A stretch of 64,000 nucleotides of DNA, taken from NCBI RefSeq assembly GCF_018399035.1, contig NZ_CP073760.1, positions 806,001 through 870,000 on the forward strand, read 5' to 3'. The notes below the pieces were generated by a model that worked only from the letters and a program-made list of their open reading frames with translations, searched no databases and was not told where the DNA came from. Positions 1-64,000 of the stretch are shown in pieces. Each line of letters begins with the position of its first letter. Position 1 is the first letter of the stretch. The stretch comes from Thiocapsa sp. (GTDB lineage: Bacteria; Pseudomonadota; Gammaproteobacteria; Chromatiales; Chromatiaceae). The position numbers and the translations under genes were made by a program.

Positions 1-815
1 GCCTGCACCGGACCCACGAATCCGGGCACGCTCGGCAGCGACACGGCTGCCGCGGTTACACCGACCACCAGCATCGCCACGCCGGGCGATACGGACACGC
101 CATAGCCCGCGAGGCTCAGCCAGACCAGGGCCGCCGCGACAAACCAGCGCACGAGCGACTGCGCCAGCAGCGCCGCGGCGGTTGACGGCTTGGCGAGCGC
201 CGCCAATCCGCGCGTCAGCTCGGTGAGATAGGTCTGTCCCCGCTCGGCGAGGGGTGCGGGTAGGAACGGACTTAACCGTCTCCAAAGACCCATCGAAGCC
301 TGCGGGAATCGCCCGAGCAGCACCAGCACCGTCATCAGCGCGAGGATCCCGGCGAGCGCGACGGCGAGACCATAGCTCCAGCCGGGCGGCAGCTCGCCGA
401 CCAGGATCGCACCGGTCACGAAGACGAGCAGGATGCCCACCAGATCGAGCGCCCGCTCGACCACCAGCGTCATCAGGACACCGCTGCGCGAGCATCCCGA
501 TTCCTTCGCAAAGATGACGGTGCGGATCAGCTCGCCGATGCGCAGCGGAAGCACGTTGTTCCCGGCGAAGCCGATCATCATCGAGGGCGCGACCTGCCGC
601 ACCGAGAAGTGACCGAATGGCTTGAGGATCAGCGTCCAACGCAGTGCGTTGTCGAAGAAAAAGAACGCCAGCAGGATCAGGAACGGCGGGATGACCCAGA
701 GCTCGCCTTCGAGCAACGTCGCGCGCAGCGTGCCGAGGTCGACACCGCTCAGGGCATAGACGAGCAGCCCGATCGTAAAGAGGATCGGGAGCAGTAGTAC
801 GAGGAGCCGCTTCAT
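1..815 (-). CDS. Lysylphosphatidylglycerol synthase-type flippase-like membrane protein, 3' part outside the window
   Basis: The reading frame starts at an ATG (815-813) and runs off the left edge, giving about 271 residues. The N-terminus is a hydrophobic segment (MKRLLVLLLPILFTIGLLV), followed by several more membrane spans. The stretch GNNVLPLRIGELIR and, further on, the SLPSVPGFVGP stretch are typical of the LPG-synthase TM / UPF0104 family, polytopic proteins related to the membrane domain of MprF and to lipid-linked precursor translocases. The start overlaps the stop of the upstream FAD oxidoreductase by 4 bp (ATGA), so the two are translationally coupled. Substrate is unknown; pairing with an FAD oxidoreductase suggests lipid or glycoconjugate metabolism, which is inference. 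Confidence 0.8.
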   Translation of the reverse strand, partial: MKRLLVLLLPILFTIGLLVYALSGVDLGTLRATLLEGELWVIPPFLILLAFFFFDNALRWTLILKPFGHFSVRQVAPSMMIGFAGNNVLPLRIGELIRTVIFAKESGCSRSGVLMTLVVERALDLVGILLVFVTGAILVGELPPGWSYGLAVALAGILALMTVLVLLGRFPQASMGLWRRLSPFLPAPLAERGQTYLTELTRGLAALAKPSTAAALLAQSLVRWFVAAALVWLSLAGYGVSVSPGVAMLVVGVTAAAVSLPSVPGFVGPVQ

Positions 816-2140
816 GCGTCGGGCCGTCCTTCGGGCATTGCCTCGGGCATGGCTTCGGGCATGGCTTCGGGCATGGCTCCCGGATAGAGGCGACGCACGG
901 TCGCCAGCGCCGATTCCAGATCCTCGTCGACCTCGATATGCCGGAACTCGGCGTTGCGACCGACCGAATGCAGATTCTCGTACCGACCCAGCACGGTCTC
1001 CGCGCGCGTCTTCACGGCCTCGAATCCGCGGTCGTAGACCGGATAGCCGAAGCCCTCGGGCAGGACCAGCACGTCGTCCACCGCGGCCCGGTCGACCAAG
1101 CGATAACGCTCCAGCGCGCTCAGGACATCCTCGACGGGGCGATCGGTCTCGGCGGTCACCTCGGCACAGAGCACCGTGTTGTCCACCTGCGCCTCCGGGT
1201 CGTGGAAGTTGCGGAACTCCGCCATCCGGTTGATCACGACATCGCCGTCGCCGAAATAGACCCACTGGTAGGGCATCACGCGCGGTTGTTTCACATGCAG
1301 ATAGACCAGCTCGATGCCGCGATACCTGAGCTTGAAGTCCTCCCCGAGCATCCGCCCGAGCAGGGTGGCGGGTAGGGTGCTGAAGACACGGTCGCACTCG
1401 AAGCGGTGCGACTCGCCGTCCCGGCGGTATTGGATCGCGGTCACCCGATTCTCGGTGCGCTCGAGCCCCGTCACCTTGGATTCGAGCATCACCTCGCCGC
1501 GGATGAGCGCATGCATGGCGTCGGCAATCTGTCCGTAACCGCCGTCGGCCGGGTAGTGGAAGGTGCTGAAGAAGGTCTTGGAGCTGCGGCGGATGGTGTC
1601 GAGCAGTCCGGACGAGCGCAGTTTCTCGCGCCCCCAGGTCACCGAGATCTCGCTGGGCGGGACGCCGAACATCTTTTTCGTGTAAGGCTCGAAAAAGAAG
1701 TCGTAAAGCCCTCTCCCGTAGCGATTCAGGGCCAGCGCCTCGAAGGAGTCTTCGGGGAGCTTCGGACGTGCGAGAAACCCCAGGATCAAGCGGGCGGCGG
1801 TTTTAGGATCGAACTTCAGGATCAGCTCGATCGGGTTGATCGGGTCCGCGATCACCTTGTCCTTCATCAGGATCCGGCTGTTGCGGCGATGCTCGCGCAA
1901 CGGCACCAGGGACTCGATCATCGCGACGAGCGTGCGATCCTGCGTATAGAGCCGATGAGGCGCGATATCGCAGGGCACGCCGTGCCAGTCGAAGGTGCGC
2001 GCCAGTCCGCCGATGCGATCGGTGGATTCGAAGAGCGTCACCCGCTTGCCCATTCGCGAGAGCAGCCAACCCAAACTCAGCCCGGAGATCCCGGCGCCGA
2101 GGATGGCGATCCGTTCCTCACAACGTCCTTCTTGTGTCAT
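812..2140 (-). CDS. FAD/NAD(P)-dependent amine-oxidase-like oxidoreductase
   Basis: A 442-residue protein with an N-terminal dinucleotide-binding fold: GAGISGLSLGWLLSRMGK at about residues 15-32, followed by VTLFE with the acidic residue that binds the FAD ribose. The body resembles protoporphyrinogen-oxidase/UDP-galactopyranose-mutase-like flavoproteins often found in cell-surface sugar or lipid loci. Likely cytoplasmic. Its stop codon overlaps the start of the flippase-like gene by 4 bp, indicating an operon. The C-terminus ends in a low-complexity tail of MPEA units encoded by a 12-bp tandem repeat, unlikely to be part of the enzyme core. The exact substrate cannot be named from sequence. 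Confidence 0.8.
   Translation of the reverse strand: MTQEGRCEERIAILGAGISGLSLGWLLSRMGKRVTLFESTDRIGGLARTFDWHGVPCDIAPHRLYTQDRTLVAMIESLVPLREHRRNSRILMKDKVIADPINPIELILKFDPKTAARLILGFLARPKLPEDSFEALALNRYGRGLYDFFFEPYTKKMFGVPPSEISVTWGREKLRSSGLLDTIRRSSKTFFSTFHYPADGGYGQIADAMHALIRGEVMLESKVTGLERTENRVTAIQYRRDGESHRFECDRVFSTLPATLLGRMLGEDFKLRYRGIELVYLHVKQPRVMPYQWVYFGDGDVVINRMAEFRNFHDPEAQVDNTVLCAEVTAETDRPVEDVLSALERYRLVDRAAVDDVLVLPEGFGYPVYDRGFEAVKTRAETVLGRYENLHSVGRNAEFRHIEVDEDLESALATVRRLYPGAMPEAMPEAMPEAMPEGRPDA
832..879 (-). repeat. 12-bp tandem repeat (4 units) in the 3' end of the FAD oxidoreductase gene
   Basis: Four consecutive 12-bp units of the form CGGGCATGGCTT (plus strand), the first and last slightly diverged, encode a repeated Met-Pro-Glu-Ala tail. 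Because the unit is a multiple of three, changes in copy number would lengthen or shorten the tail without a frameshift. Confidence 0.85.
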
Positions 2141-2143
2141 AAC

Positions 2144-3007
2144 TTACCTGAGATTTTTCTTGTAGGAGGGATAGACGGCGTTGCGCGCCTTGGAAAAATT
2201 CGCGAACTCCATCGTGACGCTTGCCAGCTCGACGCCCGAGAAATCCGTGTTGGTGACGTCGGCGCGGCGCAGGATCGCACCCCCGAGCACGGCGTTGGTC
2301 AGGTCGACGTCGGTCAGGTTGGCGTTGCGGAAATTGGTCTCTTGGGCCGACACGCTGCGCAGCTTGGATCCACGTAGATCGGCGCCCTCGAAGTTGGCCA
2401 GGTTGATGACCGTGAAACCGCCGGGCAGGGCGCTGGTCAGATCGGCCTCGTGCATGCTGGCGCCCGCCAGGTTCGCGTCGTTGAGGTGACAATCACGCAG
2501 ATCCGCACCGCAGAGATTGGCCTCGCGCAGATTGGCGCGGATAAAGAGCGCCTTGGGTGCGACCACGTGACAGAGATTGCTGCCTTGAAAGTCGGTGCCG
2601 CGCATGTCTGCATGACCGAGGTTGGCGCCTTGCAGATTGGCACGCCGAACATCGGCATGACGCAGGTCGGCGCGCTCGAGCGTGGCATGCGACAGGTCCG
2701 CGCCGTTGAGGGTGGCTGCACGCGAGGGTCGCTCCGCGCCCAGATGGGCCTGCGTGAGATCCGCGGAGCTGAGGTCGGCGTTGCTCAGATCGGTCGCGAC
2801 CAGGACGCTATCGACCAGCCGTGCCCCGCTCAGCAGCGCGCCGACGAGGTCGCTCGACTCCAGGTTCGCGCCGGTCAGATCGGCGTTGCGCAGGTCGGCG
2901 CCGTTCAGTTGCATGTCACGCAGGTCCGCGCCCGCAAGGGTGTCCGCGTCGATCCGCTCGAGGATCTGTCCAGTCTCGCGATGCTTGATCTCGACCATCT
3001 TGTCCAT
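2144..3007 (-). CDS. Pentapeptide-repeat protein
   Basis: A 287-residue protein made almost entirely of A(D/N)Lxx pentapeptides, for example ADLRNADLTGANLESSDL and ANLREANLCGADLRDCHLND, from about residue 25 to 275. This predicts a right-handed quadrilateral beta helix. There is no signal peptide or membrane segment, so it is probably cytoplasmic. Pentapeptide proteins include DNA-mimic gyrase protectors (Qnr/MfpA) and many of unknown role; nothing here identifies a target. The first ~20 residues (MDKMVEIKHRETGQILERI) form a short non-repeat cap. It ends 4 bp before the FAD oxidoreductase start, so they are probably co-transcribed. Confidence 0.9.
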   Translation of the reverse strand: MDKMVEIKHRETGQILERIDADTLAGADLRDMQLNGADLRNADLTGANLESSDLVGALLSGARLVDSVLVATDLSNADLSSADLTQAHLGAERPSRAATLNGADLSHATLERADLRHADVRRANLQGANLGHADMRGTDFQGSNLCHVVAPKALFIRANLREANLCGADLRDCHLNDANLAGASMHEADLTSALPGGFTVINLANFEGADLRGSKLRSVSAQETNFRNANLTDVDLTNAVLGGAILRRADVTNTDFSGVELASVTMEFANFSKARNAVYPSYKKNLR

Positions 3008-3315
3008 CCTCCGCCGTTGTTGTGTTTTTTCGTGACCGAATCGTCCCGCACAGGGCGCGGTTTAAATCTAACAGAAGCCGCTGAATCAAGGGATGACATC
3101 GATCGACAGCTTCGGATCTGATGGATACCATCGGCGGGCCTTGCCCCGAATGCCGCGCAGCCGTCGGGGATGTGCCGCGTCCATCGCGATGTCCCACCCG
3201 GGGACGGGATGGCGTAGGCGCACACCACTCAGTAAAAACAATGGCCTTATGCCCGTAGAAGGCGGCGCTCCTCACCAGGGCAGCCATCGCGACGACACCA
3301 CCATCAGGAGCGAGC
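3008..3315. promoter_or_regulatory. Divergent intergenic region between pentapeptide-repeat gene and metY
   Basis: About 308 bp separate two divergently transcribed genes, so promoters for both must lie here. I see a CAGGAG ribosome-binding site (3305-3310) just before metY. A single half-copy of the window's repeat terminus (GCGCGGTTTAA, near 3056-3066) is present without a partner. No known methionine or SAM riboswitch fold is recognisable by eye. Confidence 0.4.
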
Positions 3316-4593
3316 ATGAAGATCGAGACCCTTGCGATTCACGCCGGTTATGCGCCGGATCCGACCACCAAGGCGGTCGCCACCCCCATCTATCAGACCA
3401 CCAGCTACGCCTTCGACGACACCCAGCATGCGGCCGATCTGTTCGACCTGAAGGTCGCCGGCAACATCTATACCCGCATGATGAATCCCACCAGCGACGT
3501 GCTGGAGCAGCGTGTCGCCGCAATGGAAGGCGGGGTCGCGGCCTTGGCATTGGCCTCGGGCATGGCCGCGGTGACCGATGCCATCTTCACCATCGCCCAG
3601 GCCGGGGACAACATCGTCGCGGTCTCGACCCTCTACGGCGGGAGCTACAACCTCTTCGCACACACCTTGCCCCGACTCGGCATCCAGGTGCGCTTCGCCG
3701 CGCCCAACGACATCGACGGCATGGCCGCGCAGATCGACGACAACACCAGGGCGGTCTTTTGCGAGTCCATCGGCAACCCCGCCGGCAACGTCGCGGACCT
3801 GCGTGCAATCTCGGACATGGCCCATGCCCACGGGGTGCCGGTCATCGTCGACAACACGGTGCCCACCCCCTATCTGTGCCGCCCATTCGAGCACGGCTGC
3901 GACATCGTCGTCCACGCCGCGACAAAATACATGGGTGGCCACGGGACCACGCTCGGCGGCGTCCTCGTCGACTCGGGCAAATTCCCCTGGGCCGAGCACG
4001 CGAGCCGTTTCCCGATACTCAACGAGCCGGACGTCTCCTATCACGGCGTGGTCTACACCGAGGTTTTCGGCGCGGCGGCCTACATCGCCCGTGCCCGCGT
4101 GGTGCCCCTGCGCAACATGGGTGCGGCCATCTCGCCCTTTAACAGCTTTCTGCTCCTCCAGGGCATCGAGACACTGCACGTGCGCATGGACCGGCACTGC
4201 GAGAACGCGATCGCGGTGGCCGAGTACCTCAAGGCCAAACCCCAAGTCGAGTGGGTCCGTTATGCGGGACTGCCCGACAGCCCGGATTATCCGCTGGTTC
4301 AGAAATACATGGACGGTGCCAAGGCCAGCTCCATCCTCTCCTTCGGCATCAAGGGCGGACGCGACGCCGGTGCGCGCTTTATCGATGCGCTCAAGCTCAC
4401 CGTGCGTCTGGTCAACATCGGCGATGCCAAGACGCTGGCCTGCCATCCGGCGACCACCACGCATCGCCAGTTGTCCCCGGAAGAACTGGCGCGCGCCGGC
4501 GTCTCCGAGGACCTGATCCGTCTTTCCATCGGCATCGAGCACATCGACGACATCATCGCCGATCTCGAGCAGGCGCTGGCAGCGGCGGGGTAG
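3316..4593 (+). CDS. metY: O-acetylhomoserine sulfhydrylase (O-acetylhomoserine aminocarboxypropyltransferase)
   Basis: A 425-residue PLP-dependent enzyme of the Cys/Met metabolism (MetY/MetZ/CGS) family. It converts O-acetylhomoserine plus sulfide to homocysteine in methionine synthesis. Family marks: the N-terminal ETLAIHAGY start, TRMMNPTSDVLEQRVAAMEG near residue 57, and the PLP-lysine segment HAATKYMGGHGTTLGG at about residues 201-216. The C-terminal part carries the LVNIGDAKTLACHPATTTH stretch typical of MetY. The length matches the family (about 425-430). A CAGGAG site lies just upstream of the ATG. Direct use of sulfide would suit a sulfur-oxidising host, which is inference. It is followed by a palindromic repeat element. 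Confidence 0.93.
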   Translation: MKIETLAIHAGYAPDPTTKAVATPIYQTTSYAFDDTQHAADLFDLKVAGNIYTRMMNPTSDVLEQRVAAMEGGVAALALASGMAAVTDAIFTIAQAGDNIVAVSTLYGGSYNLFAHTLPRLGIQVRFAAPNDIDGMAAQIDDNTRAVFCESIGNPAGNVADLRAISDMAHAHGVPVIVDNTVPTPYLCRPFEHGCDIVVHAATKYMGGHGTTLGGVLVDSGKFPWAEHASRFPILNEPDVSYHGVVYTEVFGAAAYIARARVVPLRNMGAAISPFNSFLLLQGIETLHVRMDRHCENAIAVAEYLKAKPQVEWVRYAGLPDSPDYPLVQKYMDGAKASSILSFGIKGGRDAGARFIDALKLTVRLVNIGDAKTLACHPATTTHRQLSPEELARAGVSEDLIRLSIGIEHIDDIIADLEQALAAAG

Positions 4594-4617
4594 GCCACGC
4601 CTCGAAAACAACCGGAA

Positions 4618-4798
4618 CGTAGGATGGGTAGAGCGCAGCGAAACCCATCCTCCCCGCTCCGACGCCCCGGCCCCGGTACCGGTAAAGCGGCAGCGAAACC
4701 CATCCAGCCCGCGCCGTGGGCATCAGCCCGGAACCGGGCAACGTGGAGGTTTGGAGGATGGGTTTCGCTGCGCTCTACCCATCCTACGACGCTCAGGT
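4618..4798. repeat. Palindromic intergenic element, GGATGGGT family
   Basis: The ends are long inverted repeats: CGTAGGATGGGTAGAGCGCA at the left and its complement ending at 4798, with a further internal partial copy (AGCGAAACCCATCC near 4692). The same unit recurs at 15851-16031 and 33420-33572. Located between metY and msrP. It looks like a non-coding REP/MITE-type element that can form a long hairpin. Confidence 0.8.
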
Positions 4799-4950
4799 CG
4801 GCCTGGCCCCTTTTGTCGCTTCGCCCTCGCGAACCGACCGATCTCGTCCCCATCTAACCGGCATGTAAGAGTCCGGCGTGTTGCCGGGTCTCTCGAAGGT
4901 GCGATCCGATGCCGAACGGCGCGGGCACATCCATCAACACCGGAGACGAC

Positions 4951-5910
4951 ATGCTGATCAAAAAACCCGCCGATATTCTACCCTCCGAGATCACGCCGCC
5001 GCAGATCTGGCAGCGCCGACGGGAGTTTCTGAAGGCGTCCGCATCCGGAATCGGTCTTGCTGCGCTTGGCCTGGCGGGCGCCGTGCCGACTCGGGTGCTT
5101 GCGCGGGAAGCGATCCCGAATATTCAGCCGAGCCCCTTCAGCACGGACGAGCCGACGACCAGCCTCGACGACATCACCAGCTACAACAATTTCACCGAGC
5201 TCGGCACTGACAAGACCGATCCGCAGACCAACGCGAGGTTTCTCAAGCCACGTCCCTGGACGGTTACCGTCGACGGCGAATGTGCCAAGCCCGGCGAGAT
5301 CGGGATCGAGGACATCCTGTCGTCCTTCACGCAGGAGGAACGCATCTATCGGCTGCGTTGTGTCGAGGCTTGGGCCATGGTGGTGCCCTGGGTCGGGTTC
5401 CCGCTCGGCGATCTGCTCAAGCGCTTCGAGCCGACCTCCAAGGCCAAGTATGTCGCCTTCGAGACGCTGTATGATCCGGAGCAGATGCCGGGACAGAAGC
5501 GTCGTGTGCTCGACTGGCCCTATCGCGAAGGGCTGCGTATGGACGAGGCGATGCACCCGCTGACGATCCTCTCCACGGGTCTCTACGGCGAGCTGCTGCC
5601 GAATCAGAACGGCGCGCCCGTGCGTCTGGTTGTCCCCTGGAAGTACGGCTTCAAGAGCATCAAGTCGATCGTGCGGATCAGCTTCACCGAGAAGGAGCCG
5701 CCGGCGACCTGGAACCGCCTGCAGGCGAACGAGTACGGGTTCTATGCCAACGTGAATCCGGCCGTGAACCATCCGCGCTGGAGCCAGAGGACCCATCGCA
5801 TGATCGGCGACGGCTGGCGGGCGAAGAAGCGCGAGACCCTGCCGTTCAACGGCTACGGCGATCAGGTGGCCGAGCTGTACGCCGGGATGGATCTGAAGCG
5901 GTTCTATTGA
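4951..5910 (+). CDS. msrP: Protein-methionine-sulfoxide reductase catalytic subunit MsrP (molybdopterin enzyme)
   Basis: A 319-residue periplasmic molybdoenzyme that reduces methionine sulfoxide in envelope proteins. The N-terminus has a Tat signal (RRREFLKAS followed by a hydrophobic stretch ending at an A-x-A-like site). The molybdenum-ligating cysteine lies in [15 protein letters not shown], and the C-terminal half has the SUOX-fold stretch [15 protein letters not shown] chose the ATG at 4951 rather than an upstream one because GGAGACGAC precedes it and the Tat motif then falls about 23 residues in. It is followed after one base by msrQ, its membrane electron donor. Confidence 0.93.
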
Positions 5911-5911
5911 G

Positions 5912-6556
5912 ATGACGCGAAGCGAGATGCTTGTCCGCTACGGCAAGCCGTTGGTGTTCCTGCTCTGTCTGGTGCCGTTCGGTGTCTTGATCGCGCGCGG
6001 GGCGAGCGGTGCGCTCGGGCCCAATCCGGTCGAGGCGATCACACATTTCACGGGTGATTGGACCCTGCGGCTTCTCTTGGCGACGCTCGCGATCACCCCG
6101 TTGCGGCGTCTGACCGGGCAGGTTTGGCTTGTCCGGTTTCGCCGCATGCTGGGCCTCTTCACCTTCTTCTATGCGGTCCTGCACGTCCTGACCTATCTTT
6201 GGCTGGATCGGTTCTTCGACTTGGGGACTATTGCCGAGGATGTGCTGAAACGCCCCTACATCACGGTCGGCTTCGCGGCCTTCGTGCTGATGGTGCCCCT
6301 GGCGATTACCTCCACGCAGGGCTGGATCCGGCGTCTCGGGCGACGTTGGAAGAGGCTGCATCGGGCCGTCTACGCCATCGGCGTGCTCGGCGTGCTGCAC
6401 TATCTTTGGTTGGTGAAGGCGGATCTCCTGGAGCCCGCGGTCTACGGGATCATCCTTGCGGTCTTGCTCGGCATGCGCGTACCCTGGCGCGATCTCGTCA
6501 CCCGGCTCCGTTCGGCGAGGCGCCGGTACCCCAGGATGGCGCCCGAACGTCGCTGA
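5912..6556 (+). CDS. msrQ: Heme-binding membrane subunit MsrQ of the methionine sulfoxide reductase
   Basis: A 214-residue integral membrane protein of the ferric-reductase-like (YedZ) family, about six hydrophobic spans. Histidines expected to ligate heme b lie in AVLHVLTYL and in LHRAVYAIGVLGVLHYLW. It passes quinone-derived electrons to periplasmic MsrP. It starts one base after the msrP stop, so the pair is an operon. Length and order match the two-gene system of other Proteobacteria. The C-terminus is basic, consistent with a cytoplasmic tail. Confidence 0.92.
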   Translation: MTRSEMLVRYGKPLVFLLCLVPFGVLIARGASGALGPNPVEAITHFTGDWTLRLLLATLAITPLRRLTGQVWLVRFRRMLGLFTFFYAVLHVLTYLWLDRFFDLGTIAEDVLKRPYITVGFAAFVLMVPLAITSTQGWIRRLGRRWKRLHRAVYAIGVLGVLHYLWLVKADLLEPAVYGIILAVLLGMRVPWRDLVTRLRSARRRYPRMAPERR

Positions 6557-6645
6557 CGCGCGAAAATGCGACATGGCCGTCGTCGAAAGATCCGGGAAGA
6601 TCTACAATAATTAAAGATTACCACGCTCTTAAGGAGTCGGCCGTC

Positions 6646-7818
6646 ATGTCGAGTGATGCCCGTGCGGTTCTGCCGACGATCCTCGTCGTCGACGACACGG
6701 TCGAGAATTTGGCCGTTCTGAGCGATTTTTTGAGTCCTGCCTATTGTGTCCGCGCGGTTCGCTCCGGCCGGCGAGCGCTGCAGGCGCTCGCCGAGCCGCG
6801 TCCCGATCTGATCCTGCTCGATGTCATGATGCCGGAGATGGATGGCTACGAGGTGATGAGCCGCTTGCATGCCGATCCGGCAACCGCGGACATTCCGGTG
6901 ATCTTCGTCACGGCGTTGGACGCGGCGATGGACGAGGAGCGCGGTCTTGCGCTCGGCGCGGTGGATTACATCACCAAGCCGATCAAGCCGGCGATCGTTC
7001 TCGCGCGGATCAAGACACAGCTGGAGCTGAAGGCCGCTCGGGATCGTCTGCGCAACGAGAATCTGCTGCTCGAGGCCGAGGTGTCGCGTCGCATGCAGGA
7101 GAACCTCCTGATCCAGGACGCGAGCATTCGCGCCCTCGCGCATCTGGCGGAGATCCGGGACCCCGAGACCGGCAATCATCTGCGGCGCACCCAAGGCTAT
7201 GTCGGGCTGCTCGCCGACGCCTTGCGCACGCACCCGCGTTTTGCGCCTTTCCTCACCGAGCAGACCATCGATCTTCTGGTCAAATCCGCACCTCTGCACG
7301 ACATCGGCAAGGTCGGCGTGCCGGACTATATCCTGCTCAAGCCCGGCAAGCTCACGCCCGAGGAGTGGGAGATCATGAAGACGCATAGCCGTCTGGGACG
7401 CGAGGCGATCGAGCTGGCCGAGCGCGATGCCGAGTGCCCGCTCCCCTTCCTGGCGATCGCGAAGGATATCGCCCACTATCATCATGAGAAATGGGACGGC
7501 TCCGGGTATCCCGAGGGGCTGGAGGGCGACGTGATCCCGATCGCCGCCCGGTTGATGGCGCTGGCGGACGTCTTCGACGCACTCATGTGTCAGCGTGTCT
7601 ACAAGCTTGCCTACCCGTTTGCGGAGACCGTGACCATCATCGAGCAAGGCCGCGGTACCCATTTCGATCCGGATGTGGTCGACGCCTTCATGATGCGGCG
7701 CGAGGCGTTCGAAGGCATTGCCATGCGCTTTTCCGACCGCGACTCGGAGCGCCTCGCCACGGTCGAGCAGCCGCGGGATTCACCCGCGTCCGTGCCCTCC
7801 GAACCACGCCTGGCCTAA
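6646..7818 (+). CDS. Response regulator with HD-GYP c-di-GMP phosphodiesterase domain
   Basis: A 390-residue two-domain regulator. The receiver domain (about residues 5-122) has TILVVDDT, the phospho-acceptor in [15 protein letters not shown] and the switch lysine in [10 protein letters not shown] helical linker leads to an HD-GYP domain (about 165-350) with [10 protein letters not shown] and [14 protein letters not shown] intact, so it should hydrolyse cyclic di-GMP. The ATG at 6646 has an ideal AAGGAG nine bases upstream; the open frame upstream of it lies over msrQ and is not coding. A 29-bp gap separates it from the CBS-domain hybrid kinase, a likely phosphodonor in the same operon. Confidence 0.92.
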
Positions 7819-7847
7819 ACCACACGCATTCCGCAAGGAGTCCTTCG

Positions 7848-10800
7848 ATGTCGGATGCCATCGAGCTGACGCTCGCCGATATCATGTCGCAGGCGCTGCA
7901 GTGCGTTGCGCCGGACAGTCCGCTCGGGGATGCCGTCCGAACCATGGCCCGGGACAGACTCTCGTGCATCCTCGTGCTCGAGGAGGGGCAGCCCGTCGGC
8001 ATCCTGACGGAGCGTGATCTGCTGCGATTGCTGGTTCGGGAGGTCGATCTCGACCGGCCGGTTGCCGAGGTGATGAGCAGCCCGGTGCTCGCCATGTCCC
8101 GGGAGACCGATTTCGCTTCCGCCTACCTCCACGCCCTTGATCACCAGGTTCGCCACTTAGTGGCGGTCGATCCGAGCGGCAGGGCGGTCGGGGTCGCGAG
8201 CGAGACCGACTTCCGCCGCTATTTGACCCTGCGTCTGCTCAAGCAGCTCGATGACCTGTCCGCCGTGATGGATCGCGACCTGCCGCTCCTGCCGCCCGAT
8301 GCGTCCGTTGCGCAGGCGCGGCGGATCATGCTGCAGTACCGGACCTCGTACGTGGTCATCGCGGCGGGACGTCGCCCGCTGGGCATCCTCACCGAGCGCG
8401 ACATTCCGGGTCTCTTGGCAAGTCGGGGCGCGCAGGCCGGAGCCCTGATCGTGCGCGATGTGATGCAGTCGCCCGTGCGGATGATCCGCAACGACAGCCC
8501 CGTGTCGGATGCCGCATGTCTGATGCAGGACGAGGGTCTGCGTCATCTCGCGGTCGTGGATGCCGACGGACTGGTCATGGGGATGTTGACGCTGCATAAC
8601 CTGATGGAGCGGATCGGCTTCAACCTCCTGCACGACGATACCCGGCGTCGCACCGAGCGTTTGTCGGGGGCGCAAGCCCTCGCCGAGCAGCGGCTGCGGA
8701 TGGCCGTCGAGGCGTCCGGCATCGGTTTCTGGGAATTCGACCTGGCTGCGGATCGGCTCCATCGCGACGAGACGCTGCGCGATCTGCTCGGCCTTCGGGA
8801 CGTCGCGACACCGCTCGATCGGGCCGCCTGGCTGGAGTCCGTGCATCCGGATGACCGCGACGCTGCGATGCGTGCCTTGCGGGCGGCCTTTGCACCGGAT
8901 GATCCACCGGTCGAATGCGAGTGCCGGAGCCGACACCGAGACGGCGGTTGGGTGTGGCTCCAGGTCCGCGGGCGTATCGTGGGCCGAGACCCCGACGGAC
9001 GCCCCGCTCTTGCGGTCGGAACCGCAATGGACATCACCAAGCTGCGCGAGGCCCAGGATGCCCTGCACGAGCGCGAGGAGGTCTATCGCGCCATCTTCGC
9101 TCAGGCAGGCGACGGTATTCTTCTGTCCGATGCCGAGACAGCCCGTTTCGTCGAATTCAACGACGCCGCCTGCGAGGCGCTCGGCTACAGTCGCGAGGAA
9201 TTCGCCGGGCTCGGGATCGCGGATATCCAGGCCGAGCTTGATCTGGCCGGCGTGCGGGACAGCCTGCGCACGATCCTGAGAGAAGGCCGGGGCGAATTCG
9301 ACACGCTTCATCGTCACAAGGACGGCAGCATTCGGCATGTCCGGGTGGGCAATCGCGCGATCGAGATCAAGGGACATCCCTATGTTGTCGCGATCGTGAC
9401 GGATATGACGGAGCGCACCTTCGCCCAAGCCGAGCTGGATCTGCACCGGAATCACCTGCGGTCGCTCGTCGATGCCAGGACCGCCGAGCTGGATGCGGCC
9501 AACCGCGATCTCATGCGCAGCGACCGGCGTCTGAAGGCCCTGTTCGACTTGAGTCAGGCCGCACCGACCTTGAGCGAGCCCGAGCTCCTCCAGGCGGGCA
9601 TCGACACCGCGGTGACCCTGACCGACAGCCTCGTCGGCTACCTGCATTTCATCGATGAGGACCAGGAGACCATTCATCTCTGCACCTGGTCCCGCGGGAC
9701 GCCTGCCTATTGCACGGCCGCGTACGACGGGCACTATTCGGTGTCCAAGGCCGGCGTCTGGGCGGATTCACTGCGCACCCGGCAAGCCGTCGTCCACAAC
9801 GATTTCGAGGCTGTTCCCGAACGCCGCGGCTACCCGGAGGGCCATGCCGCGCTCGTGCGTCATCTCGGCGTGCCCATCAAGGAGGGCGAGCAGGTCCGCT
9901 TGCTCATCGGCGTGGGCAACAAGCCGATCGACTACGACGAATCGGACCGCCAGCAGCTTCAGTTGGTCGGCGACGATCTGTGGCGGATCGTCATGCGCCG
10001 GCGCACCGAGCTCGCGCTGGCGGAGGCCAAGGAGAGTGCCGAGTCGGCCAACCGCTCCAAGAGCGCCTTCCTGGCCAACATGAGTCACGAGATTCGTACC
10101 CCGATGAATGCCATCATCGGTCTGGGCCACCTGTTGGAGCGCGAGGTGACCGACCCCAAGCCACGCGCTCAGGTCGCGAAGATCATGGATGCGGCCCGGC
10201 ATCTCTTGTCGATCATCAACGACATCCTCGATCTCTCCAAGATCGAGGCCGGTCAGCTCACGCTCGAGGAGACCGGCTTCTCGTCCGTTGCCCTGATTCA
10301 GCACGCCTTCAGCATCCTCGGCGAGCGTGCGTCCGGGAAGGGGCTGACCCTCGAGCAGTCGATCGACCCGCGCATCCCGGTCGTGCTCTACGGCGATTCA
10401 CATCGGCTCGGCCAGATCCTGCTGAACTACCTCGGCAATGCGATCAAATTTTCCGAGGGCGGGACGATTCGGGTCAGCGCCCGGGCCCGCGAAGTGGAGG
10501 GCCGTCGACTCCTGCTCTGCCTCGAGGTTGCGGACGAGGGGATCGGTCTGAACCCGAGCCAATGCGAGCGTCTCTTCCAACCCTTCACGCAAAGCGACGA
10601 TTCCACGACGCGTCGCTACGGTGGCACGGGTCTCGGTCTGGTCATCTGCAAGCGGTTGGCCGAGCTGATGGGCGGCGAGGTCGGCGTCGAGAGCGCGCCG
10701 GGGCAGGGCAGCCGATTTCGGGTCGAGGTGCCGCTGCGCTACGACAAGGGGGCGACCCCGGTGGATGTGGATCGTCCGCTCCCCGGGCCGTTCGGTGATG

Positions 10801-11255
10801 TGGAGGGACGTCTGGCGCGCCGCTATCGCGGGGTTCGGCTGCTCGTGGTCGAGGACGATCCGCTCAATGCCGAGGTCGCCTGTGAGCTGCTGCGCGGTCT
10901 CGGGTTGGTCGTGGACATCGCCGCGAACGGACAGGAGGCGGTGGCCATGGTCCGCGAGCGCGACTATGCGCTGGTGCTGATGGATGTGCAGATGCCGATG
11001 ATGGATGGTCTGGCCGCGACCGGGACGATTCGTCGCCTGCCCGGTCACGAGACCCTGCCGATCCTGGCCATGACCGCCAATGCATTCGATGAAGACCGGC
11101 AGGCCTGCCTGGACGCCGGGATGAACGACCACATCGGCAAACCGGTGCAACCCGAGCGTCTCTACAGCGCACTCCTACGCTGGCTTCCGCCGATGCCGGG
11201 GAGCCGGAGGCGAGCGAGGATTCGAACGCGAGCCGCCTTGACGAGGTCGCATTGA
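7848..11255 (+). CDS. Hybrid sensor histidine kinase: 4 CBS - 2 PAS - GAF - HisKA - HATPase - REC, probably frameshifted near its 3' end
   Basis: As read, 1135 residues. Four CBS motifs form two Bateman modules (about 5-255), the best marked by [20 protein letters not shown] and [12 protein letters not shown]. Two PAS domains (about 280-530) and a GAF domain (about 555-700) follow, then HisKA with [13 protein letters not shown], an HATPase with [12 protein letters not shown], and a receiver with [17 protein letters not shown]. No transmembrane segment is seen, so it is cytosolic; CBS pairs usually bind adenine nucleotides. The start at 7848 has AAGGAG upstream. The last ~20 residues (Arg-rich) look out of frame. 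Adding one G to the G4 run at 11198-11201 joins this gene to the following HPt-like frame, giving about 1333 residues. Confidence 0.88.
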
Positions 11256-11848
11256 CCGGCGAACTGGCGACGATTCCCGGTCTGGATGTCGCTGCCGGCC
11301 TGCGTGCCGTCGGCTCCGATCATGCCGGTTATCGGCGCGTGCTCGACGTGTTTGCCCGGGCGCACGGCGACGTCGCGGCGGTGCTGCGCCGACGCTTGGC
11401 GGCGGGCGATCTGAGCGAGGTCGAGCGTCTGGCGCGAACGCTGAAGCGACTCTCGACAACGCTGGGTGCGACAGCCTTGGGTGCTCGGGCGGGTGAGCTC
11501 GCGGAGCGTGTCGAGAGCGGGGCGTCGGCATCTGACTTGGAGGCCGGTATTGCTGCGCTGGAAGCCGTCCTGACTCCGCTTCTCGAGGGGATCCGTGCGG
11601 TGTCGAGTCCGGGGCCGAGCGCGACCCCCGATCTGGATTGGTCGCAGGCGCCGATCGTCCTTGCCCGGCTCGAAACGCTCCTGGCCGAGGACAACACACG
11701 TGCCAAAGACCTCTTGCTTGAGTCCGCACCCCTGATCGAGGCGATTCTGGGGACACATGCCGCCCGCTTCCGGTCTCAGATCGAGAATTTCGACTTCGAG
11801 CAGGCACTGGGTACGCTGCGTCTGGTCATCGACACGCGAAATGGATAA
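11252..11848 (+). CDS. HPt-like module lacking the phospho-acceptor histidine, probably the C-terminus of the preceding kinase
   Basis: The frame begins at a TTG overlapping the preceding stop and encodes 198 residues. About residues 1-115 align with a histidine phosphotransfer fold, but the usual H-x-L-K-G is [14 protein letters not shown] here: arginine stands where the histidine should be. The second half is a helical region resembling the tail of the neighbouring CHASE kinase. The same frame stays open upstream with an acidic, linker-like sequence ([15 protein letters not shown]), strong evidence that this is the displaced C-terminal end of the CBS hybrid kinase. If expressed alone it has no clear initiation signal. 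Confidence 0.6.
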
Positions 11849-14800
11849 TCCGAGACACATCCTGCGCCGCTCGGCGTGGCCGGTGTGGGCGACGCTGCTC
11901 GCGGGACTGCTCTGCACTGCGCTGCTCACCCTCGTGGTTCGAGGCGAGGTCGAGGCGCTTGCCCGGTACGAGCTGACCTTCGTGGCGGGGAGATCGCCGA
12001 TCGCATTCAGACCCGACTCGCCGCGCATGCACAGATCCTGCGCAGCGGCGTCGCCCTGTTCGATGCATCAGAGGATGTCACACGCGAAGCATGGCGGACC
12101 TTTGTTGCCGGTCTGCGGCTCGACGACCAGCTGCCCGGGATCCAGGGTGTCGGATTCTCCCTCCTGATGACGCCCGAACAGTTGCAGGCGCATCTCGATG
12201 CGGTGCGTCGTGAGGGGTTTCCCGACTACCGTGTCTGGCCCGAGGGCGAGCGCTCCCTGTACTCCTCGATCGTCTATTTGGAGCCCTTCGGAGGCCGTAA
12301 TCTACGCGCGTTCGGGTATGACATGTTTTCCGAGCCGGTGCGACGGGCCGCGATGGAGGAGGCGCGCGATCACGACATCACTGCGCTCTCGGGACGGGTC
12401 CACCTGGTTCAGGAGACCGACGAGGACGTCCAGGCCGGTGCGCTGATGTATGTGCCTGTCTATCGTGCCGGGATGCCGGTGGAGAGCATCGAGCAGCGTC
12501 GTGCTGCGCTGAGGGGATGGGTCTACAGTCCTTATCGGATGACCGACCTGATGCACGGCATTCTGGGCGGATGGGAGCAAAGGGATGGTCTGCGGATCCG
12601 TCTCGCCGTCTACGACGGGGACGCCGTCGCGCCCGCAACCTTGCTCTACGACACCCAGCCCGCGGCACCGGGCGCCGAGTCGCCGCGGGCGACCGGGGTC
12701 TTGAGCATTCCGCTCGATTTCAACGGCCATCGTTGGACCCTGGTGTTCTCGAGCCAGGCGACCGGCGCGCTTCCCGTCGGGGCCCTGAAGGTCTGGTCGA
12801 CCGCCGTCGTCGGGATCCTCATCAGTCTGCTCCTCGCCGGCCTTGTCCGTGCAATCGCCGAGTCGCGCGCGCACGCCGAGCGTTTGGCCGTGGAGCTCGA
12901 TGCGCACAGGCGAACGGAGCAGTCGCTCGATGTCGCGCTGACCAAGTACCGGACCCTGTTCGACAGTTTTCCGCTCGGGATCACGGTCACCGACGAAGAC
13001 GGCGCCATCGTCGAGGCCAATCTCATGGCCGAGACCATCCTCGGGATCTCGCGCGAAGAGCAGCTGCGACTCTCGCTCGGCAGCGCCGTGTGGGACCTCA
13101 TCCGTCCGGACGGGACCTCCATGCCGCCATCGGAATACCCGAGCGTTCTGGCCTTGCAGACCCGACACGGATTGCATCGCACCGACATGGGGATCCGCAA
13201 GCCGGATGGTCGGGTCACCTGGCTCAGCGTGGTCGCAACGCATCTACCGCTGCCCGGGTACGGCGTCGTCGTCACCTACGCCGACATCACGGAGCGGGTC
13301 AGGGAGCAGCAGGCGCGCGAGACACTCAGCGCTGCGGCCCGCTTGGCGGTCTCCTCGGACAACGCGGCGGATTTCTGCCAAGCCCTCGCCGAGCTGCTGT
13401 CGGCGCGCCTCGCGTGTCCCCAAGTCGCCATCGAAACCTACGACCGCGAATCCAATGAGATGGTCTTTGTCGGCGACGTCGGGGTTGCGGGTTCGCCGGA
13501 CGGGCCCTTACGCGTGCCGGTGGATCAGACCCTGTCCGGCTGGGTCGCGACACACGGCGAGGCATTGGTGGAGCTCGATGCCGATCAGCGACCCGAGTAC
13601 GCCTTGCCGGCCTTGCGGGCTCTCGGCATCGTGAGCTTCGTCTGTGTTCCGCTCACGTTCGGCGGGCGCGTCCTGGGAACCCTGTCGCTCGGCGATGTGC
13701 GGCGACGCCCGGAGGCGTCCGAATGGGTGGGCATGCTGCAGACGATCGCGGATACCGCCGCCGATTCCATGGTGCGCCTGGACGCACAGGCAGCCTTGCG
13801 CGAGAGCGAGCGCAGCTACCGCGTTCTGGTCGACAATCTCCGCGCCGGTTTGGTCGCTCATGCGCCCGATACACGGATTCTTTACGCCAACCCCATGGCG
13901 TCGCATCTCCTGGGATTGACGACCGAGCAGATGCAGGGCCGTGCCACCGTTGACCCGAGGTGGCATTTCATTCGCGAGAACGGCACCCGGCTGTCGGTGG
14001 AGGAGTATCCGGTCAAGCGTGTCGCCGAGACTGGACAGGCTCTCCAGGGCCTGACACTGGGGATCGTCAGACCCGATCGCACGGATCCCGTGTGGGTGCA
14101 TTGCGAGGCCCATCCGCTGCATGACGAGCAGGGCCGGATGCAGAGGATCATCGTGACCTTCTTCGACATTTCCGGGCGCAAGGCGGCCGAGACCGAGCTC
14201 GAGCAGCATCGTCATCACCTCGAGGATCTGGTTGCCGAGCGCACCTCGCAGCTCGCCGAGGCACGGGATACGGCGGAGGCCGCGAACCGGGCCAAGACGC
14301 GGTTCCTGGCCAACATGACCCATGAGATTCGCACCCCGATGAACGCCATTCTCGGGCTCAATCACCTGCTTCTGAAGCAGGTGACCGCACCCGAAGCGCG
14401 AACCAGGCTGCGCAAGCTCGGCGATGCCGCGTCTCATTTGCTGCTCATCATCGACGATATCCTCGACCTGTCGAAGATCGAGTCCGGTCGCCTCGTTCTG
14501 GAGGAGACGCCGTTCTCGCCGGCGACGGCGATCGAGCGGGGTGTCGGCCTGCTCGGCGAGCGCGCCTCCGACAAGGGTCTTCGGCTTCTGACGACGCTCG
14601 ATCCGCGCCTGCCGGCGCGGGTGATCGGGGACCCGTTGCGTCTGGAGCAGATCCTGGTCAACTTTCTCGGCAACGCAATCAAGTTCTCCGAGCAAGGCGA
14701 GATCCGGGTGCGGGGGATTCTGGCCGAGGAGACCGCGCAGGGCATTCTCTTGCGTCTGGAGGTGGAGGACCAAGGGATTGGATTGACGCCGGACCAGCAG

Positions 14801-15727
14801 GGGCGTCTGTTCCGGCCCTTCACCCAGGCCGACGACTCGACGACGCGTCGCCATGGCGGCACCGGACTCGGTCTCGCGATCGTCAAGCGACTGGCCACCC
14901 TCATGGCCGGCGAGGTCGGCGTGACCAGCACCCCGGGGGAAGGCAGTCTCTTCTGGATGACCGCGCGCCTGCGCCGGGACGATCGGCGGGCACCGCCGAC
15001 GCCCGCCTCTGCGTTGACGTCGACAGCGACGCCTGTGGTCATCCCGGAGCAGCTGATCGCTCGGCGTTATTCCGGTATACCGATCCTGCTGGTCGAGGAC
15101 GACCCGATCAATCGAGATGTCGCACTCGATCTGCTCGAGGCGACGGGGCTGCTCGTGGATCTGGCCGAGGACGGCTCAGCCGCCGTCAAACGGGTGCGCG
15201 AGCGCGATTATGCCCTGGTGATCATGGATGTGCAGCTGCCGCGGATGGATGGATTGGCGGCAACCCGCGCCATCCGCGCGCTCCCCGGCCGGGCGGATCT
15301 GCCCATCCTGGCCATGACGGCGGGGACCTTCGAGGACGATCGTGCACGTTGCTTGGATGCCGGTATGAACGACTTCATCGGCAAGCCCGTCGAGCCGGCG
15401 CGCTTCTACGCCGCGCTACTGCGCTGGTTGCCCGCCGCGCCCCCGGATCCTCCGGAGCCCTTTGGCGCGGACCGCATGGCGACGGCCGAGCCGACGGAGT
15501 CTGCGGTCGCGACCTCGAACGCGGATCCGGCCATCGCGCAGGTCCTCCTGGCCCAATTGGAGTTCCTACTCTCCGAAGGCGACCCGCGGGCTCTGCAGGT
15601 CTTGGCCGATCTCGGGACCCTGGTCGCGCCCAGCTTCGGAGAGGATGCCCCGGGGTTCCGCGAGGATATCGAGCGCGGATCCTATACCCGGGCGTTGGAG
15701 ACCCTGCGCCGCGCGCGTCGGGAGTGA
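11841..15727 (+). CDS. Membrane hybrid histidine kinase: CHASE - PAS - GAF - PAS - HisKA - HATPase - REC, frameshifted near the N-terminus
   Basis: The ATG at 11841 opens a frame encoding a signal-anchor helix ([20 protein letters not shown]). The frame is lost at a G4 run (11987-11990) and resumes one frame over as [20 protein letters not shown], the start of a CHASE extracellular sensor domain. With one G restored the protein is about 1295 residues: TM1, CHASE (about 55-270), TM2 near residue 330, PAS, GAF, PAS, HisKA with [13 protein letters not shown], HATPase with [12 protein letters not shown] and a receiver with [13 protein letters not shown]. The tail resembles the end of the upstream HPt module but has no phosphotransfer histidine. 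The start overlaps the previous gene by 8 bp. Its partner regulator is probably the HD-GYP protein of the same operon (inference). Confidence 0.82.
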
Positions 15728-15850
15728 GTCACGGTGGCTGTGCTCCGGCGATTCCCGCCGGGCGGACGCAGGAATCCGGCTCGGTGTTTTGATAGGGGCA
15801 ATGCTGCTGCGGTACGAGCGGTCGGGAACGATTCAAAAACAACCGAGACG

Positions 15851-16031
15851 CGTAGGATGGGTAGAGCGAAGCTAAACCCGTAGGATGGGTAGAGCGAAGC
15901 GAAACCCGTAGGATGGGTAGAGCGAAGCGAAACACGTAGGATGGGTAGAGCGAAGCGAAACCCATCCAGCCCGCTCCAAGCGCATCGGACCGAAACCCGG
16001 CAACGCGGCGGTTTGGAGGATGGGTTTCGCT
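15851..16031. repeat. Tandem 28-bp repeat (4 units) plus right arm of a GGATGGGT-family palindromic element
   Basis: Four head-to-tail 28-bp units begin CGTAGG at 15851, 15879, 15907 and 15935, nearly identical except for one G/T change in the first and C/A in the third. They are followed by a spacer and a degraded inverted right arm (GGAGGATGGGTTTCGCT near 16015). The unit equals the left terminus of the elements at 4618-4798 and 33420-33572, so this copy looks like an element whose left end was amplified in tandem. No coding capacity is evident between 15728 and 16205. Confidence 0.88.
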
Positions 16032-16205
16032 ATCGCTCGCGACGAGGAGCGGCGCCGACTCGAGGTCCAAGCGGGAGACTGGAGATCCGTTTCCGAGACT
16101 CCGACGCTCTACGGGACTTGATCGAACGCCTCATGATGCTGGCGGGGTCAGCGGAGCCTGATTACACTGCACGGAAGACAACCCGACATCCCCCGGAGGC
16201 ACTTG

Positions 16206-16454
16206 ATGAGCGCCGAGATCGATAGCCTGGTCCTAGAGCACCTGCGCCACATCCGCGCCCGAGTCGATCAGATCGCCGAGGACGTCGGCGATCTGAAACA
16301 TCGCATGACCAGCCTCGAAGGCACCATGAGCCTGGTCAAGCGTGAGGTGGCCTACGGCGACGAGACCGACGCGCGTCATCAGGTTAGCCTGGATCGTCTT
16401 TCCGAGCGGATCGCGCGCATCGAGAGGCGACTGGATCTCGGCGATAGCGCTTGA
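16206..16454 (+). CDS. Small coiled-coil protein of unknown function
   Basis: An 82-residue highly charged helical protein (MSAEIDSLVLEHLRHIRARV at the start, ending in ERIARIERRLDLGDSA) with heptad spacing throughout, predicting one long coiled coil. The ATG at 16206 is preceded by GGAGG at 16195-16199, which decides the start. Similar short coiled-coil proteins are common in Proteobacteria, without a known role. No membrane segment. It is alone between a repeat cluster and a convergent kinase gene. Confidence 0.7.
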   Translation: MSAEIDSLVLEHLRHIRARVDQIAEDVGDLKHRMTSLEGTMSLVKREVAYGDETDARHQVSLDRLSERIARIERRLDLGDSA

Positions 16455-16477
16455 GCGGGGATGGTGGATGCGCTGCG

Positions 16478-16517
16478 CTTATCCACCCTACACATTATGT
16501 GATGTAGGGTGGATAAG
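16478..16517. terminator. Perfect 15-bp inverted repeat (REP-type, GTAGGGTGGAT family), possible bidirectional terminator
   Basis: CTTATCCACCCTACA (16478-16492) and its exact complement (16503-16517) enclose a 10-base loop. It lies between convergent genes ending at 16454 and 16606, where a two-way terminator would be expected. There is no long T run, so it may be a REP-like element serving this role. Confidence 0.65.
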
Positions 16518-16605
16518 GCGCGCACTCAAACGCTGGCGATTGGGCGATGACGTTGGCCGCGCCGCATCCACCAGACGCCGCTGGACTCAACCCGGAACTC
16601 GGGCG

Positions 16606-19600
16606 TCAGGCCGTGGACTCCAGTGCGCGCAGACGGCGAAGGTCATCGCTCACCCTCTGTTGCGCGCACTGCGTCTGCTCGAGCAAGCGCGCGACATCGC
16701 GGAGGTCACTCTCGCTGCCCTGCTGCTCCAGGCGCCCGGCCAATTCGCAGAGCCGGCTTGCGCCGAGATTGCCGGCGCTGCCCTTGAGCGCGTGCGCGGC
16801 CGTGGCCAGTCTCGCGGCGTCACGGCCGTCGACCGCCTCCTGCAGGGTCTTCATCAGGTCTTCGGTCTTGGCGAGGACGAGGTCTAGATAATGCGCGTAA
16901 TCCTCGCCCAGTAGACGCTTGAGAGTGTCCATTGCGTCCGGGTCTACCGCGAGCTGGATGGCATCGAGATCCTCCCCCTCGTCGAGGCAGCGCTCGGGCA
17001 CCGCCGGTTCCGCCTGCATCCACCGGCCGAGCGTCTCCCGAAGCCGCTCCAGCTTGAGCGGCTTCGGGAGATAGTCGTCCATCCCCGCCGCGAAGCAGCG
17101 CTCGCGATCGCCCTGCATCACATTCGCGGTCAAGGCGACGATCGGGGTTCGCGGACACCCCTCCTGCTCCTCGCGCCGGCGCAGCTCGGCACTCGCCTCG
17201 AAACCGTCCATGTTCGGCATCTGGCAGTCCATCAGGATGAGGTCATAGCGCCCTCGGGCAGCGGCCGTGAGCGCCTTGCAACCGTCCTCGGCGACATCCG
17301 CCGTCAAGCCGAGTCGCGTCAGCATCGACAAGGCCACCCGTTGGTTGATCAGGTTGTCCTCGACCAGCAGGACGTGCCCCCGGAGCTGGATCCGTGAGTC
17401 CGGCGCCGGCGTCGCATCCGGCGCTTCCCGGGCGGGCGCCGGTCGTTGCGTGCCGCGCGTCCGGTGATGAATGATCCGGACGAGCGCGTCGTGCAGATGC
17501 GACTGACGAACGGGCTTCGACAGGCTGTCGTGGATGCCGACCGCGGCGAGTGCCTCGCCATTCTGCCCGGCCGAGCTCATCATCAGTATCGGCGTCTCGG
17601 CGATCTTGGGGTCGGCACGGATCAGTCTGGCCAGTGTGATGCCGTCGAGCTGCGGCATCTGCATGTCGATGATCGCGACCTCGAAGGGTCGTCCCGAGTC
17701 GACCGCCTCCCGCAGGAGTTTGAGGGCCCTAAACCCGTTGCCGGCCATCTCGCAGCTCAGGCCCCAGCTTTGCAGGTAGTGGCCGAGGATGGTCCGATTG
17801 GTCTCCTTGTCGTCGACCGCCAGGACGCGGACGCCCGCGAGGTCCTCGAGAGCGATCGGCGCGGCCAAGCCCGCTTGGCGATCGAAGGGGATGGTGAACC
17901 AAAAGGTCGAGCCCCGGCCATGCACACTCGCGGCGCCGATCTCGCCGCCCATCAGCTCGACCAACGGCTTGGAGATGGCCAGGCCGAGCCCGGTGCCGCC
18001 GAAGCGGCGTGTCATGGATCCGTCGGCCTGAACGAACGGCAGAAACAATCGGCCGAGCTGCGCCTCGGTCATCCCGATCCCGGTGTCGACCACCTCGAAG
18101 CGAAGCACCTGCTTGGCGGCACCCATTCCTGCCGCGGAATGATCCACCGCGTCGACGCGCAGCACGACCTCGCCCTCTTCGGTGAACTTGATCGCATTGC
18201 CCATCAGGTTGTTCAACACCTGGCGTAGCCGGGTGGGATCACCGACGACCCGCGTATCCAGGTCCACGGGGATATAGCAGGCCAGCTCGAGACGGCTGGA
18301 CTGGTTGCGGGACGAGAGCAGGCTCGCGACATCCTCCGCCAGCGGGCGCAGGTCGAACGGGACCCGCTCCGGATCGAGCTTGCCGGCCTCGATCTTGGAG
18401 AAATCCAGGATGTCGTTGATCACGGTCAGCAAGGCGTCGGCCGACCCGCGGGCGGTCTCGACATAGTCCTGCTGATCGGCGTCGAGCCGGGTTTGCGCGA
18501 GCATCTCGAGCATTCCGAGCACACCATTCATCGGGGTTCGGATCTCGTGGCTCATGTTGGCCAGGAAACGGGATTTCGCCTCCACCGCCTCGAGGGCCGC
18601 AAGCCGCGACCGCTCGGCCTCGGTGCGCGCGTGATCGTCGGCGATCGCGACTCCGATCATGCCGGCCACGAGCGAGAGCAACCCCAACTCGACGCCATCG
18701 AGATCCGGCGTCTCCTCGACCCCGAGCCAAGCCCGGCCGAGCAGAGCGCCCCCTTGCGCAATCGGCAGCAGGATCCCGTTCAGCGCGTCGAGATGGACCG
18801 GGTCCAGCTCGTCGCCTAGAGGCCGACGCAAGGCATCGAGCACGGAATCCGGCGGCGCGCCTCGCTGCAGCCGGATCAGCGGCTCGCCGTCCCCTTGGTC
18901 GGCAACAATGACGGCGGTACCGCTTAATTGCAGGGTCTGCAAGGCCGCAAGCGCGTCGAGCGCAGCGGCCAGACGCTGCTCGAGGCGCCCGGTTCCCTGC
19001 AGACGCTCGGCCACCCGTGCGCGTGCCTCCGCCACCGCGACCTCCCGTTCGCGGCGCATCTCCTCGGCGACGTCGCGTGTGATATCGCGCTGGACCGCCA
19101 CGAAGCCGCCGAGTGTGCCGCCGTCATCCGCAAAGGGTGCGATCGTGGTCTGTACCCAGTAGGTCTGTGAGCCCCCGTCCGGCGTCCGCCGCCGATTCAA
19201 CAGACGCCCGGACCACACCTCGCCGCGGGCGATGGTGTCCCAAAGCTCCCGATAGCGCTCGCGAGGGGTCAGCCCGCTTGCCAAGATGCCGGAGCGCGCA
19301 CCGATGGCCTGCTCGGCGTCGATTCCCGTGATGCGAACGAAGGCCGGGTTGATGTACTCGATGACGCCGGAGAGATCCGTCACGTAGATGGCATCGGCGC
19401 TCGCCTCGACGGCCTTGGCGAGTCGCAGGCGCGCCGCTTCGGCCGCGAGCCGACTCGAGACGTCGCGGAAGCTGAGGGCGCAGCCGGTCATGACACCGCC
19501 CTGGACGATCGGATAGACGAGGACCGAGACCGGTATGGCGCCGCCGAGCGCATCGACCAAGACCGCCTTGTCGTCGCGGTAGCTGCGCGCACCCTGAAGG

Positions 19601-20037
19601 CGCGCGAGGATGGCGTCCGCCGACGGCGGTGCCTGCGCATCCTCGCGGCGCGAAAACCTGAAGCGCTCGAGAATCGGCTCTCCGAGCAGTGCCGCGCGCT
19701 CCCCGAGCAGATTCTCGGAGGCAGGGTTCATACCGACGAGGCGTCCGTGCGGGTCGAGCGAGCAGAAGCCGTCGCGGAAGCCGCCGATGATGGCGGCCAG
19801 CTTGTCGCGCTCCGCGGCCACCTCCGAGGCGGATGATCGCCGCAGCTCGTCGTAGAGCGCCTGCATCTCGCGCGACGAGACCTCCAGCGAGCGCTCGAGC
19901 AGATAGCGGTCCCGGGCATGCTCCTCGTAAGACCGGTTGACCCGATCCAGAAAGCCCTGCCAAGCCCCCGGATCGTTCGGCAGGGCATCCTGCGAGAGGT
20001 TGGCGCGCCGAAGCTGGCGTTGAATCAGCTTGTCCAT
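16606..20037 (-). CDS. BarA-type hybrid sensor histidine kinase: PAS - PAS - GAF - HisKA - HATPase - REC - REC - HPt
   Basis: A complete 1143-residue phosphorelay protein without membrane segments. An N-terminal helical region leads to two PAS domains (about 75-330), a GAF-like domain (about 355-485), HisKA with [17 protein letters not shown] near residue 500, and an HATPase with [12 protein letters not shown]. The first receiver carries [13 protein letters not shown], the second [13 protein letters not shown]. The HPt ends the protein with [13 protein letters not shown], histidine present. All phosphorelay residues are therefore intact, unlike the HPt-like module at 11252. The start ATG (20037) lies 39 bp downstream of the FIST-domain gene; the pair form a likely operon in which FIST supplies a small-molecule signal to the kinase. 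Confidence 0.93.
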
Positions 20038-20076
20038 CCTCGTCCCCGTGCCGTGGAGGGTCCGGCCGTCGCGGGC

Positions 20077-21216
20077 CTAGACCTCATGGATCGTCGTCAG
20101 GGTCATGGTCTGGTTGTGCAAGTCGCAGGCGCCGGAAGCGTAAGGCGCGATCTCGCCGTAAGAGTAGAAGCCGACCTGTCGCGTGTCGGGCGGCAATGCC
20201 TCGAGCGTGGCCTCGATCTCCTCGTCCGCGCGCTCGCCGAGCACCATGCGGCGGCCGACGCAGCTAATGGAAATGGCCAATGTCCGCTCGCCGTTCGAGC
20301 CGCGGTTGCGTGTCATCAAGGCGGCATCCTCGGCGCCGTCCACCAAATGATCAAGGTTGGTCCGCATCAATTGTGCAAGAGAGCCTTCCGGAATGTCCCC
20401 CGCGAAGGTCATGGAGCCGTCTTCCTCGTCGACGGCGAGAATGGTGCGCACCAAGCGCTTCTCGTCACCGGCATCGGCCCGCAAGGCGAGCGGAAACCGC
20501 AATGCGGTTGCCGGCAGACCCGATGCCAGCTCGCCCAGGTATTCCTTGTAGAGCTGCAGTGCGGGGCGACCATCCAGCGCGAAGAGCCGATTGCCCGCGG
20601 CGCGCGTCACGCGACGCTCCGGGCCGAAGATGTCCCAGCCGCCCCTCGAGCCATACCCGATCCGCACCCGCTCGCCGTAAAGGCCCAAGGCTGCCACGGT
20701 CCGCGCGACGGGACGGTCGTGATCCAGCACCCAGGTTCGCTGAAACCGGTCGCCATCCCCGGCGAGGCCGCCGGTGACGATGACGGAGCCCTGCAGAACC
20801 TCGTTGAGTCCGGCGACCAGTTGACTGCCGTTCACGTGCAAGCCATCGGAGAGCACCAAGACACCCTTGAGATCCGGCGCGGCAAGCTGCTCGGCGAGGG
20901 CGATGCCGGTCTCCCGCGAGCGATTGCTCGAGCCCGTCGGTGCCACAGCCGTCTCCAGGCGCGTGTCCTCGAAGCGCGCGACGGCCACGACCAAGGTCCC
21001 GTCCTGAACATGCTTGTCCAAGATCTCCCCTGCGGTCGAGCAGCCCATCAAGCGCGCTTTGGGATAGGCGGACCGCAAGTCTGCAAAGGGGGCCGGGTCG
21101 TCCAGAAAGGCGCTGTCGCCGAAGGCAAGAACCAAGGTCCGCTCGGAATCCAGGGCCGGAAACCTCTCGATGCCCCATCCATCCGCCGGGCGATAGTCGA
21201 ACACCTCAATTTGCAT
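20077..21216 (-). CDS. FIST N / FIST C domain signal-sensing protein
   Basis: A 379-residue protein with the FIST N domain (about residues 25-215, including LVLAFGDSAFLDD and KARLMGCSTAGEI) and the FIST C domain (about 220-365, including GSNGERTLAISISCVGRRMVLG and FYSYGEIAPY). FIST domains are predicted sensors of small ligands such as amino acids and are usually encoded beside signal-transduction enzymes, as here with a hybrid kinase. No signal peptide, so cytoplasmic. The ATG at 21216 is preceded by GGAGCGGAAG, a good ribosome-binding site. Confidence 0.92.
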   Translation of the reverse strand: MQIEVFDYRPADGWGIERFPALDSERTLVLAFGDSAFLDDPAPFADLRSAYPKARLMGCSTAGEILDKHVQDGTLVVAVARFEDTRLETAVAPTGSSNRSRETGIALAEQLAAPDLKGVLVLSDGLHVNGSQLVAGLNEVLQGSVIVTGGLAGDGDRFQRTWVLDHDRPVARTVAALGLYGERVRIGYGSRGGWDIFGPERRVTRAAGNRLFALDGRPALQLYKEYLGELASGLPATALRFPLALRADAGDEKRLVRTILAVDEEDGSMTFAGDIPEGSLAQLMRTNLDHLVDGAEDAALMTRNRGSNGERTLAISISCVGRRMVLGERADEEIEATLEALPPDTRQVGFYSYGEIAPYASGACDLHNQTMTLTTIHEV

Positions 21217-21357
21217 CTTCCGCTCCTCCGTCGCTGATGGCCTTCGTGCAGAGTCGCTCTCGACCGATCGCGTTCGAGGCGGCAGGTCGAAGAGCGGCCC
21301 AGATCGTCCGTCCGGGGTGCGTCCCGCGCGCCTCGAGCCATGGTACGTGGGTCAATC

Positions 21358-21957
21358 TTAGCTGCCGTCCACTAAACGCGGAAGTGCGACCTCGGATGCC
21401 GCGGATGATTGTGAGACTCTCATGTGAAACGTCCAACCGGGGAAAGTCAGGGCTGTTCCGTCGAAGGTCACCCGAGTCTGTTCGGCTGCCTTTCCTTGGG
21501 TGGACTTAAGTCGGTGCTTGGTCTCGACTGAAAAGTCGAGCACGATCCCGCAGCGGCCATCCTCCGCCAGCTCGGTCATGATCTGCTGGAGAAACAGCAC
21601 CTGGGTGGCGCCGGTCCGAAAGGGGAAGCGCTGCTGGGCGTCGTCGCCCTCTTTGCCGCCGAACGGCGGATTGGTGAAGATCACCTGAAAGCGTCCGGGC
21701 GCCGCGCCGAACAGGCCCGCATAGGTCGGTGTTGCGGTCAGGGTGTTGCCGTGCCAGAGGTTCGGCTGGTCGATGCCGTGCAGCACCAGGTTGGCCAAGG
21801 CGATGGGAAAGACCAGGTTCTCCTTCTCGCTCGCACAATTGGAGCGCCGCATGACATCGCAGACGCCTTTGACGAAGGCGGACAGCGAGCCCAGTGATTG
21901 GATGGATCGAGGAGTGGTCTTTTTGCGGGCCGGTGTGGGCTGAGTTGGTCGGGACAC
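21358..21957 (-). pseudogene. hsdM: Type I restriction-modification methyltransferase subunit remnant
   Basis: A 199-residue frame with two HsdM pieces stuck together. Residues about 20-42 (IQSLGSLSAFVKGVCDVMRR) match the extreme N-terminus of HsdM; the sequence then jumps to ENLVFPIALANLVLHGIDQ and the catalytic NPPFGGKEG motif. The SAM-binding region and the ~200 residues between are missing. After CGIVLD the homology ends abruptly, and the last ~60 residues are unrelated, bounded by short inverted ends (GTGGAC/GTCCAC), possibly a small insertion. Normal HsdM is about 500 residues, so this cannot be a working methyltransferase. It is the downstream remnant of a broken hsd locus reaching to about 24.9 kb. 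Confidence 0.8.
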
Positions 21958-21960
21958 GGC

Positions 21961-22383
21961 TTAGGCACGACCTGGGCTGGTGACGAAAGGGTTGGTGACG
22001 CGCAGCCGTCCGTCGAGGGTCTGGCCGTCCTGGAAATCCTCCGACCAAAGGGTCGTGCAGCCGCAATCCAGGGCGCTGGCGGCGATCATGGCATCATAGA
22101 TCGGGAGAGCGTAGCGCTCGGCAAGCCGCAGACCCAGATCATGGACCTCGACCGTCAGAGGCTGCACCGGGCACAGGGCGCGGATGGTTTCGAGGATGTC
22201 CCGAACCTCCGCCCAATCGCATCCGAGCTTGCGTCGGGCCACGCTGACAAATTCATTCAACACCTGCACGCTGATCGTCCCACCGGCCGCGAGGAGAGCC
22301 TCGGCCCGGTTCGCTTTGATCTCGTCCTCGCTCAGCAGATAGAGCACGACATTGGTGTCGAAAAAGTCGGTCTCCGTAGTCAC
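21961..22383 (-). CDS. PIN-domain toxin (VapC-like ribonuclease)
   Basis: A 140-residue PIN-domain protein. Acidic residues expected for the Mg-dependent RNase site are present: the first Asp in FFDTNVVLYLLS, Glu in VLNEFVSVA, and Asp in YDAMIAASALDCG with a later Asp in WSEDFQDGQ. It likely cleaves RNA when unbound by its antitoxin. I place the start at GTG 22383, which overlaps the stop of the AbrB-type antitoxin by 4 bp (GTGA), the usual toxin-antitoxin layout. The pair sits between the hsdM remnant and an orphan XRE antitoxin. Confidence 0.88.
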   Translation of the reverse strand: MTTETDFFDTNVVLYLLSEDEIKANRAEALLAAGGTISVQVLNEFVSVARRKLGCDWAEVRDILETIRALCPVQPLTVEVHDLGLRLAERYALPIYDAMIAASALDCGCTTLWSEDFQDGQTLDGRLRVTNPFVTSPGRA

Positions 22384-22616
22384 CCGCGATCCTCGTGGCT
22401 GTCGAGCCGATCGAAGCGAAAGTCCGCCGGGAGTCGCCCGCGATAGGCCCGCAAGCGCGCGAGCAGCTCGGGTCGGGTCGGCTTGCGTCGGACCTCGAAG
22501 CGGCGCTCGTCGGCGACGACGATCTCGATGTCGTCTCCCTCCTTGAGCGCCAGCGCCTCGGTCACCGCCGCGGGCAGACGCACGGCGAGACTGTTGCCCC
22601 ATTTGGAGATTTGCAT
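22380..22616 (-). CDS. AbrB/MazE-type antitoxin of the PIN-domain toxin
   Basis: A 78-residue protein with an N-terminal SpoVT-AbrB DNA-binding fold (MQISKWGNSLAVRLPAAV, then ALKEGDDIEIVV) and a charged C-terminal tail that would bind the toxin. It should neutralise the toxin and repress their shared promoter. The start is the ATG at 22616; upstream in-frame residues do not match the family. A TTAGATATACACGCGAGCGA-like A/T-rich stretch just upstream (about 22634-22665) is a plausible promoter/operator region. Overlaps the toxin gene by 4 bp. Confidence 0.88.
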   Translation of the reverse strand: MQISKWGNSLAVRLPAAVTEALALKEGDDIEIVVADERRFEVRRKPTRPELLARLRAYRGRLPADFRFDRLDSHEDRG

Positions 22617-22693
22617 GGATGTCGAGACCTTGCTTAGATATACACGCGAGCGATAGTATATCAAGCGTCGCAAGGGGGCAATCGGGAGGGCCT

Positions 22694-22779
22694 TTAAACC
22701 GCGCCCAGAGCGAGATGCTGAGTTTCGGGTTAGTTCGACGTTTGGAGCATCCACGACCCTTGGCGGGGACGCGGTTTAA
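22694..22779. repeat. TTAAACCGCG element, subfamily B
   Basis: An 86-bp element with ends TTAAACCGCG and CGCGGTTTAA. Its interior (GAGCGAGATGCT, AGTTCGACGTTTGG, GCATCCAC) is shared with the copies at 44099-44182 and 56801-56886. It lies between the AbrB antitoxin gene and the XRE antitoxin gene. Confidence 0.88.
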
Positions 22780-22836
22780 TCGACTTGAGGTGGGTTTCGG
22801 TGAGCTGATCTCGACGTCGGCGAACGAACCCGCGTG

Positions 22837-23169
22837 TTAACCGTTCGCGAGCTCTCTGAGCACCTCGGGATGCCGTTCGGCGACCCGTAGAAGCGTCTTC
22901 GCAGCTCCACTCGGCTGACGGCGCCCCTGTTCCCAGTCCTGCAAGGTTCGTTTCGAGACGCCGAGCAGCGTGGCGAACTTGGCTTGAGACAATTTCGTGC
23001 CGAGCCGCGCCTTGGTGACCGACGAGTCGATGACCCGGCCATCGTCAAGCACCAGCGACACACGTCCGACCTCTCCGTCTCGGAGCTGGCGTGCGGCTTC
23101 AACCAGCTCGGTTTCCAGATCGCGCTCGGCATCCCGCGTCAGCATTTCGGCTTCAGTTAATTTCGGCAT
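22837..23169 (-). CDS. XRE-family (NadS/HigA-like) antitoxin, now without an intact toxin
   Basis: A 110-residue protein with a C-terminal helix-turn-helix (LSQAKFATLLGVSKRTLQDW, about residues 60-80) and a charged N-terminal helix. The architecture is that of NadS/HigA-2 type antitoxins that repress an operon with a RelE/HigB toxin encoded just upstream. Here the upstream toxin survives only as a 22-codon stub overlapping the start of this gene. It may persist as an orphan repressor. The ATG at 23169 follows a weak ribosome-binding region. Confidence 0.85.
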   Translation of the reverse strand: MPKLTEAEMLTRDAERDLETELVEAARQLRDGEVGRVSLVLDDGRVIDSSVTKARLGTKLSQAKFATLLGVSKRTLQDWEQGRRQPSGAAKTLLRVAERHPEVLRELANG

Positions 23170-23225
23170 GGTCGGCTAACTCTCGCATAGCGGGTGAAGA
23201 CCGGCAGTTCAACGAAGGTGTGCAT
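23157..23225 (-). pseudogene. Stub of a RelE/HigB-like toxin gene
   Basis: An ATG at 23225 opens 22 codons: MHTFVELPVFTRYARVSRPC and two more residues, then TAA. The first 14 residues match the start of host-inhibition toxins of the RelE/HigB group, whose partners are NadS-like antitoxins. The stub runs directly into the antitoxin start. A neighbouring frame continues as RELAD, the next expected toxin residues, so a deletion plus small indel removed nearly the whole toxin. Recognition rests on a short stretch. Confidence 0.5.
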
Positions 23226-23373
23226 AGGGGAAATGATACGGCATTGCCGCATATCCCGCACCGAATTAACTCCGAGTGGACCACCCGAGGGGCTGTGGCG
23301 GAATGCTCAAATATCACCGACGTCTTGAGCCCCTGTGGAGCCTTGCGACGAGAGGGTGGCCGGTGTCATCGGA

Positions 23374-24048
23374 TCAGGTTCCGCGCTCGCCATCCCCGAA
23401 AGCCGTCGCGAGGATGCGCTCCGGCAGGCGCTGGATCTCCTTGAGCTGGGCCTCGGCGGCGAGGCGGGCGGACTCCGCCACGGCGAGCTGGTCCCGGAGT
23501 CGGCGAACGATCCGTTCCTGCTCCGGGCGCGGCGGGGCGCAGATCCGGAACTGCTCCAGGGTCGGCATGTAGATGGTCTTGTGCGTCGCTCCGGTCGCCA
23601 AGGATCTCAGATGCTCGCGCGAGCAGATCAAGGCGTACATCAGAAACTCCGGGGCCAACTCATCGCTGCAGACCCAGTTGGCGAAGTCCTGACTGGTCGC
23701 CATCGGCTTCGCCATGATGGTAACGAATCCGACGGAGGCCGTGCGGGATAAACAGACGGTGCCGCGAGGCAGGATTCGAGCCGCCGAGTGCGCAATCCCC
23801 TCAGGGTTGGTTTTGATGCGGGTCTCCTCGGTCCAGCGTCCGTCCAGGCGGCGGATCTCGGTCAAGGAGATCCAGGAGACATCACCGCCCCACCAGTCCG
23901 GGCGCGAGCGACTGGGGGTGTGGCCGCTTTCGAGGCGTGCCAAGTCGCTGAGCTTGTTCCAACGCCAACCGGAAGGCGCCTGATACTGATTCGTGGGCAC
24001 TGTGACAGGGGCAAACCCCGGATGGTTGGCAGGCAGTAAACGACTCAT
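23374..24048 (-). CDS. hsdS: Type I restriction-modification specificity subunit, half-length
   Basis: A 224-residue protein with one target-recognition domain (SGWRWNKLSDLARLESGHTP through the DWWGGDVSWISLTEI stretch, about residues 25-150) and one conserved helical spacer (PPRPEQERIVRRL to QLKEIQRLPERILATAF). Complete HsdS subunits have two such halves, about 400 residues. A single half could dimerise to recognise a symmetric site, but with hsdM and hsdR both damaged it probably has no function. The start overlaps the hsdR remnant's stop by 4 bp (ATGA), preserving the original operon junction. Confidence 0.82.
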   Translation of the reverse strand: MSRLLPANHPGFAPVTVPTNQYQAPSGWRWNKLSDLARLESGHTPSRSRPDWWGGDVSWISLTEIRRLDGRWTEETRIKTNPEGIAHSAARILPRGTVCLSRTASVGFVTIMAKPMATSQDFANWVCSDELAPEFLMYALICSREHLRSLATGATHKTIYMPTLEQFRICAPPRPEQERIVRRLRDQLAVAESARLAAEAQLKEIQRLPERILATAFGDGERGT

Positions 24049-24891
24049 ACCGAAAACAACCTCCCCTTCGCCTCGCGCATCACCTCCGCCGGCGGTCGGT
24101 CGAGCCGACTCAGGACGTAGAACCCGCCGGCACGCTGGATCTCGGGTACATCCCAAAGGCTGGGACTCTCCAACGCCTCGGTGCCGCCGATGGCGAACTG
24201 CTGTCCGAACCCTCGCAGGACTTGGGCCGCGTCCGGATCGAGGCTGTCCAGCCAGGGTGCGGATTCGATCAGATAGCCGTCGGCGCGCTCGCGTCGCGTG
24301 AGGGGCGAGGCGGCGAAGCCGTGATGGGCGAGCAGATCGAAGAGGTCCAGGTCGTGGCATTGCTCCAGCTCGCGCAGGCGCTCCGGATCGGCCTGGCCGT
24401 CGCGCAGGTGCTGGATCAGACCGGCACGGTCGCGTTGCTCGACCCAGATCGAGCGGAATCCATCCAGGTCAACCGTCTCGCGCGTTCGCGCAGAGCTGCT
24501 CGAACAGGTCCTTGCACATGGCCGCGATCCGCTCGGGGATCACCAGATCGTTGTCGAAACGGGTGGCGTCGTACTTGGGCTTGAGCTCGTCGCGCTTCAC
24601 CCGTTTGCCGGTGCGGATGTCGACGCCCTTCTTGAGAACCACCTCGGCGTCCGTGAAGGTCTCCCCGTCCAGACTGACGGCTCGGCGCACGATCTCGCAA
24701 GCGGCCAGATAGCCGTCCTCCTGCGCCTGAATCAGGTCGTACTCGTAGACCGGCGGGCCGAAATAGGCGAGGTTGTTGGCGGTGATGGCTTGGTCCTCGC
24801 GGCGCTGGCGTTTGGGCTCGCGCAGCTCGCGCGGGGTGGCGGTGAGCCCGATCTGGATCGCGTCCGGGTTGCGTTCCAGGACCACGCGCCA
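24045..24891 (-). pseudogene. hsdR: Type I restriction endonuclease subunit remnant
   Basis: Homology begins abruptly at 24891 (WRVVLERNPDAIQIGLTATP, a helicase motor motif of HsdR) and continues through AYFGPPVYEYDL to LFEQLCANAR near 24480. It changes frame there and resumes as VDLDGFRSIWVEQRDRAGL to the C-terminal end GRLFSV, stop at 24045. The N-terminal nuclease domain and first helicase domain are missing, and a large internal part is gone. A full HsdR is about 800-1000 residues; about 280 remain. The 5' boundary abuts a strong hexamer-repeat inverted repeat (24960-25021) and a TTAAACCGCG element. Confidence 0.8.
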
Positions 24892-24959
24892 GCCTGGTGT
24901 GACTCCGACCGGGACTCGTGAAGCGGTGCAGCGATTCCGAGACCGTCCGAGATCATCTT

Positions 24960-25021
24960 CGTTGTCGTTGTCCTTGTCGTAATCGGATCGATGGTCGATT
25001 ACGACAACGACAACGACAACG
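24960..25021. repeat. Hexanucleotide inverted repeat (GTTGTC/GACAAC), 26-bp arms
   Basis: Left arm 24960-24985 (CGTTGTCGTTGTCCTTGTCG plus AATCG) and right arm 24996-25021 are complementary at 25 of 26 positions around a 10-base loop. The arms are built from GTTGTC/ACAACG hexamers, and the right one continues with one more unit. Such a structure would form a very stable hairpin at the truncated edge of the hsdR remnant. Confidence 0.85.
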
Positions 25022-25054
25022 ACAACGAACGGTTTCGACATCTGTCGTGCTGCA

Positions 25055-25140
25055 CTAAACCGCGCCCAGCGTGGTATGCGATGTTATCGGTGGGATCGGC
25101 CCCGGCAGACTTGACGACCGTTGGAGCCGGCGTGGTTTAA
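25055..25140. repeat. TTAAACCGCG element, subfamily A
   Basis: An 86-bp element running from CTAAACCGCG to CGTGGTTTAA with the A-type interior (CCCAGC, GGTATGCGATGTTAT, GGCCCCGGC, TTGACGACCGTTGGAGCC). Its right end supplies the TAA stop (25137-25139, minus strand) of the RND permease gene. Confidence 0.88.
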
Positions 25141-28100
25141 GCCGTATCAATCTCGGGACGGACGACGCCGATGGCTCGATGCCGATCCGGTGAGAGCAGC
25201 ATGTAGAAGGCCGGTACCACGAAGAGCGTGAAGAGCGTGCCGATGCCCAGCCCCGTGACGATCACCAACCCGATGTCGAAGCGGCTGACCGCGCCCGGAC
25301 CGGTCGCGGTGAGGAGCGGGATCATGGCGACCAGCATGGCGACCGTGGTCATCAGGATCGGGCGAAGCCGGATCGCCGAGGCTTGCTCGACGGCCTCGCG
25401 TTTGGAGAGTCCCTCGCGCTCGCGCAACTGGTTGGAGAACTCCACGATCAGGATGCCGTTCTTGGCGATCAGACCGATGAGCGTGATGAGCCCGACCTGG
25501 GTGTAGATGTTGACACTGGCGAACCCGAGAAAGAGGAAGGCGAGGGCGCCGGCGATGGTGAGCGGGACCGACATGAGGATGACGAAGGGGTCACGCCAGC
25601 TCTCGAACTGGGCGGCCAGCACCAGATAGATGATCAGCAGCGAGAGGAAGAAGGTGACCTCGAGTGCGGCACCTTCGGTCTTGAACTGGCGCGACTCGCC
25701 CTTGTAGTCCCAGCGCACGCCGCGCGGGAAGAGCTCGGACGCCTCTTGCTCCAGATAGGCGAGGGCGGCGCCCAAGGGCACGCCGGGCGTCATGACGCCC
25801 GAGAGCGTGATGGCGTTGAGCTGCTGGAACTGGACGCGTTTGGAGGGCTCGACCTCGTTGCGGATCTCGACCAGCGCCGACAGCGGGATCAGGTCGCCCG
25901 CGGCGTTGCGGACATAAAAGTCCTGCAACTCGCCGATATCGTTGCGGAAACGCTGTGCGACCTGAGGAATCACCTGATAACTGCGGCCTTCCAGGCTGAA
26001 CCAGTTCACATAGTCTTCGTTCAGCATCACCGAGAGGCTGCGGCCGAGATCGGCCATGCTGATCCCCAGATCGCCCGCGAGATCGCGATCGATCTCCAAA
26101 ACAGTGCGCGGCCGCTCGTACTTGATGTCCTTGCTCAGAAACATGAATTTGCCGCTGGCCATGGCCTTGCCGAGCAACTGGTCGGCGAGTCCGTCGAGCT
26201 CGGCGACGGGTCGATCCGAGAGCACGACGAACTCGATCGGAATGCCGTTGCCGGGCGTCGGCAGGCTCGGCCGCGGGAAGACGACCGTCTCCATCCCGGT
26301 GATCTCGCCGAGCATGCCCTGGAGCGGCGGTTGGATCTCCATCTGACCACGCTCGCGCTCCGAGGGCGGCGACATCTTGAAGCCGCCGAAGGTCATGCTC
26401 TGGTCGCCGCCCATGCCGGCGATGATGAAGCTCTCCTCGTACTCGGGAAAGGACTCGAAGATGGGCAGCATCTCGTCGATGTAGCGCAGGTTCAGATCGA
26501 CGGTCGCGGTCTGGGGCGTGGTGCCCATGAAGAAGAGGATGCTCTGGTCCTCGGTCGGGGCCAACTCCTTTTTGGTCATGCTGTACATGCCGTAGATGGC
26601 GCCCAGGATGACGACGGCGACCAGGAGCGTGACGCCCGGATACGTAAGCCAGCGGTGCAGCAGGCGCCGATAACCCTCTGCAAGACGGGCAAACGCATGC
26701 TCCACGCCTTGCTCGAAACGGCCTTGCTCGCTGCCGGCGCGCAGGACGCGTCCGGCGAGCATCGGCGAGAGTGTGAGGGCCACCACGCCGGAGACCACCA
26801 CGGCGCCGGCGAGTGTGAAGGCGAACTCGGTGAAGAGGGAGCCGACCAGCCCGCCCATGAAGCCGATGGGCGCGTAGACGGCGACCAGCGTCGTGGTCAT
26901 GGCGATGATGGGCATGGCCAGCTCGCGCGCGCCGTCGATCGCCGCCTGCGTTCCGCTCTTGCCCATCTCGATGTGTCGGTGCACGTTCTCGACCACGATG
27001 ATGGCGTCGTCGACGACCAGCCCGATGGCCAGAACCATCGCCAGCAATGTCAAGAGGTTGATCGAGAAACCCAAGAGCAGCATGAGGAAGCCGGCGCCGA
27101 CGATCGAGAGCGGCACGGCGACCGAGGGGACCAGGGCGGCACGGAACGAGCCGAGCGACAGAAAGATGACGAGCAGCACGATCAGCACCGCCTCGGCGAG
27201 CGTCTTGAAGACCTCCGTGATGGATTCTTCGATGAACTCGCTGGCGTCGTAGGGCACGAACGCCTTCAGCCCTTCCGGGAATTGGGTCTCGAGCTCGGGC
27301 ATCAGGTTGCGCACCCGTGCGGCGACGTCGAGCGGATTGGAGCCGGGCGCGGGCTCGATGCCGATAAAGATGGCCGGGATGCCCTTGTAGAGCGTGGCCG
27401 AGTCATAGGTTTTGGCACCCATCTCGACCTCGGCGATGTCGTCGAGACGGATCAGGGTGTCGTTCTGGGTGCGCACGACCAGGCGTTGGAAGTCCTCGAC
27501 GCGACTGACGTCGGTGGTCGCCGACACATCGATCTGGACCTGATCCCCGCGCAACCGCCCGATGCCGGCGAGATAGTTGTTCTCGGCGAGCACACGGGCG
27601 ACCTCGTCGCCGCCGACACCCAGCGAGGCCATGCGCGCGGGGTCGAGCCAGATCCGCATCGCAAAGGTCTGGTCGCCGAAGATCTCGGCCTTGGCAATGC
27701 CTTGCAGCGCCTGGAGCTGGGGCTGCACGACCCGGATCAGGTAGTCCGTGATCTGCGGCAGCGTCATCTCCTCGCTGTAGAAGGCGAGATACATGAGTGC
27801 GGTCGAGTCGCCGGTCGTGGAATCGATGACCGGGTTCTGCGCGGCCTCGGGCAGGACGTTCAGACGGCTGGCGACCTTCGCCTGGATCTCGGCGACGGCC
27901 GCGTTGGGGTCGTAGTTGAGGCGCATGTTCGCCTCGATGACCGAGATCCCGGCGGTGCTGGTGCCGACCAGATACTCGATCCCGTTGGCTTCGGCCACCG
28001 CCTGCTGCAGCGGGGTGGTGATGAAGCCCTGGACCAGGTCGCTGCTGGCACCGGGGTAGGCCGTGGTGATGGTGACGACGGTGTTTTGGGTTGCCGGGTA

Positions 28101-28208
28101 TTGACGGATCTCCAGGTCGAGGAAGGCGCGAATGCCGAGGATGAAGATCAAGAGGCTGACGACGGTAGCCAGGACCGGGCGGTGGACGAAGATGTCGGTG
28201 AATTTCAT
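25137..28208 (-). CDS. RND-family multidrug efflux permease (HAE1 type)
   Basis: A 1023-residue inner-membrane proton/drug antiporter of the AcrB/MexB superfamily: N-terminal MKFTDIFVHRPVLATVVSLL, two sets of periplasmic loops and about 12 membrane helices. The paired aspartates of the proton relay are in AIGLVVDDAIIVVENVHR (TM4). The last helices contain LIGLIAKNGILIVEFSNQL. It should pump substrates through a trimeric complex with the adaptor encoded just upstream (4-bp ATGA overlap). No TolC-like outer-membrane gene is nearby, so an unlinked one is probably used. The stop codon is contributed by a repeat element. Confidence 0.94.
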   Translation of the reverse strand: MKFTDIFVHRPVLATVVSLLIFILGIRAFLDLEIRQYPATQNTVVTITTAYPGASSDLVQGFITTPLQQAVAEANGIEYLVGTSTAGISVIEANMRLNYDPNAAVAEIQAKVASRLNVLPEAAQNPVIDSTTGDSTALMYLAFYSEEMTLPQITDYLIRVVQPQLQALQGIAKAEIFGDQTFAMRIWLDPARMASLGVGGDEVARVLAENNYLAGIGRLRGDQVQIDVSATTDVSRVEDFQRLVVRTQNDTLIRLDDIAEVEMGAKTYDSATLYKGIPAIFIGIEPAPGSNPLDVAARVRNLMPELETQFPEGLKAFVPYDASEFIEESITEVFKTLAEAVLIVLLVIFLSLGSFRAALVPSVAVPLSIVGAGFLMLLLGFSINLLTLLAMVLAIGLVVDDAIIVVENVHRHIEMGKSGTQAAIDGARELAMPIIAMTTTLVAVYAPIGFMGGLVGSLFTEFAFTLAGAVVVSGVVALTLSPMLAGRVLRAGSEQGRFEQGVEHAFARLAEGYRRLLHRWLTYPGVTLLVAVVILGAIYGMYSMTKKELAPTEDQSILFFMGTTPQTATVDLNLRYIDEMLPIFESFPEYEESFIIAGMGGDQSMTFGGFKMSPPSERERGQMEIQPPLQGMLGEITGMETVVFPRPSLPTPGNGIPIEFVVLSDRPVAELDGLADQLLGKAMASGKFMFLSKDIKYERPRTVLEIDRDLAGDLGISMADLGRSLSVMLNEDYVNWFSLEGRSYQVIPQVAQRFRNDIGELQDFYVRNAAGDLIPLSALVEIRNEVEPSKRVQFQQLNAITLSGVMTPGVPLGAALAYLEQEASELFPRGVRWDYKGESRQFKTEGAALEVTFFLSLLIIYLVLAAQFESWRDPFVILMSVPLTIAGALAFLFLGFASVNIYTQVGLITLIGLIAKNGILIVEFSNQLREREGLSKREAVEQASAIRLRPILMTTVAMLVAMIPLLTATGPGAVSRFDIGLVIVTGLGIGTLFTLFVVPAFYMLLSPDRHRAIGVVRPEIDTA

Positions 28209-29365
28209 GTCGCCGGGTCCTCGGGAACCCTTTCGGACTGGGGCTCGGGTTCAGGCGCAGGCGTGGGCTCGGATGTGTCGGCCGCGGGCGCCGCGTCCCC
28301 TGCATCGACGATCCGGACCTCTTGAGCGTTGTTGAGTTTGACTTGGCCGGACAAGACGACACGGTCGCCCTCGGCAAGTCCCTCCAGCACCGCGATCTCG
28401 TTTCCGCGTACCGCGCCGGTGCGCACTTGGCGGCGCTCGACGAGCGTCTTGCCGTCCTCCTCCCGGATGACGAAGACCGCGTCGCCGTAGGTATTGAAGG
28501 CGATGGCTTCACGCGGGATGGTCAGCACGGCGTCCTCGCGCGGCAAGAGTGTCGCCACCCGTGCAAACATGCCGGGGCGGAGCGCCAGGTCCGGATTGCT
28601 CAGGCCCGCACGGACCCGGACGTTGCGCGTGCCTTGGTCGATCCCCGGGCTGATGACCTGGATGACCCCGTCGAAGATCCGGTCCGGGTGCGCGGAGACG
28701 CGCACCTGCACCGGTTGTCCGACCTGCAGAAGTCCCAGGTGGCGTTCGGGCAGGGCGTAGTCGACATAAACCGGATCCAGGGTCTGAAGCGGGACGATCG
28801 AGGAGCCTTCGGCAAGGAACTGCCCGAGGTCGATCCGACGGATGCCCAGTTGTCCGTCGAAGGGCGCGCGGATCGTCTTCTTCTCGATCGTCGCCTGTTT
28901 GGCCTTGACCTGTGCGCGGGCCTGATCGAGCTGCGCGCTGAGTTCGTCGAAGTCGCCTTGAGCGACAGCACGGTCCTTGAGCAGCGAGCGGTTGCGGTCG
29001 ACCTTGATCTGCGCGAGGCGCTCCGCGGCCTGCAATCCCTCCAGGTCGGCGCGATCGACCTCATCGGCCAGCTGGACCAGGATGTCGCCTTTCTTGACCA
29101 TCGCGCCCGATTCGAACGCGATCGCCGTCACCTGTCCGGCGACCTCGTTGTTCACCTCCACGCCCTGGATCGCCTGCAGGGTGCCGACCGCCTCCAGGGT
29201 CGGCTCCCAAGCCGTCGTCTCGACCGTCACGGCGGTCACCGTCGGTGCCGGCATGGGTTGCGAGAACATGGCGCTCTCGGACTGGATCTGACTGTATTTC
29301 GCGTAGCCGAGGGCGCCGATCACTGCGGCCAGCACCATCAACACAAGCAGGATTCGGACGAACAT
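28205..29365 (-). CDS. RND efflux periplasmic adaptor (membrane fusion protein)
   Basis: A 386-residue adaptor with an N-terminal membrane anchor (FVRILLVLMVLAAVIGALGY), lipoyl-like half-motifs (VNNEVAGQVTAIAFESGAMV and FDGQLGIRRIDLGQFLAEGS), a helical hairpin between them (about residues 110-165) and a beta-barrel domain (VDYALPERHLGLLQVGQPV). The C-terminus is Pro/Glu-rich. The start is placed at the ATG 29365 so the anchor lies at the N-terminus; about 27 extra upstream residues in frame have no anchor character. Co-transcribed with the permease. Confidence 0.9.
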   Translation of the reverse strand: MFVRILLVLMVLAAVIGALGYAKYSQIQSESAMFSQPMPAPTVTAVTVETTAWEPTLEAVGTLQAIQGVEVNNEVAGQVTAIAFESGAMVKKGDILVQLADEVDRADLEGLQAAERLAQIKVDRNRSLLKDRAVAQGDFDELSAQLDQARAQVKAKQATIEKKTIRAPFDGQLGIRRIDLGQFLAEGSSIVPLQTLDPVYVDYALPERHLGLLQVGQPVQVRVSAHPDRIFDGVIQVISPGIDQGTRNVRVRAGLSNPDLALRPGMFARVATLLPREDAVLTIPREAIAFNTYGDAVFVIREEDGKTLVERRQVRTGAVRGNEIAVLEGLAEGDRVVLSGQVKLNNAQEVRIVDAGDAAPAADTSEPTPAPEPEPQSERVPEDPAT

Positions 29366-29472
29366 GGGCGAGCTGTGCCTCTTTGAAAACGCCGTTGACG
29401 TGGCTTCGGGTCGTTGGTACACCGGATCCGGGGTCCGCCAAAACACCCGATCCGAAGCACTCGACGATGGGG

Positions 29473-29569
29473 TTAAACCCCGCCCAGCGCGGTATGCGAT
29501 GTTTTTTGATCGGGTCGGATCGGATCGGCCTCGGCCGACTTGACGACCGTTGGAGTCAGCGCGGTTTAA
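29473..29569. repeat. TTAAACCGCG element, subfamily A (expanded)
   Basis: A 97-bp element from TTAAACCCCG to GCGCGGTTTAA. The interior has the A-type GCGCGGTATGCGATGTT and TTGACGACCGTTGGAG blocks, plus an extra duplicated GGTCGGATCGGATCGG stretch. Its right end supplies the TAA stop (29566-29568, minus strand) of the CysZ/J-domain gene. Confidence 0.87.
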
Positions 29570-30747
29570 TCCAACAGGACCTGTTTCGCCTCGTTGATCT
29601 TGGAGGCCAGATAGTCCGAGCCGCCCCGGTCCGGATGCAGACGCTGGATCAGTCGCCGGTGTGCGCTCCGAACCTCTTGCGGACCGGCGTCGGGGCCGAT
29701 ACCGAGGATGGCGCGGGCCTCGTCGGACGGCATCTGCTCGATCGGTGCGTGCGGTGTCTCGGCGTGTCGGCGGTGCGGCGCCTCCGCGGTCTTGCGTCCG
29801 CGCTCGCGATCGAGGTAGACCTCGAGCGCCTCGGCCGACTCGGGGTCGCCTGCATAGCAGGTCTCGAGCATCTCGACGAGATCATCCGTCGGCACCTGAT
29901 CGAGCGACTGCCCTGCGTGTGGTCCGGCCAGCACCTCGCCGCCGATCCGGCCCGAAAGATGGTCGATTTCGAGCAGGACGCAGCGCGTCGCGACGCGAGA
30001 CCGGGTTGGGCTCTGATAGTTGGTCGCGCCCTTCAGCTCGCGGACCCACATGGCGGTGGCACCCGCCACGGCGCTCGGCATGAGGATGAAATTGACCAGC
30101 GGCACCATGCTCAGCATGGCCGCAGAAGCGCCGAAACCAAGGCTCATCCCGCGTTGCCGACCGAGACGTCGGCGCATCTCGCGAAACTTCAGCCCGTGGT
30201 TTCCCATCGGATAATCCGAATACTGAACGGCCAATACCCAGGCAATGTACAGAAACCAGAGGATCTGTCCGACGACGGGCACAAACAACAACAGCAAGAA
30301 AGGAATCGCAAGAACAACGGCATACAGCAGTTTTCGGATCTCGTCGACGAGCGTCGGCACGATCTCGGACATGACGCCGGCAAGGGTGGCGCCCTCATCG
30401 AGCGGGCGCCCGGTGAGCATCCTCTCGACCTTCTCGGCCAAGAGACCGTTGAAGGGCGACGCGATCAGGTTGGCCACCAGCGCGAAGAGGTTGAAGATCA
30501 CGACGAGCAGGACCAGGGCGAACAGAGGCCAAAGCACCCAGTCCAGCCAGCCGAGCCAACTCGGAAGGCGCGCGTCGAGGGTGGCGAGGACGTTTCCGAA
30601 CAGACGCACGCCCAGGGCGATGGCCGCAGAGAAGATTAGAACGTTGATCGCGAGCGGGACAGCGACGAACCGCCGCAACCCGGGTCGGGTGATCAGCCGC
30701 ATGCCCTGGAGCAGGTATCCGGCACCTAGGAGAGGGTTGGTTGCCAT
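29566..30747 (-). CDS. CysZ/EI24-like membrane protein fused to a C-terminal J domain
   Basis: A 393-residue fusion. Residues 1 to about 245 are a CysZ/EI24-type membrane protein (MATNPLLGAGYLLQGMRLIT, four or more hydrophobic spans, LVANLIASPFNGLLAEKVER), the family of sulfate-permease helpers. Residues about 260-340 are a soluble region (LLEIDHLSGRIGGEVLAG, LDQVPTDDLVEMLE) and 345-393 a J domain with the HPD tripeptide (RLIQRLHPDRGGSDYLASKI) characteristic of TIM14/DjlC-like membrane J proteins. Known homologues of the two halves are usually separate. The frame is continuous, with no stop or start at the join. The ATG at 30747 matches the CysZ N-terminus. It could recruit DnaK to the membrane; that is inference. 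Confidence 0.82.
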   Translation of the reverse strand: MATNPLLGAGYLLQGMRLITRPGLRRFVAVPLAINVLIFSAAIALGVRLFGNVLATLDARLPSWLGWLDWVLWPLFALVLLVVIFNLFALVANLIASPFNGLLAEKVERMLTGRPLDEGATLAGVMSEIVPTLVDEIRKLLYAVVLAIPFLLLLFVPVVGQILWFLYIAWVLAVQYSDYPMGNHGLKFREMRRRLGRQRGMSLGFGASAAMLSMVPLVNFILMPSAVAGATAMWVRELKGATNYQSPTRSRVATRCVLLEIDHLSGRIGGEVLAGPHAGQSLDQVPTDDLVEMLETCYAGDPESAEALEVYLDRERGRKTAEAPHRRHAETPHAPIEQMPSDEARAILGIGPDAGPQEVRSAHRRLIQRLHPDRGGSDYLASKINEAKQVLLD

Positions 30748-31028
30748 AGCGATCACGGGCGGCCGCAGCCTTTGTCTAAGCGGGTGATTGCGTAACCGGG
30801 TCCCGGATCTTCGGGTCGGCACGGGCGTCGGTGCAGGTCGCGGCGGGCCGGCGACATCCGCGGCAGTATAGCCGGGGCGCCCGGTATGCGGCAGACGATC
30901 CGCGAATCCTGCGTGACGATTGCAGCTCGGATGTGGTTCTCCCTTGAACCCGCGCGTCTATTCAGGCAGCCTAAGCAGGTTTTATGACCAAATCCACTTT
31001 TTAACCGTCCCACACGAGGATCAACCTG

Positions 31029-32189
31029 ATGAAAGAGGTCGTGGCCACGCTCGCACAAGCACGAGCAAAACTGGCGGCTATCGATATCGGTAAGACGTCC
31101 GTCTGGACCGTGGCCGTCGCGACTGTTGTCGGAACCCTGTACGTCACGCTTGCAGACCCTTTAGCGGAACCAGCACCGCTGTCTCCGATTCAAGTCGCCG
31201 CCAATCTTGCCCCGATCGGGACCCTGACCTTGACGGCACCGCCGCCGGCTGCCGAGCCTGCAGTGAGCGCTGCCGAGCCTGCGCCCGAGCCGGTGGCGCA
31301 AGCACCTGCCGACGAGGCACCCGCGGAGCCCGAGGCCGCTCCGTCGCCGGCGGCCGGCGCGCCGCACTTCGCGCCCTTGCGGGCAGCGCCTGCAGCGACG
31401 ACTGCGCAACCGGAAATTGCGCCCGAGCCGGCAGCACAAGTCCTTGCTGACGAGGCCGCCCCTGAATCCGCACCGGTGGTGGATTCCGCTGCGGTCGAGC
31501 CCGCTTCCGAGGCTGTCCCCGAGGTCGAGGTCGCAACGGTCCCCGAGGTCGAGGCCGATGTGTCGATGCCCGTTGTCGAGCCGGCCGCCGAGGTCTCCGT
31601 AGAGCCGGCTGCGCCTACGACCCCGGACGCCCTCATCGAGGTGCCGGTGGTCGTCATGCCGGTGACCGCGGAGCCTGTTTCCGAGCCTCCGGCGACGGAG
31701 CCGGCATCGGCCGAAGCGCACATGATCGAGGCGGAGGTCGTCGAGGCGCCGCCGGCCGAGACGCCGGTGTCCTCCGAGCCGGTGGAGACACCCGTCCCGG
31801 TGGAGGCACCCGCTCCGGTAGAGGCACCCGCCCCGGTAGAGGCACCCGCCCCGGTAGAGGCACCCGCTCCGGTAGAGGCACCCGCTCCGGTGGAGGCACC
31901 CGCTCCGGTAGAGGCACCTGCTCCGGTGGAGGCACCCGCCCCGGTGGAGGCACCCGCCCCGGCAGAGGCACCCGCTCCGGTAGAGGCACCAGCTCCGGCG
32001 GAGGCACCTGCTCCGGTAGAGGCACCAGCCCCGGCAGAGGCACCTGCTCCGGTAGAGGCACCCGCCCCGACCCCGGCACCGGACGTGATCGCGCCGGTTG
32101 CGCCTACTCCGGCAACGGAGGTGGCTCCGACACCGCCGGTTGTCCAACCGATGCCGCGTTGGATGAATCACTTCGGTCCCATGCGTTAG
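31029..32189 (+). CDS. Membrane-anchored Pro/Ala/Glu-rich protein with 15 VEAPAP repeats
   Basis: A 386-residue protein of unrecognised function. About residues 20-42 form one hydrophobic helix (TSVWTVAVATVVGTLYVTLA) after a short cytoplasmic start; the rest is an extended acidic Pro/Ala/Glu/Val domain without globular character. Residues 258-347 are fifteen consecutive hexapeptides VEAPAP (some AEAPAP). It ends in PMPRWMNHFGPMR, the only aromatic-rich part. The composition resembles the periplasm-spanning rods of TonB-like proteins, but there is no TonB C-terminal domain. The ATG at 31029 has CGAGGA upstream. It precedes the DUF2333 gene by 156 bp, so they may be linked. Confidence 0.8.
   Translation: MKEVVATLAQARAKLAAIDIGKTSVWTVAVATVVGTLYVTLADPLAEPAPLSPIQVAANLAPIGTLTLTAPPPAAEPAVSAAEPAPEPVAQAPADEAPAEPEAAPSPAAGAPHFAPLRAAPAATTAQPEIAPEPAAQVLADEAAPESAPVVDSAAVEPASEAVPEVEVATVPEVEADVSMPVVEPAAEVSVEPAAPTTPDALIEVPVVVMPVTAEPVSEPPATEPASAEAHMIEAEVVEAPPAETPVSSEPVETPVPVEAPAPVEAPAPVEAPAPVEAPAPVEAPAPVEAPAPVEAPAPVEAPAPVEAPAPAEAPAPVEAPAPAEAPAPVEAPAPAEAPAPVEAPAPTPAPDVIAPVAPTPATEVAPTPPVVQPMPRWMNHFGPMR
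31800..32069 (+). repeat. 18-bp tandem repeat, 15 units, inside the VEAPAP protein gene
   Basis: Fifteen in-frame units of the type GTAGAGGCACCCGCTCCG run without interruption. Third-position changes (GTA/GTG, CCC/CCT/CCA, GCT/GCC) and three GCA/GCG (Ala) replacements distinguish units. Later units alternate V and A at the first position, suggesting 36-bp duplications. Confidence 0.92.
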
Positions 32190-32345
32190 GCCGAGGTTTT
32201 CGCATCGGTCCAGCACGATGGACCGATGCGGACCTCAGCCGACAGGCAAGCAACGGCGCGGCCGCGAGGCCGACATCGATGCGAAGATCCTGAGGGTCAT
32301 CGCAGGCCCGGGAATGCACAAGCGCCAGAAAATACGGAGAATGTG

Positions 32346-33410
32346 ATGGAGAAGCCGCACCTGCCGAAGTCGGTGACCGAAGTCGTCAAGCTGTACGATC
32401 CGCGGACCTGGCGCGAGAAGGGACTGTGGTGGACAGCAGGATTGTTCGTCGTCACCTATATCCTGGTGGTCACGATCCTCGCGATCTTCTGGTCGCGCTC
32501 TCCGGCGACCTTCGATGTCCGGGAAAAGGCCGCGAGCTTGGCCGGCGGCGACGGGAGCGATTCGGTGGGACTCGTGATCGGCAGCTACACGACCGCCGCC
32601 GCGATCGGCATCGCCGAGACCCTTTTGGATAAACCCGGCGGTTATCTGAGCAACGACATGACCCCGCCGGGCGTCTTCCTCGACAATATTCCGAATTGGG
32701 AGTTCGGTGCCCTCACCGAGCTGCGGGACCTGTCGCGAGCGATGCGCAACGAGTTTTCCCGATCCCAGACTCAATCGGTCGAGGACAAGGATCTTCAGGT
32801 CGCCGAGCCACAGTTCAGCTACGACTCCGAGTCATGGATCCTTCCGTCGACGGAATCCGAATATCGCAACGGCGTTGCCGCCATGTACCGATATTTCGAA
32901 CGTCTCAGCGACGACAATGCCTCCGACGGGCAGTTTTTTGCGCGATCCGACAATCTGAGATCCTATTTTGCGGTGGTGGAAAAACGCCTGGGCAGCCTGG
33001 CTCAACGCCTCTCCTATGCCGTCGGGCAGGCCCATTTGGATACGTCGCTCGCGGGCGACCCAAGCGCGCAGCAGGCACGCCCGCCCGTCGGCGAGCGCGA
33101 GAACAAGACGCCGTGGATGGAGATCGACGACGTTTTTTTCGAGGCGCGCGGCTACACCTGGGCCTTGCTGCACACCCTTGAAGCCCTGTCGATCGATTTC
33201 GAGAAGGTGCTGGATGACAAGAATGCGCTGGTCTCCCTCCAACAGATCATCCGAGAGCTCAAGAACACCCAGGATCCGATCTGGAGCCCGATAATCCTGA
33301 ACGGTACCGGATTCGGTCCGATGGGTAATCATTCCCTCGTGATGGCGTCCTATATCTCGCGCGCGAATGCGGCGATCATCGATCTCCGCAGCCTGCTCGA
33401 GAAGGGGTGA
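32346..33410 (+). CDS. DUF2333 family membrane protein
   Basis: A 354-residue protein of the DUF2333 family, known mainly from Gammaproteobacteria. It has one N-terminal transmembrane helix (GLWWTAGLFVVTYILVVTIL, about residues 26-46) and a large soluble, probably periplasmic, domain with conserved stretches DNIPNWEFGALTELRDLSRA, YRYFERLSD and FEARGYTWALLHTLEA. No catalytic motif is visible. The ATG at 32346 is preceded by GGAGAATGT; an upstream extension in the same frame lacks family character. The function is unknown. It lies downstream of the VEAPAP-repeat protein and is followed by a palindromic repeat. Confidence 0.88.
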   Translation: MEKPHLPKSVTEVVKLYDPRTWREKGLWWTAGLFVVTYILVVTILAIFWSRSPATFDVREKAASLAGGDGSDSVGLVIGSYTTAAAIGIAETLLDKPGGYLSNDMTPPGVFLDNIPNWEFGALTELRDLSRAMRNEFSRSQTQSVEDKDLQVAEPQFSYDSESWILPSTESEYRNGVAAMYRYFERLSDDNASDGQFFARSDNLRSYFAVVEKRLGSLAQRLSYAVGQAHLDTSLAGDPSAQQARPPVGERENKTPWMEIDDVFFEARGYTWALLHTLEALSIDFEKVLDDKNALVSLQQIIRELKNTQDPIWSPIILNGTGFGPMGNHSLVMASYISRANAAIIDLRSLLEKG

Positions 33411-33419
33411 TCGCCAAAA

Positions 33420-33572
33420 CGTAGGATGGGTAGAGCGCAGCGAAACCCATCCTCCAAACGACAGCGTCTATTGACGAAGCGGCGAAGCGAAATCCGGCCT
33501 CCAAGCCGCGACGTCTGTCCGACGACATCGGCGTGCGAAGGATGGGTTTCGCTGCGCTCTACCCATCCGACG
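33420..33572. repeat. Palindromic intergenic element, GGATGGGT family
   Basis: Left end CGTAGGATGGGTAGAGCGCA and a complementary right end (AAGGATGGGTTTCGCTGCGC onward) surround a 75-bp centre. Same termini as 4618-4798. It lies between the convergent DUF2333 gene and cysC and may serve as a two-way terminator. Confidence 0.85.
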
Positions 33573-33620
33573 ACTTGGGGGTTCAAGGTATCGCGTCGGG
33601 CTGCATCGCGGCCCTTGGCG

Positions 33621-34280
33621 TTAGGATCTCGGGAGGATGATCCCGCTCGAGCGAAGGTAGGCGATCACCTCGTCGGCCAAGACTTCCGGCGGGTTCCCGC
33701 CGGCATGCAGCTGCAACTCCGGTGCGGTCGGTTCTTCATACGGATCGTCGATCCCGGTAAATCCCTTGATCTCGCCGGCCCGTGCCTTCTTGTAGAGCCC
33801 CTTGGGGTCGCGGGTCTCGCAGATCTCGATCGGGGTATCGACGAAGACCTCGATGAAGTCGCCTTCCGGCATGGCGCGACGGACCCGGTCACGGTCCGCG
33901 CGATAGGGACTGATGAAGGCGGTCAGGGCGATGATGCCGGCTTGCGCAAAGAGGTGTGCGACCGCACCGATCCGTCGAATGTTCTCTTCACGATCGATCG
34001 CGGAGAATCCGAGGCCGAAACGCTGTGCGAACTCCTCGCCATGAACATCAAGGAGCATCCCGGGGCCGGCGTTGAGGGCATGGCGGACATTATCGCCGTC
34101 CAGTACCGCACTGTGGATGCCCTGCTGGTGGAGCCGATGGTCCAGCGTATTGGCGATCGTGCTCTTTCCCGAGCCGCTGAGCCCGGTGAACCAGAGCACG
34201 CAGCCCTTGTGACCCTTCATTGCTTCGCGATCTACGCGCGAGACCTGATGCTCATGCCAGGTCACATTGGTGTCGTTCAT
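33621..34280 (-). CDS. cysC: Adenylyl-sulfate (APS) kinase
   Basis: A 219-residue soluble kinase phosphorylating APS to PAPS. The P-loop is in [17 protein letters not shown] (about residues 31-47), and the family blocks [23 protein letters not shown] and [14 protein letters not shown] follow in order. The C-terminal [17 protein letters not shown] segment is also typical. No sulfurylase gene is adjacent. PAPS may serve sulfate assimilation or sulfation; this copy stands alone. The length is near the usual 200-210 residues. Confidence 0.93.
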
Positions 34281-34320
34281 GGTCTATCCTCAAGGCTGTT
34301 TTTAGGGGTAACGACTCAAG

Positions 34321-34406
34321 TTAAACCGCGCCCAGTGCGGTATGCGATGTTATTGGATGGGATCGGCCCCGGCGGATTTCAGAACCGCTGGAGCCGGCGC
34401 GGTTTA
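34321..34406. repeat. TTAAACCGCG element, subfamily A
   Basis: An 86-bp element starting TTAAACCGCGCCCAGTGCGG and ending GGCGCGGTTTA. The interior (TATGCGATGTTATTGGATGG, GGCCCCGGCGG, GGAGCCGG) matches 25055-25140. Located just upstream of cysC, where its promoter would lie. Confidence 0.87.
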
Positions 34407-34490
34407 GTTCACCCGAGCCGAGCGACTGAAGTGAAAACGCGAGCCGGAGCATCGCGTCCGGAGTCTCGGAGCCGATCCGAACGCCTGCGA

Positions 34491-34886
34491 TCAGGTTCCG
34501 GGCGCGCGGGGCATCGAGAACCGTGTCTCGACGGTGCCGCCGCAGCCGACGATGCATTCCTCGTGCTGAATCGTGCAGATCGTCATCTCCGCAGCCGGGC
34601 AGGTGTCGGGCCTGATACACAGCGCCCCCGGGGTGGCGAGACAGGTCTCGTGATCCGCCGACAGCCGCTCGTAATGCATTCGACACTCCTCCTCGCGCAC
34701 CCGTTGGCGCTGCTCGCACTGGCTTCGACTCAGGTCGCAGCTCGCCACGCACGCCTGTGCTCGCGGGTCGGTGGGCGAGATCAGCTGTCGTTCCTGCAGG
34801 TGATTGGTGCATCCGGCGGCGGCAAGGATCGCCAAGACGCCGATCAAAAGGTGCGCAGCGCGCGTGGAAAGGGTCCAGGGTGCCAT
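34491..34886 (-). CDS. Cysteine-rich small lipoprotein of unknown function
   Basis: A 131-residue protein with a lipoprotein signal peptide: a hydrophobic stretch LLIGVLAILAAAGC ending at the lipobox cysteine about residue 25. The mature part contains ten further cysteines in patterns such as CVASCDLSRSQCEQR, EEECRMHY, PDTCPAAEMTIC and HEECIVGCGG. These probably form disulfides in the periplasm. No named family is recognised. The ATG at 34886 places the signal at the N-terminus; upstream in-frame codons lack signal character. It is downstream of a small membrane protein on the same strand, 17 bp away. Confidence 0.75.
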   Translation of the reverse strand: MAPWTLSTRAAHLLIGVLAILAAAGCTNHLQERQLISPTDPRAQACVASCDLSRSQCEQRQRVREEECRMHYERLSADHETCLATPGALCIRPDTCPAAEMTICTIQHEECIVGCGGTVETRFSMPRAPGT

Positions 34887-34903
34887 CGGTGATCTCGCGT
34901 TGG

Positions 34904-35218
34904 TCAAGAAGGCGATTGTCGTCTGCGCAAGCGGCGACCGAGTAGATACAGCAGTGCGCCGTTGATGCCGACGCCGATTGCAAGCAAGGCAAGGTTGAGT
35001 GCGGCGGAGTCGATTCCCAGCAGGCCGCTGACCTGGCTTACGAACAGGCTCCATGGTAGCGCAAAGATGACAAGAAATATCCCGGACGATGGATCGCCGC
35101 CGAACAGCAGCAGGGCGATCGCACCGACCGAGACGGCCAGATAACCGGCGATGAGGTTGCGCATCGCCGTGGAGATCTCGGTGTGCGTGGCACTGGCCTT
35201 ACGGGGGGCTTGTGGCAT
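34904..35218 (-). CDS. Small membrane protein, about three transmembrane helices
   Basis: A 104-residue protein with hydrophobic segments at about 23-43 (LIAGYLAVSVGAIALLLFGG), 46-65 (GIFLVIFALPWSLFVSQVSG) and 76-94 (LALLAIGVGINGALLYLLG), and a basic C-terminus (RRLRRRQSPS) that should stay in the cytoplasm. No family is confidently identified. The start at ATG 35218 is fixed by a strong AGGAGG nine bases upstream. It precedes the Cys-rich lipoprotein gene and is probably co-transcribed with it. Confidence 0.75.
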   Translation of the reverse strand: MPQAPRKASATHTEISTAMRNLIAGYLAVSVGAIALLLFGGDPSSGIFLVIFALPWSLFVSQVSGLLGIDSAALNLALLAIGVGINGALLYLLGRRLRRRQSPS

Positions 35219-35365
35219 GATAACCTCCTGCCGATTCGAGGATTGAACGCCGACGATCATCGGGCAGAGCCGGGCCGGTACAGGGCCCATCCGACCATAC
35301 CGTTCGAGCGTCCCGACCGATCACCGATACCCGATCGATCGACGACGGGCCGCGGAGAGACACAG

Positions 35366-35473
35366 ATGAGCAAGGGCGAAGACAAAAAGAAGGAAGCCAA
35401 GAAGCAGCCGCTGAAGAACATGAAAGAGAAGCGGGCGGAGAAGAAGGCCAAGAAGGGCGGCCGAAGCGGCTGA
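35366..35473 (+). CDS. Very small lysine-rich protein
   Basis: A 35-residue protein starting MSKGEDKKKEAKKQPLKNMK and ending in KKAKKGGRSG; about 40% of residues are lysine or arginine. Short proteins with the same MSKG-DKKKE-KK-PLK-MKEKR pattern are widespread in Proteobacteria. The ATG at 35366 follows GGAGAGACACAG. It may bind nucleic acid or be largely disordered; no function is established from sequence. Confidence 0.65.
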   Translation: MSKGEDKKKEAKKQPLKNMKEKRAEKKAKKGGRSG

Positions 35474-35517
35474 GCGCAAGGGCTCCCGCATCGCGGGGCT
35501 CCGGTCCCATCTGCGGA

Positions 35518-36624
35518 CTAGCTCCGCGCCGGAAGCGCGCTGCCGATCGCAGCGTCTTCCGGCGCATCCGGCTCGGCGCTTGCGCAGGGAAAGACCACGA
35601 GATGATCCGCTTCGAGTCGGATCCCGATGTCATCCCCGACGGCATGTTGATGGTGGCTCGGGACCAAGCAAAGCACCTCCGTTCCGCTTTCCAACCTGAG
35701 CTGGTAGAGGTATTCGGCACCGCGGAACGCACGTTCGACCACGACCGCGCGTCTCGGGCTGGTCTCGTCGTAGAGCATGTCGTCGGGTCGGATCAGCACC
35801 TCCGCCGCCGTTCCCGGTGCCAGACCATGCGGCTTGCTTCCGGCGACGCGCCCGAGCTCCGTCTTCACGCGTGTCTCGTCCACCACGACGGCCGGGAGCA
35901 ACACGCCTTGCCCGATGAAATCGGCGACGAAGCGGTCCGCCGGCTCATGGTAGAGCCCGAACCCGGTTCCCCATTGTCGAATGCTCCCGTTCGCGATCAC
36001 CCCGATCTGATCGGCCATGGCGAAGGCCTCGAGCTGGTCATGCGTGACCAGGATCGCCGTCACGCCCTCGCGTCTGAGTAGATCCCGGACCTCCCGGGCA
36101 AGCTGCTCGCGCAGCTCCGCGTCCATGCTGGAAAAGGGTTCGTCGAGCAAGAGGATCTCGGGGCGCGGTGCCATGGCGCGGGCGAGGGCGACCCGCTGCT
36201 GCATCCCTCCGGAGAGCTCGTGCGGATACAGGGATGCCGCTTGGCGCAGGTCCACCAGATCGAGAAGCTCGGCGACGCGATACTCGCGCTCGTCGCGTTT
36301 GAGTCCGCGCAGCCCGAACGCCACGTTGCGTGCGACCGTGAGGTGCGGGAACAGGGCGAAGTCCTGAAAGACCATGCCGACCCGACGTTGCTCCGGCGCA
36401 AGGGTGCGGCCGGGCACCGAGACGCGCCGTCCGCGCAACAAGACCTCGCCGCGACTGACCGGCTCGAACCCGGCGATGGCACGCAGCAGGGTCGTCTTGC
36501 CGCAGCCGCTCGGCCCGAGCAGACATCCGATGATGCCTTGCTCGAGCACGAAGGACACATCGCGCACGATCGTGGTGCCGCCATAGGCGACGCTGACGTC
36601 TCTGACCTCAAGCTGTGTCGGCAT
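35518..36624 (-). CDS. fbpC: Ferric iron ABC transporter ATP-binding protein
   Basis: A 368-residue ABC ATPase energising Fe3+ import across the inner membrane. Walker A GPSGCGKTTLL (about residues 37-47), signature LSGGMQQRVALARA (about 136-149), Walker B ILLLDEPFSSMD and switch histidine VTHDQLEA are intact. The C-terminal third is a TOBE-like regulatory region. The first codons overlap the 3' end of fbpB by 17 bp, giving the order fbpA-fbpB-fbpC on the minus strand. Related transporters for polyamines or thiamine share this architecture; assignment to iron relies on the FbpA-type binding protein. Confidence 0.9.
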   Translation of the reverse strand: MPTQLEVRDVSVAYGGTTIVRDVSFVLEQGIIGCLLGPSGCGKTTLLRAIAGFEPVSRGEVLLRGRRVSVPGRTLAPEQRRVGMVFQDFALFPHLTVARNVAFGLRGLKRDEREYRVAELLDLVDLRQAASLYPHELSGGMQQRVALARAMAPRPEILLLDEPFSSMDAELREQLAREVRDLLRREGVTAILVTHDQLEAFAMADQIGVIANGSIRQWGTGFGLYHEPADRFVADFIGQGVLLPAVVVDETRVKTELGRVAGSKPHGLAPGTAAEVLIRPDDMLYDETSPRRAVVVERAFRGAEYLYQLRLESGTEVLCLVPSHHQHAVGDDIGIRLEADHLVVFPCASAEPDAPEDAAIGSALPARS

Positions 36625-38254
36625 TGCGGGACTTGGTGATGGAACGGCTCAGCAGGATAACCGGAACCAAGCCTGCAAGCACGATGGTCAATGCGGCAGG
36701 CGCGGTGTCCGCCAGGCGCTCGTCGGAGGCCAGCTCGTAGGCGCGCACCGCGAGTGTGTTGAAATTAAAGGGTCGCAGGATCAGGGTCGCCGGGAGCTCT
36801 TTGAGCACGTCGACGAAGACCAAGAGCACCGCGGTGAGCAGGCTGCCCCTGAGCATCGGGATGTGGATACGCCGCAACACCTGCCCCGGCCGATAGCCCA
36901 TGGCGCGACCGGCCTCGTCCATCGACGGACGGATGCGCCCGAGCCCGGCCTCGACCGTCTGTAGCGCGACGGCCAGAAAGCGTGTCAGGTAGGCGAAGAT
37001 CAGGGCCGCCAGGGTCCCGCTCAACAACAGACCGGTCGAGACATCGAAGGTTTGGCGCATCCAAGCGTCCAGGGTGTTGTCGAACCAGGCGAAGGGGATG
37101 ATGACGCCGATGGCGATGACGGTGCCGGGCACGGCATAGCCCAGACCGGCGATCTTGACGGCTCCGTTGACTGCACGGGTCGGATGCAGACGTTTGCCGT
37201 AGCCCAACACCAGGGCCAGCAGCAAGGCGATCAATGCAGCGATGGCCGCGAGCTCGAGGCTGTTGCGCACCAGGCGCCAAAAGGCTGCATCGTACGCGCC
37301 CTCGGCGATCGTCAGTGCCCAGACGGCGAGCTGCCCGGCGGGGATCAGGAACCCGAGCATCAGCGGGATCAGGCAAAAGACCGCGGCCGCGACGGCGCGC
37401 CAGCCGGTCAGGTGGTAACGGCGGATCGATTGATGCCGCCGGCCGGTGTCGTGATAACGGGCCTGGCTGCGCGAGATCCGCTCCAGCGCGATCAGGACCA
37501 GGACGAAGCCGAGCAGCATCGCCGAGAGTTGGGCGGCTGCCGCGGCGTTGTTCAGGCCGAACCAGGTGCGGAAGATCCCGGTCGTGAAGGTTTGGACGCC
37601 GAAATACTGAACCGTGCCGTAATCGGCCAGGGTCTCCATCAGGGCCAGTGTGAGTCCGGCGACGATGGCCGGGCGTGCCAGGGGCAGGGCGACCGAGAAG
37701 AAGGTGCGCCAAGGGCCATTGCCGAGTGTACGGCTGACGTCGAGCACGCACAGCGACTGACTCAGAAAAGCGGCTCGACTGAGCAGATAGACGTAGGGGT
37801 AGAGGACCAGCGCCAGCATCAGGGCGGCCCCTTCGAGCGAGCGGATCTCGGGAAACCAGTAGTCTCCGAAACCCCATCCGGTCCAGTCCCTGAGCGTGGT
37901 CTGAACCGGTCCGGCGAAATCCAGCATGCCGGTGTAGGTGTAGGCGATGATGTAGGCAGGCATCGCCATGGGCAGGATCAGCGCCCACTCGAACAGGCCG
38001 CGTCCCGGGAAGCGACACATGCTGGTCAGCCAGGCCGTGCCGACGCCGCCGATCAGGGTTCCGACGGCGACTCCGAGCATCAACAGCAGCGTGTTGAGCA
38101 CATAATCGGCGAGGACCGTGTCGACGAGGTGCTGCCAGACATCGCCGGCGGGAACCAGGATGAAGCCGACGATCACCAGCACCGGCAGTCCGGTCAAGAG
38201 TGCGATCGCGACGATGCTTGCCGACCACAACCCCCGGCGCTCATGCGTTCTCAC
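36608..38254 (-). CDS. fbpB: Ferric iron ABC transporter permease
   Basis: A 548-residue double permease: two binding-protein-dependent transport domains in tandem, each of about six helices. The coupling-helix EAA-type motifs are at DVSRTLGNGPWRTFFSVALP (about 175-195) and DEAGRAMGYRPGQVLRRIHI (about 440-460). Such fused FbpB subunits transport Fe3+ handed over by periplasmic FbpA. It lies between fbpA (93-bp gap) and fbpC (17-bp overlap). Length and two-domain layout match FbpB/CysTW-like fusions. Confidence 0.9.
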   Translation of the reverse strand: MRTHERRGLWSASIVAIALLTGLPVLVIVGFILVPAGDVWQHLVDTVLADYVLNTLLLMLGVAVGTLIGGVGTAWLTSMCRFPGRGLFEWALILPMAMPAYIIAYTYTGMLDFAGPVQTTLRDWTGWGFGDYWFPEIRSLEGAALMLALVLYPYVYLLSRAAFLSQSLCVLDVSRTLGNGPWRTFFSVALPLARPAIVAGLTLALMETLADYGTVQYFGVQTFTTGIFRTWFGLNNAAAAAQLSAMLLGFVLVLIALERISRSQARYHDTGRRHQSIRRYHLTGWRAVAAAVFCLIPLMLGFLIPAGQLAVWALTIAEGAYDAAFWRLVRNSLELAAIAALIALLLALVLGYGKRLHPTRAVNGAVKIAGLGYAVPGTVIAIGVIIPFAWFDNTLDAWMRQTFDVSTGLLLSGTLAALIFAYLTRFLAVALQTVEAGLGRIRPSMDEAGRAMGYRPGQVLRRIHIPMLRGSLLTAVLLVFVDVLKELPATLILRPFNFNTLAVRAYELASDERLADTAPAALTIVLAGLVPVILLSRSITKSRNADTA

Positions 38255-38347
38255 GATCGCCTCATGAAAGGGACTGCCCCTGCGTTGCGGAGGGCCGCCG
38301 AGAGGGCCCTTTCAGGGCCCATTATCGCGTCTCGGACGGTCTCCCGT

Positions 38348-39391
38348 CTATTTCCAGCCGGCGCGGTCCATCAGGCGTACGGCATCCGGCCCGAATTCGC
38401 CGAGCTTCGAGAGTTGAATGTCGTCGCCCTTGAACTCGCCCCAGGATTGCAGGAGCTCGCTGACTTGGGCGCCCGTGAGGACCGGATACTCGCCGTTGAC
38501 CCCCGCATACCAGGCCTGAGACTCGGGACTGACGAGGAACTCCGCAAGCTTGACCGCGGCCTCCTTGTTCTTCGCCGAGTGGGTCATGGCGATCCCGCTC
38601 ACGTTGACGTGGGCTCCGCGTCCGTCCTGGTTTGGCCAGAAGACCCGCATGACCTGCGCGGCATCAACCTGACTTTGATCGCCCGAGGTCAGCATGCCGG
38701 CCAGGTAGTAGGTATTGGCGATGGCGATGTCGCATTGCCCGGCTGCTGCCGCGGCGATCTGATCCCGATCACCGCCTTTGGGCGGACGTGCCATGTTGGC
38801 GACGAGCCCTTTCGCCCAGGTCTCCGTGGCTTCGACGCCGTCGGCGGCAATCATCGAGGCAACCATCGATTGGTTGTAGATGTTGTCCGAGGAGCGGATG
38901 CAGATGCGTTTCTTCCAAGCCGGATCGGCCAGCGCCTCGTAGGTCGTGAGGCTGGTCGGATCGACCTTGCCCTCGACATAGAGGATCGGGCGTGCGCGCA
39001 GCGACAGACCGAACCAATGACCCTCGGGGTCACGATAGGTCTCCGGGATCGCCTCGACCAGCACCTGACTCTCGATCGGCTGCGTCACTCCGGATGCTTT
39101 GGCGCGATGGAGGTTGCCGGCGTCGACGGTCACCAGCAGATCGGCCGGCGAGTTGATGCCCTCGCTCTCCAGGCGCTTGAGCAAGGTCTCTGCCTTGTCC
39201 GTGACCATGTTGACCTTGATCCCGGTTTGCTCGGTGAAACGATCCAGCAAGGGTTTGATCAGCTCTTCCTTGCGCGCGGAGTAGAGGTTGACCTCCTCGT
39301 CGGCCGCGGCGACGCTCGGCGGGACGGAGAAGATGAGCGCCGCGGCGATCCCGCCGGTGATCGAGGAGAGAAGATAGCGTGCTGGTTTCAT
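38348..39391 (-). CDS. fbpA: Ferric iron ABC transporter periplasmic binding protein
   Basis: A 347-residue ferric-binding protein with a signal peptide (MKPARYLLSSITGGIAAALI, cleavage near VAAADEE). The mature protein opens with VNLYSARKEELIKPLL, the FbpA/class IIb hallmark. The tandem tyrosines that coordinate Fe3+ are in AIANTYYLAGML. The start at ATG 39391 is preceded by GGAGGCCC; about 56 upstream residues in frame have no signal features. It delivers iron to FbpB/FbpC. Iron (Fur) control is expected; an AATAATG...CATTA stretch near 39460-39480 could be a weak Fur site, uncertain. Confidence 0.92.
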   Translation of the reverse strand: MKPARYLLSSITGGIAAALIFSVPPSVAAADEEVNLYSARKEELIKPLLDRFTEQTGIKVNMVTDKAETLLKRLESEGINSPADLLVTVDAGNLHRAKASGVTQPIESQVLVEAIPETYRDPEGHWFGLSLRARPILYVEGKVDPTSLTTYEALADPAWKKRICIRSSDNIYNQSMVASMIAADGVEATETWAKGLVANMARPPKGGDRDQIAAAAAGQCDIAIANTYYLAGMLTSGDQSQVDAAQVMRVFWPNQDGRGAHVNVSGIAMTHSAKNKEAAVKLAEFLVSPESQAWYAGVNGEYPVLTGAQVSELLQSWGEFKGDDIQLSKLGEFGPDAVRLMDRAGWK

Positions 39392-39652
39392 ACGTTTGGG
39401 CCTCCTGATGGGCCAAATGGGGTTTGATGTGCCGGCGGGATTCCGCCTCGCATCAAGAATAATGGGAACAGTTCGCATTAACAAGCCCGTGCTGAATGCG
39501 GCGAAAAAAGCCACGTGTGCTCGGTATATAATCCATCGGTTATGTTGATGGCCGTGCAAAACCCCTTGAAACCGGGGTGCGGCGCTCGGACATGAGTCTC
39601 GGTAGGATCCGATCCCGACCGACCCGATGTTTTCCGAACGCCCCGCGGGATG

Positions 39653-39680
39653 TTGAAACCCGCCGCGAAGGGCGTATAGT
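39653..39680 (+). promoter_or_regulatory. Probable sigma-70 promoter of the suf operon
   Basis: TTGAAA (39653-39658), a 16-bp spacer, then TATAGT (39675-39680), about 40 bp before the sufB start. A separate perfect TATAAT stands at 39527-39532 but lacks a good -35. Not confirmed by any start-site data. Confidence 0.45.
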
Positions 39681-39721
39681 AAATACCCAGTAAAACGCTC
39701 AAGAAAACGGAGCCAGGAGAG

Positions 39722-41167
<1,446 letters not shown>

Positions 41168-41184
41168 ACCGCATTGAACCGCTA

Positions 41185-41269
41185 TTGAACCGCGTTCGGA
41201 TGACTCTGCGAGCTTGGAGCTTGCGTTCGGTCTTGCGGCGATCAACGCCGTTCGCGCGACGCGGTTCAA
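41185..41269. repeat. TTGAACCGCG element, subfamily C, in the sufB-sufC gap
   Basis: An 85-bp segment with ends TTGAACCGCG and CGCGGTTCAA. It is preceded by two extra TTGAACCGC half-copies at 41164 and 41174, the first contributing the sufB TGA stop. A related but degraded stretch (GCATGTCACGCCGGACGCG near 41357-41375) lies further on, before sufC. Confidence 0.75.
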
Positions 41270-41391
41270 GACTTTTAAAACGACATTAAACACATCGATC
41301 GCGTCGGCTCAGACGCTTATCGCCGGCTTTCGTGTCGATCCAATCAAAGGATGTCGCATGTCACGCCGGACGCGATCGATCAGGAGACTTA

Positions 41392-42146
<755 letters not shown>

Positions 42147-42150
<4 letters not shown>

Positions 42151-43472
42151 ACGGCGCTGCGCCTACCAGTTTCGACACCTGGCTCTCCGCGCGCGCTGAC
42201 GGCGAGGCCGGCGCCGGGCTCGATTGGCTCGAGGCGCAGCGGCGCAGCGCACTTGACCAAGTGCGCGAGCAAGGCGTGCCGGGCACCAAGCAGGAGGCGT
42301 GGCGCTACACCAGTCTGAAGCGATTGATCGAGCAGGGATTCGCCCGAGTGGAGGACGAGGTGACCGCGCTGCAGCTGCACGACATCGATGAGCTGCTGAT
42401 CCCGGAGCTGGACAGCCATCGCGTAGTGATGGTGAATGGCCGTTATACGCCTTCGCTGTCGGCACTCGGCGACCTGCCGCGCGGTGTTCGGATAACGGGT
42501 CTGCGGGCCTTGTTGGCAAGCGATCCCGATGCCCTTCGCGAGCGCCTCAACGGCGTGGCAGGGGAGAGCCAGCCCCTGTTTGCGGCATTGAACACGGCGG
42601 GTCTGGACGACGGCCTGGTGGTCTTGCTCGACCGCGGTGCGATCCTCGAGCGGCCGATCGAGCTGATCCATCTCTCCGTCGGGATGGACGAGCCGCGCGT
42701 CGCACAGCCCCGTCATCTGGTGTCGCTCGCGGACGGTGCACAGGCGACCCTGATCGAGCGGTATGTGAGTCTCGGCGAGTCGCTCTATTGCACCAACTCG
42801 GTGCTGGAGCTGTCGCTCGGTCGAGACGCCGTGCTCAAGCACGACCGCATCCAGGTCGAGAGCCCCAACGCCTTCCACATCACGGGCCTTTACCTCAGCC
42901 AGGATGCCAACAGCCGTTACGTCGGCGTCAATATCGGCCTAGGGGCCGCCTGGGCGCGTACCGATCTGGTGACCCGCTTCAGCGGCGAGCATGCCGAATG
43001 CGATCTGCAGGGGCTCTATCTCGCGGGCGATCGGCAGTTGATGGATTATCACATCGACGTGGATCATGCGGTTCCGTCGTGCTCGAGCCGCGAGACCTTC
43101 AAGGGCATCCTCTACGGCAAGGGCCGAGCGGTCTTCGACGGCCGGGTCGTGGTGGCCAAGGACGCGCAGAAGACCGACGCGGCCATGTCCAACAAGAACC
43201 TCATGTTGTCCGAGAACGCGGAGATCGATACCAAGCCGCAGCTCGAGATCAACGCCGACGATGTGAAGTGCAGCCACGGCACGACGGTCGGCCAGATCGA
43301 GCCCGAGAAGCTCTTTTATCTGCGCTCGCGCGGTATCTCCGCACCGCTCGCGCGTCGCATGCTCTGCTTGGGATTCGCCGAGGAGATCATCGAAGCGTTG
43401 CACAGCGACGCACTGCGCGAGGCGGTCTCGGAGGAGGTCGGGCGCCGACTCGAAACCGCACCGCTAACCTAA
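42147..43472 (+). CDS. sufD: Fe-S cluster assembly scaffold subunit SufD
   Basis: A 441-residue SufB paralogue that pairs with SufB. The N-terminus has the QRRSALDQVREQGVPGTKQE and WRYTSLKRL blocks of SufD. The C-terminal beta-helix carries CSSRETFKGILYGKGRAVFDG, KTDAAMSNKNLMLSENAEID and the CSHGTTVGQIEPEKLFYL stretch with the conserved cysteine-histidine pair. It starts within the sufC stop. Its own TAA stop (43470-43472) lies inside the terminus of a TTAAACCGCG-like element. Confidence 0.94.
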
Positions 43473-43555
43473 ACCGCGTCAGGAGCGGTCGACGAGGGAT
43501 GATTTGAAGAGTGCCCACTTGCCGACTCCGGGAGATGTCGAGTCGGCGCGGTTTA
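43470..43555. repeat. TTAAACCGCG-ended element, divergent interior (subfamily D)
   Basis: An 86-bp segment from CTAAACCGCGTCAGGAGCGG to GTCGGCGCGGTTTA. The interior does not match the A or B types. It begins on the sufD stop codon. Confidence 0.75.
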
Positions 43556-43575
43556 GAGGTTGAGGATTCACTTAC

Positions 43576-43660
43576 TTGAACCGCGTCTACTCCGGGGACA
43601 TTGGCTCGACAAGGGCCGAGCCGTTCGGAGGGATCGCATGTCGCGACGGACGCGGTTCAA
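43576..43660. repeat. TTGAACCGCG element, subfamily C
   Basis: An 85-bp segment between TTGAACCGCG and CGCGGTTCAA. Its GGATCGCATGTCGCGACGGA block is shared with a degraded copy before sufC (41353-41375). Together with the preceding element it fills the 215-bp gap between sufD and sufT. Confidence 0.75.
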
Positions 43661-43687
43661 CCGGAAATTGCAGTCAAGAGGTCGAGC

Positions 43688-44092
43688 ATGAACAGACTGG
43701 CCCGCTTCGCCGGCTTCGGGAAGCATGACGAGAAGAGTGCGGATACGGCCGTCCTCACGGAGGATGTCGCGGTCGAGCAGATGGACGCCGAGGAGCTGCG
43801 CGAGCCGATCATCGAGGCGCTGCGCAGCGTGCAGGATCCCGAGATCCCCATCAACATCTATGATCTCGGTCTGATCTATCGGGTCGACATCTCCCCGGTG
43901 GGTGACGTGTCGATCGACATGACGCTGACCGCGCCGGCCTGTCCGGTCGCCGGCATGATGCCGATCATGGTCAAGGATGCCGTCGCCAAGGTCGAGGGTG
44001 TGGGCCTGGTTCAGGTCGACCTGGTGTGGGATCCGCCTTGGAGTCAGGTAAACATGAGCGACGAGGCTCGTCTCCAGCTCGGTTTGATGTGA
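43688..44092 (+). CDS. sufT: SufT-like MIP18/DUF59 family Fe-S assembly factor
   Basis: A 134-residue protein with a short variable N-terminus and a MIP18/PaaD-type domain: EALRSVQDPEIPINIYDLGL, DMTLTAPACPVAGMMPIMVK and LVWDPPWSQVNMSDEARLQL. The cysteine of TAPACP is present. SufT proteins help in Fe-S cluster maturation and lie at the end of many suf operons. The ATG at 43688 is preceded by AAGAGGTCGAGC. No sufS or sufE/sufU follows, so cysteine desulfurase must come from elsewhere. Confidence 0.9.
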   Translation: MNRLARFAGFGKHDEKSADTAVLTEDVAVEQMDAEELREPIIEALRSVQDPEIPINIYDLGLIYRVDISPVGDVSIDMTLTAPACPVAGMMPIMVKDAVAKVEGVGLVQVDLVWDPPWSQVNMSDEARLQLGLM

Positions 44093-44098
44093 CGGCGC

Positions 44099-44182
44099 TA
44101 AACCGCGTCCAGAGCGAGATGCTTACTTTCCAGTGAGTTCGACGTTTTGTGCATCAACGTCCCTTAGATGGACGCGGTTTAA
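44099..44182. repeat. TTAAACCGCG element, subfamily B
   Basis: An 84-bp element starting six bases after the sufT stop, with ends CTAAACCGCG and CGCGGTTTAA. The interior GAGCGAGATGCT, AGTGAGTTCGACGTTT and GCATCAACG matches the other B copies. Confidence 0.88.
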
Positions 44183-44202
44183 AATGGAATATTTTTAATA
44201 TC

Positions 44203-44289
44203 TTAAACCGCGCAGACGCCAACGGTCGTCAAGTCTGCCGTGGCCGATCCCATCCAAGAACATTGCATACCGCGCTGGGCGCGGTTTAA
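44203..44289. repeat. TTAAACCGCG element, subfamily A in reverse orientation
   Basis: An 87-bp element, the A interior read in the opposite direction (CCAACGGTCGTCAAGTCTGC, then CATTGCATACCGCGCTGGGC). It lies 20 bp from a B copy and supplies the TAA stop (44286-44288, minus strand) of the phosphodiesterase-like gene. Confidence 0.88.
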
Positions 44290-45494
44290 GTGCGAAGCAG
44301 ACACAGAGGGACGCGCAGCTCGGCGTCGCTGAGTCCGCCATGGACCCCGATCTGTCGGTGTGGCTGCTCGAAGGGCAGCCACTGCCGGATGACGCCGTTG
44401 CCCTTCGGGAGCAAACAGACGTCCCCGACACGCTCCATGAAGCGCGGGTGCATCCTCCCGGCACCGAAGAACCCCTCCTCGACGAGCTGCTCGCTCGGCA
44501 CCAGGTCGACGCGGTCCGCCAAGACATCGCTGCAGTAATCGCCGAATGCGGCTGCATGGCCGGACCTCAGATAGCAGAAGGCCGCACGGGGTTCGCCGCA
44601 CAGCGGAAGCAAGAGGTGGTTTTCGAGCTCCGGATGATCGGCAAGATCGATCGTGTCAGTTGGCTGCGTATCCACTTGACCGTGATCCGCGCAGACCAGC
44701 ATCAGGCTGTCCGTATCGGCGATCTCGTGCATGAAAATCGCGATTTCCTGCTCGATCTCGCGAAGATGGGCCAGTGCGGCCGGGCTCTCCATCCCTTGCT
44801 CGTGACCGATGGCATCCAGTCTCGGCCAGTACAGATAGAGATACTTAGGCTCGCGTCGACGCCGCCCCCAGCCGTGGAGAACCCCGGCGGTTCGCACGAA
44901 CATGTCGCGCAATCCCTTGAAGGTCACCAGCTCACCGCGTCCGAGGTGTGCGCGGTTGAAGTCGGACCGGGCGATGTGCGCCGGCGAGACCAGGATGCTG
45001 CGGGTAGCGATCCGGTCGGAGACCGGTGTGGTGCCGAACAGCTTGACCGGATCGATCCCGGCCTTCCGATAGGGCACGCCGCCGAAGCGCGGTGTGCCCG
45101 GCAGCACCGTCATCACGCATCCAAGCTCCCCGAGATAGGTATGCCAACCGGTCAGCCCGTGTGCCGACGGCGCTTCCCCGGTGAGGAAGGTCGGGATGGC
45201 GGCCGCCGTCGTCGAGGGGAAGACCGAGGTGAGGGTCGTGCGCCGGGCTTGGCTCAGGATCCCGTCCGGCGATTGCCTGTCGAGCCAATCGGCGCCGAGG
45301 CCGTCGATGACCAGGAGGATCAGATTGGTGGCTTGCGCCAGCTCATCCGTCGACAGATCGCGCAGGCTCGGGGCGTCGGACCGCCCGCCGCGGGCCTGGA
45401 TGATGCTGCTCATTAGATTGACGAGGCCGCCGCCGTCGTAGTCCGGCCGTGTCATCGTCATCGTCAGCTCGGCCAGCGGCGGGGGATTGACCAT
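44286..45494 (-). CDS. Alkaline-phosphatase-superfamily (nucleotide pyrophosphatase/phosphodiesterase-like) protein
   Basis: A 402-residue metallo-phosphoesterase fold. Metal-site signatures: LILLVIDGLGADWLD (first Asp), TLTSVFPSTTAAAIPTFLTG with the nucleophilic Thr/Ser, YWPRLDAIGHEQG (Asp-His) and LMLVCADHGQVDTQP (Asp-His). No signal peptide, so probably cytoplasmic. The substrate is unknown; relatives hydrolyse nucleotide phosphodiesters or lipids. I chose ATG 45494, preceded by GGGAGCGTC; longer in-frame starts run into a repeat element. The stop is provided by a TTAAACCGCG element. Confidence 0.85.
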   Translation of the reverse strand: MVNPPPLAELTMTMTRPDYDGGGLVNLMSSIIQARGGRSDAPSLRDLSTDELAQATNLILLVIDGLGADWLDRQSPDGILSQARRTTLTSVFPSTTAAAIPTFLTGEAPSAHGLTGWHTYLGELGCVMTVLPGTPRFGGVPYRKAGIDPVKLFGTTPVSDRIATRSILVSPAHIARSDFNRAHLGRGELVTFKGLRDMFVRTAGVLHGWGRRRREPKYLYLYWPRLDAIGHEQGMESPAALAHLREIEQEIAIFMHEIADTDSLMLVCADHGQVDTQPTDTIDLADHPELENHLLLPLCGEPRAAFCYLRSGHAAAFGDYCSDVLADRVDLVPSEQLVEEGFFGAGRMHPRFMERVGDVCLLPKGNGVIRQWLPFEQPHRQIGVHGGLSDAELRVPLCLLRT

Positions 45495-45539
45495 AATGAC
45501 GCTCCCGTTGCTTAGGCGATTTCCGCAAAATTCCATACC

Positions 45540-45615
45540 GTAGGTTGTGCTGACGGCAGGAAGCACAACATCCGCCGACGGTTGGTTGTGCCTCGCACGG
45601 CTCGGCACAACCTAC
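45540..45615. repeat. Palindromic repeat, GTAGGTTGTGC family
   Basis: A 76-bp element whose ends GTAGGTTGTGC and GCACAACCTAC are complementary, with inner copies AGCACAAC and GGTTGTGC. It lies between dedA and the phosphodiesterase-like gene and is unrelated to the other two repeat families. Confidence 0.8.
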
Positions 45616-45660
45616 ACCCTTGCGCGTGCCGCAGACGCGCAAGGCCCGTGCGAAGACGGT

Positions 45661-46293
45661 TCAGGCGTGTTGGCCGGCCGATTTGCGGCGCAACAGAAAC
45701 CAGATCAGGGCCAAAACGAGCACCGCCGAGAAGGCGAGCACATAGGGTCTGAGCGGCTCGATGACGTCGGTGATGCGGTGGAAATCCTCCTTCAGGGTGT
45801 AGGCCCCGAACCCGAAGGCCCCGACCCACAGACTGGTTCCCAGGATGGTTCCCGTGAGGAAGCGCCACCAGGGCATCTGCAGTGCCCCGGCCGCGATATT
45901 GCTGGTCTGACGCAGCCCGTCGAGAAAGCGCGCGACGATGAGCAACCCGATCCCCCAACGCGCGAAGGCCGCCTCGGCCTTGTCCAGACGCTCGCGGTGT
46001 TTGGATGCGCGTTTGAGCAGCCCCTGCAACCCGTAGCGTCCGATCAGATAGCCGATGATGTCGCCGAGCTGGGTCGCCGTCCACGCCACGATCAGGACCA
46101 CGACGATGTCCATCTTCCCCGTCGCGGCCAAGAGTGCGCAGGCGATCAAGAGGGTCTGTCCCGGTAGCGGGATCCCGAATCCTTCGGCCATGCAGGCGAC
46201 AAACAGCGCCCAGAGCCCGTAGCGATCCAGGATCGGCTGCAGGCTCGCGATCCCGGAGGTCAAGGTTGTTGCGATTTCGGCTTCGAGACTCAT
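45661..46293 (-). CDS. DedA-family membrane protein
   Basis: A 210-residue DedA/SNARE-associated (VTT) membrane protein: GLWALFVACMAEGFGIPLPG, LGDIIGYLIGRYGLQGLLKR and FARWGIGLLIVARFLDGLRQ, then TSNIAAGALQMPWWRF are the family blocks. Recent work links DedA proteins to undecaprenyl phosphate or phospholipid translocation. It starts 7 bp after uppP, so the neighbours fit a role in undecaprenyl carrier recycling (inference). The conserved acidic and arginine residues of the family are present. Confidence 0.9.
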   Translation of the reverse strand: MSLEAEIATTLTSGIASLQPILDRYGLWALFVACMAEGFGIPLPGQTLLIACALLAATGKMDIVVVLIVAWTATQLGDIIGYLIGRYGLQGLLKRASKHRERLDKAEAAFARWGIGLLIVARFLDGLRQTSNIAAGALQMPWWRFLTGTILGTSLWVGAFGFGAYTLKEDFHRITDVIEPLRPYVLAFSAVLVLALIWFLLRRKSAGQHA

Positions 46294-46299
46294 CGCGGA

Positions 46300-47112
46300 T
46301 CACCATACCAGCATCAGAATGACGGCGCCCAGCAGGATCCGGTAGATCACGAACGGGAGCATGCTGATGCGTTCGATGAATTTCAGAAAGTAATGAATGG
46401 TCAGGTAGGCGAAGACGAACGAAAGGGCCGCTCCGAGCAACAGCGACATCCAGTCGACCGGCTCGCCGGCCTGCACCAGATCGAGCGTTTCGAGAGCGCC
46501 CGCCATGATGATGGTCGGGATCGCGAGCAGGAACGAAAAGCGCGACGCCGCCCTGCGGGTCAGCCCGAGCATGAGCGCCGCCGTGATGGTGATGCCCGAG
46601 CGCGAGGTCCCCGGAATGATCGCGACCGCCTGCATGACACCGACGAACAGGGCCGCCTTCCAGCCGAGGCTGTACTCGTCGCGCGCGCGTTTTCCGCTGA
46701 AGTCCGCCCACCACAGCAGCAACCCGAAGCCGATGCTGGTGGCCGCAACCACCAGGGCGACCAAGGTCGGGTCGTCGCGCAGAACCTCGAGCACGGACTT
46801 CAGCGGCAGGCCCAGCACGATCACCGGCAGGGTGGCGAGGATGATCATCCAGCCGAGGCGGGCATCGGGCGCGTCGAATCTGCGTGTGCGCAACGACTGC
46901 AGCACGGCGATCGTCATGGTCACGATCTCGCGCCTGAAATAGAGCATCACCGCGGCGAGCGTACCCAGATGCAGCGCGACATCGAAGGCGAGGCTCTGCA
47001 GCTCGTAGCCGAAGAGGAGCGGTGTCAGGATCAGATGTCCCGAGCTCGAGATCGGCAAGAACTCGGTAATGCCTTGAACGAACGCAAGTAAGACGATCTG
47101 AATAGTTTCCAA
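46300..47112 (-). CDS. uppP: Undecaprenyl-diphosphatase
   Basis: A 270-residue polytopic inner-membrane enzyme (BacA family) that removes a phosphate from undecaprenyl diphosphate to recycle the lipid carrier for cell-wall synthesis. Both catalytic motifs are present: GITEFLPISSSGHLIL (about residues 14-29) and IIPGTSRSGITITAAL (about 165-180). The start ATG (47112) encodes METIQIVLLAFVQ. It is followed after 6 bp by the dedA gene. Confidence 0.95.
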   Translation of the reverse strand: METIQIVLLAFVQGITEFLPISSSGHLILTPLLFGYELQSLAFDVALHLGTLAAVMLYFRREIVTMTIAVLQSLRTRRFDAPDARLGWMIILATLPVIVLGLPLKSVLEVLRDDPTLVALVVAATSIGFGLLLWWADFSGKRARDEYSLGWKAALFVGVMQAVAIIPGTSRSGITITAALMLGLTRRAASRFSFLLAIPTIIMAGALETLDLVQAGEPVDWMSLLLGAALSFVFAYLTIHYFLKFIERISMLPFVIYRILLGAVILMLVW

Positions 47113-47193
47113 CGAACGGCGCTCCTCGGGATTGAAGGCCCGGATTATACGCGGCGTACCGGCCGTGTCCGCGCGATCGATGCTTCCGGTGCC

Positions 47194-47946
47194 CTATCGA
47201 GTGATCGACGACGGTCTGATGAGCAGATCGAATGTCGACCAATCCATGACCGGCGGCAGGGTTTCGCGCGCGACCGCGGCGATATAGCCCGTCTCCGGGA
47301 TGCAATGCAGAACGGCCGGCGGCCGTGCGCCGGCGGGTCGGGGCCGGAAGAGTCCTCGGCCGTCGGCCTTGGCATCCGCCTCGAGTGCGGTCCAGGCACG
47401 GTAGAAGACGGCGAGGCGCTCGTCCTGCGGAGCCGATGCGAGTGTCCGCACCATCTCGGGCGCGAACATCCGTTCCGCCACGGCCTCGATGTCGTGCCGC
47501 GGTCGGATCCACTCGCAGTCCACGCCCACATCGGTGCTCGGCCCGGCCCCGGCACAGACGGCCACCAAGGCCAGATCGCCGGTCGTCGTCAGATTGAAGG
47601 AGAGCGGCAACGCGGCGCCGGCAAGCGCGGGTTTGCCGGCCGGTCCGTAGTCGAAGCGCAGCGACCCCGGCGGCGCGTCGAGATAGCGCGAGAGGATCTC
47701 GCGCAGCCCGGCATGCGCGCGCACATAGCGCTCGCGGTAGGGCTCATGACGCATCCGCGCCGCGCGCGCGCGCTGGCGCTCGCCGAGCAGGCTCAGACCG
47801 TGCGCGAGCTCGATCCCGTCTGCATCGGTGCGGATCCGCCACAGATGGAGCGCACCCGATCGGATGTCGCAGCGGATCGGTCCGGCAGTCCAGTCGAGCG
47901 TCGGCGGCCTGATCGCGCCATCGTCATTCAGTCTTTGCATCGACAT
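47194..47946 (-). CDS. 4'-phosphopantetheinyl transferase (Sfp/AcpT type)
   Basis: A 250-residue transferase that attaches phosphopantetheine to carrier proteins. Signatures: the loop YGPAGKPALAGAALPLSFNL, the Mg-binding GVDCEWIRP and the helix FYRAWTALEADAKADGRGLF containing the Glu and distal Lys of the WxxKE...K motif, with leucine in place of the usual first lysine. No NRPS, PKS or carrier protein gene is nearby. It lies 82 bp before uppP on the same strand. Active-site Asp and Glu are kept, so it is probably active. Confidence 0.85.
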   Translation of the reverse strand: MSMQRLNDDGAIRPPTLDWTAGPIRCDIRSGALHLWRIRTDADGIELAHGLSLLGERQRARAARMRHEPYRERYVRAHAGLREILSRYLDAPPGSLRFDYGPAGKPALAGAALPLSFNLTTTGDLALVAVCAGAGPSTDVGVDCEWIRPRHDIEAVAERMFAPEMVRTLASAPQDERLAVFYRAWTALEADAKADGRGLFRPRPAGARPPAVLHCIPETGYIAAVARETLPPVMDWSTFDLLIRPSSITR

Positions 47947-48014
47947 CCGTTGTGACCTCCGTCGTCATCTTCCTATAATCGGCAACCACCCGGGAAGCGG
48001 GGGCGTCGAGTCCG

Positions 48015-48299
48015 GTGTCGGACATCATGATCGACGACACGCCCCGTCTCGGACCATCTCGCTCACCGCCGGAGGCCAGGGCTGTGCAGACTCTTGAGCA
48101 GTGTCGCGTGGATGCACGCATCGAGGCGGTGTGCAGCAAGGGTTGCAGCCAGGTCAGGCAAGACATCGCCGCCTTGGAGGCCGGGGCACAGCTGCCCGAG
48201 ACGCGCGGTCTGAGCGAGGAGGAGCGCACCACCCTGCTGCGCGAGCTCAAGCAGATCATGGCCGTCTACGGCGATGCCTGCCGGCTTCCGCCGCCCTGA
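48015..48299 (+). CDS. Small conserved hypothetical protein
   Basis: A 94-residue soluble protein. The core is ARIEAVCSKGCSQVRQDIAA with a C-x3-C pair, then LSEEERTTLLRELKQIMAVY and a third cysteine near the end (GDACRLPPP). Two starts are possible, GTG 48015 and ATG 48027. No known domain is recognised. It is divergent from the phosphopantetheinyl transferase gene and 78 bp upstream of tex. Confidence 0.65.
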   Translation: MSDIMIDDTPRLGPSRSPPEARAVQTLEQCRVDARIEAVCSKGCSQVRQDIAALEAGAQLPETRGLSEEERTTLLRELKQIMAVYGDACRLPPP

Positions 48300-48377
48300 G
48301 AGCCTGCGCCCTTCCCGTCGGGGGTGTATGCTGCCGCCGCCATCCATCCTGATCCGCCGCATCGGAATCCATCACGC

Positions 48378-50759
48378 ATGACCGACATCACCCGGACCCT
48401 CAGCCAGGAGCTTGCCGCTCGACCCGAGCAGGTCGAGGCCGCCATCCGACTGCTCGACGAGGGCGCGACCGTCCCCTTCATCGCGCGCTATCGCAAAGAG
48501 GCCACCGGTGGGCTGGACGATATCCAGTTGCGCTTGCTCGAAGAGCGCCTGGTCTATCTGCGCGATCTGAACGAGCGCCGCGCGACCGTGCTCAAAAGCA
48601 TCGAGGAGCAGGGCAAGCTGACCCCGGAGCTCCAGGCCGAGATCGTCGGCGCCGAGACCAAGCAGCGCCTCGAAGACCTTTATCTACCCTTCAAGCCCAA
48701 GCGGCGCACCAAGGCCCAGATCGCGCGCGAGGCGGGGCTCGAACCCTTGGCCGACGCGCTGCTTGCGGATCCGAGCGCCTCCCCCGAGTCACGCGCGGCG
48801 GCCTATGTGGATTCCACCAAGGGTGTGGAGGACATCGCGGCGGCCCTGGAAGGCGCGCGTCAGATCCTGATGGAGCGCTTTGCCGAGGATCCGGAGCTGA
48901 CCGGGCGTCTGCGCGATCACCTCTGGGAGCAGGGCATTCTGGTCGCCAAGGTCATGCCGGGCAAGGAAGACGAAGGCAATAAGTTCTCGGATTATTTCGA
49001 CTATCGCGAGCCGCTCGCGCGTATTCCGTCGCACCGCGCGCTGGCCTTGTTCCGCGGGCGCAACCAAGGCGTCCTGCACTTGGAGCTGTTGGCCGGGGAG
49101 GGCGATGACCCGGATGCGGTCTGTCGGGGTCTGATCGCGTCGCGCTTCGGGGTTCGCCAGGCCGGGCGCCCCGCAGACGACTGGCTGATCGAGACGGTCC
49201 GCAAGACCTGGCGGATCAAGCTGCTGACGCGGCTCGATTTGGAGCTCAAAGGTCGGATGCTGGAAGCGGCTGGAGAGGAGGCGATTCGCGTCTTCGGGCT
49301 CAACCTCAAGGCGCTCTTGTTGGCCGCCCCGGCGGGCCGGCTTGCGACACTCGGGCTGGACCCCGGACTGCGCACCGGCGTGAAGGTCGCCGTCGTGGAC
49401 GGCACCGGGCGTGTGGCGGCGACCGACACCATCTATCCTCATGTGCCGAAGAACCAATGGGATGCCTCGATCGCGCGTCTTGCCCAGTTGTCGAAAGAGC
49501 ACGGCGTGAAGCTCGTGAGCATCGGCAACGGGACCGGCTCGCGCGAGACCGACCGGCTGGTGCGCGAGCTGATCCAGAAACATCCGGAGCTCGGTCTGCG
49601 CTCGCTCGTCGTCAGCGAGGCGGGCGCCTCGGTCTATTCGGCCTCCGAATTCGCATCCAAGGAGCTGCCCGAGCTGGATGTCTCGCTGCGCGGCGCGGTG
49701 TCGATCGCACGCCGGCTGCAGGATCCGCTCGCCGAGCTGGTGAAGATCGAGCCCAAGGCGATCGGCGTGGGCCAGTACCAGCACGATGTGAATCAGCCTC
49801 GGCTCGCACGCGCCCTGGACACCGTGGTCGAGGACTGCGTGAACGCCGTCGGGGTGGATCTGAACACCGCCTCCGTGCCGCTGCTGACCCAGGTCTCCGG
49901 GCTCAACCGGACCCTGGCCGAGAATATCGTGCAGTTTCGCGAGACCAATGGGGCCTTTTCCAACCGCAAGCGTCTGATGGCGGTCCCACGCTTCGGCGAG
50001 AAGGCGTTCCAGCAGAGTGCGGGATTCCTGCGCGTGCGCGACGGCGACGAGCCGCTGGACGCCTCGGCGGTTCACCCGGAGGCCTATCCGCTGGTGCGCC
50101 ACATCCTGGCCGAAACCGGCAAACCCATTGCGGCCCTGATCGGCGACAGTGCGACCCTGCGCCACCTGGATCCCGTCCGCTTCACCGACGAGCGCTTCGG
50201 TCTGCCGACGGTGAAGGACATCCTCGCCGAGCTGGAGAAACCCGGCCGCGACCCGCGCCCCGAGTTCAAGACCGCGCAGCTCAAGGAGGGCGTTGAGACG
50301 CTCAAGGATCTCAAACCCGACATGATCCTGGAGGGCACGGTCACCAACGTGACCAACTTCGGCGCCTTCGTGGATGTCGGGGTCCATCAGGACGGTCTGG
50401 TGCACATCTCCGCCCTGGCCGACCGCTTCGTGAAGGACCCGCATGCGGTGGTCAAGTCCGGCGACCTCGTGAAGGTGAAGGTGATGGAAGTGGATCTCGT
50501 GCGCAAACGGATCGCGCTGAGCATGCGCTTGGGCGATGTCGCGCCCGAGCGCGGAGCCGGCGATGCCTCCGACAGCCGCTCGCAGGGTCGAGAGTCGCGC
50601 CCGAGGCCACAAACCCCACCGGGTCGGCCCGGCCGCCCGGCCGACGCACGCCCGGCGTCCGACGGGCGAGGTGCGAAGCGCGCCAAGGCGCCCGCCCCGG
50701 CCGAGCCCCCGGTCGGCGGCACCATGGCGGATGCCTTCGCCAAGGCCAAGCGCCGCTGA
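48378..50759 (+). CDS. tex: Tex-type RNA-binding transcription accessory protein
   Basis: A 793-residue Tex protein (YqgF-like RNase H fold, helix-hairpin-helix and S1 domains), a bacterial relative of eukaryotic Spt6. N-terminal helical region with [20 protein letters not shown]; YqgF core with [20 protein letters not shown] (about 340-360); helix-hairpin-helix stretch [21 protein letters not shown]1 domain [20 protein letters not shown] (about 655-720). The C-terminus has an extra Arg/Pro/Ala-rich tail of about 70 residues ending [12 protein letters not shown]-like, probably disordered and RNA-binding. Start ATG 48378 matches the family N-terminus. Confidence 0.95.
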
Positions 50760-50790
50760 GTCTGCGCATCGCCACAAGGCGACGGCCGCG

Positions 50791-51141
50791 ATGGGCCGCT
50801 CATCCTCCGCCGACGAGCTGCTGCGCACGCGTGTCTACCGCGCGGCCTCCCCGATTCACGGCCAAGGCTGCTTTGCCAAGATCGCGTTTCGCAGCGGCGA
50901 CTTCATCGGCACCTTCGAAGGCCCCGAGGTGGATCGCGACGGCACCTACGTGCTCTGGACCTACGACGCCGAGGGCAACGTCCTCGCCGGTCGCGAGGGG
51001 CGCAACCTCCTGCGTTGGCTGAACCACAGCGACGACCCGAACGCCGAGCTCGACGGCTTCGATCTCTACGCCCGCCGCGCGATTGCGGTCGACGAGGAGA
51101 TCACCTTCGACTATAGCGGTGCCTGCGGCGACGCGGTTTGA
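50791..51141 (+). CDS. Small SET-domain protein
   Basis: A 116-residue protein consisting only of a SET domain. Recognisable are the SAM-site SPIHGQGCFAKI, the pseudoknot motif LRWLNHSDDPNAEL and DEEITFDYSG. SET domains methylate protein lysines; short bacterial forms have unknown targets. The 31-bp spacing after tex suggests co-transcription and possibly a ribosomal or RNA-associated substrate (inference). The ATG at 50791 has no strong ribosome-binding site, so coupling to tex is likely. Confidence 0.85.
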   Translation: MGRSSSADELLRTRVYRAASPIHGQGCFAKIAFRSGDFIGTFEGPEVDRDGTYVLWTYDAEGNVLAGREGRNLLRWLNHSDDPNAELDGFDLYARRAIAVDEEITFDYSGACGDAV

Positions 51142-51174
51142 TCCAGGATTCCACAGACCCTATCGCCGAACCGT

Positions 51175-54100
51175 TTACGGCAATGGCATGGACCCCGCGC
51201 CTCCCGGAACCGTCCGATTGCGGCCCCCGGCCTTGGCGCGGTACAGCGCCTCGTCCGCCAGCCGCAGCAGTCCATCGGGTGAGGTCATGTCCCCGGGCGC
51301 CAGCACCGCCACGCCGATGCTGACGGTGACGCGCCCGAGCGGCGAGGCATCATGGGGCAGGGCCAAAGCCTCGAGGGCGCTGTGGATCGACTCGACAAGG
51401 CGCAGCATGCCCGCCGCGTCGGTGTCGGGCGCGATGACCGCGAATTCCTCGCCGCCGTAGCGGGCGGCCAGGTCGCTGATCCGGTGCGCCTGGGCACTCA
51501 GTACCCCGGCAATGGCGCGCAGGCATTCATCGCCGGCCTGGTGGCCGTAGCGGTCGTTGTAATGCTTGAACCAGTCCACGTCGAGCATCGCCAGGCTCAG
51601 AGGCCGTGCGGCGCGGGTAGCGCGTTGGCACTCGGTCTGCAGGGTTTCGTCGAAGCGGCGGCGATTGGCGAGACCGGTCAGGCTGTCGGTGGTGCTCAGG
51701 ATCGCGAGCTCGCGGTTGGCGGTCTCGGCCGCTGCCCTGGCGCGCGCAAGATCCTCGCGCACCTGCCGGCTTGCGGTGATGTCCTGGGCGCTGGTGCGAA
51801 AACCGAGTGAACGACCCGAGGCGTCGAAAATCGGGCGCCAGGAGGCGGAGATCCAGAATCGCGAGCCATCTTTGCGCAGACAACGAAACTCGACCTGGTC
51901 GCCGCTGCGGCCCTGCAGCGCTTGCTGAAAGTGTTCCCACATCCAGGGCCGGTCCTCCTCGTGTGTGGCCATCACCACGAAATCGTCCGCGGCGAGATAT
52001 TCCTCCGGGGTGAAGCCCGTCAGCTTCAGCGAAAACGGATTCATCCAGAGCAGCTTGCCTTCCGGACTGAACCAGGACTCCCAACTGGCCGCGTAATTGG
52101 CGATGGCCTTGAACTTCTCATCGCTCTCGCGCAATGCCGCTTCCACCTGCTGACGTTCGGCGATTTCCGCCCCGGCGCGTTCGATGGCGTCCGTGAGCAG
52201 CCGGTTGGCCTCGGACAGCTCGCCGGTGCGCTGCGCGACCTTGCCTTCGAGCGACCGGTAAAGCCCGGCGTTTTCGAGCGAAACCGCCAACTGTCCGCCC
52301 AGTATCGTCACTGCCTCGATGCGCGCGGCGGTAAAGGCGGCGCGAAACAGCCGGTTCTCCAGGACCAGAAAGGCCGTGAGCCGCCCATGGAGGAAAATCG
52401 GCAGGCCCAGCAGCGAACACAGCGGCAGACCGGCGAAGTGCGGATCCCCGGCAAAGCGACTGTCGATGACCGCATCGTCGGAGACCAGCGGGACGCGCGT
52501 CTTCAGCGCCAACCGCATCCCGGCGGCGGTGATGATTCCACGCTCCGCGGCCTCTTCCACCGTCATGCGCTCCAACGACTCCTCGCCGCGCACCCCGCCC
52601 TCCAGGTACCAGCGCCCGGCCTCGTCCAGGACCAGCAGCCGCACGTCGGTCGCGCCGGTCAGTTGGCCCACCAGCTCCACCACTCGCGCAACCAGTCGCG
52701 GCAGCGAGCGTTCGGCAGCCAGGGCCTGGGAGGCGCGCAGCAGTGCCTCATGGTCCAAGGCGTCGCACTGGCTATCCCGCAAACTGCCTGAAGGGCTGGT
52801 GTCCAAAAAAGGCCAGGCGTCGCGCATCGCCCGCGTCTTACCCACGGCCCCCACTGCCGATAATGGGCATGCGCGCGCGCCAGCAGGGCGCGGCCGGCGT
52901 CCTCCAGCCCGCGCCGCAGGTAGCAGTGTCCGGCCCGCTCGGTGATCAGTGCCTGGTGCCAGGGGTGCTGCTGCGCTCCGGCGTGGCGCATCGCCCGCTC
53001 GAAGCGCTGGAGTGCGTCCCAGGGCTGCTCCAGGACGTCCAGCCGCTCGGCTTCCACCAGGTCGTGGAGATGGCCGAAGTTCATGGGCGCGTCGGCGGCG
53101 CGCGCGGCGAGCCAGGTCTGGCTCGCACCGAGGCGCTCCAGCAGGGCCGGCCGGCCCGCCTCGTCGGTCACCCGCAACTGCTCGATCAGCGCGAGTGACT
53201 GCAGAAACATGGCCAGGGCGGTCGGGTAGAAACCGCTGATGTGGCGTGACAGGCCGACCGCGGCCTCGGCATGACGAGACAGCCCCGCCGTATCGTTGAA
53301 CAGGCAGGCCCCTAGCGCCCGGTAGGTGTGATAAAAGGCGAGCGCCATGGCGTTGCCCCGGATGGCCGCGAGATGCGCCTGGTCGTCGAAATCGGCGTCC
53401 GCAAAGCCCCCGCGCGCGTGGGTCTTGCACTCCAAGGCACGCGCGAGCTGTCGGTAGGGCAAGTAAGCCTGCTCTGAATGCCGGCTCCCGGTCTTGCGCG
53501 CAAAGCCGATGGCCGCAGCGAGCTCGGCGTCCATCTCGGCGAGTTGCGCACAGGTGTCGAACAGGGTCGCCAGCGCGTTGAAAAAGGTGAAGTTGGCGAA
53601 CTCCAGATCGCCGGCCCGCAAGAGCCCGGCGAAAGCCGCCCGAGCATGTCCCAGATCGTCGATGAGCGGCTGAAACCAATGACAGGCAAACAGCCCGAAG
53701 GCGTGCTGGGCGCGGGCCTCTTCCAGACCGCCATGGCCGCGCACGAGTGCGGTTTCCAGTGCCGCGCGGGCCGCGCGGTAACCCGTGGCATAGTCGTCCC
53801 GCAGGGCGATGGTCACCATCGTGATACAGCACATCGGGTAGCACAGGAGCTCGCAGTAGCCGGCCTCGATCCACAGGCGGCTGCAGCGCGCCATCATCCA
53901 GAAGCCAAGCAGCGAGCCGGAAAAGAGCGCGGCCGGGATCAGGCGGTTGAGCAGCTGGGCGACCATCAGCAGTCGCTCGTCGTCCAGGTTGCGTTGGGCG
54001 GGCAAACTGCTTCAGCGCGCCTGCCGCCACGTGGCGGTAGAAGAGATCGAGCTCCTGCTCGAGACGGTCGCGGGTGTTTTCGAGCGGCAATGCGATGCAC

Positions 54101-56669
54101 AGCTCTTCCAGGAGGCCGGCCCCCAGACTCACGGCCTCATCGTAGCGGGTGCGGTTGGACAGACTGGCAATCTGGATGCACAGCGGTGCGAGCAATTGAC
54201 GCGGCGACGCCGCCTGCGGCGCCAGCATGGCATAGACCGCATCGGCCTCGTCGTGGCGGGATTGGCTATAGAGCACCAGGTGCAATTCGGAATGGAGGCT
54301 GAACGCCGCCGCCCGATCGCTCTGCCAGGCGTCCGCCGCCAACAGCCCGATCCCCAGCGTCAGGAACCGTTCCGCCGTGAGATCAAGCGAACCGGCCTGG
54401 CGGGCCTGATGCCGCGGCCGCGAGGAAGAGTGCGCGGACGCGCGAGCGCTCGGCGCTCTCGGCGATCAGCGACGCGGCGACCGCATAGTGTTCGGCGGCG
54501 CGCAAGGTCTGCTCGGGATCGGCCGCAACCCCGGCCAGTCGCCGAGCGATCTCCAGATGCAGCCGCTCGCGCCAGGCGTCGTCGCGCAGTTGGTACACCG
54601 CCTGCTGCATCCGGTCGTGGCAAAACGCCAGAGCGGCCCCGTGCTCGGCCCGATGCATCGCCAGCGCCTTGGGCGTGACCAGAATTCCACGCTCGAACGC
54701 AGGCCCGAGCCGCTGCGCGAGTGCGTCGGGATCTTCGCCGGTGGCGAGCGCCAGTAAGCCCAGGGTGCAGGCGGTGCCCAGACAGGCGGCGGCGACCAAG
54801 GTATCGGCGCTCTCCTGCCCCAGGGTCCGCAACCCGTCGGCGAGGAAATCCACGACATTGGTGCTTGCCGGGTGGGCGGCAATGGCGGCGAGATCCCAGT
54901 GCCAGCGCCCCTGCTGCGGGTCCGGCCGCAGTGCCCCTTCGCGGTAGAGCGCATTCAGAAACTCGATCGTGAAAGAAGGGGTTGCCGCTGGTCTTGGCGT
55001 AGAGTGCGGCGGCTAGGGGTTGTACGCTGTCCGGCGGACGGTGCAGCATGTCGGCTAGCAATCTGGTCATGTCGCCCGCCGTCAGGCTGGCCAGGGTCAG
55101 CACCTGGACCGGCGCGCCGGTGGCTGTCGGTTGGCGCAGCAGCGCAGCAGGCGCAGGAGCGGGTGGGCCGCGTCGACCTCGTTGTCGCGATAGGCCCCGA
55201 TCAACAAGAGACCACGCAGCGCCGTGTCTTCGAGCAGTGCCCCGATGAAGTCCAGCGACGGTTGGTCGGCCCATTGCAGGTCGTCGAGAAACAGCACCAG
55301 CGGATGCTCGGGCGCGGCGACTTGGCGCAGCAGGGCGACCAAGAGTGCGCGCAAACGCACCTGCGCCTCGCGTGGCCCGAGTTCCGGTGCGGGGGGCTGC
55401 GCACCGAGCAGTGCCTCCAGTTCCGGTACGACCTCGAACAAGGCGGCCGCGTCCGGGCCGACGCCCTCGAGGATGCGCGTGCGCCATGCCTCGACCCTGT
55501 GCCTCCGGTTCCGCCAGAAGCAACTGGCACAACTGGCGCAGGCCCTGTGCCGGGGCCAGAAACGGGCGGTCGCGGCTGAACTGCTCGAACTTGCCGCTGA
55601 TGAAGAGCCCATTGCCCAGCGTCACCGGTCGGTGGATCTCTTGGATCAGCACGGTCTTGCCGACCCCCGAGTAACCGGCCACAAAGAGGCCACGCGCACC
55701 GCCCGCGGTCGCGTCGGTAAAGGCCGTCATCAGCGTTGCCGATTCCTGCTCGCGCCCGTACAGGCGGCGCGGCGGGCGGGGGGCGAGGGTCAGGTCGAGC
55801 GCCTTCAACCGCACCGCCGCGAGTGGCTGATCGGCGGCCAGCGCGCTGCGCAACTGTTGCAGATCGTGGGCCAGCCCCGCCGCGCTCTGATAGCGGTCGT
55901 CAGGTTCCTTGGCGAGCAGGGTCAGGATCAGCTCCGCCACGCGGGGCGGCAACCAGGGCGCCCGCTCTTGCGGCGGCACCGGCGTGCGGGCCAGGTGGGC
56001 ATGGATCAGGCTAAGGGTATCGGTGCCGGCAAAGGGCGGGGCACCGGTGGCCAGGGCATAGAGGGTGGCGCCGAGCGAATAGAGGTCGGTGCGGTAGTCG
56101 ACCGGCCGATTCATCCGCCCGGTCTGCTCGGGCGACAGATAGGTCGGCGTGCCCGGCAGGGCACTCGGGTGATCGAACCCCGGGTGCTCTTCGGCAAAGG
56201 TCGTGGCCAGATCGTAGTCGATGATCTGCACCTGCAGGTCGGACGGCCGCACCAGGATGTTGGCGGGGTTCAGATCCTTGTGGATGACACCGCGCCCGTG
56301 GATCTCCGCCACCGCATGCGCCAGCGCGTGGGCGATGGTCACAAAGCGCTTCGGATCGAGGTTGCCCAAGAGTCCCGACGCCTGCAGGGTGACACCGCCG
56401 AAGTCCGCCATGGCCAGCTCCGGCGTGGCCGGGTCGTAGCGCACCAGACGCGGACAGCCGGGCAGGCCCTGCAACCGATCCAGGATGCGCTGCTCGTTGT
56501 GTAGCGCGGACCGGGCGGAGGCGAGGTCTCCGTCATCACGGCCCTGCTTGACGATCAAGGGGCCAGCCGTCGGGTCGAGCAGGCGAAGCACCCGCAGGTG
56601 ACGCCCGCGGTGGACCTCGGTTGCACCCGGAGATGGTCCGATCGCTGATGGTCCGATTGCTTGAGTCAA
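51175..56669 (-). pseudogene. Decayed Ser/Thr protein kinase - AAA/NACHT-like ATPase - GAF - PAS - diguanylate cyclase gene
   Basis: A single ~1830-residue gene split over three frames by six frame changes: near 55495 (extra base in GGG), 55140 (base missing), 54973 (extra base in TTT), 54412 (extra base), 54005 (extra base in TTT) and 52850 (base missing in G5). In order: a Hanks-type kinase with HGRGVIHKDLNPANILV and IDYDLA, an ATPase with GYSGVGKT and LFLDDLQWADQPSLDFIGAL, a long helical repeat region, GAF, PAS (FTPEEYLAADDF) and GGDEF with an RISD I-site and GGEEF. The layout matches trifunctional kinase/ATPase/sensor proteins. The stretch 51175 to about 52840 (GAF-PAS-GGDEF) is uninterrupted and might still act if expressed from an internal start. 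Confidence 0.78.
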
Positions 56670-56800
56670 GACGCTACTTCCTGCGTTGCGCGCACGAATC
56701 CATGGTGTAAAAGGCTCGGAGAGTGAGCCTGACGCTGGGAGTCGGATTGGCTCCCCTGACGGACGCCATCGGGAATTCGGAGCTCTGCGGTCAGTTTACC

Positions 56801-56886
56801 TAAACCGCGTCTAGAGCGAGATGCTCACTTTCGAGTGAGCTCGACGTTTGGTGCATCCACCGCCCTTAGCGGGAGACGCGGTTTAA
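56801..56886. repeat. TTAAACCGCG element, subfamily B
   Basis: An 86-bp element with ends CTAAACCGCG and CGCGGTTTAA and the B-type interior GAGCGAGATGCTCACTTTCG, GCATCCACCGCCCTTAGCGG. Located upstream of the decayed kinase gene. Confidence 0.9.
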
Positions 56887-57248
56887 TTCCCTTCGCGGTC
56901 TTTGTAAGGCTTTGTCAATGTCGCCGGGGTCCGCAGGGGCCGAGACCTTCATGCGCGCGACAGCAGAATCTCACCTCGGGAAGAGTGGGCGATGTTTGTT
57001 GATGAAGAATAGCTGAACCCGACAGAGTGGTCCCGAAAATGCGCGCGCGAGGATGGCGCGCGTCCGGGGCAAGGCGGTCGTTTTTCAATGGTATGGGCAG
57101 CCCAAGACGCTGTGCCTCCTCGGCGACGTGCGTCTATAGCACACCCCGGGACGGCCGCCGTTGCCGATTCGCCGGGTACTCCGACGAGTTGCTTTGAACA
57201 GGGTACGCCCCGACACTACCAACCCTAGCAGTCACCCCGCGAGTCACC
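56887..57248. other. Intergenic region with no recognisable gene
   Basis: About 360 bp between a repeat element and the second RND adaptor gene. I see no open frame with coding character and no clear promoter hexamers; a GC-rich dyad (GCGCGCGAGGATGGCGCGCG, about 57043-57062) is the only obvious structure. The RND operon promoter presumably lies in the last ~100 bp. Confidence 0.4.
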
Positions 57249-58481
57249 GTGAAGCGCCTGACCAAGTTCTTGTTGCCCGTCCTGATCCTCGCCGTCGGTT
57301 TCGGAGTTTTTCAGTACCTTAAGCAGACCCGCCCCGAGCGTCCTCCGGCGGAGATCGTCGAACGTGTCTGGCGGATCGAGGCCGAGACGGTGGAGCCGCG
57401 TCGGCTCTCCCCCGGGCTTGAGCTGTACGGCAGCGTGCAGACGCCGGACCTCCTGCGAGCGGCGGCCTCGGCGCAGGCGCGTGTTGCCGGGGTGCTGGTG
57501 CGCGAGGGCGATCGTGTCGAGGCCGGACAACTCCTGGTCGAGCTTGATCCCCGTGATTTCAGCTTTCGTCTCGCACAGGCGCGGGCCCGGATCGACGAGC
57601 TCGAGGCGCAGGTCGAGAGCGAGCAAACCGGGCACGAGACCGATCTCGCCGCGCTCGAGCAGGAGCGCAAGCTGCTCGCGATCGCGCAAGACGGGGTGGA
57701 GCGCGCCTCGCAGCTGACCAAGCAAAGGGTCGGCTCCCAAACCGACCTGGATATCGCCGAGCAGGAACTGGCCCGCCAAGCACTGGCCGTGAGCAACCGC
57801 GAGATGAACATCGCGGACTTCCCGGCGCGCCGACGCGCGCTCGAGGCAAGACGCGCGAGCGCGCGGGCGGGTCTCGAGGAGATTGCGCTCGAGCTCGAGC
57901 GTGCGCCGGTGGTTGCCCCCTACGACGCCATCATCGCCAAGGTCTCGGTCACGGCGGGCGATCAGGTGCGCAAGGACGATATCCTCTTGACGCTCTACGC
58001 GATCGACAGCCTGGAGGTCCGCGCGCGGATCCCGGCGCCCTTTCAGGCGGAGTTGAGCGCCTCCCTGCAGGCCGAGGGCCGACTGCCGGCGACGGCCACC
58101 GTCGGGGAGCGCACGCTCAAGCTCTCGCTGGAGCGGCTTGCCGGCGAGGCCAGCGCGAGCGGGATCGACGGACTCTTCGATATCGAGGACGAGGAGGGTC
58201 TCCTGCGTGCCGGTCAGATGATCGCGTTGCGCCTGGATCGGCCGCCTCGGGATGGCGTGGTGCCGGCCCCCTTCGGTGCGGTCTACGGCGGTGATCGGGT
58301 CTACACGCTCGTCGACGGGCGCATGAAGGGCGTGTCCGTGCGCAGTCTCGGGAGCTGGTTTACCGAGACCGGCGAGGAGCGACTGCTGGTGCAGGCGCCC
58401 GATCTCGCGGCCGGCGATCGCCTGATCGTGACCCACATGCCCAACGCGGTTGATGGGCTGCGGGTGGAGGCGGTGCAGTGA
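57249..58481 (+). CDS. RND efflux periplasmic adaptor (membrane fusion protein), second pump
   Basis: A 410-residue adaptor with an N-terminal anchor (FLLPVLILAVGFGVFQYL), a first lipoyl half (SAQARVAGVLVREGDRVEAG), a long coiled-coil hairpin (about 115-205) with alternating Glu/Arg/Ala, and a second lipoyl half (VAPYDAIIAKVSVTAGDQVR). The start is a GTG at 57249 (GTGAAGCGCCTG). Its end overlaps the permease GTG by 4 bp. Only about 30% of positions look shared with the first pump's adaptor, so this is a different transport system. Confidence 0.88.
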   Translation: MKRLTKFLLPVLILAVGFGVFQYLKQTRPERPPAEIVERVWRIEAETVEPRRLSPGLELYGSVQTPDLLRAAASAQARVAGVLVREGDRVEAGQLLVELDPRDFSFRLAQARARIDELEAQVESEQTGHETDLAALEQERKLLAIAQDGVERASQLTKQRVGSQTDLDIAEQELARQALAVSNREMNIADFPARRRALEARRASARAGLEEIALELERAPVVAPYDAIIAKVSVTAGDQVRKDDILLTLYAIDSLEVRARIPAPFQAELSASLQAEGRLPATATVGERTLKLSLERLAGEASASGIDGLFDIEDEEGLLRAGQMIALRLDRPPRDGVVPAPFGAVYGGDRVYTLVDGRMKGVSVRSLGSWFTETGEERLLVQAPDLAAGDRLIVTHMPNAVDGLRVEAVQ

Positions 58482-61400
58482 CCGATACCAGACCCGCCAA
58501 GGAGAAGGTGATCAAGGGGCATCAGAACGACATCATCGGTCTGTTTGCCCACCACAAGGTCGCGGCCAACCTCCTGATGGCGATGATGATCCTGAGCGGG
58601 ATCTTTGCTCTGGATCGTCTGAACGTGCAGTTCTTCCCGAATTTCGACCTGGACTTGGTCACGGTGCGGGTGGTCTGGACGGGCGCGAGCGCCGAGGACA
58701 TCGAGGACGGCATCACGAATCCCCTCGAGCAGCGTCTGCGCTCGGTCGATGAGCTGCGCAAGATGACGTCCACCTCCACGCAGGGTATCTCGGCGATCAC
58801 GATCGAGTTCAACGAGGGGGTCGACCCCTTGCTGGCCCTGGACCAAGTGCGACGCCTCGTCGACGATTTCCGTAACCTCCCGCAGGACGCCGAGAAGCCC
58901 GAGGTGGCGCTGGTGACGCGCTACGAGTCCGTCGCCCGACTGGTCCTGACCGGTCTCGAACGTCCGGACGAGCTGCGACATCTTGCACGCCGCTTCGAGT
59001 CCGAGCTGCTCGAGAGCGGGATCGACAAGGTGGAGATCCGCGGGCTTCCGCTCGAAGAGATCAGCATTCAGGTCGATCAGGCGCAGCTCGAAGAGCTGGG
59101 TTTGGGGCTGCCGCAGATCGGCGAGCGGGTCGGTGCCTTCAGTCGTGATCTGCCGGCCGGGGCGATCGGTCGTGGCGAGGCGACGCGCGAGCTGCGCAGC
59201 CTGGATAAGCGCCGGGATGCGCTCGAGTTCGCACAGATTCCGATCAAGACCGAGGAGACGCTGAATCTGCAGCTCGGCGATATCGCCGAGATCGAGCGGG
59301 TGCCGCGCGATGCAACCCTGCGGCTTTCCATGAACGGCAGCCCCGCGGTCGAGATGATCCTGCAGCGCGCCGAGACGGGCAACTCGCTCGCGGCGGCCAA
59401 GGCACTCGACGAGTGGCTTGCCGAGACGCGTCCATTGCTCCCGCCCGGGGTCGAGCTGGTCGTCTACGACGCTTCCTGGGAGCTGATCCGAGACCGCATC
59501 ATGCTGCTGGTGACCAACGGGGCCGGCGGTCTCGTCCTGGTCGTGGCGATCCTCTTTCTGTTCTTGAGCGGTCGGGTCGCTTTCTGGGTCGCCTGGGGCA
59601 TCCCGGTGTCCTTCATGGCCACACTCTTCATCCTCTATCTGGCCGGCGGAAGCATCAACATGATGAGCCTCTTCGCGCTCATCATGGCGCTGGGCATCAT
59701 CGTGGACGACGCCATCGTGGTCGGCGAGGATGCGATGGCCCACCATCAAATGGGCGAGGATCCGCTGCTCGCGGCCGAGGGCGGGGTCCGCCGGATGCTG
59801 GCGCCCGTGGTTGCCTCCTCGCTGACCACCATCGCCGCCTTCCTCCCGCTGATGTTGGTCGGCGGGGTCATCGGCAACATCCTGAATGTCATCCCGCTGG
59901 TCATCGTGGCCGTCATCCTCGCCTCGCTCCTCGAGAGCATGTTGGTCCTGCCCGGACACCTGCGCAGCGCCTTCGTGCACTCGCACAGGGTCAAGCCCGA
60001 TTCGCTGCGCGCACGCCTGGATCGGGGCTTCGAGTACTTTCGCGACCGGCTATTTCGCCCCCTGGTGACGGTCGCCGTTCACCATCGATTTGCCACCATC
60101 GCCAGCGCGGTGGCGGCCTTGATGATCGCCGTCGGCCTCTTGGCCGGCGGGCGCCTGGGCTTCGTCTTCTTCCCGACGCCGGAAGGTCAGATCATTACGG
60201 CGAACGCGACCTTTGTCGCCGGCACACCGCGCGCACGGGTCGATGCGCTCCTGGAGCACCTCGACGAGACGCTTCGGGAGACCGAACGCGCCTTCGATCA
60301 AGGCAAGCTGGTCAACCTGGCGATCGCCCTGCACGGCGCGAAAGGCGAGGGCAGCGGCTCTTCGGCGGATCAGCTCGGCGCCCTGCAGGTGGAGCTGGTC
60401 GCACCGGATGCGCGCGAGGTGCGCAACGAGGCGTTCATCCGGGCCTGGGAGGAGCGCATCGCGCTGCCGGCCGGACTCGAGGGCTTCACCATCGCCTCGC
60501 GGCGCGCCGGGCCGCCCGGTCGAGACCTGAGCGTGCGGATCTTCGGTGCGGATGCAGCGACGCTCAAGGCAGCGGCTCTGGATATCTCCGAGGTTCTGAA
60601 AGGGATCTCGGGTGTGACGGCCGTCGAGGACGACATGGCCTTCGGGCGCGAGCAGATCATCTACTCGCTCACCCCCGCCGGACAGGCGCTCGGACTCACG
60701 GTCACCGAGCTGGGGACCCAACTGCGGACTGCCTTCGAGGGGCAATTGGTGCAGATCTTCCAGGACGGTGCGGACGAGGTCGAGGTCCGCGTGAAGCTCC
60801 CCAAGGCCGAGCGCGAACGTCTGGGAACCCTCGAGCGCATCAACATCCGCCTTCCCGACGGTACCTCGGTGCCGCTCACGACGGTCGCGCAATGGCGCTC
60901 GCAACGCGGCTTCGAGATCCTGCGTCATGCCGAGGGCAAGTTGGCGGTCGAGGTCTCGGCGGATGTCGACTCCGACGTCAACAATGCCGGGGCCATCATC
61001 GAAGGGCTGGTCGCCTCGACCCTGCCCGAGCTCGAGGCGAGCTACGGGATCAGCTACTCCTTCGAGGGCCGTTCCGCCGATCAACGCGAGACACTGGGCG
61101 ACATGCGCAAGGGTTTGGTGCTCGGACTGATCCTGATCTACATCATCCTGACCTGGGTCTTTTCGTCCTATGGCTGGCCGTTGGTCGTCATGGCCGCGAT
61201 CCCGTTCGGCTTGACCGGCGCACTCTTCGGACACTGGCTGATCGGCATCGATGTCACCATCCTCTCGCTGTTCGGGATGTTCGGCCTGTCCGGGATCGTG
61301 ATCAACGACTCCATCATCCTGGTCAAGTTCTATCAGGAGCAGCTCGAACAGGGGGTTGCCAGCAGCGAGGCGTTGATCGAGGCCGCCTGCCAGCGCCTGC

Positions 61401-61627
61401 GCGCCGTGCTGCTGACATCCTTGACCACGATCGCCGGCCTGACGCCGCTCTTGTTCGAGAAATCCGTGCAGGCCCAGTTCCTGATCCCGATGGCGACCTC
61501 GATCGCCTTCGGACTCGGCTTTGCGACCCTGCTGATTCTGCTCGTCATCCCCGCATTGCTCTCGATCCACGACAGTGCGCATGGACGTCTGAGCCGGTTG
61601 TTCAGGGCGAATCCGGCACCGGCGTGA
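58478..61627 (+). CDS. RND-family efflux permease, second pump
   Basis: A 1049-residue inner-membrane permease. N-terminal IIGLFAHHKVAANLLMAMMI, then periplasmic porter domains, and about 12 membrane helices. The proton-relay aspartates are in ALGIIVDDAIVVGEDAMAHH. The last helices contain MFGLSGIVINDSIILVKFYQ. This subgroup of the RND superfamily (with NDS instead of the usual KNG in TM10-11) is distinct from AcrB-type drug pumps; substrates are not predictable. It overlaps the adaptor gene by 4 bp. No outer-membrane channel gene follows; a hairpin ends the operon. Confidence 0.93.
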   Translation: MTDTRPAKEKVIKGHQNDIIGLFAHHKVAANLLMAMMILSGIFALDRLNVQFFPNFDLDLVTVRVVWTGASAEDIEDGITNPLEQRLRSVDELRKMTSTSTQGISAITIEFNEGVDPLLALDQVRRLVDDFRNLPQDAEKPEVALVTRYESVARLVLTGLERPDELRHLARRFESELLESGIDKVEIRGLPLEEISIQVDQAQLEELGLGLPQIGERVGAFSRDLPAGAIGRGEATRELRSLDKRRDALEFAQIPIKTEETLNLQLGDIAEIERVPRDATLRLSMNGSPAVEMILQRAETGNSLAAAKALDEWLAETRPLLPPGVELVVYDASWELIRDRIMLLVTNGAGGLVLVVAILFLFLSGRVAFWVAWGIPVSFMATLFILYLAGGSINMMSLFALIMALGIIVDDAIVVGEDAMAHHQMGEDPLLAAEGGVRRMLAPVVASSLTTIAAFLPLMLVGGVIGNILNVIPLVIVAVILASLLESMLVLPGHLRSAFVHSHRVKPDSLRARLDRGFEYFRDRLFRPLVTVAVHHRFATIASAVAALMIAVGLLAGGRLGFVFFPTPEGQIITANATFVAGTPRARVDALLEHLDETLRETERAFDQGKLVNLAIALHGAKGEGSGSSADQLGALQVELVAPDAREVRNEAFIRAWEERIALPAGLEGFTIASRRAGPPGRDLSVRIFGADAATLKAAALDISEVLKGISGVTAVEDDMAFGREQIIYSLTPAGQALGLTVTELGTQLRTAFEGQLVQIFQDGADEVEVRVKLPKAERERLGTLERINIRLPDGTSVPLTTVAQWRSQRGFEILRHAEGKLAVEVSADVDSDVNNAGAIIEGLVASTLPELEASYGISYSFEGRSADQRETLGDMRKGLVLGLILIYIILTWVFSSYGWPLVVMAAIPFGLTGALFGHWLIGIDVTILSLFGMFGLSGIVINDSIILVKFYQEQLEQGVASSEALIEAACQRLRAVLLTSLTTIAGLTPLLFEKSVQAQFLIPMATSIAFGLGFATLLILLVIPALLSIHDSAHGRLSRLFRANPAPA

Positions 61628-61648
61628 TCCTGCTCGGGGTTGCGCTAC

Positions 61649-61674
61649 CGTGACACCGCTCCTGCGGTGTCACG
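61649..61674. terminator. Hairpin terminator between convergent genes
   Basis: CGTGACACCGC and its exact complement GCGGTGTCACG enclose the loop TCCT (11-bp perfect stem). It lies 22 bp after the RND permease stop and 50 bp before the RIO kinase stop, so it could end both transcripts. Only a short pyrimidine run (TCTCCTCC) follows. Confidence 0.75.
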
Positions 61675-61723
61675 TCTCCTCCGGCGCTCCGCGCCCGATG
61701 CCGCGCCGGTGTTTGGATTACCG

Positions 61724-62569
61724 TCAAGCCTCCTCGCGCCCCTGACGACGCCTGACGGCCTCCTCGCGCGCATCGTTGATTTCTCGCATGATGCCTTCGA
61801 TGTCGGCCTCCTTGTTGGCGCCTTTGAAGTGCCCGGTCAATTTGATCTCGGGCGTCAAGGCGCCGCTCTCGTAGATGTACCAGATCTCTTTCGCATAGCT
61901 GGTCGAGAGCAGCTCCGGTGCGAACTGACCGAAGTAGGCGGCCAGGTTCCCGACATCGCGCTCCAGCATTCGCGCGGCATTGTTGTTGGCCGCCGCATCC
62001 ACCGCTTGGGGGAGGTCGATAATCACGGGGCCATACTGATCGACCAGGATGTTGAATTCCGAGAGATCGCCGTGCACGAGCCCGCTGCAGAGCATACGCA
62101 CCACGTCTTTGATCAGGATCTCGTGGTACAGGAGCGCTTGCTCGCCCGTCAGATCCAGATCATTGAGCCTCGGCGCCGCATTGCCCTCGTCGTCGGTGAC
62201 CAGCTCCATCAAGAGGACGCCTTCGACATAGAGGTGCGGCTTGGGAACACGCACACCCGCAGCGGCCAAGCGGTACAACGCATCGACCTCGGTGTTCTGC
62301 CAAACGTCTTCCTGCTGTTGCCGCCCGTAGCGCGAGCCTTTCGCCATGGCGCGCGCTTGTCGGCTGTTTCGCACCTTACGGCCTTCGCTGTACAAGACCT
62401 GCTTATGAAAACCCCGTTGATTGGCCTCTTTGTAGACCTTGGCACAGCGCACCGCGCCATCGGCATGCACCACATAGACGGCGGCCTCCTTGCCGCTCTT
62501 GAGCGGCCGGATCACCTCGTCGACAAGACCGTCGCGGACCAGCGGTTCGAGACGCTTTGGAATCTTCAT
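61724..62569 (-). CDS. RIO1-family serine protein kinase
   Basis: A 281-residue atypical protein kinase. ATP-binding loop SGKEAAVYVVHADG and the lysine of CAKVYKEANQRGF are near residues 25-55. The catalytic loop is VHGDLSEFNILVDQYG and the metal-binding Asp lies in VIIDLPQAVDAAANNNA. I choose ATG 62569 (MKIPKRLEPL) because AGGA stands nine bases upstream; the ATG six bases earlier has no properly spaced site. Bacterial RIO kinases are little studied; a stress or ribosome-related function is assumed only by analogy. Confidence 0.9.
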   Translation of the reverse strand: MKIPKRLEPLVRDGLVDEVIRPLKSGKEAAVYVVHADGAVRCAKVYKEANQRGFHKQVLYSEGRKVRNSRQARAMAKGSRYGRQQQEDVWQNTEVDALYRLAAAGVRVPKPHLYVEGVLLMELVTDDEGNAAPRLNDLDLTGEQALLYHEILIKDVVRMLCSGLVHGDLSEFNILVDQYGPVIIDLPQAVDAAANNNAARMLERDVGNLAAYFGQFAPELLSTSYAKEIWYIYESGALTPEIKLTGHFKGANKEADIEGIMREINDAREEAVRRRQGREEA

Positions 62570-62830
62570 AGACATCCTGATGTGAAAGGGCAAAATCCGC
62601 GCGAAATCGGCGCCGCCCAAGAACAGTTTTCGGTGCTCGAATGACCGCCGACGGCATTGGAGCGCGATGCGTTGACCTGACGGCCCGGGATTGCGACGTA
62701 CGCTCGTTCCGACAGGGCGTGTCCATGGTCTCGAGCGTGACGGACTCGGAGAAGATTAACACGTCGGCCCGGGGCGCCCGTGCTCGGGTCTTCGCCTGAC
62801 CGGCACGGGCATGCGAGGCACGAGAGCATC

Positions 62831-63115
62831 ATGAAACCGGACACCCGAACCGCCATACGACAGCTCATCAAGCAGGTACGCGCCGCGATACCGTTCGACG
62901 CGGCACAGGCCCGTGTCTGCAGCGGCGACTGCTCCGGCTGCTCGCAGAAGCTGTTGGACGATCTGGAGGGAGAGCTGGCGGCATGGGAGCAGCGGCTCGC
63001 CGAGGGAGACCGGCCGAGTCTTGCAGACCTGTCGCGTCTGGCCAAGACCGCTCGCAAGATCCATCGTGTGCTGGTGCGAAACGGCATCCTGGCCGAGGAG
63101 ACCGAGCCAAGGTGA
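62831..63115 (+). CDS. Small Cys-motif hypothetical protein
   Basis: A 94-residue, mostly helical soluble protein. The central VCSGDCSGCSQKLLDDLEGE contains a C-x3-C-x2-C cluster that could bind a metal; helical segments AIRQLIKQVRAAIPFD and LADLSRLAKTARKIHRVLVR lie on either side. No known family is recognised. The ATG at 62831 follows GAGAGCATC. It stands alone between RIO kinase (divergent) and an IS4 remnant. Confidence 0.7.
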   Translation: MKPDTRTAIRQLIKQVRAAIPFDAAQARVCSGDCSGCSQKLLDDLEGELAAWEQRLAEGDRPSLADLSRLAKTARKIHRVLVRNGILAEETEPR

Positions 63116-63143
63116 GATGCTGTTGTTTTAAAAAGATTCTCGG

Positions 63144-63497
63144 TCACCTGGCAAGCCGTCTCTTGGTCGGCAAGATCCAACGCCGCTTTGACACCTCTGT
63201 CCCCGGCACGCACCCGCTGGCGCCGGTCGCGAGGGGCGCCTCGCCGTCGAGCGCACGCCGCACCGCCGCGGCGTTGACCACGGCACGGCAACTGCCGTCC
63301 TCCGAGAGCGCTTGGGTCATGAACATCGCCAGCGTCTCGGTCGGGGAATAGACCCGCTTGCGAAACGGCGGCTGGAGCGCTTCGGCCCGGTCGAGCAGCT
63401 GCGGAGCGCTCAACAGGTCGAAGAATCCGCCGACATCGGTGTCGGCGATATGGGCAAGGACGCGTTGCCGTTGCGCGGCGGGCTGGTTAGGATGCAT
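63144..63497 (-). pseudogene. IS4-family transposase N-terminal remnant
   Basis: A 117-residue frame whose first ~90 residues match the N-terminal part of IS4-type transposases (FFDLLSAPQLLDRAEALQPP, SPTETLAMFMTQALSEDGSC, then RAVVNAAAVRRALDGEAP). The remaining ~25 residues are basic and unrelated, and the whole DDE catalytic domain (about 300 residues) is absent. No inverted repeats could be assigned. This is a dead insertion sequence fragment. Confidence 0.72.
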
Positions 63498-63724
63498 GGG
63501 GGCTGCCGTCCGAGGTGATGAGTTGGCTTTTGGCGAGTTCAGCCTATCACCTTGGCAGCCCTTCCCCTTAGTGTTTTCAGAAACTTGAGATTTTCTCCTC
63601 GCTTATCTTAGTGCCATTCGGCTCCAACCCTTTTCGCCCATGACTTCCTCGAACGGAACCCGCTCCCTTGCGTGTCGGGCACAGCACGTTTAGACTATGT
63701 ATAAACATTGGCTGGAGCCGAACC

Positions 63725-63979
63725 TTGACCTCAATCGTTCTCGACATCAAGCACTGGGGCAACAACCTCGGTGTGCGCTTGCCCGCGGCCATCGCCCGGG
63801 CTGCCCATCTGCACGCCGACCAGCGTGTCAACATCACCGTGGAAGGCGAACGGGTCATCATCACGCCGATTCGCGACGAACGACTGACTCTGGAACAACG
63901 CCTGGCCTGCTTCGATCCCGAACGCCACGGCGGCGAAGCCATGCCCGCCGAGAAGGCTCTTGGCGCCGAACAATGGTGA
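63725..63979 (+). CDS. AbrB/MazE-type antitoxin
   Basis: An 84-residue protein with a SpoVT-AbrB swapped-hairpin DNA-binding domain at the N-terminus (IVLDIKHWGNNLGVRLPAAI, then VNITVEGERVIITPI) and a charged tail (LEQRLACFDPERHGGEAMPA) that should bind a toxin. The start is a TTG at 63725 with GGAGCC upstream; the frame is open further up but without family similarity. The stop overlaps a following start codon (ATGGTG at 63973), the usual layout for a MazEF pair, whose toxin is cut by the window edge. Confidence 0.85.
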   Translation: MTSIVLDIKHWGNNLGVRLPAAIARAAHLHADQRVNITVEGERVIITPIRDERLTLEQRLACFDPERHGGEAMPAEKALGAEQW

Positions 63980-64000
63980 AAGCAGTCAAAGCCTGGGCGC
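63973..64000 (+). CDS. Start of the following gene, probably a MazF-type toxin (cut off)
   Basis: Only nine codons are inside the window: ATG GTG AAA ... reading MVKAVKAWA. The overlap with the antitoxin stop and the antitoxin type suggest a MazF/PemK RNase. The sequence is too short to confirm. Confidence 0.4.

Follow-up and report, generated by a model that had tools for sequence, protein, structure and literature searches.

J-domain proteins decide where Hsp70 works. In TIM14 (Pam18), part of the mitochondrial import motor, a short-type J-domain forms the C-terminus of a membrane protein with a single membrane helix, whose partner at a protein translocase is TIM16. More generally, a review portrays J-domains as late additions through which a process gains chaperone activity, and it covers membrane J proteins for which membrane clients have been proposed (PMC8215388). 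Of the E. coli membrane-bound class C J-domain proteins DjlA, DjlB and DjlC, the latter two were proposed to serve membrane-protein clients together with HscC (PMC8215388). CysZ is a sulfate permease whose sulfate site and pore residues have been defined; its crystals contain an antiparallel oligomer in which the two termini of the chain are located in the hydrophilic head (PMC5967866). Known CysZ proteins end at about residue 240-260. No description of CysZ or EI24 and a J-domain in one protein was found in the open literature searched, as the preliminary description of this DNA had supposed, although an earlier tabulation is possible in the survey of Barriot et al. 2020, which lay outside that search. 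The papers found that name both CysZ and DnaJ are, by title and abstract, genome or expression surveys.

Such a protein, here called CysZ-J, is encoded in the window, a stretch of 64,000 nucleotides of Thiocapsa sp. DNA taken from a 5.7 Mb genome assembled as a single contig (Table 1). Its gene was read directly as one stop-free frame on the minus strand; the single frame had been reported before, with no strand given. The start codon is consistent with the N-termini of CysZ in relatives.

Table 1. Coordinates in the window of cysZ-J, of the parts of its product and of neighbouring genes.
Feature	Position	Strand	Residues or length	Evidence and remarks
cysZ-J fusion gene	29566..30747	-	393 aa + stop	ATG start at 30747
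CysZ/EI24 permease domain	30022..30747	-	1-242	PF07264, NF003433; Foldseek to 3tx3, 6d9z, 6d79
GLRR sulfate-binding motif	30670..30681	-	23-26	aligned to PdCysZ G21-L22-R23
linker	29992..30021	-	243-252	pLDDT <50 at 241-246
middle domain	29794..29991	-	253-318	three strands + two helices; no Pfam family
flexible spacer, variable	29734..29793	-	319-338	pLDDT <50 at 325-337
TIM14-like J-domain	29569..29733	-	339-393	PF00226; 2guz TIM14; dN/dS 0.089
HPD motif	29629..29637	-	371-373	direct reading
Ala/Pro/Glu-rich protein	31029-32189	+		neighbour, divergent from cysZ-J; 18-base unit present 16 times (PVEAPA repeats)
APS kinase CysC	33621-34280	-		PF01583, 221 bits; ~3 kb upstream of cysZ-J
RND efflux pump and membrane-fusion protein genes	25137-29446	-		after cysZ-J, same strand

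The membrane part (residues 11-224) was matched by the Pfam EI24 model with 179 bits (cut-off 32), and residues 6-241 by the NCBIfam CysZ equivalog model with 271.5 bits (cut-off 140). By family membership it is a predicted complete CysZ sulfate permease, which shares with the solved CysZ proteins the full-length domain, the fold, the GLR motif and the pore residues and differs from them in about 150 additional C-terminal residues that include the J-domain. G23, L24 and R25 are present in the window protein together with N35, N93, N100, E108, N183, N219 and W234; R110 of PdCysZ is replaced by T112, as in most unfused relatives. Across 41 fused copies GLR and N35, N93, N100, E108, E136, N183, N219 and W234 are invariant or nearly so, and the sulfate-site and pore residues are as well conserved in fused as in unfused CysZ. 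In all three fused genomes tested cysZ-J is the sole EI24 gene.

At the other end, residues 347-393 were matched by the Pfam DnaJ model with 28.9 bits (cut-off 27.8). By sequence, the best match among solved structures was yeast TIM14 (2guz, E 1.9e-6), and Foldseek with the model of CysZ-J returned the CysZ structures followed by the same TIM14 entry. HPD is invariant in the alignments of the 41 fused copies, as is the AHRRL helix (basic helix II), and a Pfam search of CysZ-J found none of the zinc-finger or DnaJ C-terminal families. Judged by its sequence, CysZ-J belongs to the membrane-bound J-domain proteins of class C: it has HPD and basic helix II and lacks the other DnaJ domains. It thus fits a known class, and its permease partner is what appears to be new: in TIM14 neither an ion permease nor a middle domain is present, and DjlA, DjlB and DjlC carry no permease. 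The Pam16 model gave 14.6 bits only on CysZ-J, and the DjlA model 19.6 bits against 162. The assignments made in the preliminary description, an EI24/CysZ membrane protein joined to a TIM14-like module with an intact HPD motif, therefore hold for both halves.

Between the two halves lies a third conserved module, the middle domain, which the preliminary description lacked, as it lacked the source of the module in a separate J protein, the lineage-specific losses and the question of topology treated below. In the AlphaFold2 model (mean pLDDT 80) the CysZ fold is followed by a disordered joint, the middle domain, the spacer and the J-domain; the structure prediction of the linker that had been suggested thus gives a disordered connection. 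Length and sequence of the linker are alike in most fused copies. The middle domain (~65 aa, alpha/beta) has no Pfam family, a fold search gave matches to the J-domain alone, and it is homologous to the corresponding region of a separate J protein.

That protein is encoded elsewhere in the same genome (G000 C1:368763-369527, 255 aa) and consists of an N-terminal hydrophobic region, a middle domain and a TIM14-like J-domain. Its middle and J parts are 38-50% identical to the fused module, but it has a hydrophobic anchor instead of CysZ, and its J part falls outside the fused clade. A protein of 239 aa with no Pfam match (L002 639-1358) ends just before the separate J gene, and the two genes possibly form one operon.

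Of 210 genomes from the same family, 42 carry the fusion as one unbroken frame; they fall into ten genus groups and include isolate and complete assemblies. All 11 genomes in the genus group of the window have it in full. More than 20 named records carry it without interruption, among them Thiocapsa marina, T. roseopersicina, Thiocystis, Thiorhodococcus, Thiobaca, Marichromatium, Allochromatium and Imhoffiella. These genomes and records rule out a missing stop or start, and a mistake of sequencing or assembly, or the misreading of two genes as a single one, can hardly be credited against them; the earlier proposal that the fusion be sought across the family is answered in the same way, since it is not peculiar to one assembly. 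In a class-wide sample of 369 genomes of Gammaproteobacteria the window's own fusion was the only one found, and CysZ was otherwise plain; 20 long open frames in this sample were checked and are extended upstream only.

The gene neighbourhood of cysZ-J differs between genera, and an operon explanation was rejected: shared neighbours are limited to Thiocapsa and its vicinity, with a slightly wider range for the RND pair. Because neighbours are not conserved beyond Thiocapsa and a few others, the fusion itself is what is kept. The proximity of cysC is restricted to loci of the Thiocapsa group; the RND pair is still near cysZ-J in Marichromatium, Imhoffiella and Thiorhodococcus minor, with additional DNA in between. 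The Ala/Pro/Glu-rich neighbour has no Pfam matches and related copies in other Thiocapsa.

For eight Thiocapsa copies dN/dS was 0.16 in both CysZ and the middle domain, rose to 0.43 in the spacer and was lowest in the J-domain (Table 1), which is the most constrained part; purifying selection thus extends over all folded parts. Given the low dN/dS, the invariant HPD and the retained sulfate-site and pore residues, selection appears to act on both the CysZ and the J half within one protein. A chance fusion with a neutral J passenger of no specific role is consistent with the loss of the J part at least twice while CysZ was retained; it is contradicted by the strong constraint on the J-domain and its invariant HPD, and we regard it as very improbable. 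As both halves are under strong selection, CysZ-J looks like a real, conserved membrane co-chaperone in a group of purple sulfur bacteria.

The 25 fused copies in a tree of the middle and J region formed one clade with support of 100/100 on a long stem, which fits one fusion of a diverged paralogue of the separate J protein. In the CysZ tree the fusion label requires six changes, and the unfused long-branch rows g16, g22 and g76 are uncertainly placed; one gain followed by loss in Chromatium okenii/C. weissei and in Allochromatium warmingii is clear. No relic of the J part was found behind the stops of unfused CysZ genes. Sister species with and without the J part provide a clean natural experiment.

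The placement of a predicted DnaK-recruiting domain at the membrane, as the preliminary description had it, is well supported by inference. On insertion, the hydrophilic head and the two ends of the CysZ domain would come to lie in the cytoplasm, so that the middle domain and the J-domain would be held at the cytoplasmic face by two flexible tethers. The J-domain would recruit DnaK and trigger ATP hydrolysis through HPD, and DnaK would then act beside the permease, most likely on CysZ itself, where it might attend to labile half-inserted hairpins, help the oligomer to assemble, or take part in repair or turnover. Recruitment of DnaK to the cytoplasmic face of the sole CysZ permease, with CysZ as its likely client, is in our opinion the best explanation and somewhat favoured by the evidence. 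CysZ would be the likeliest client because it is the sole partner chosen although an anchored J protein already existed, and because its H4b-H5a hairpin is unusually labile (PMC5967866).

The same paralogue gives weight to another reading, in which CysZ serves mainly as a membrane anchor or location tag and the J-domain directs DnaK to other inner-membrane clients, for instance sulfur enzymes or newly synthesised membrane proteins; the paralogue may do likewise from its own anchor. Since the separate J protein carries the same middle and J parts behind a hydrophobic region, CysZ stands in place of a former anchor, and the module need not be specific for CysZ. CysZ, moreover, is not strictly dependent on the J part, as Chromatium and Allochromatium warmingii keep the permease without it. 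Against this, the separate anchored J protein is retained in nearly all fused genomes examined, so that an anchor was already available; CysZ is the only partner; and its pore and sulfate residues stay conserved. In some genomes with the fusion, or descended from such, the middle domain is missing from the separate J protein, as the anchor role would allow, but such short proteins also occur where there is no fusion (G029, G037). We consider the anchor role a possible but doubtful explanation.

The short separate J proteins occur in Allochromatium, Chromatium, Thiorhodococcus drewsii and Imhoffiella (L164-L171, L161-L163), with open frames of 160-200 aa against about 250-280; these lineages all have, or descend from, the CysZ-J fusion. 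That the loss of the middle domain tracks the fusion is suggestive; it was not used as evidence because of the short forms without fusion.

With recruitment of DnaK to CysZ as the preferred reading, a further step may be considered. DnaK docked by the J-domain might assemble, open or close a CysZ held in a single orientation; such a chaperone-controlled anion channel seems unlikely to us, and if true it would couple sulfate flow in sulfur-oxidising phototrophs to the chaperone state. As an explanation in its own right, docking of DnaK could gate or remodel the CysZ oligomer and control sulfate flow by stress or DnaK supply, the flow being either sulfate uptake or release of sulfate from sulfur oxidation. 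Purple sulfur bacteria make sulfate from sulfide, and the fusion is confined to them; SulP proteins are encoded in the window genome, where no CysT match exceeded the cut-off. Sulfate also passes through CysZ passively, and the crystallised forms are closed (PMC5967866). Many sulfur oxidisers nevertheless have plain CysZ, and A. vinosum also has CysT. We consider regulation of this kind distinctly improbable. On either account the J-domain is built into an ion permease, a type of partner for which no report was found.

The orientation of CysZ is critical here, because DnaK is cytoplasmic and a useful J-domain needs the head inside. For unfused CysZ, crystal structures and cross-links favour an inverted dual topology (PMC5967866); half of the J-domains would then lie outside. 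Lys and Arg residues number about 17 in the stretches on the head side of fused copies, and the distal H2-H3 loop has about 1; the corresponding counts in unfused copies are about 14 and 0.4. From this bias the positive-inside rule predicts a cytoplasmic head and C-terminus in fused and unfused CysZ, and such a prediction for all CysZ would be in tension with equal dual topology. Since DnaK would be out of reach of a J-domain on the other side of the membrane, CysZ-J bears on this question; it is a natural topology marker, by which the claim of two orientations for CysZ becomes directly testable.

A 31-base REP-like element (GTAGGATGGGTNGAGCGNAGCGAAACCCATC) has 8 near matches in the window, where 0 are expected. 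They lie at 4619-4649, 4757-4787, 15852-15966, 33421-33451 and 33541-33571 and are arranged as two inverted pairs plus four in tandem. The element is absent from G003 (same genus) and G141; 10 exact copies are present in G063 and 95 in the genome of the window.
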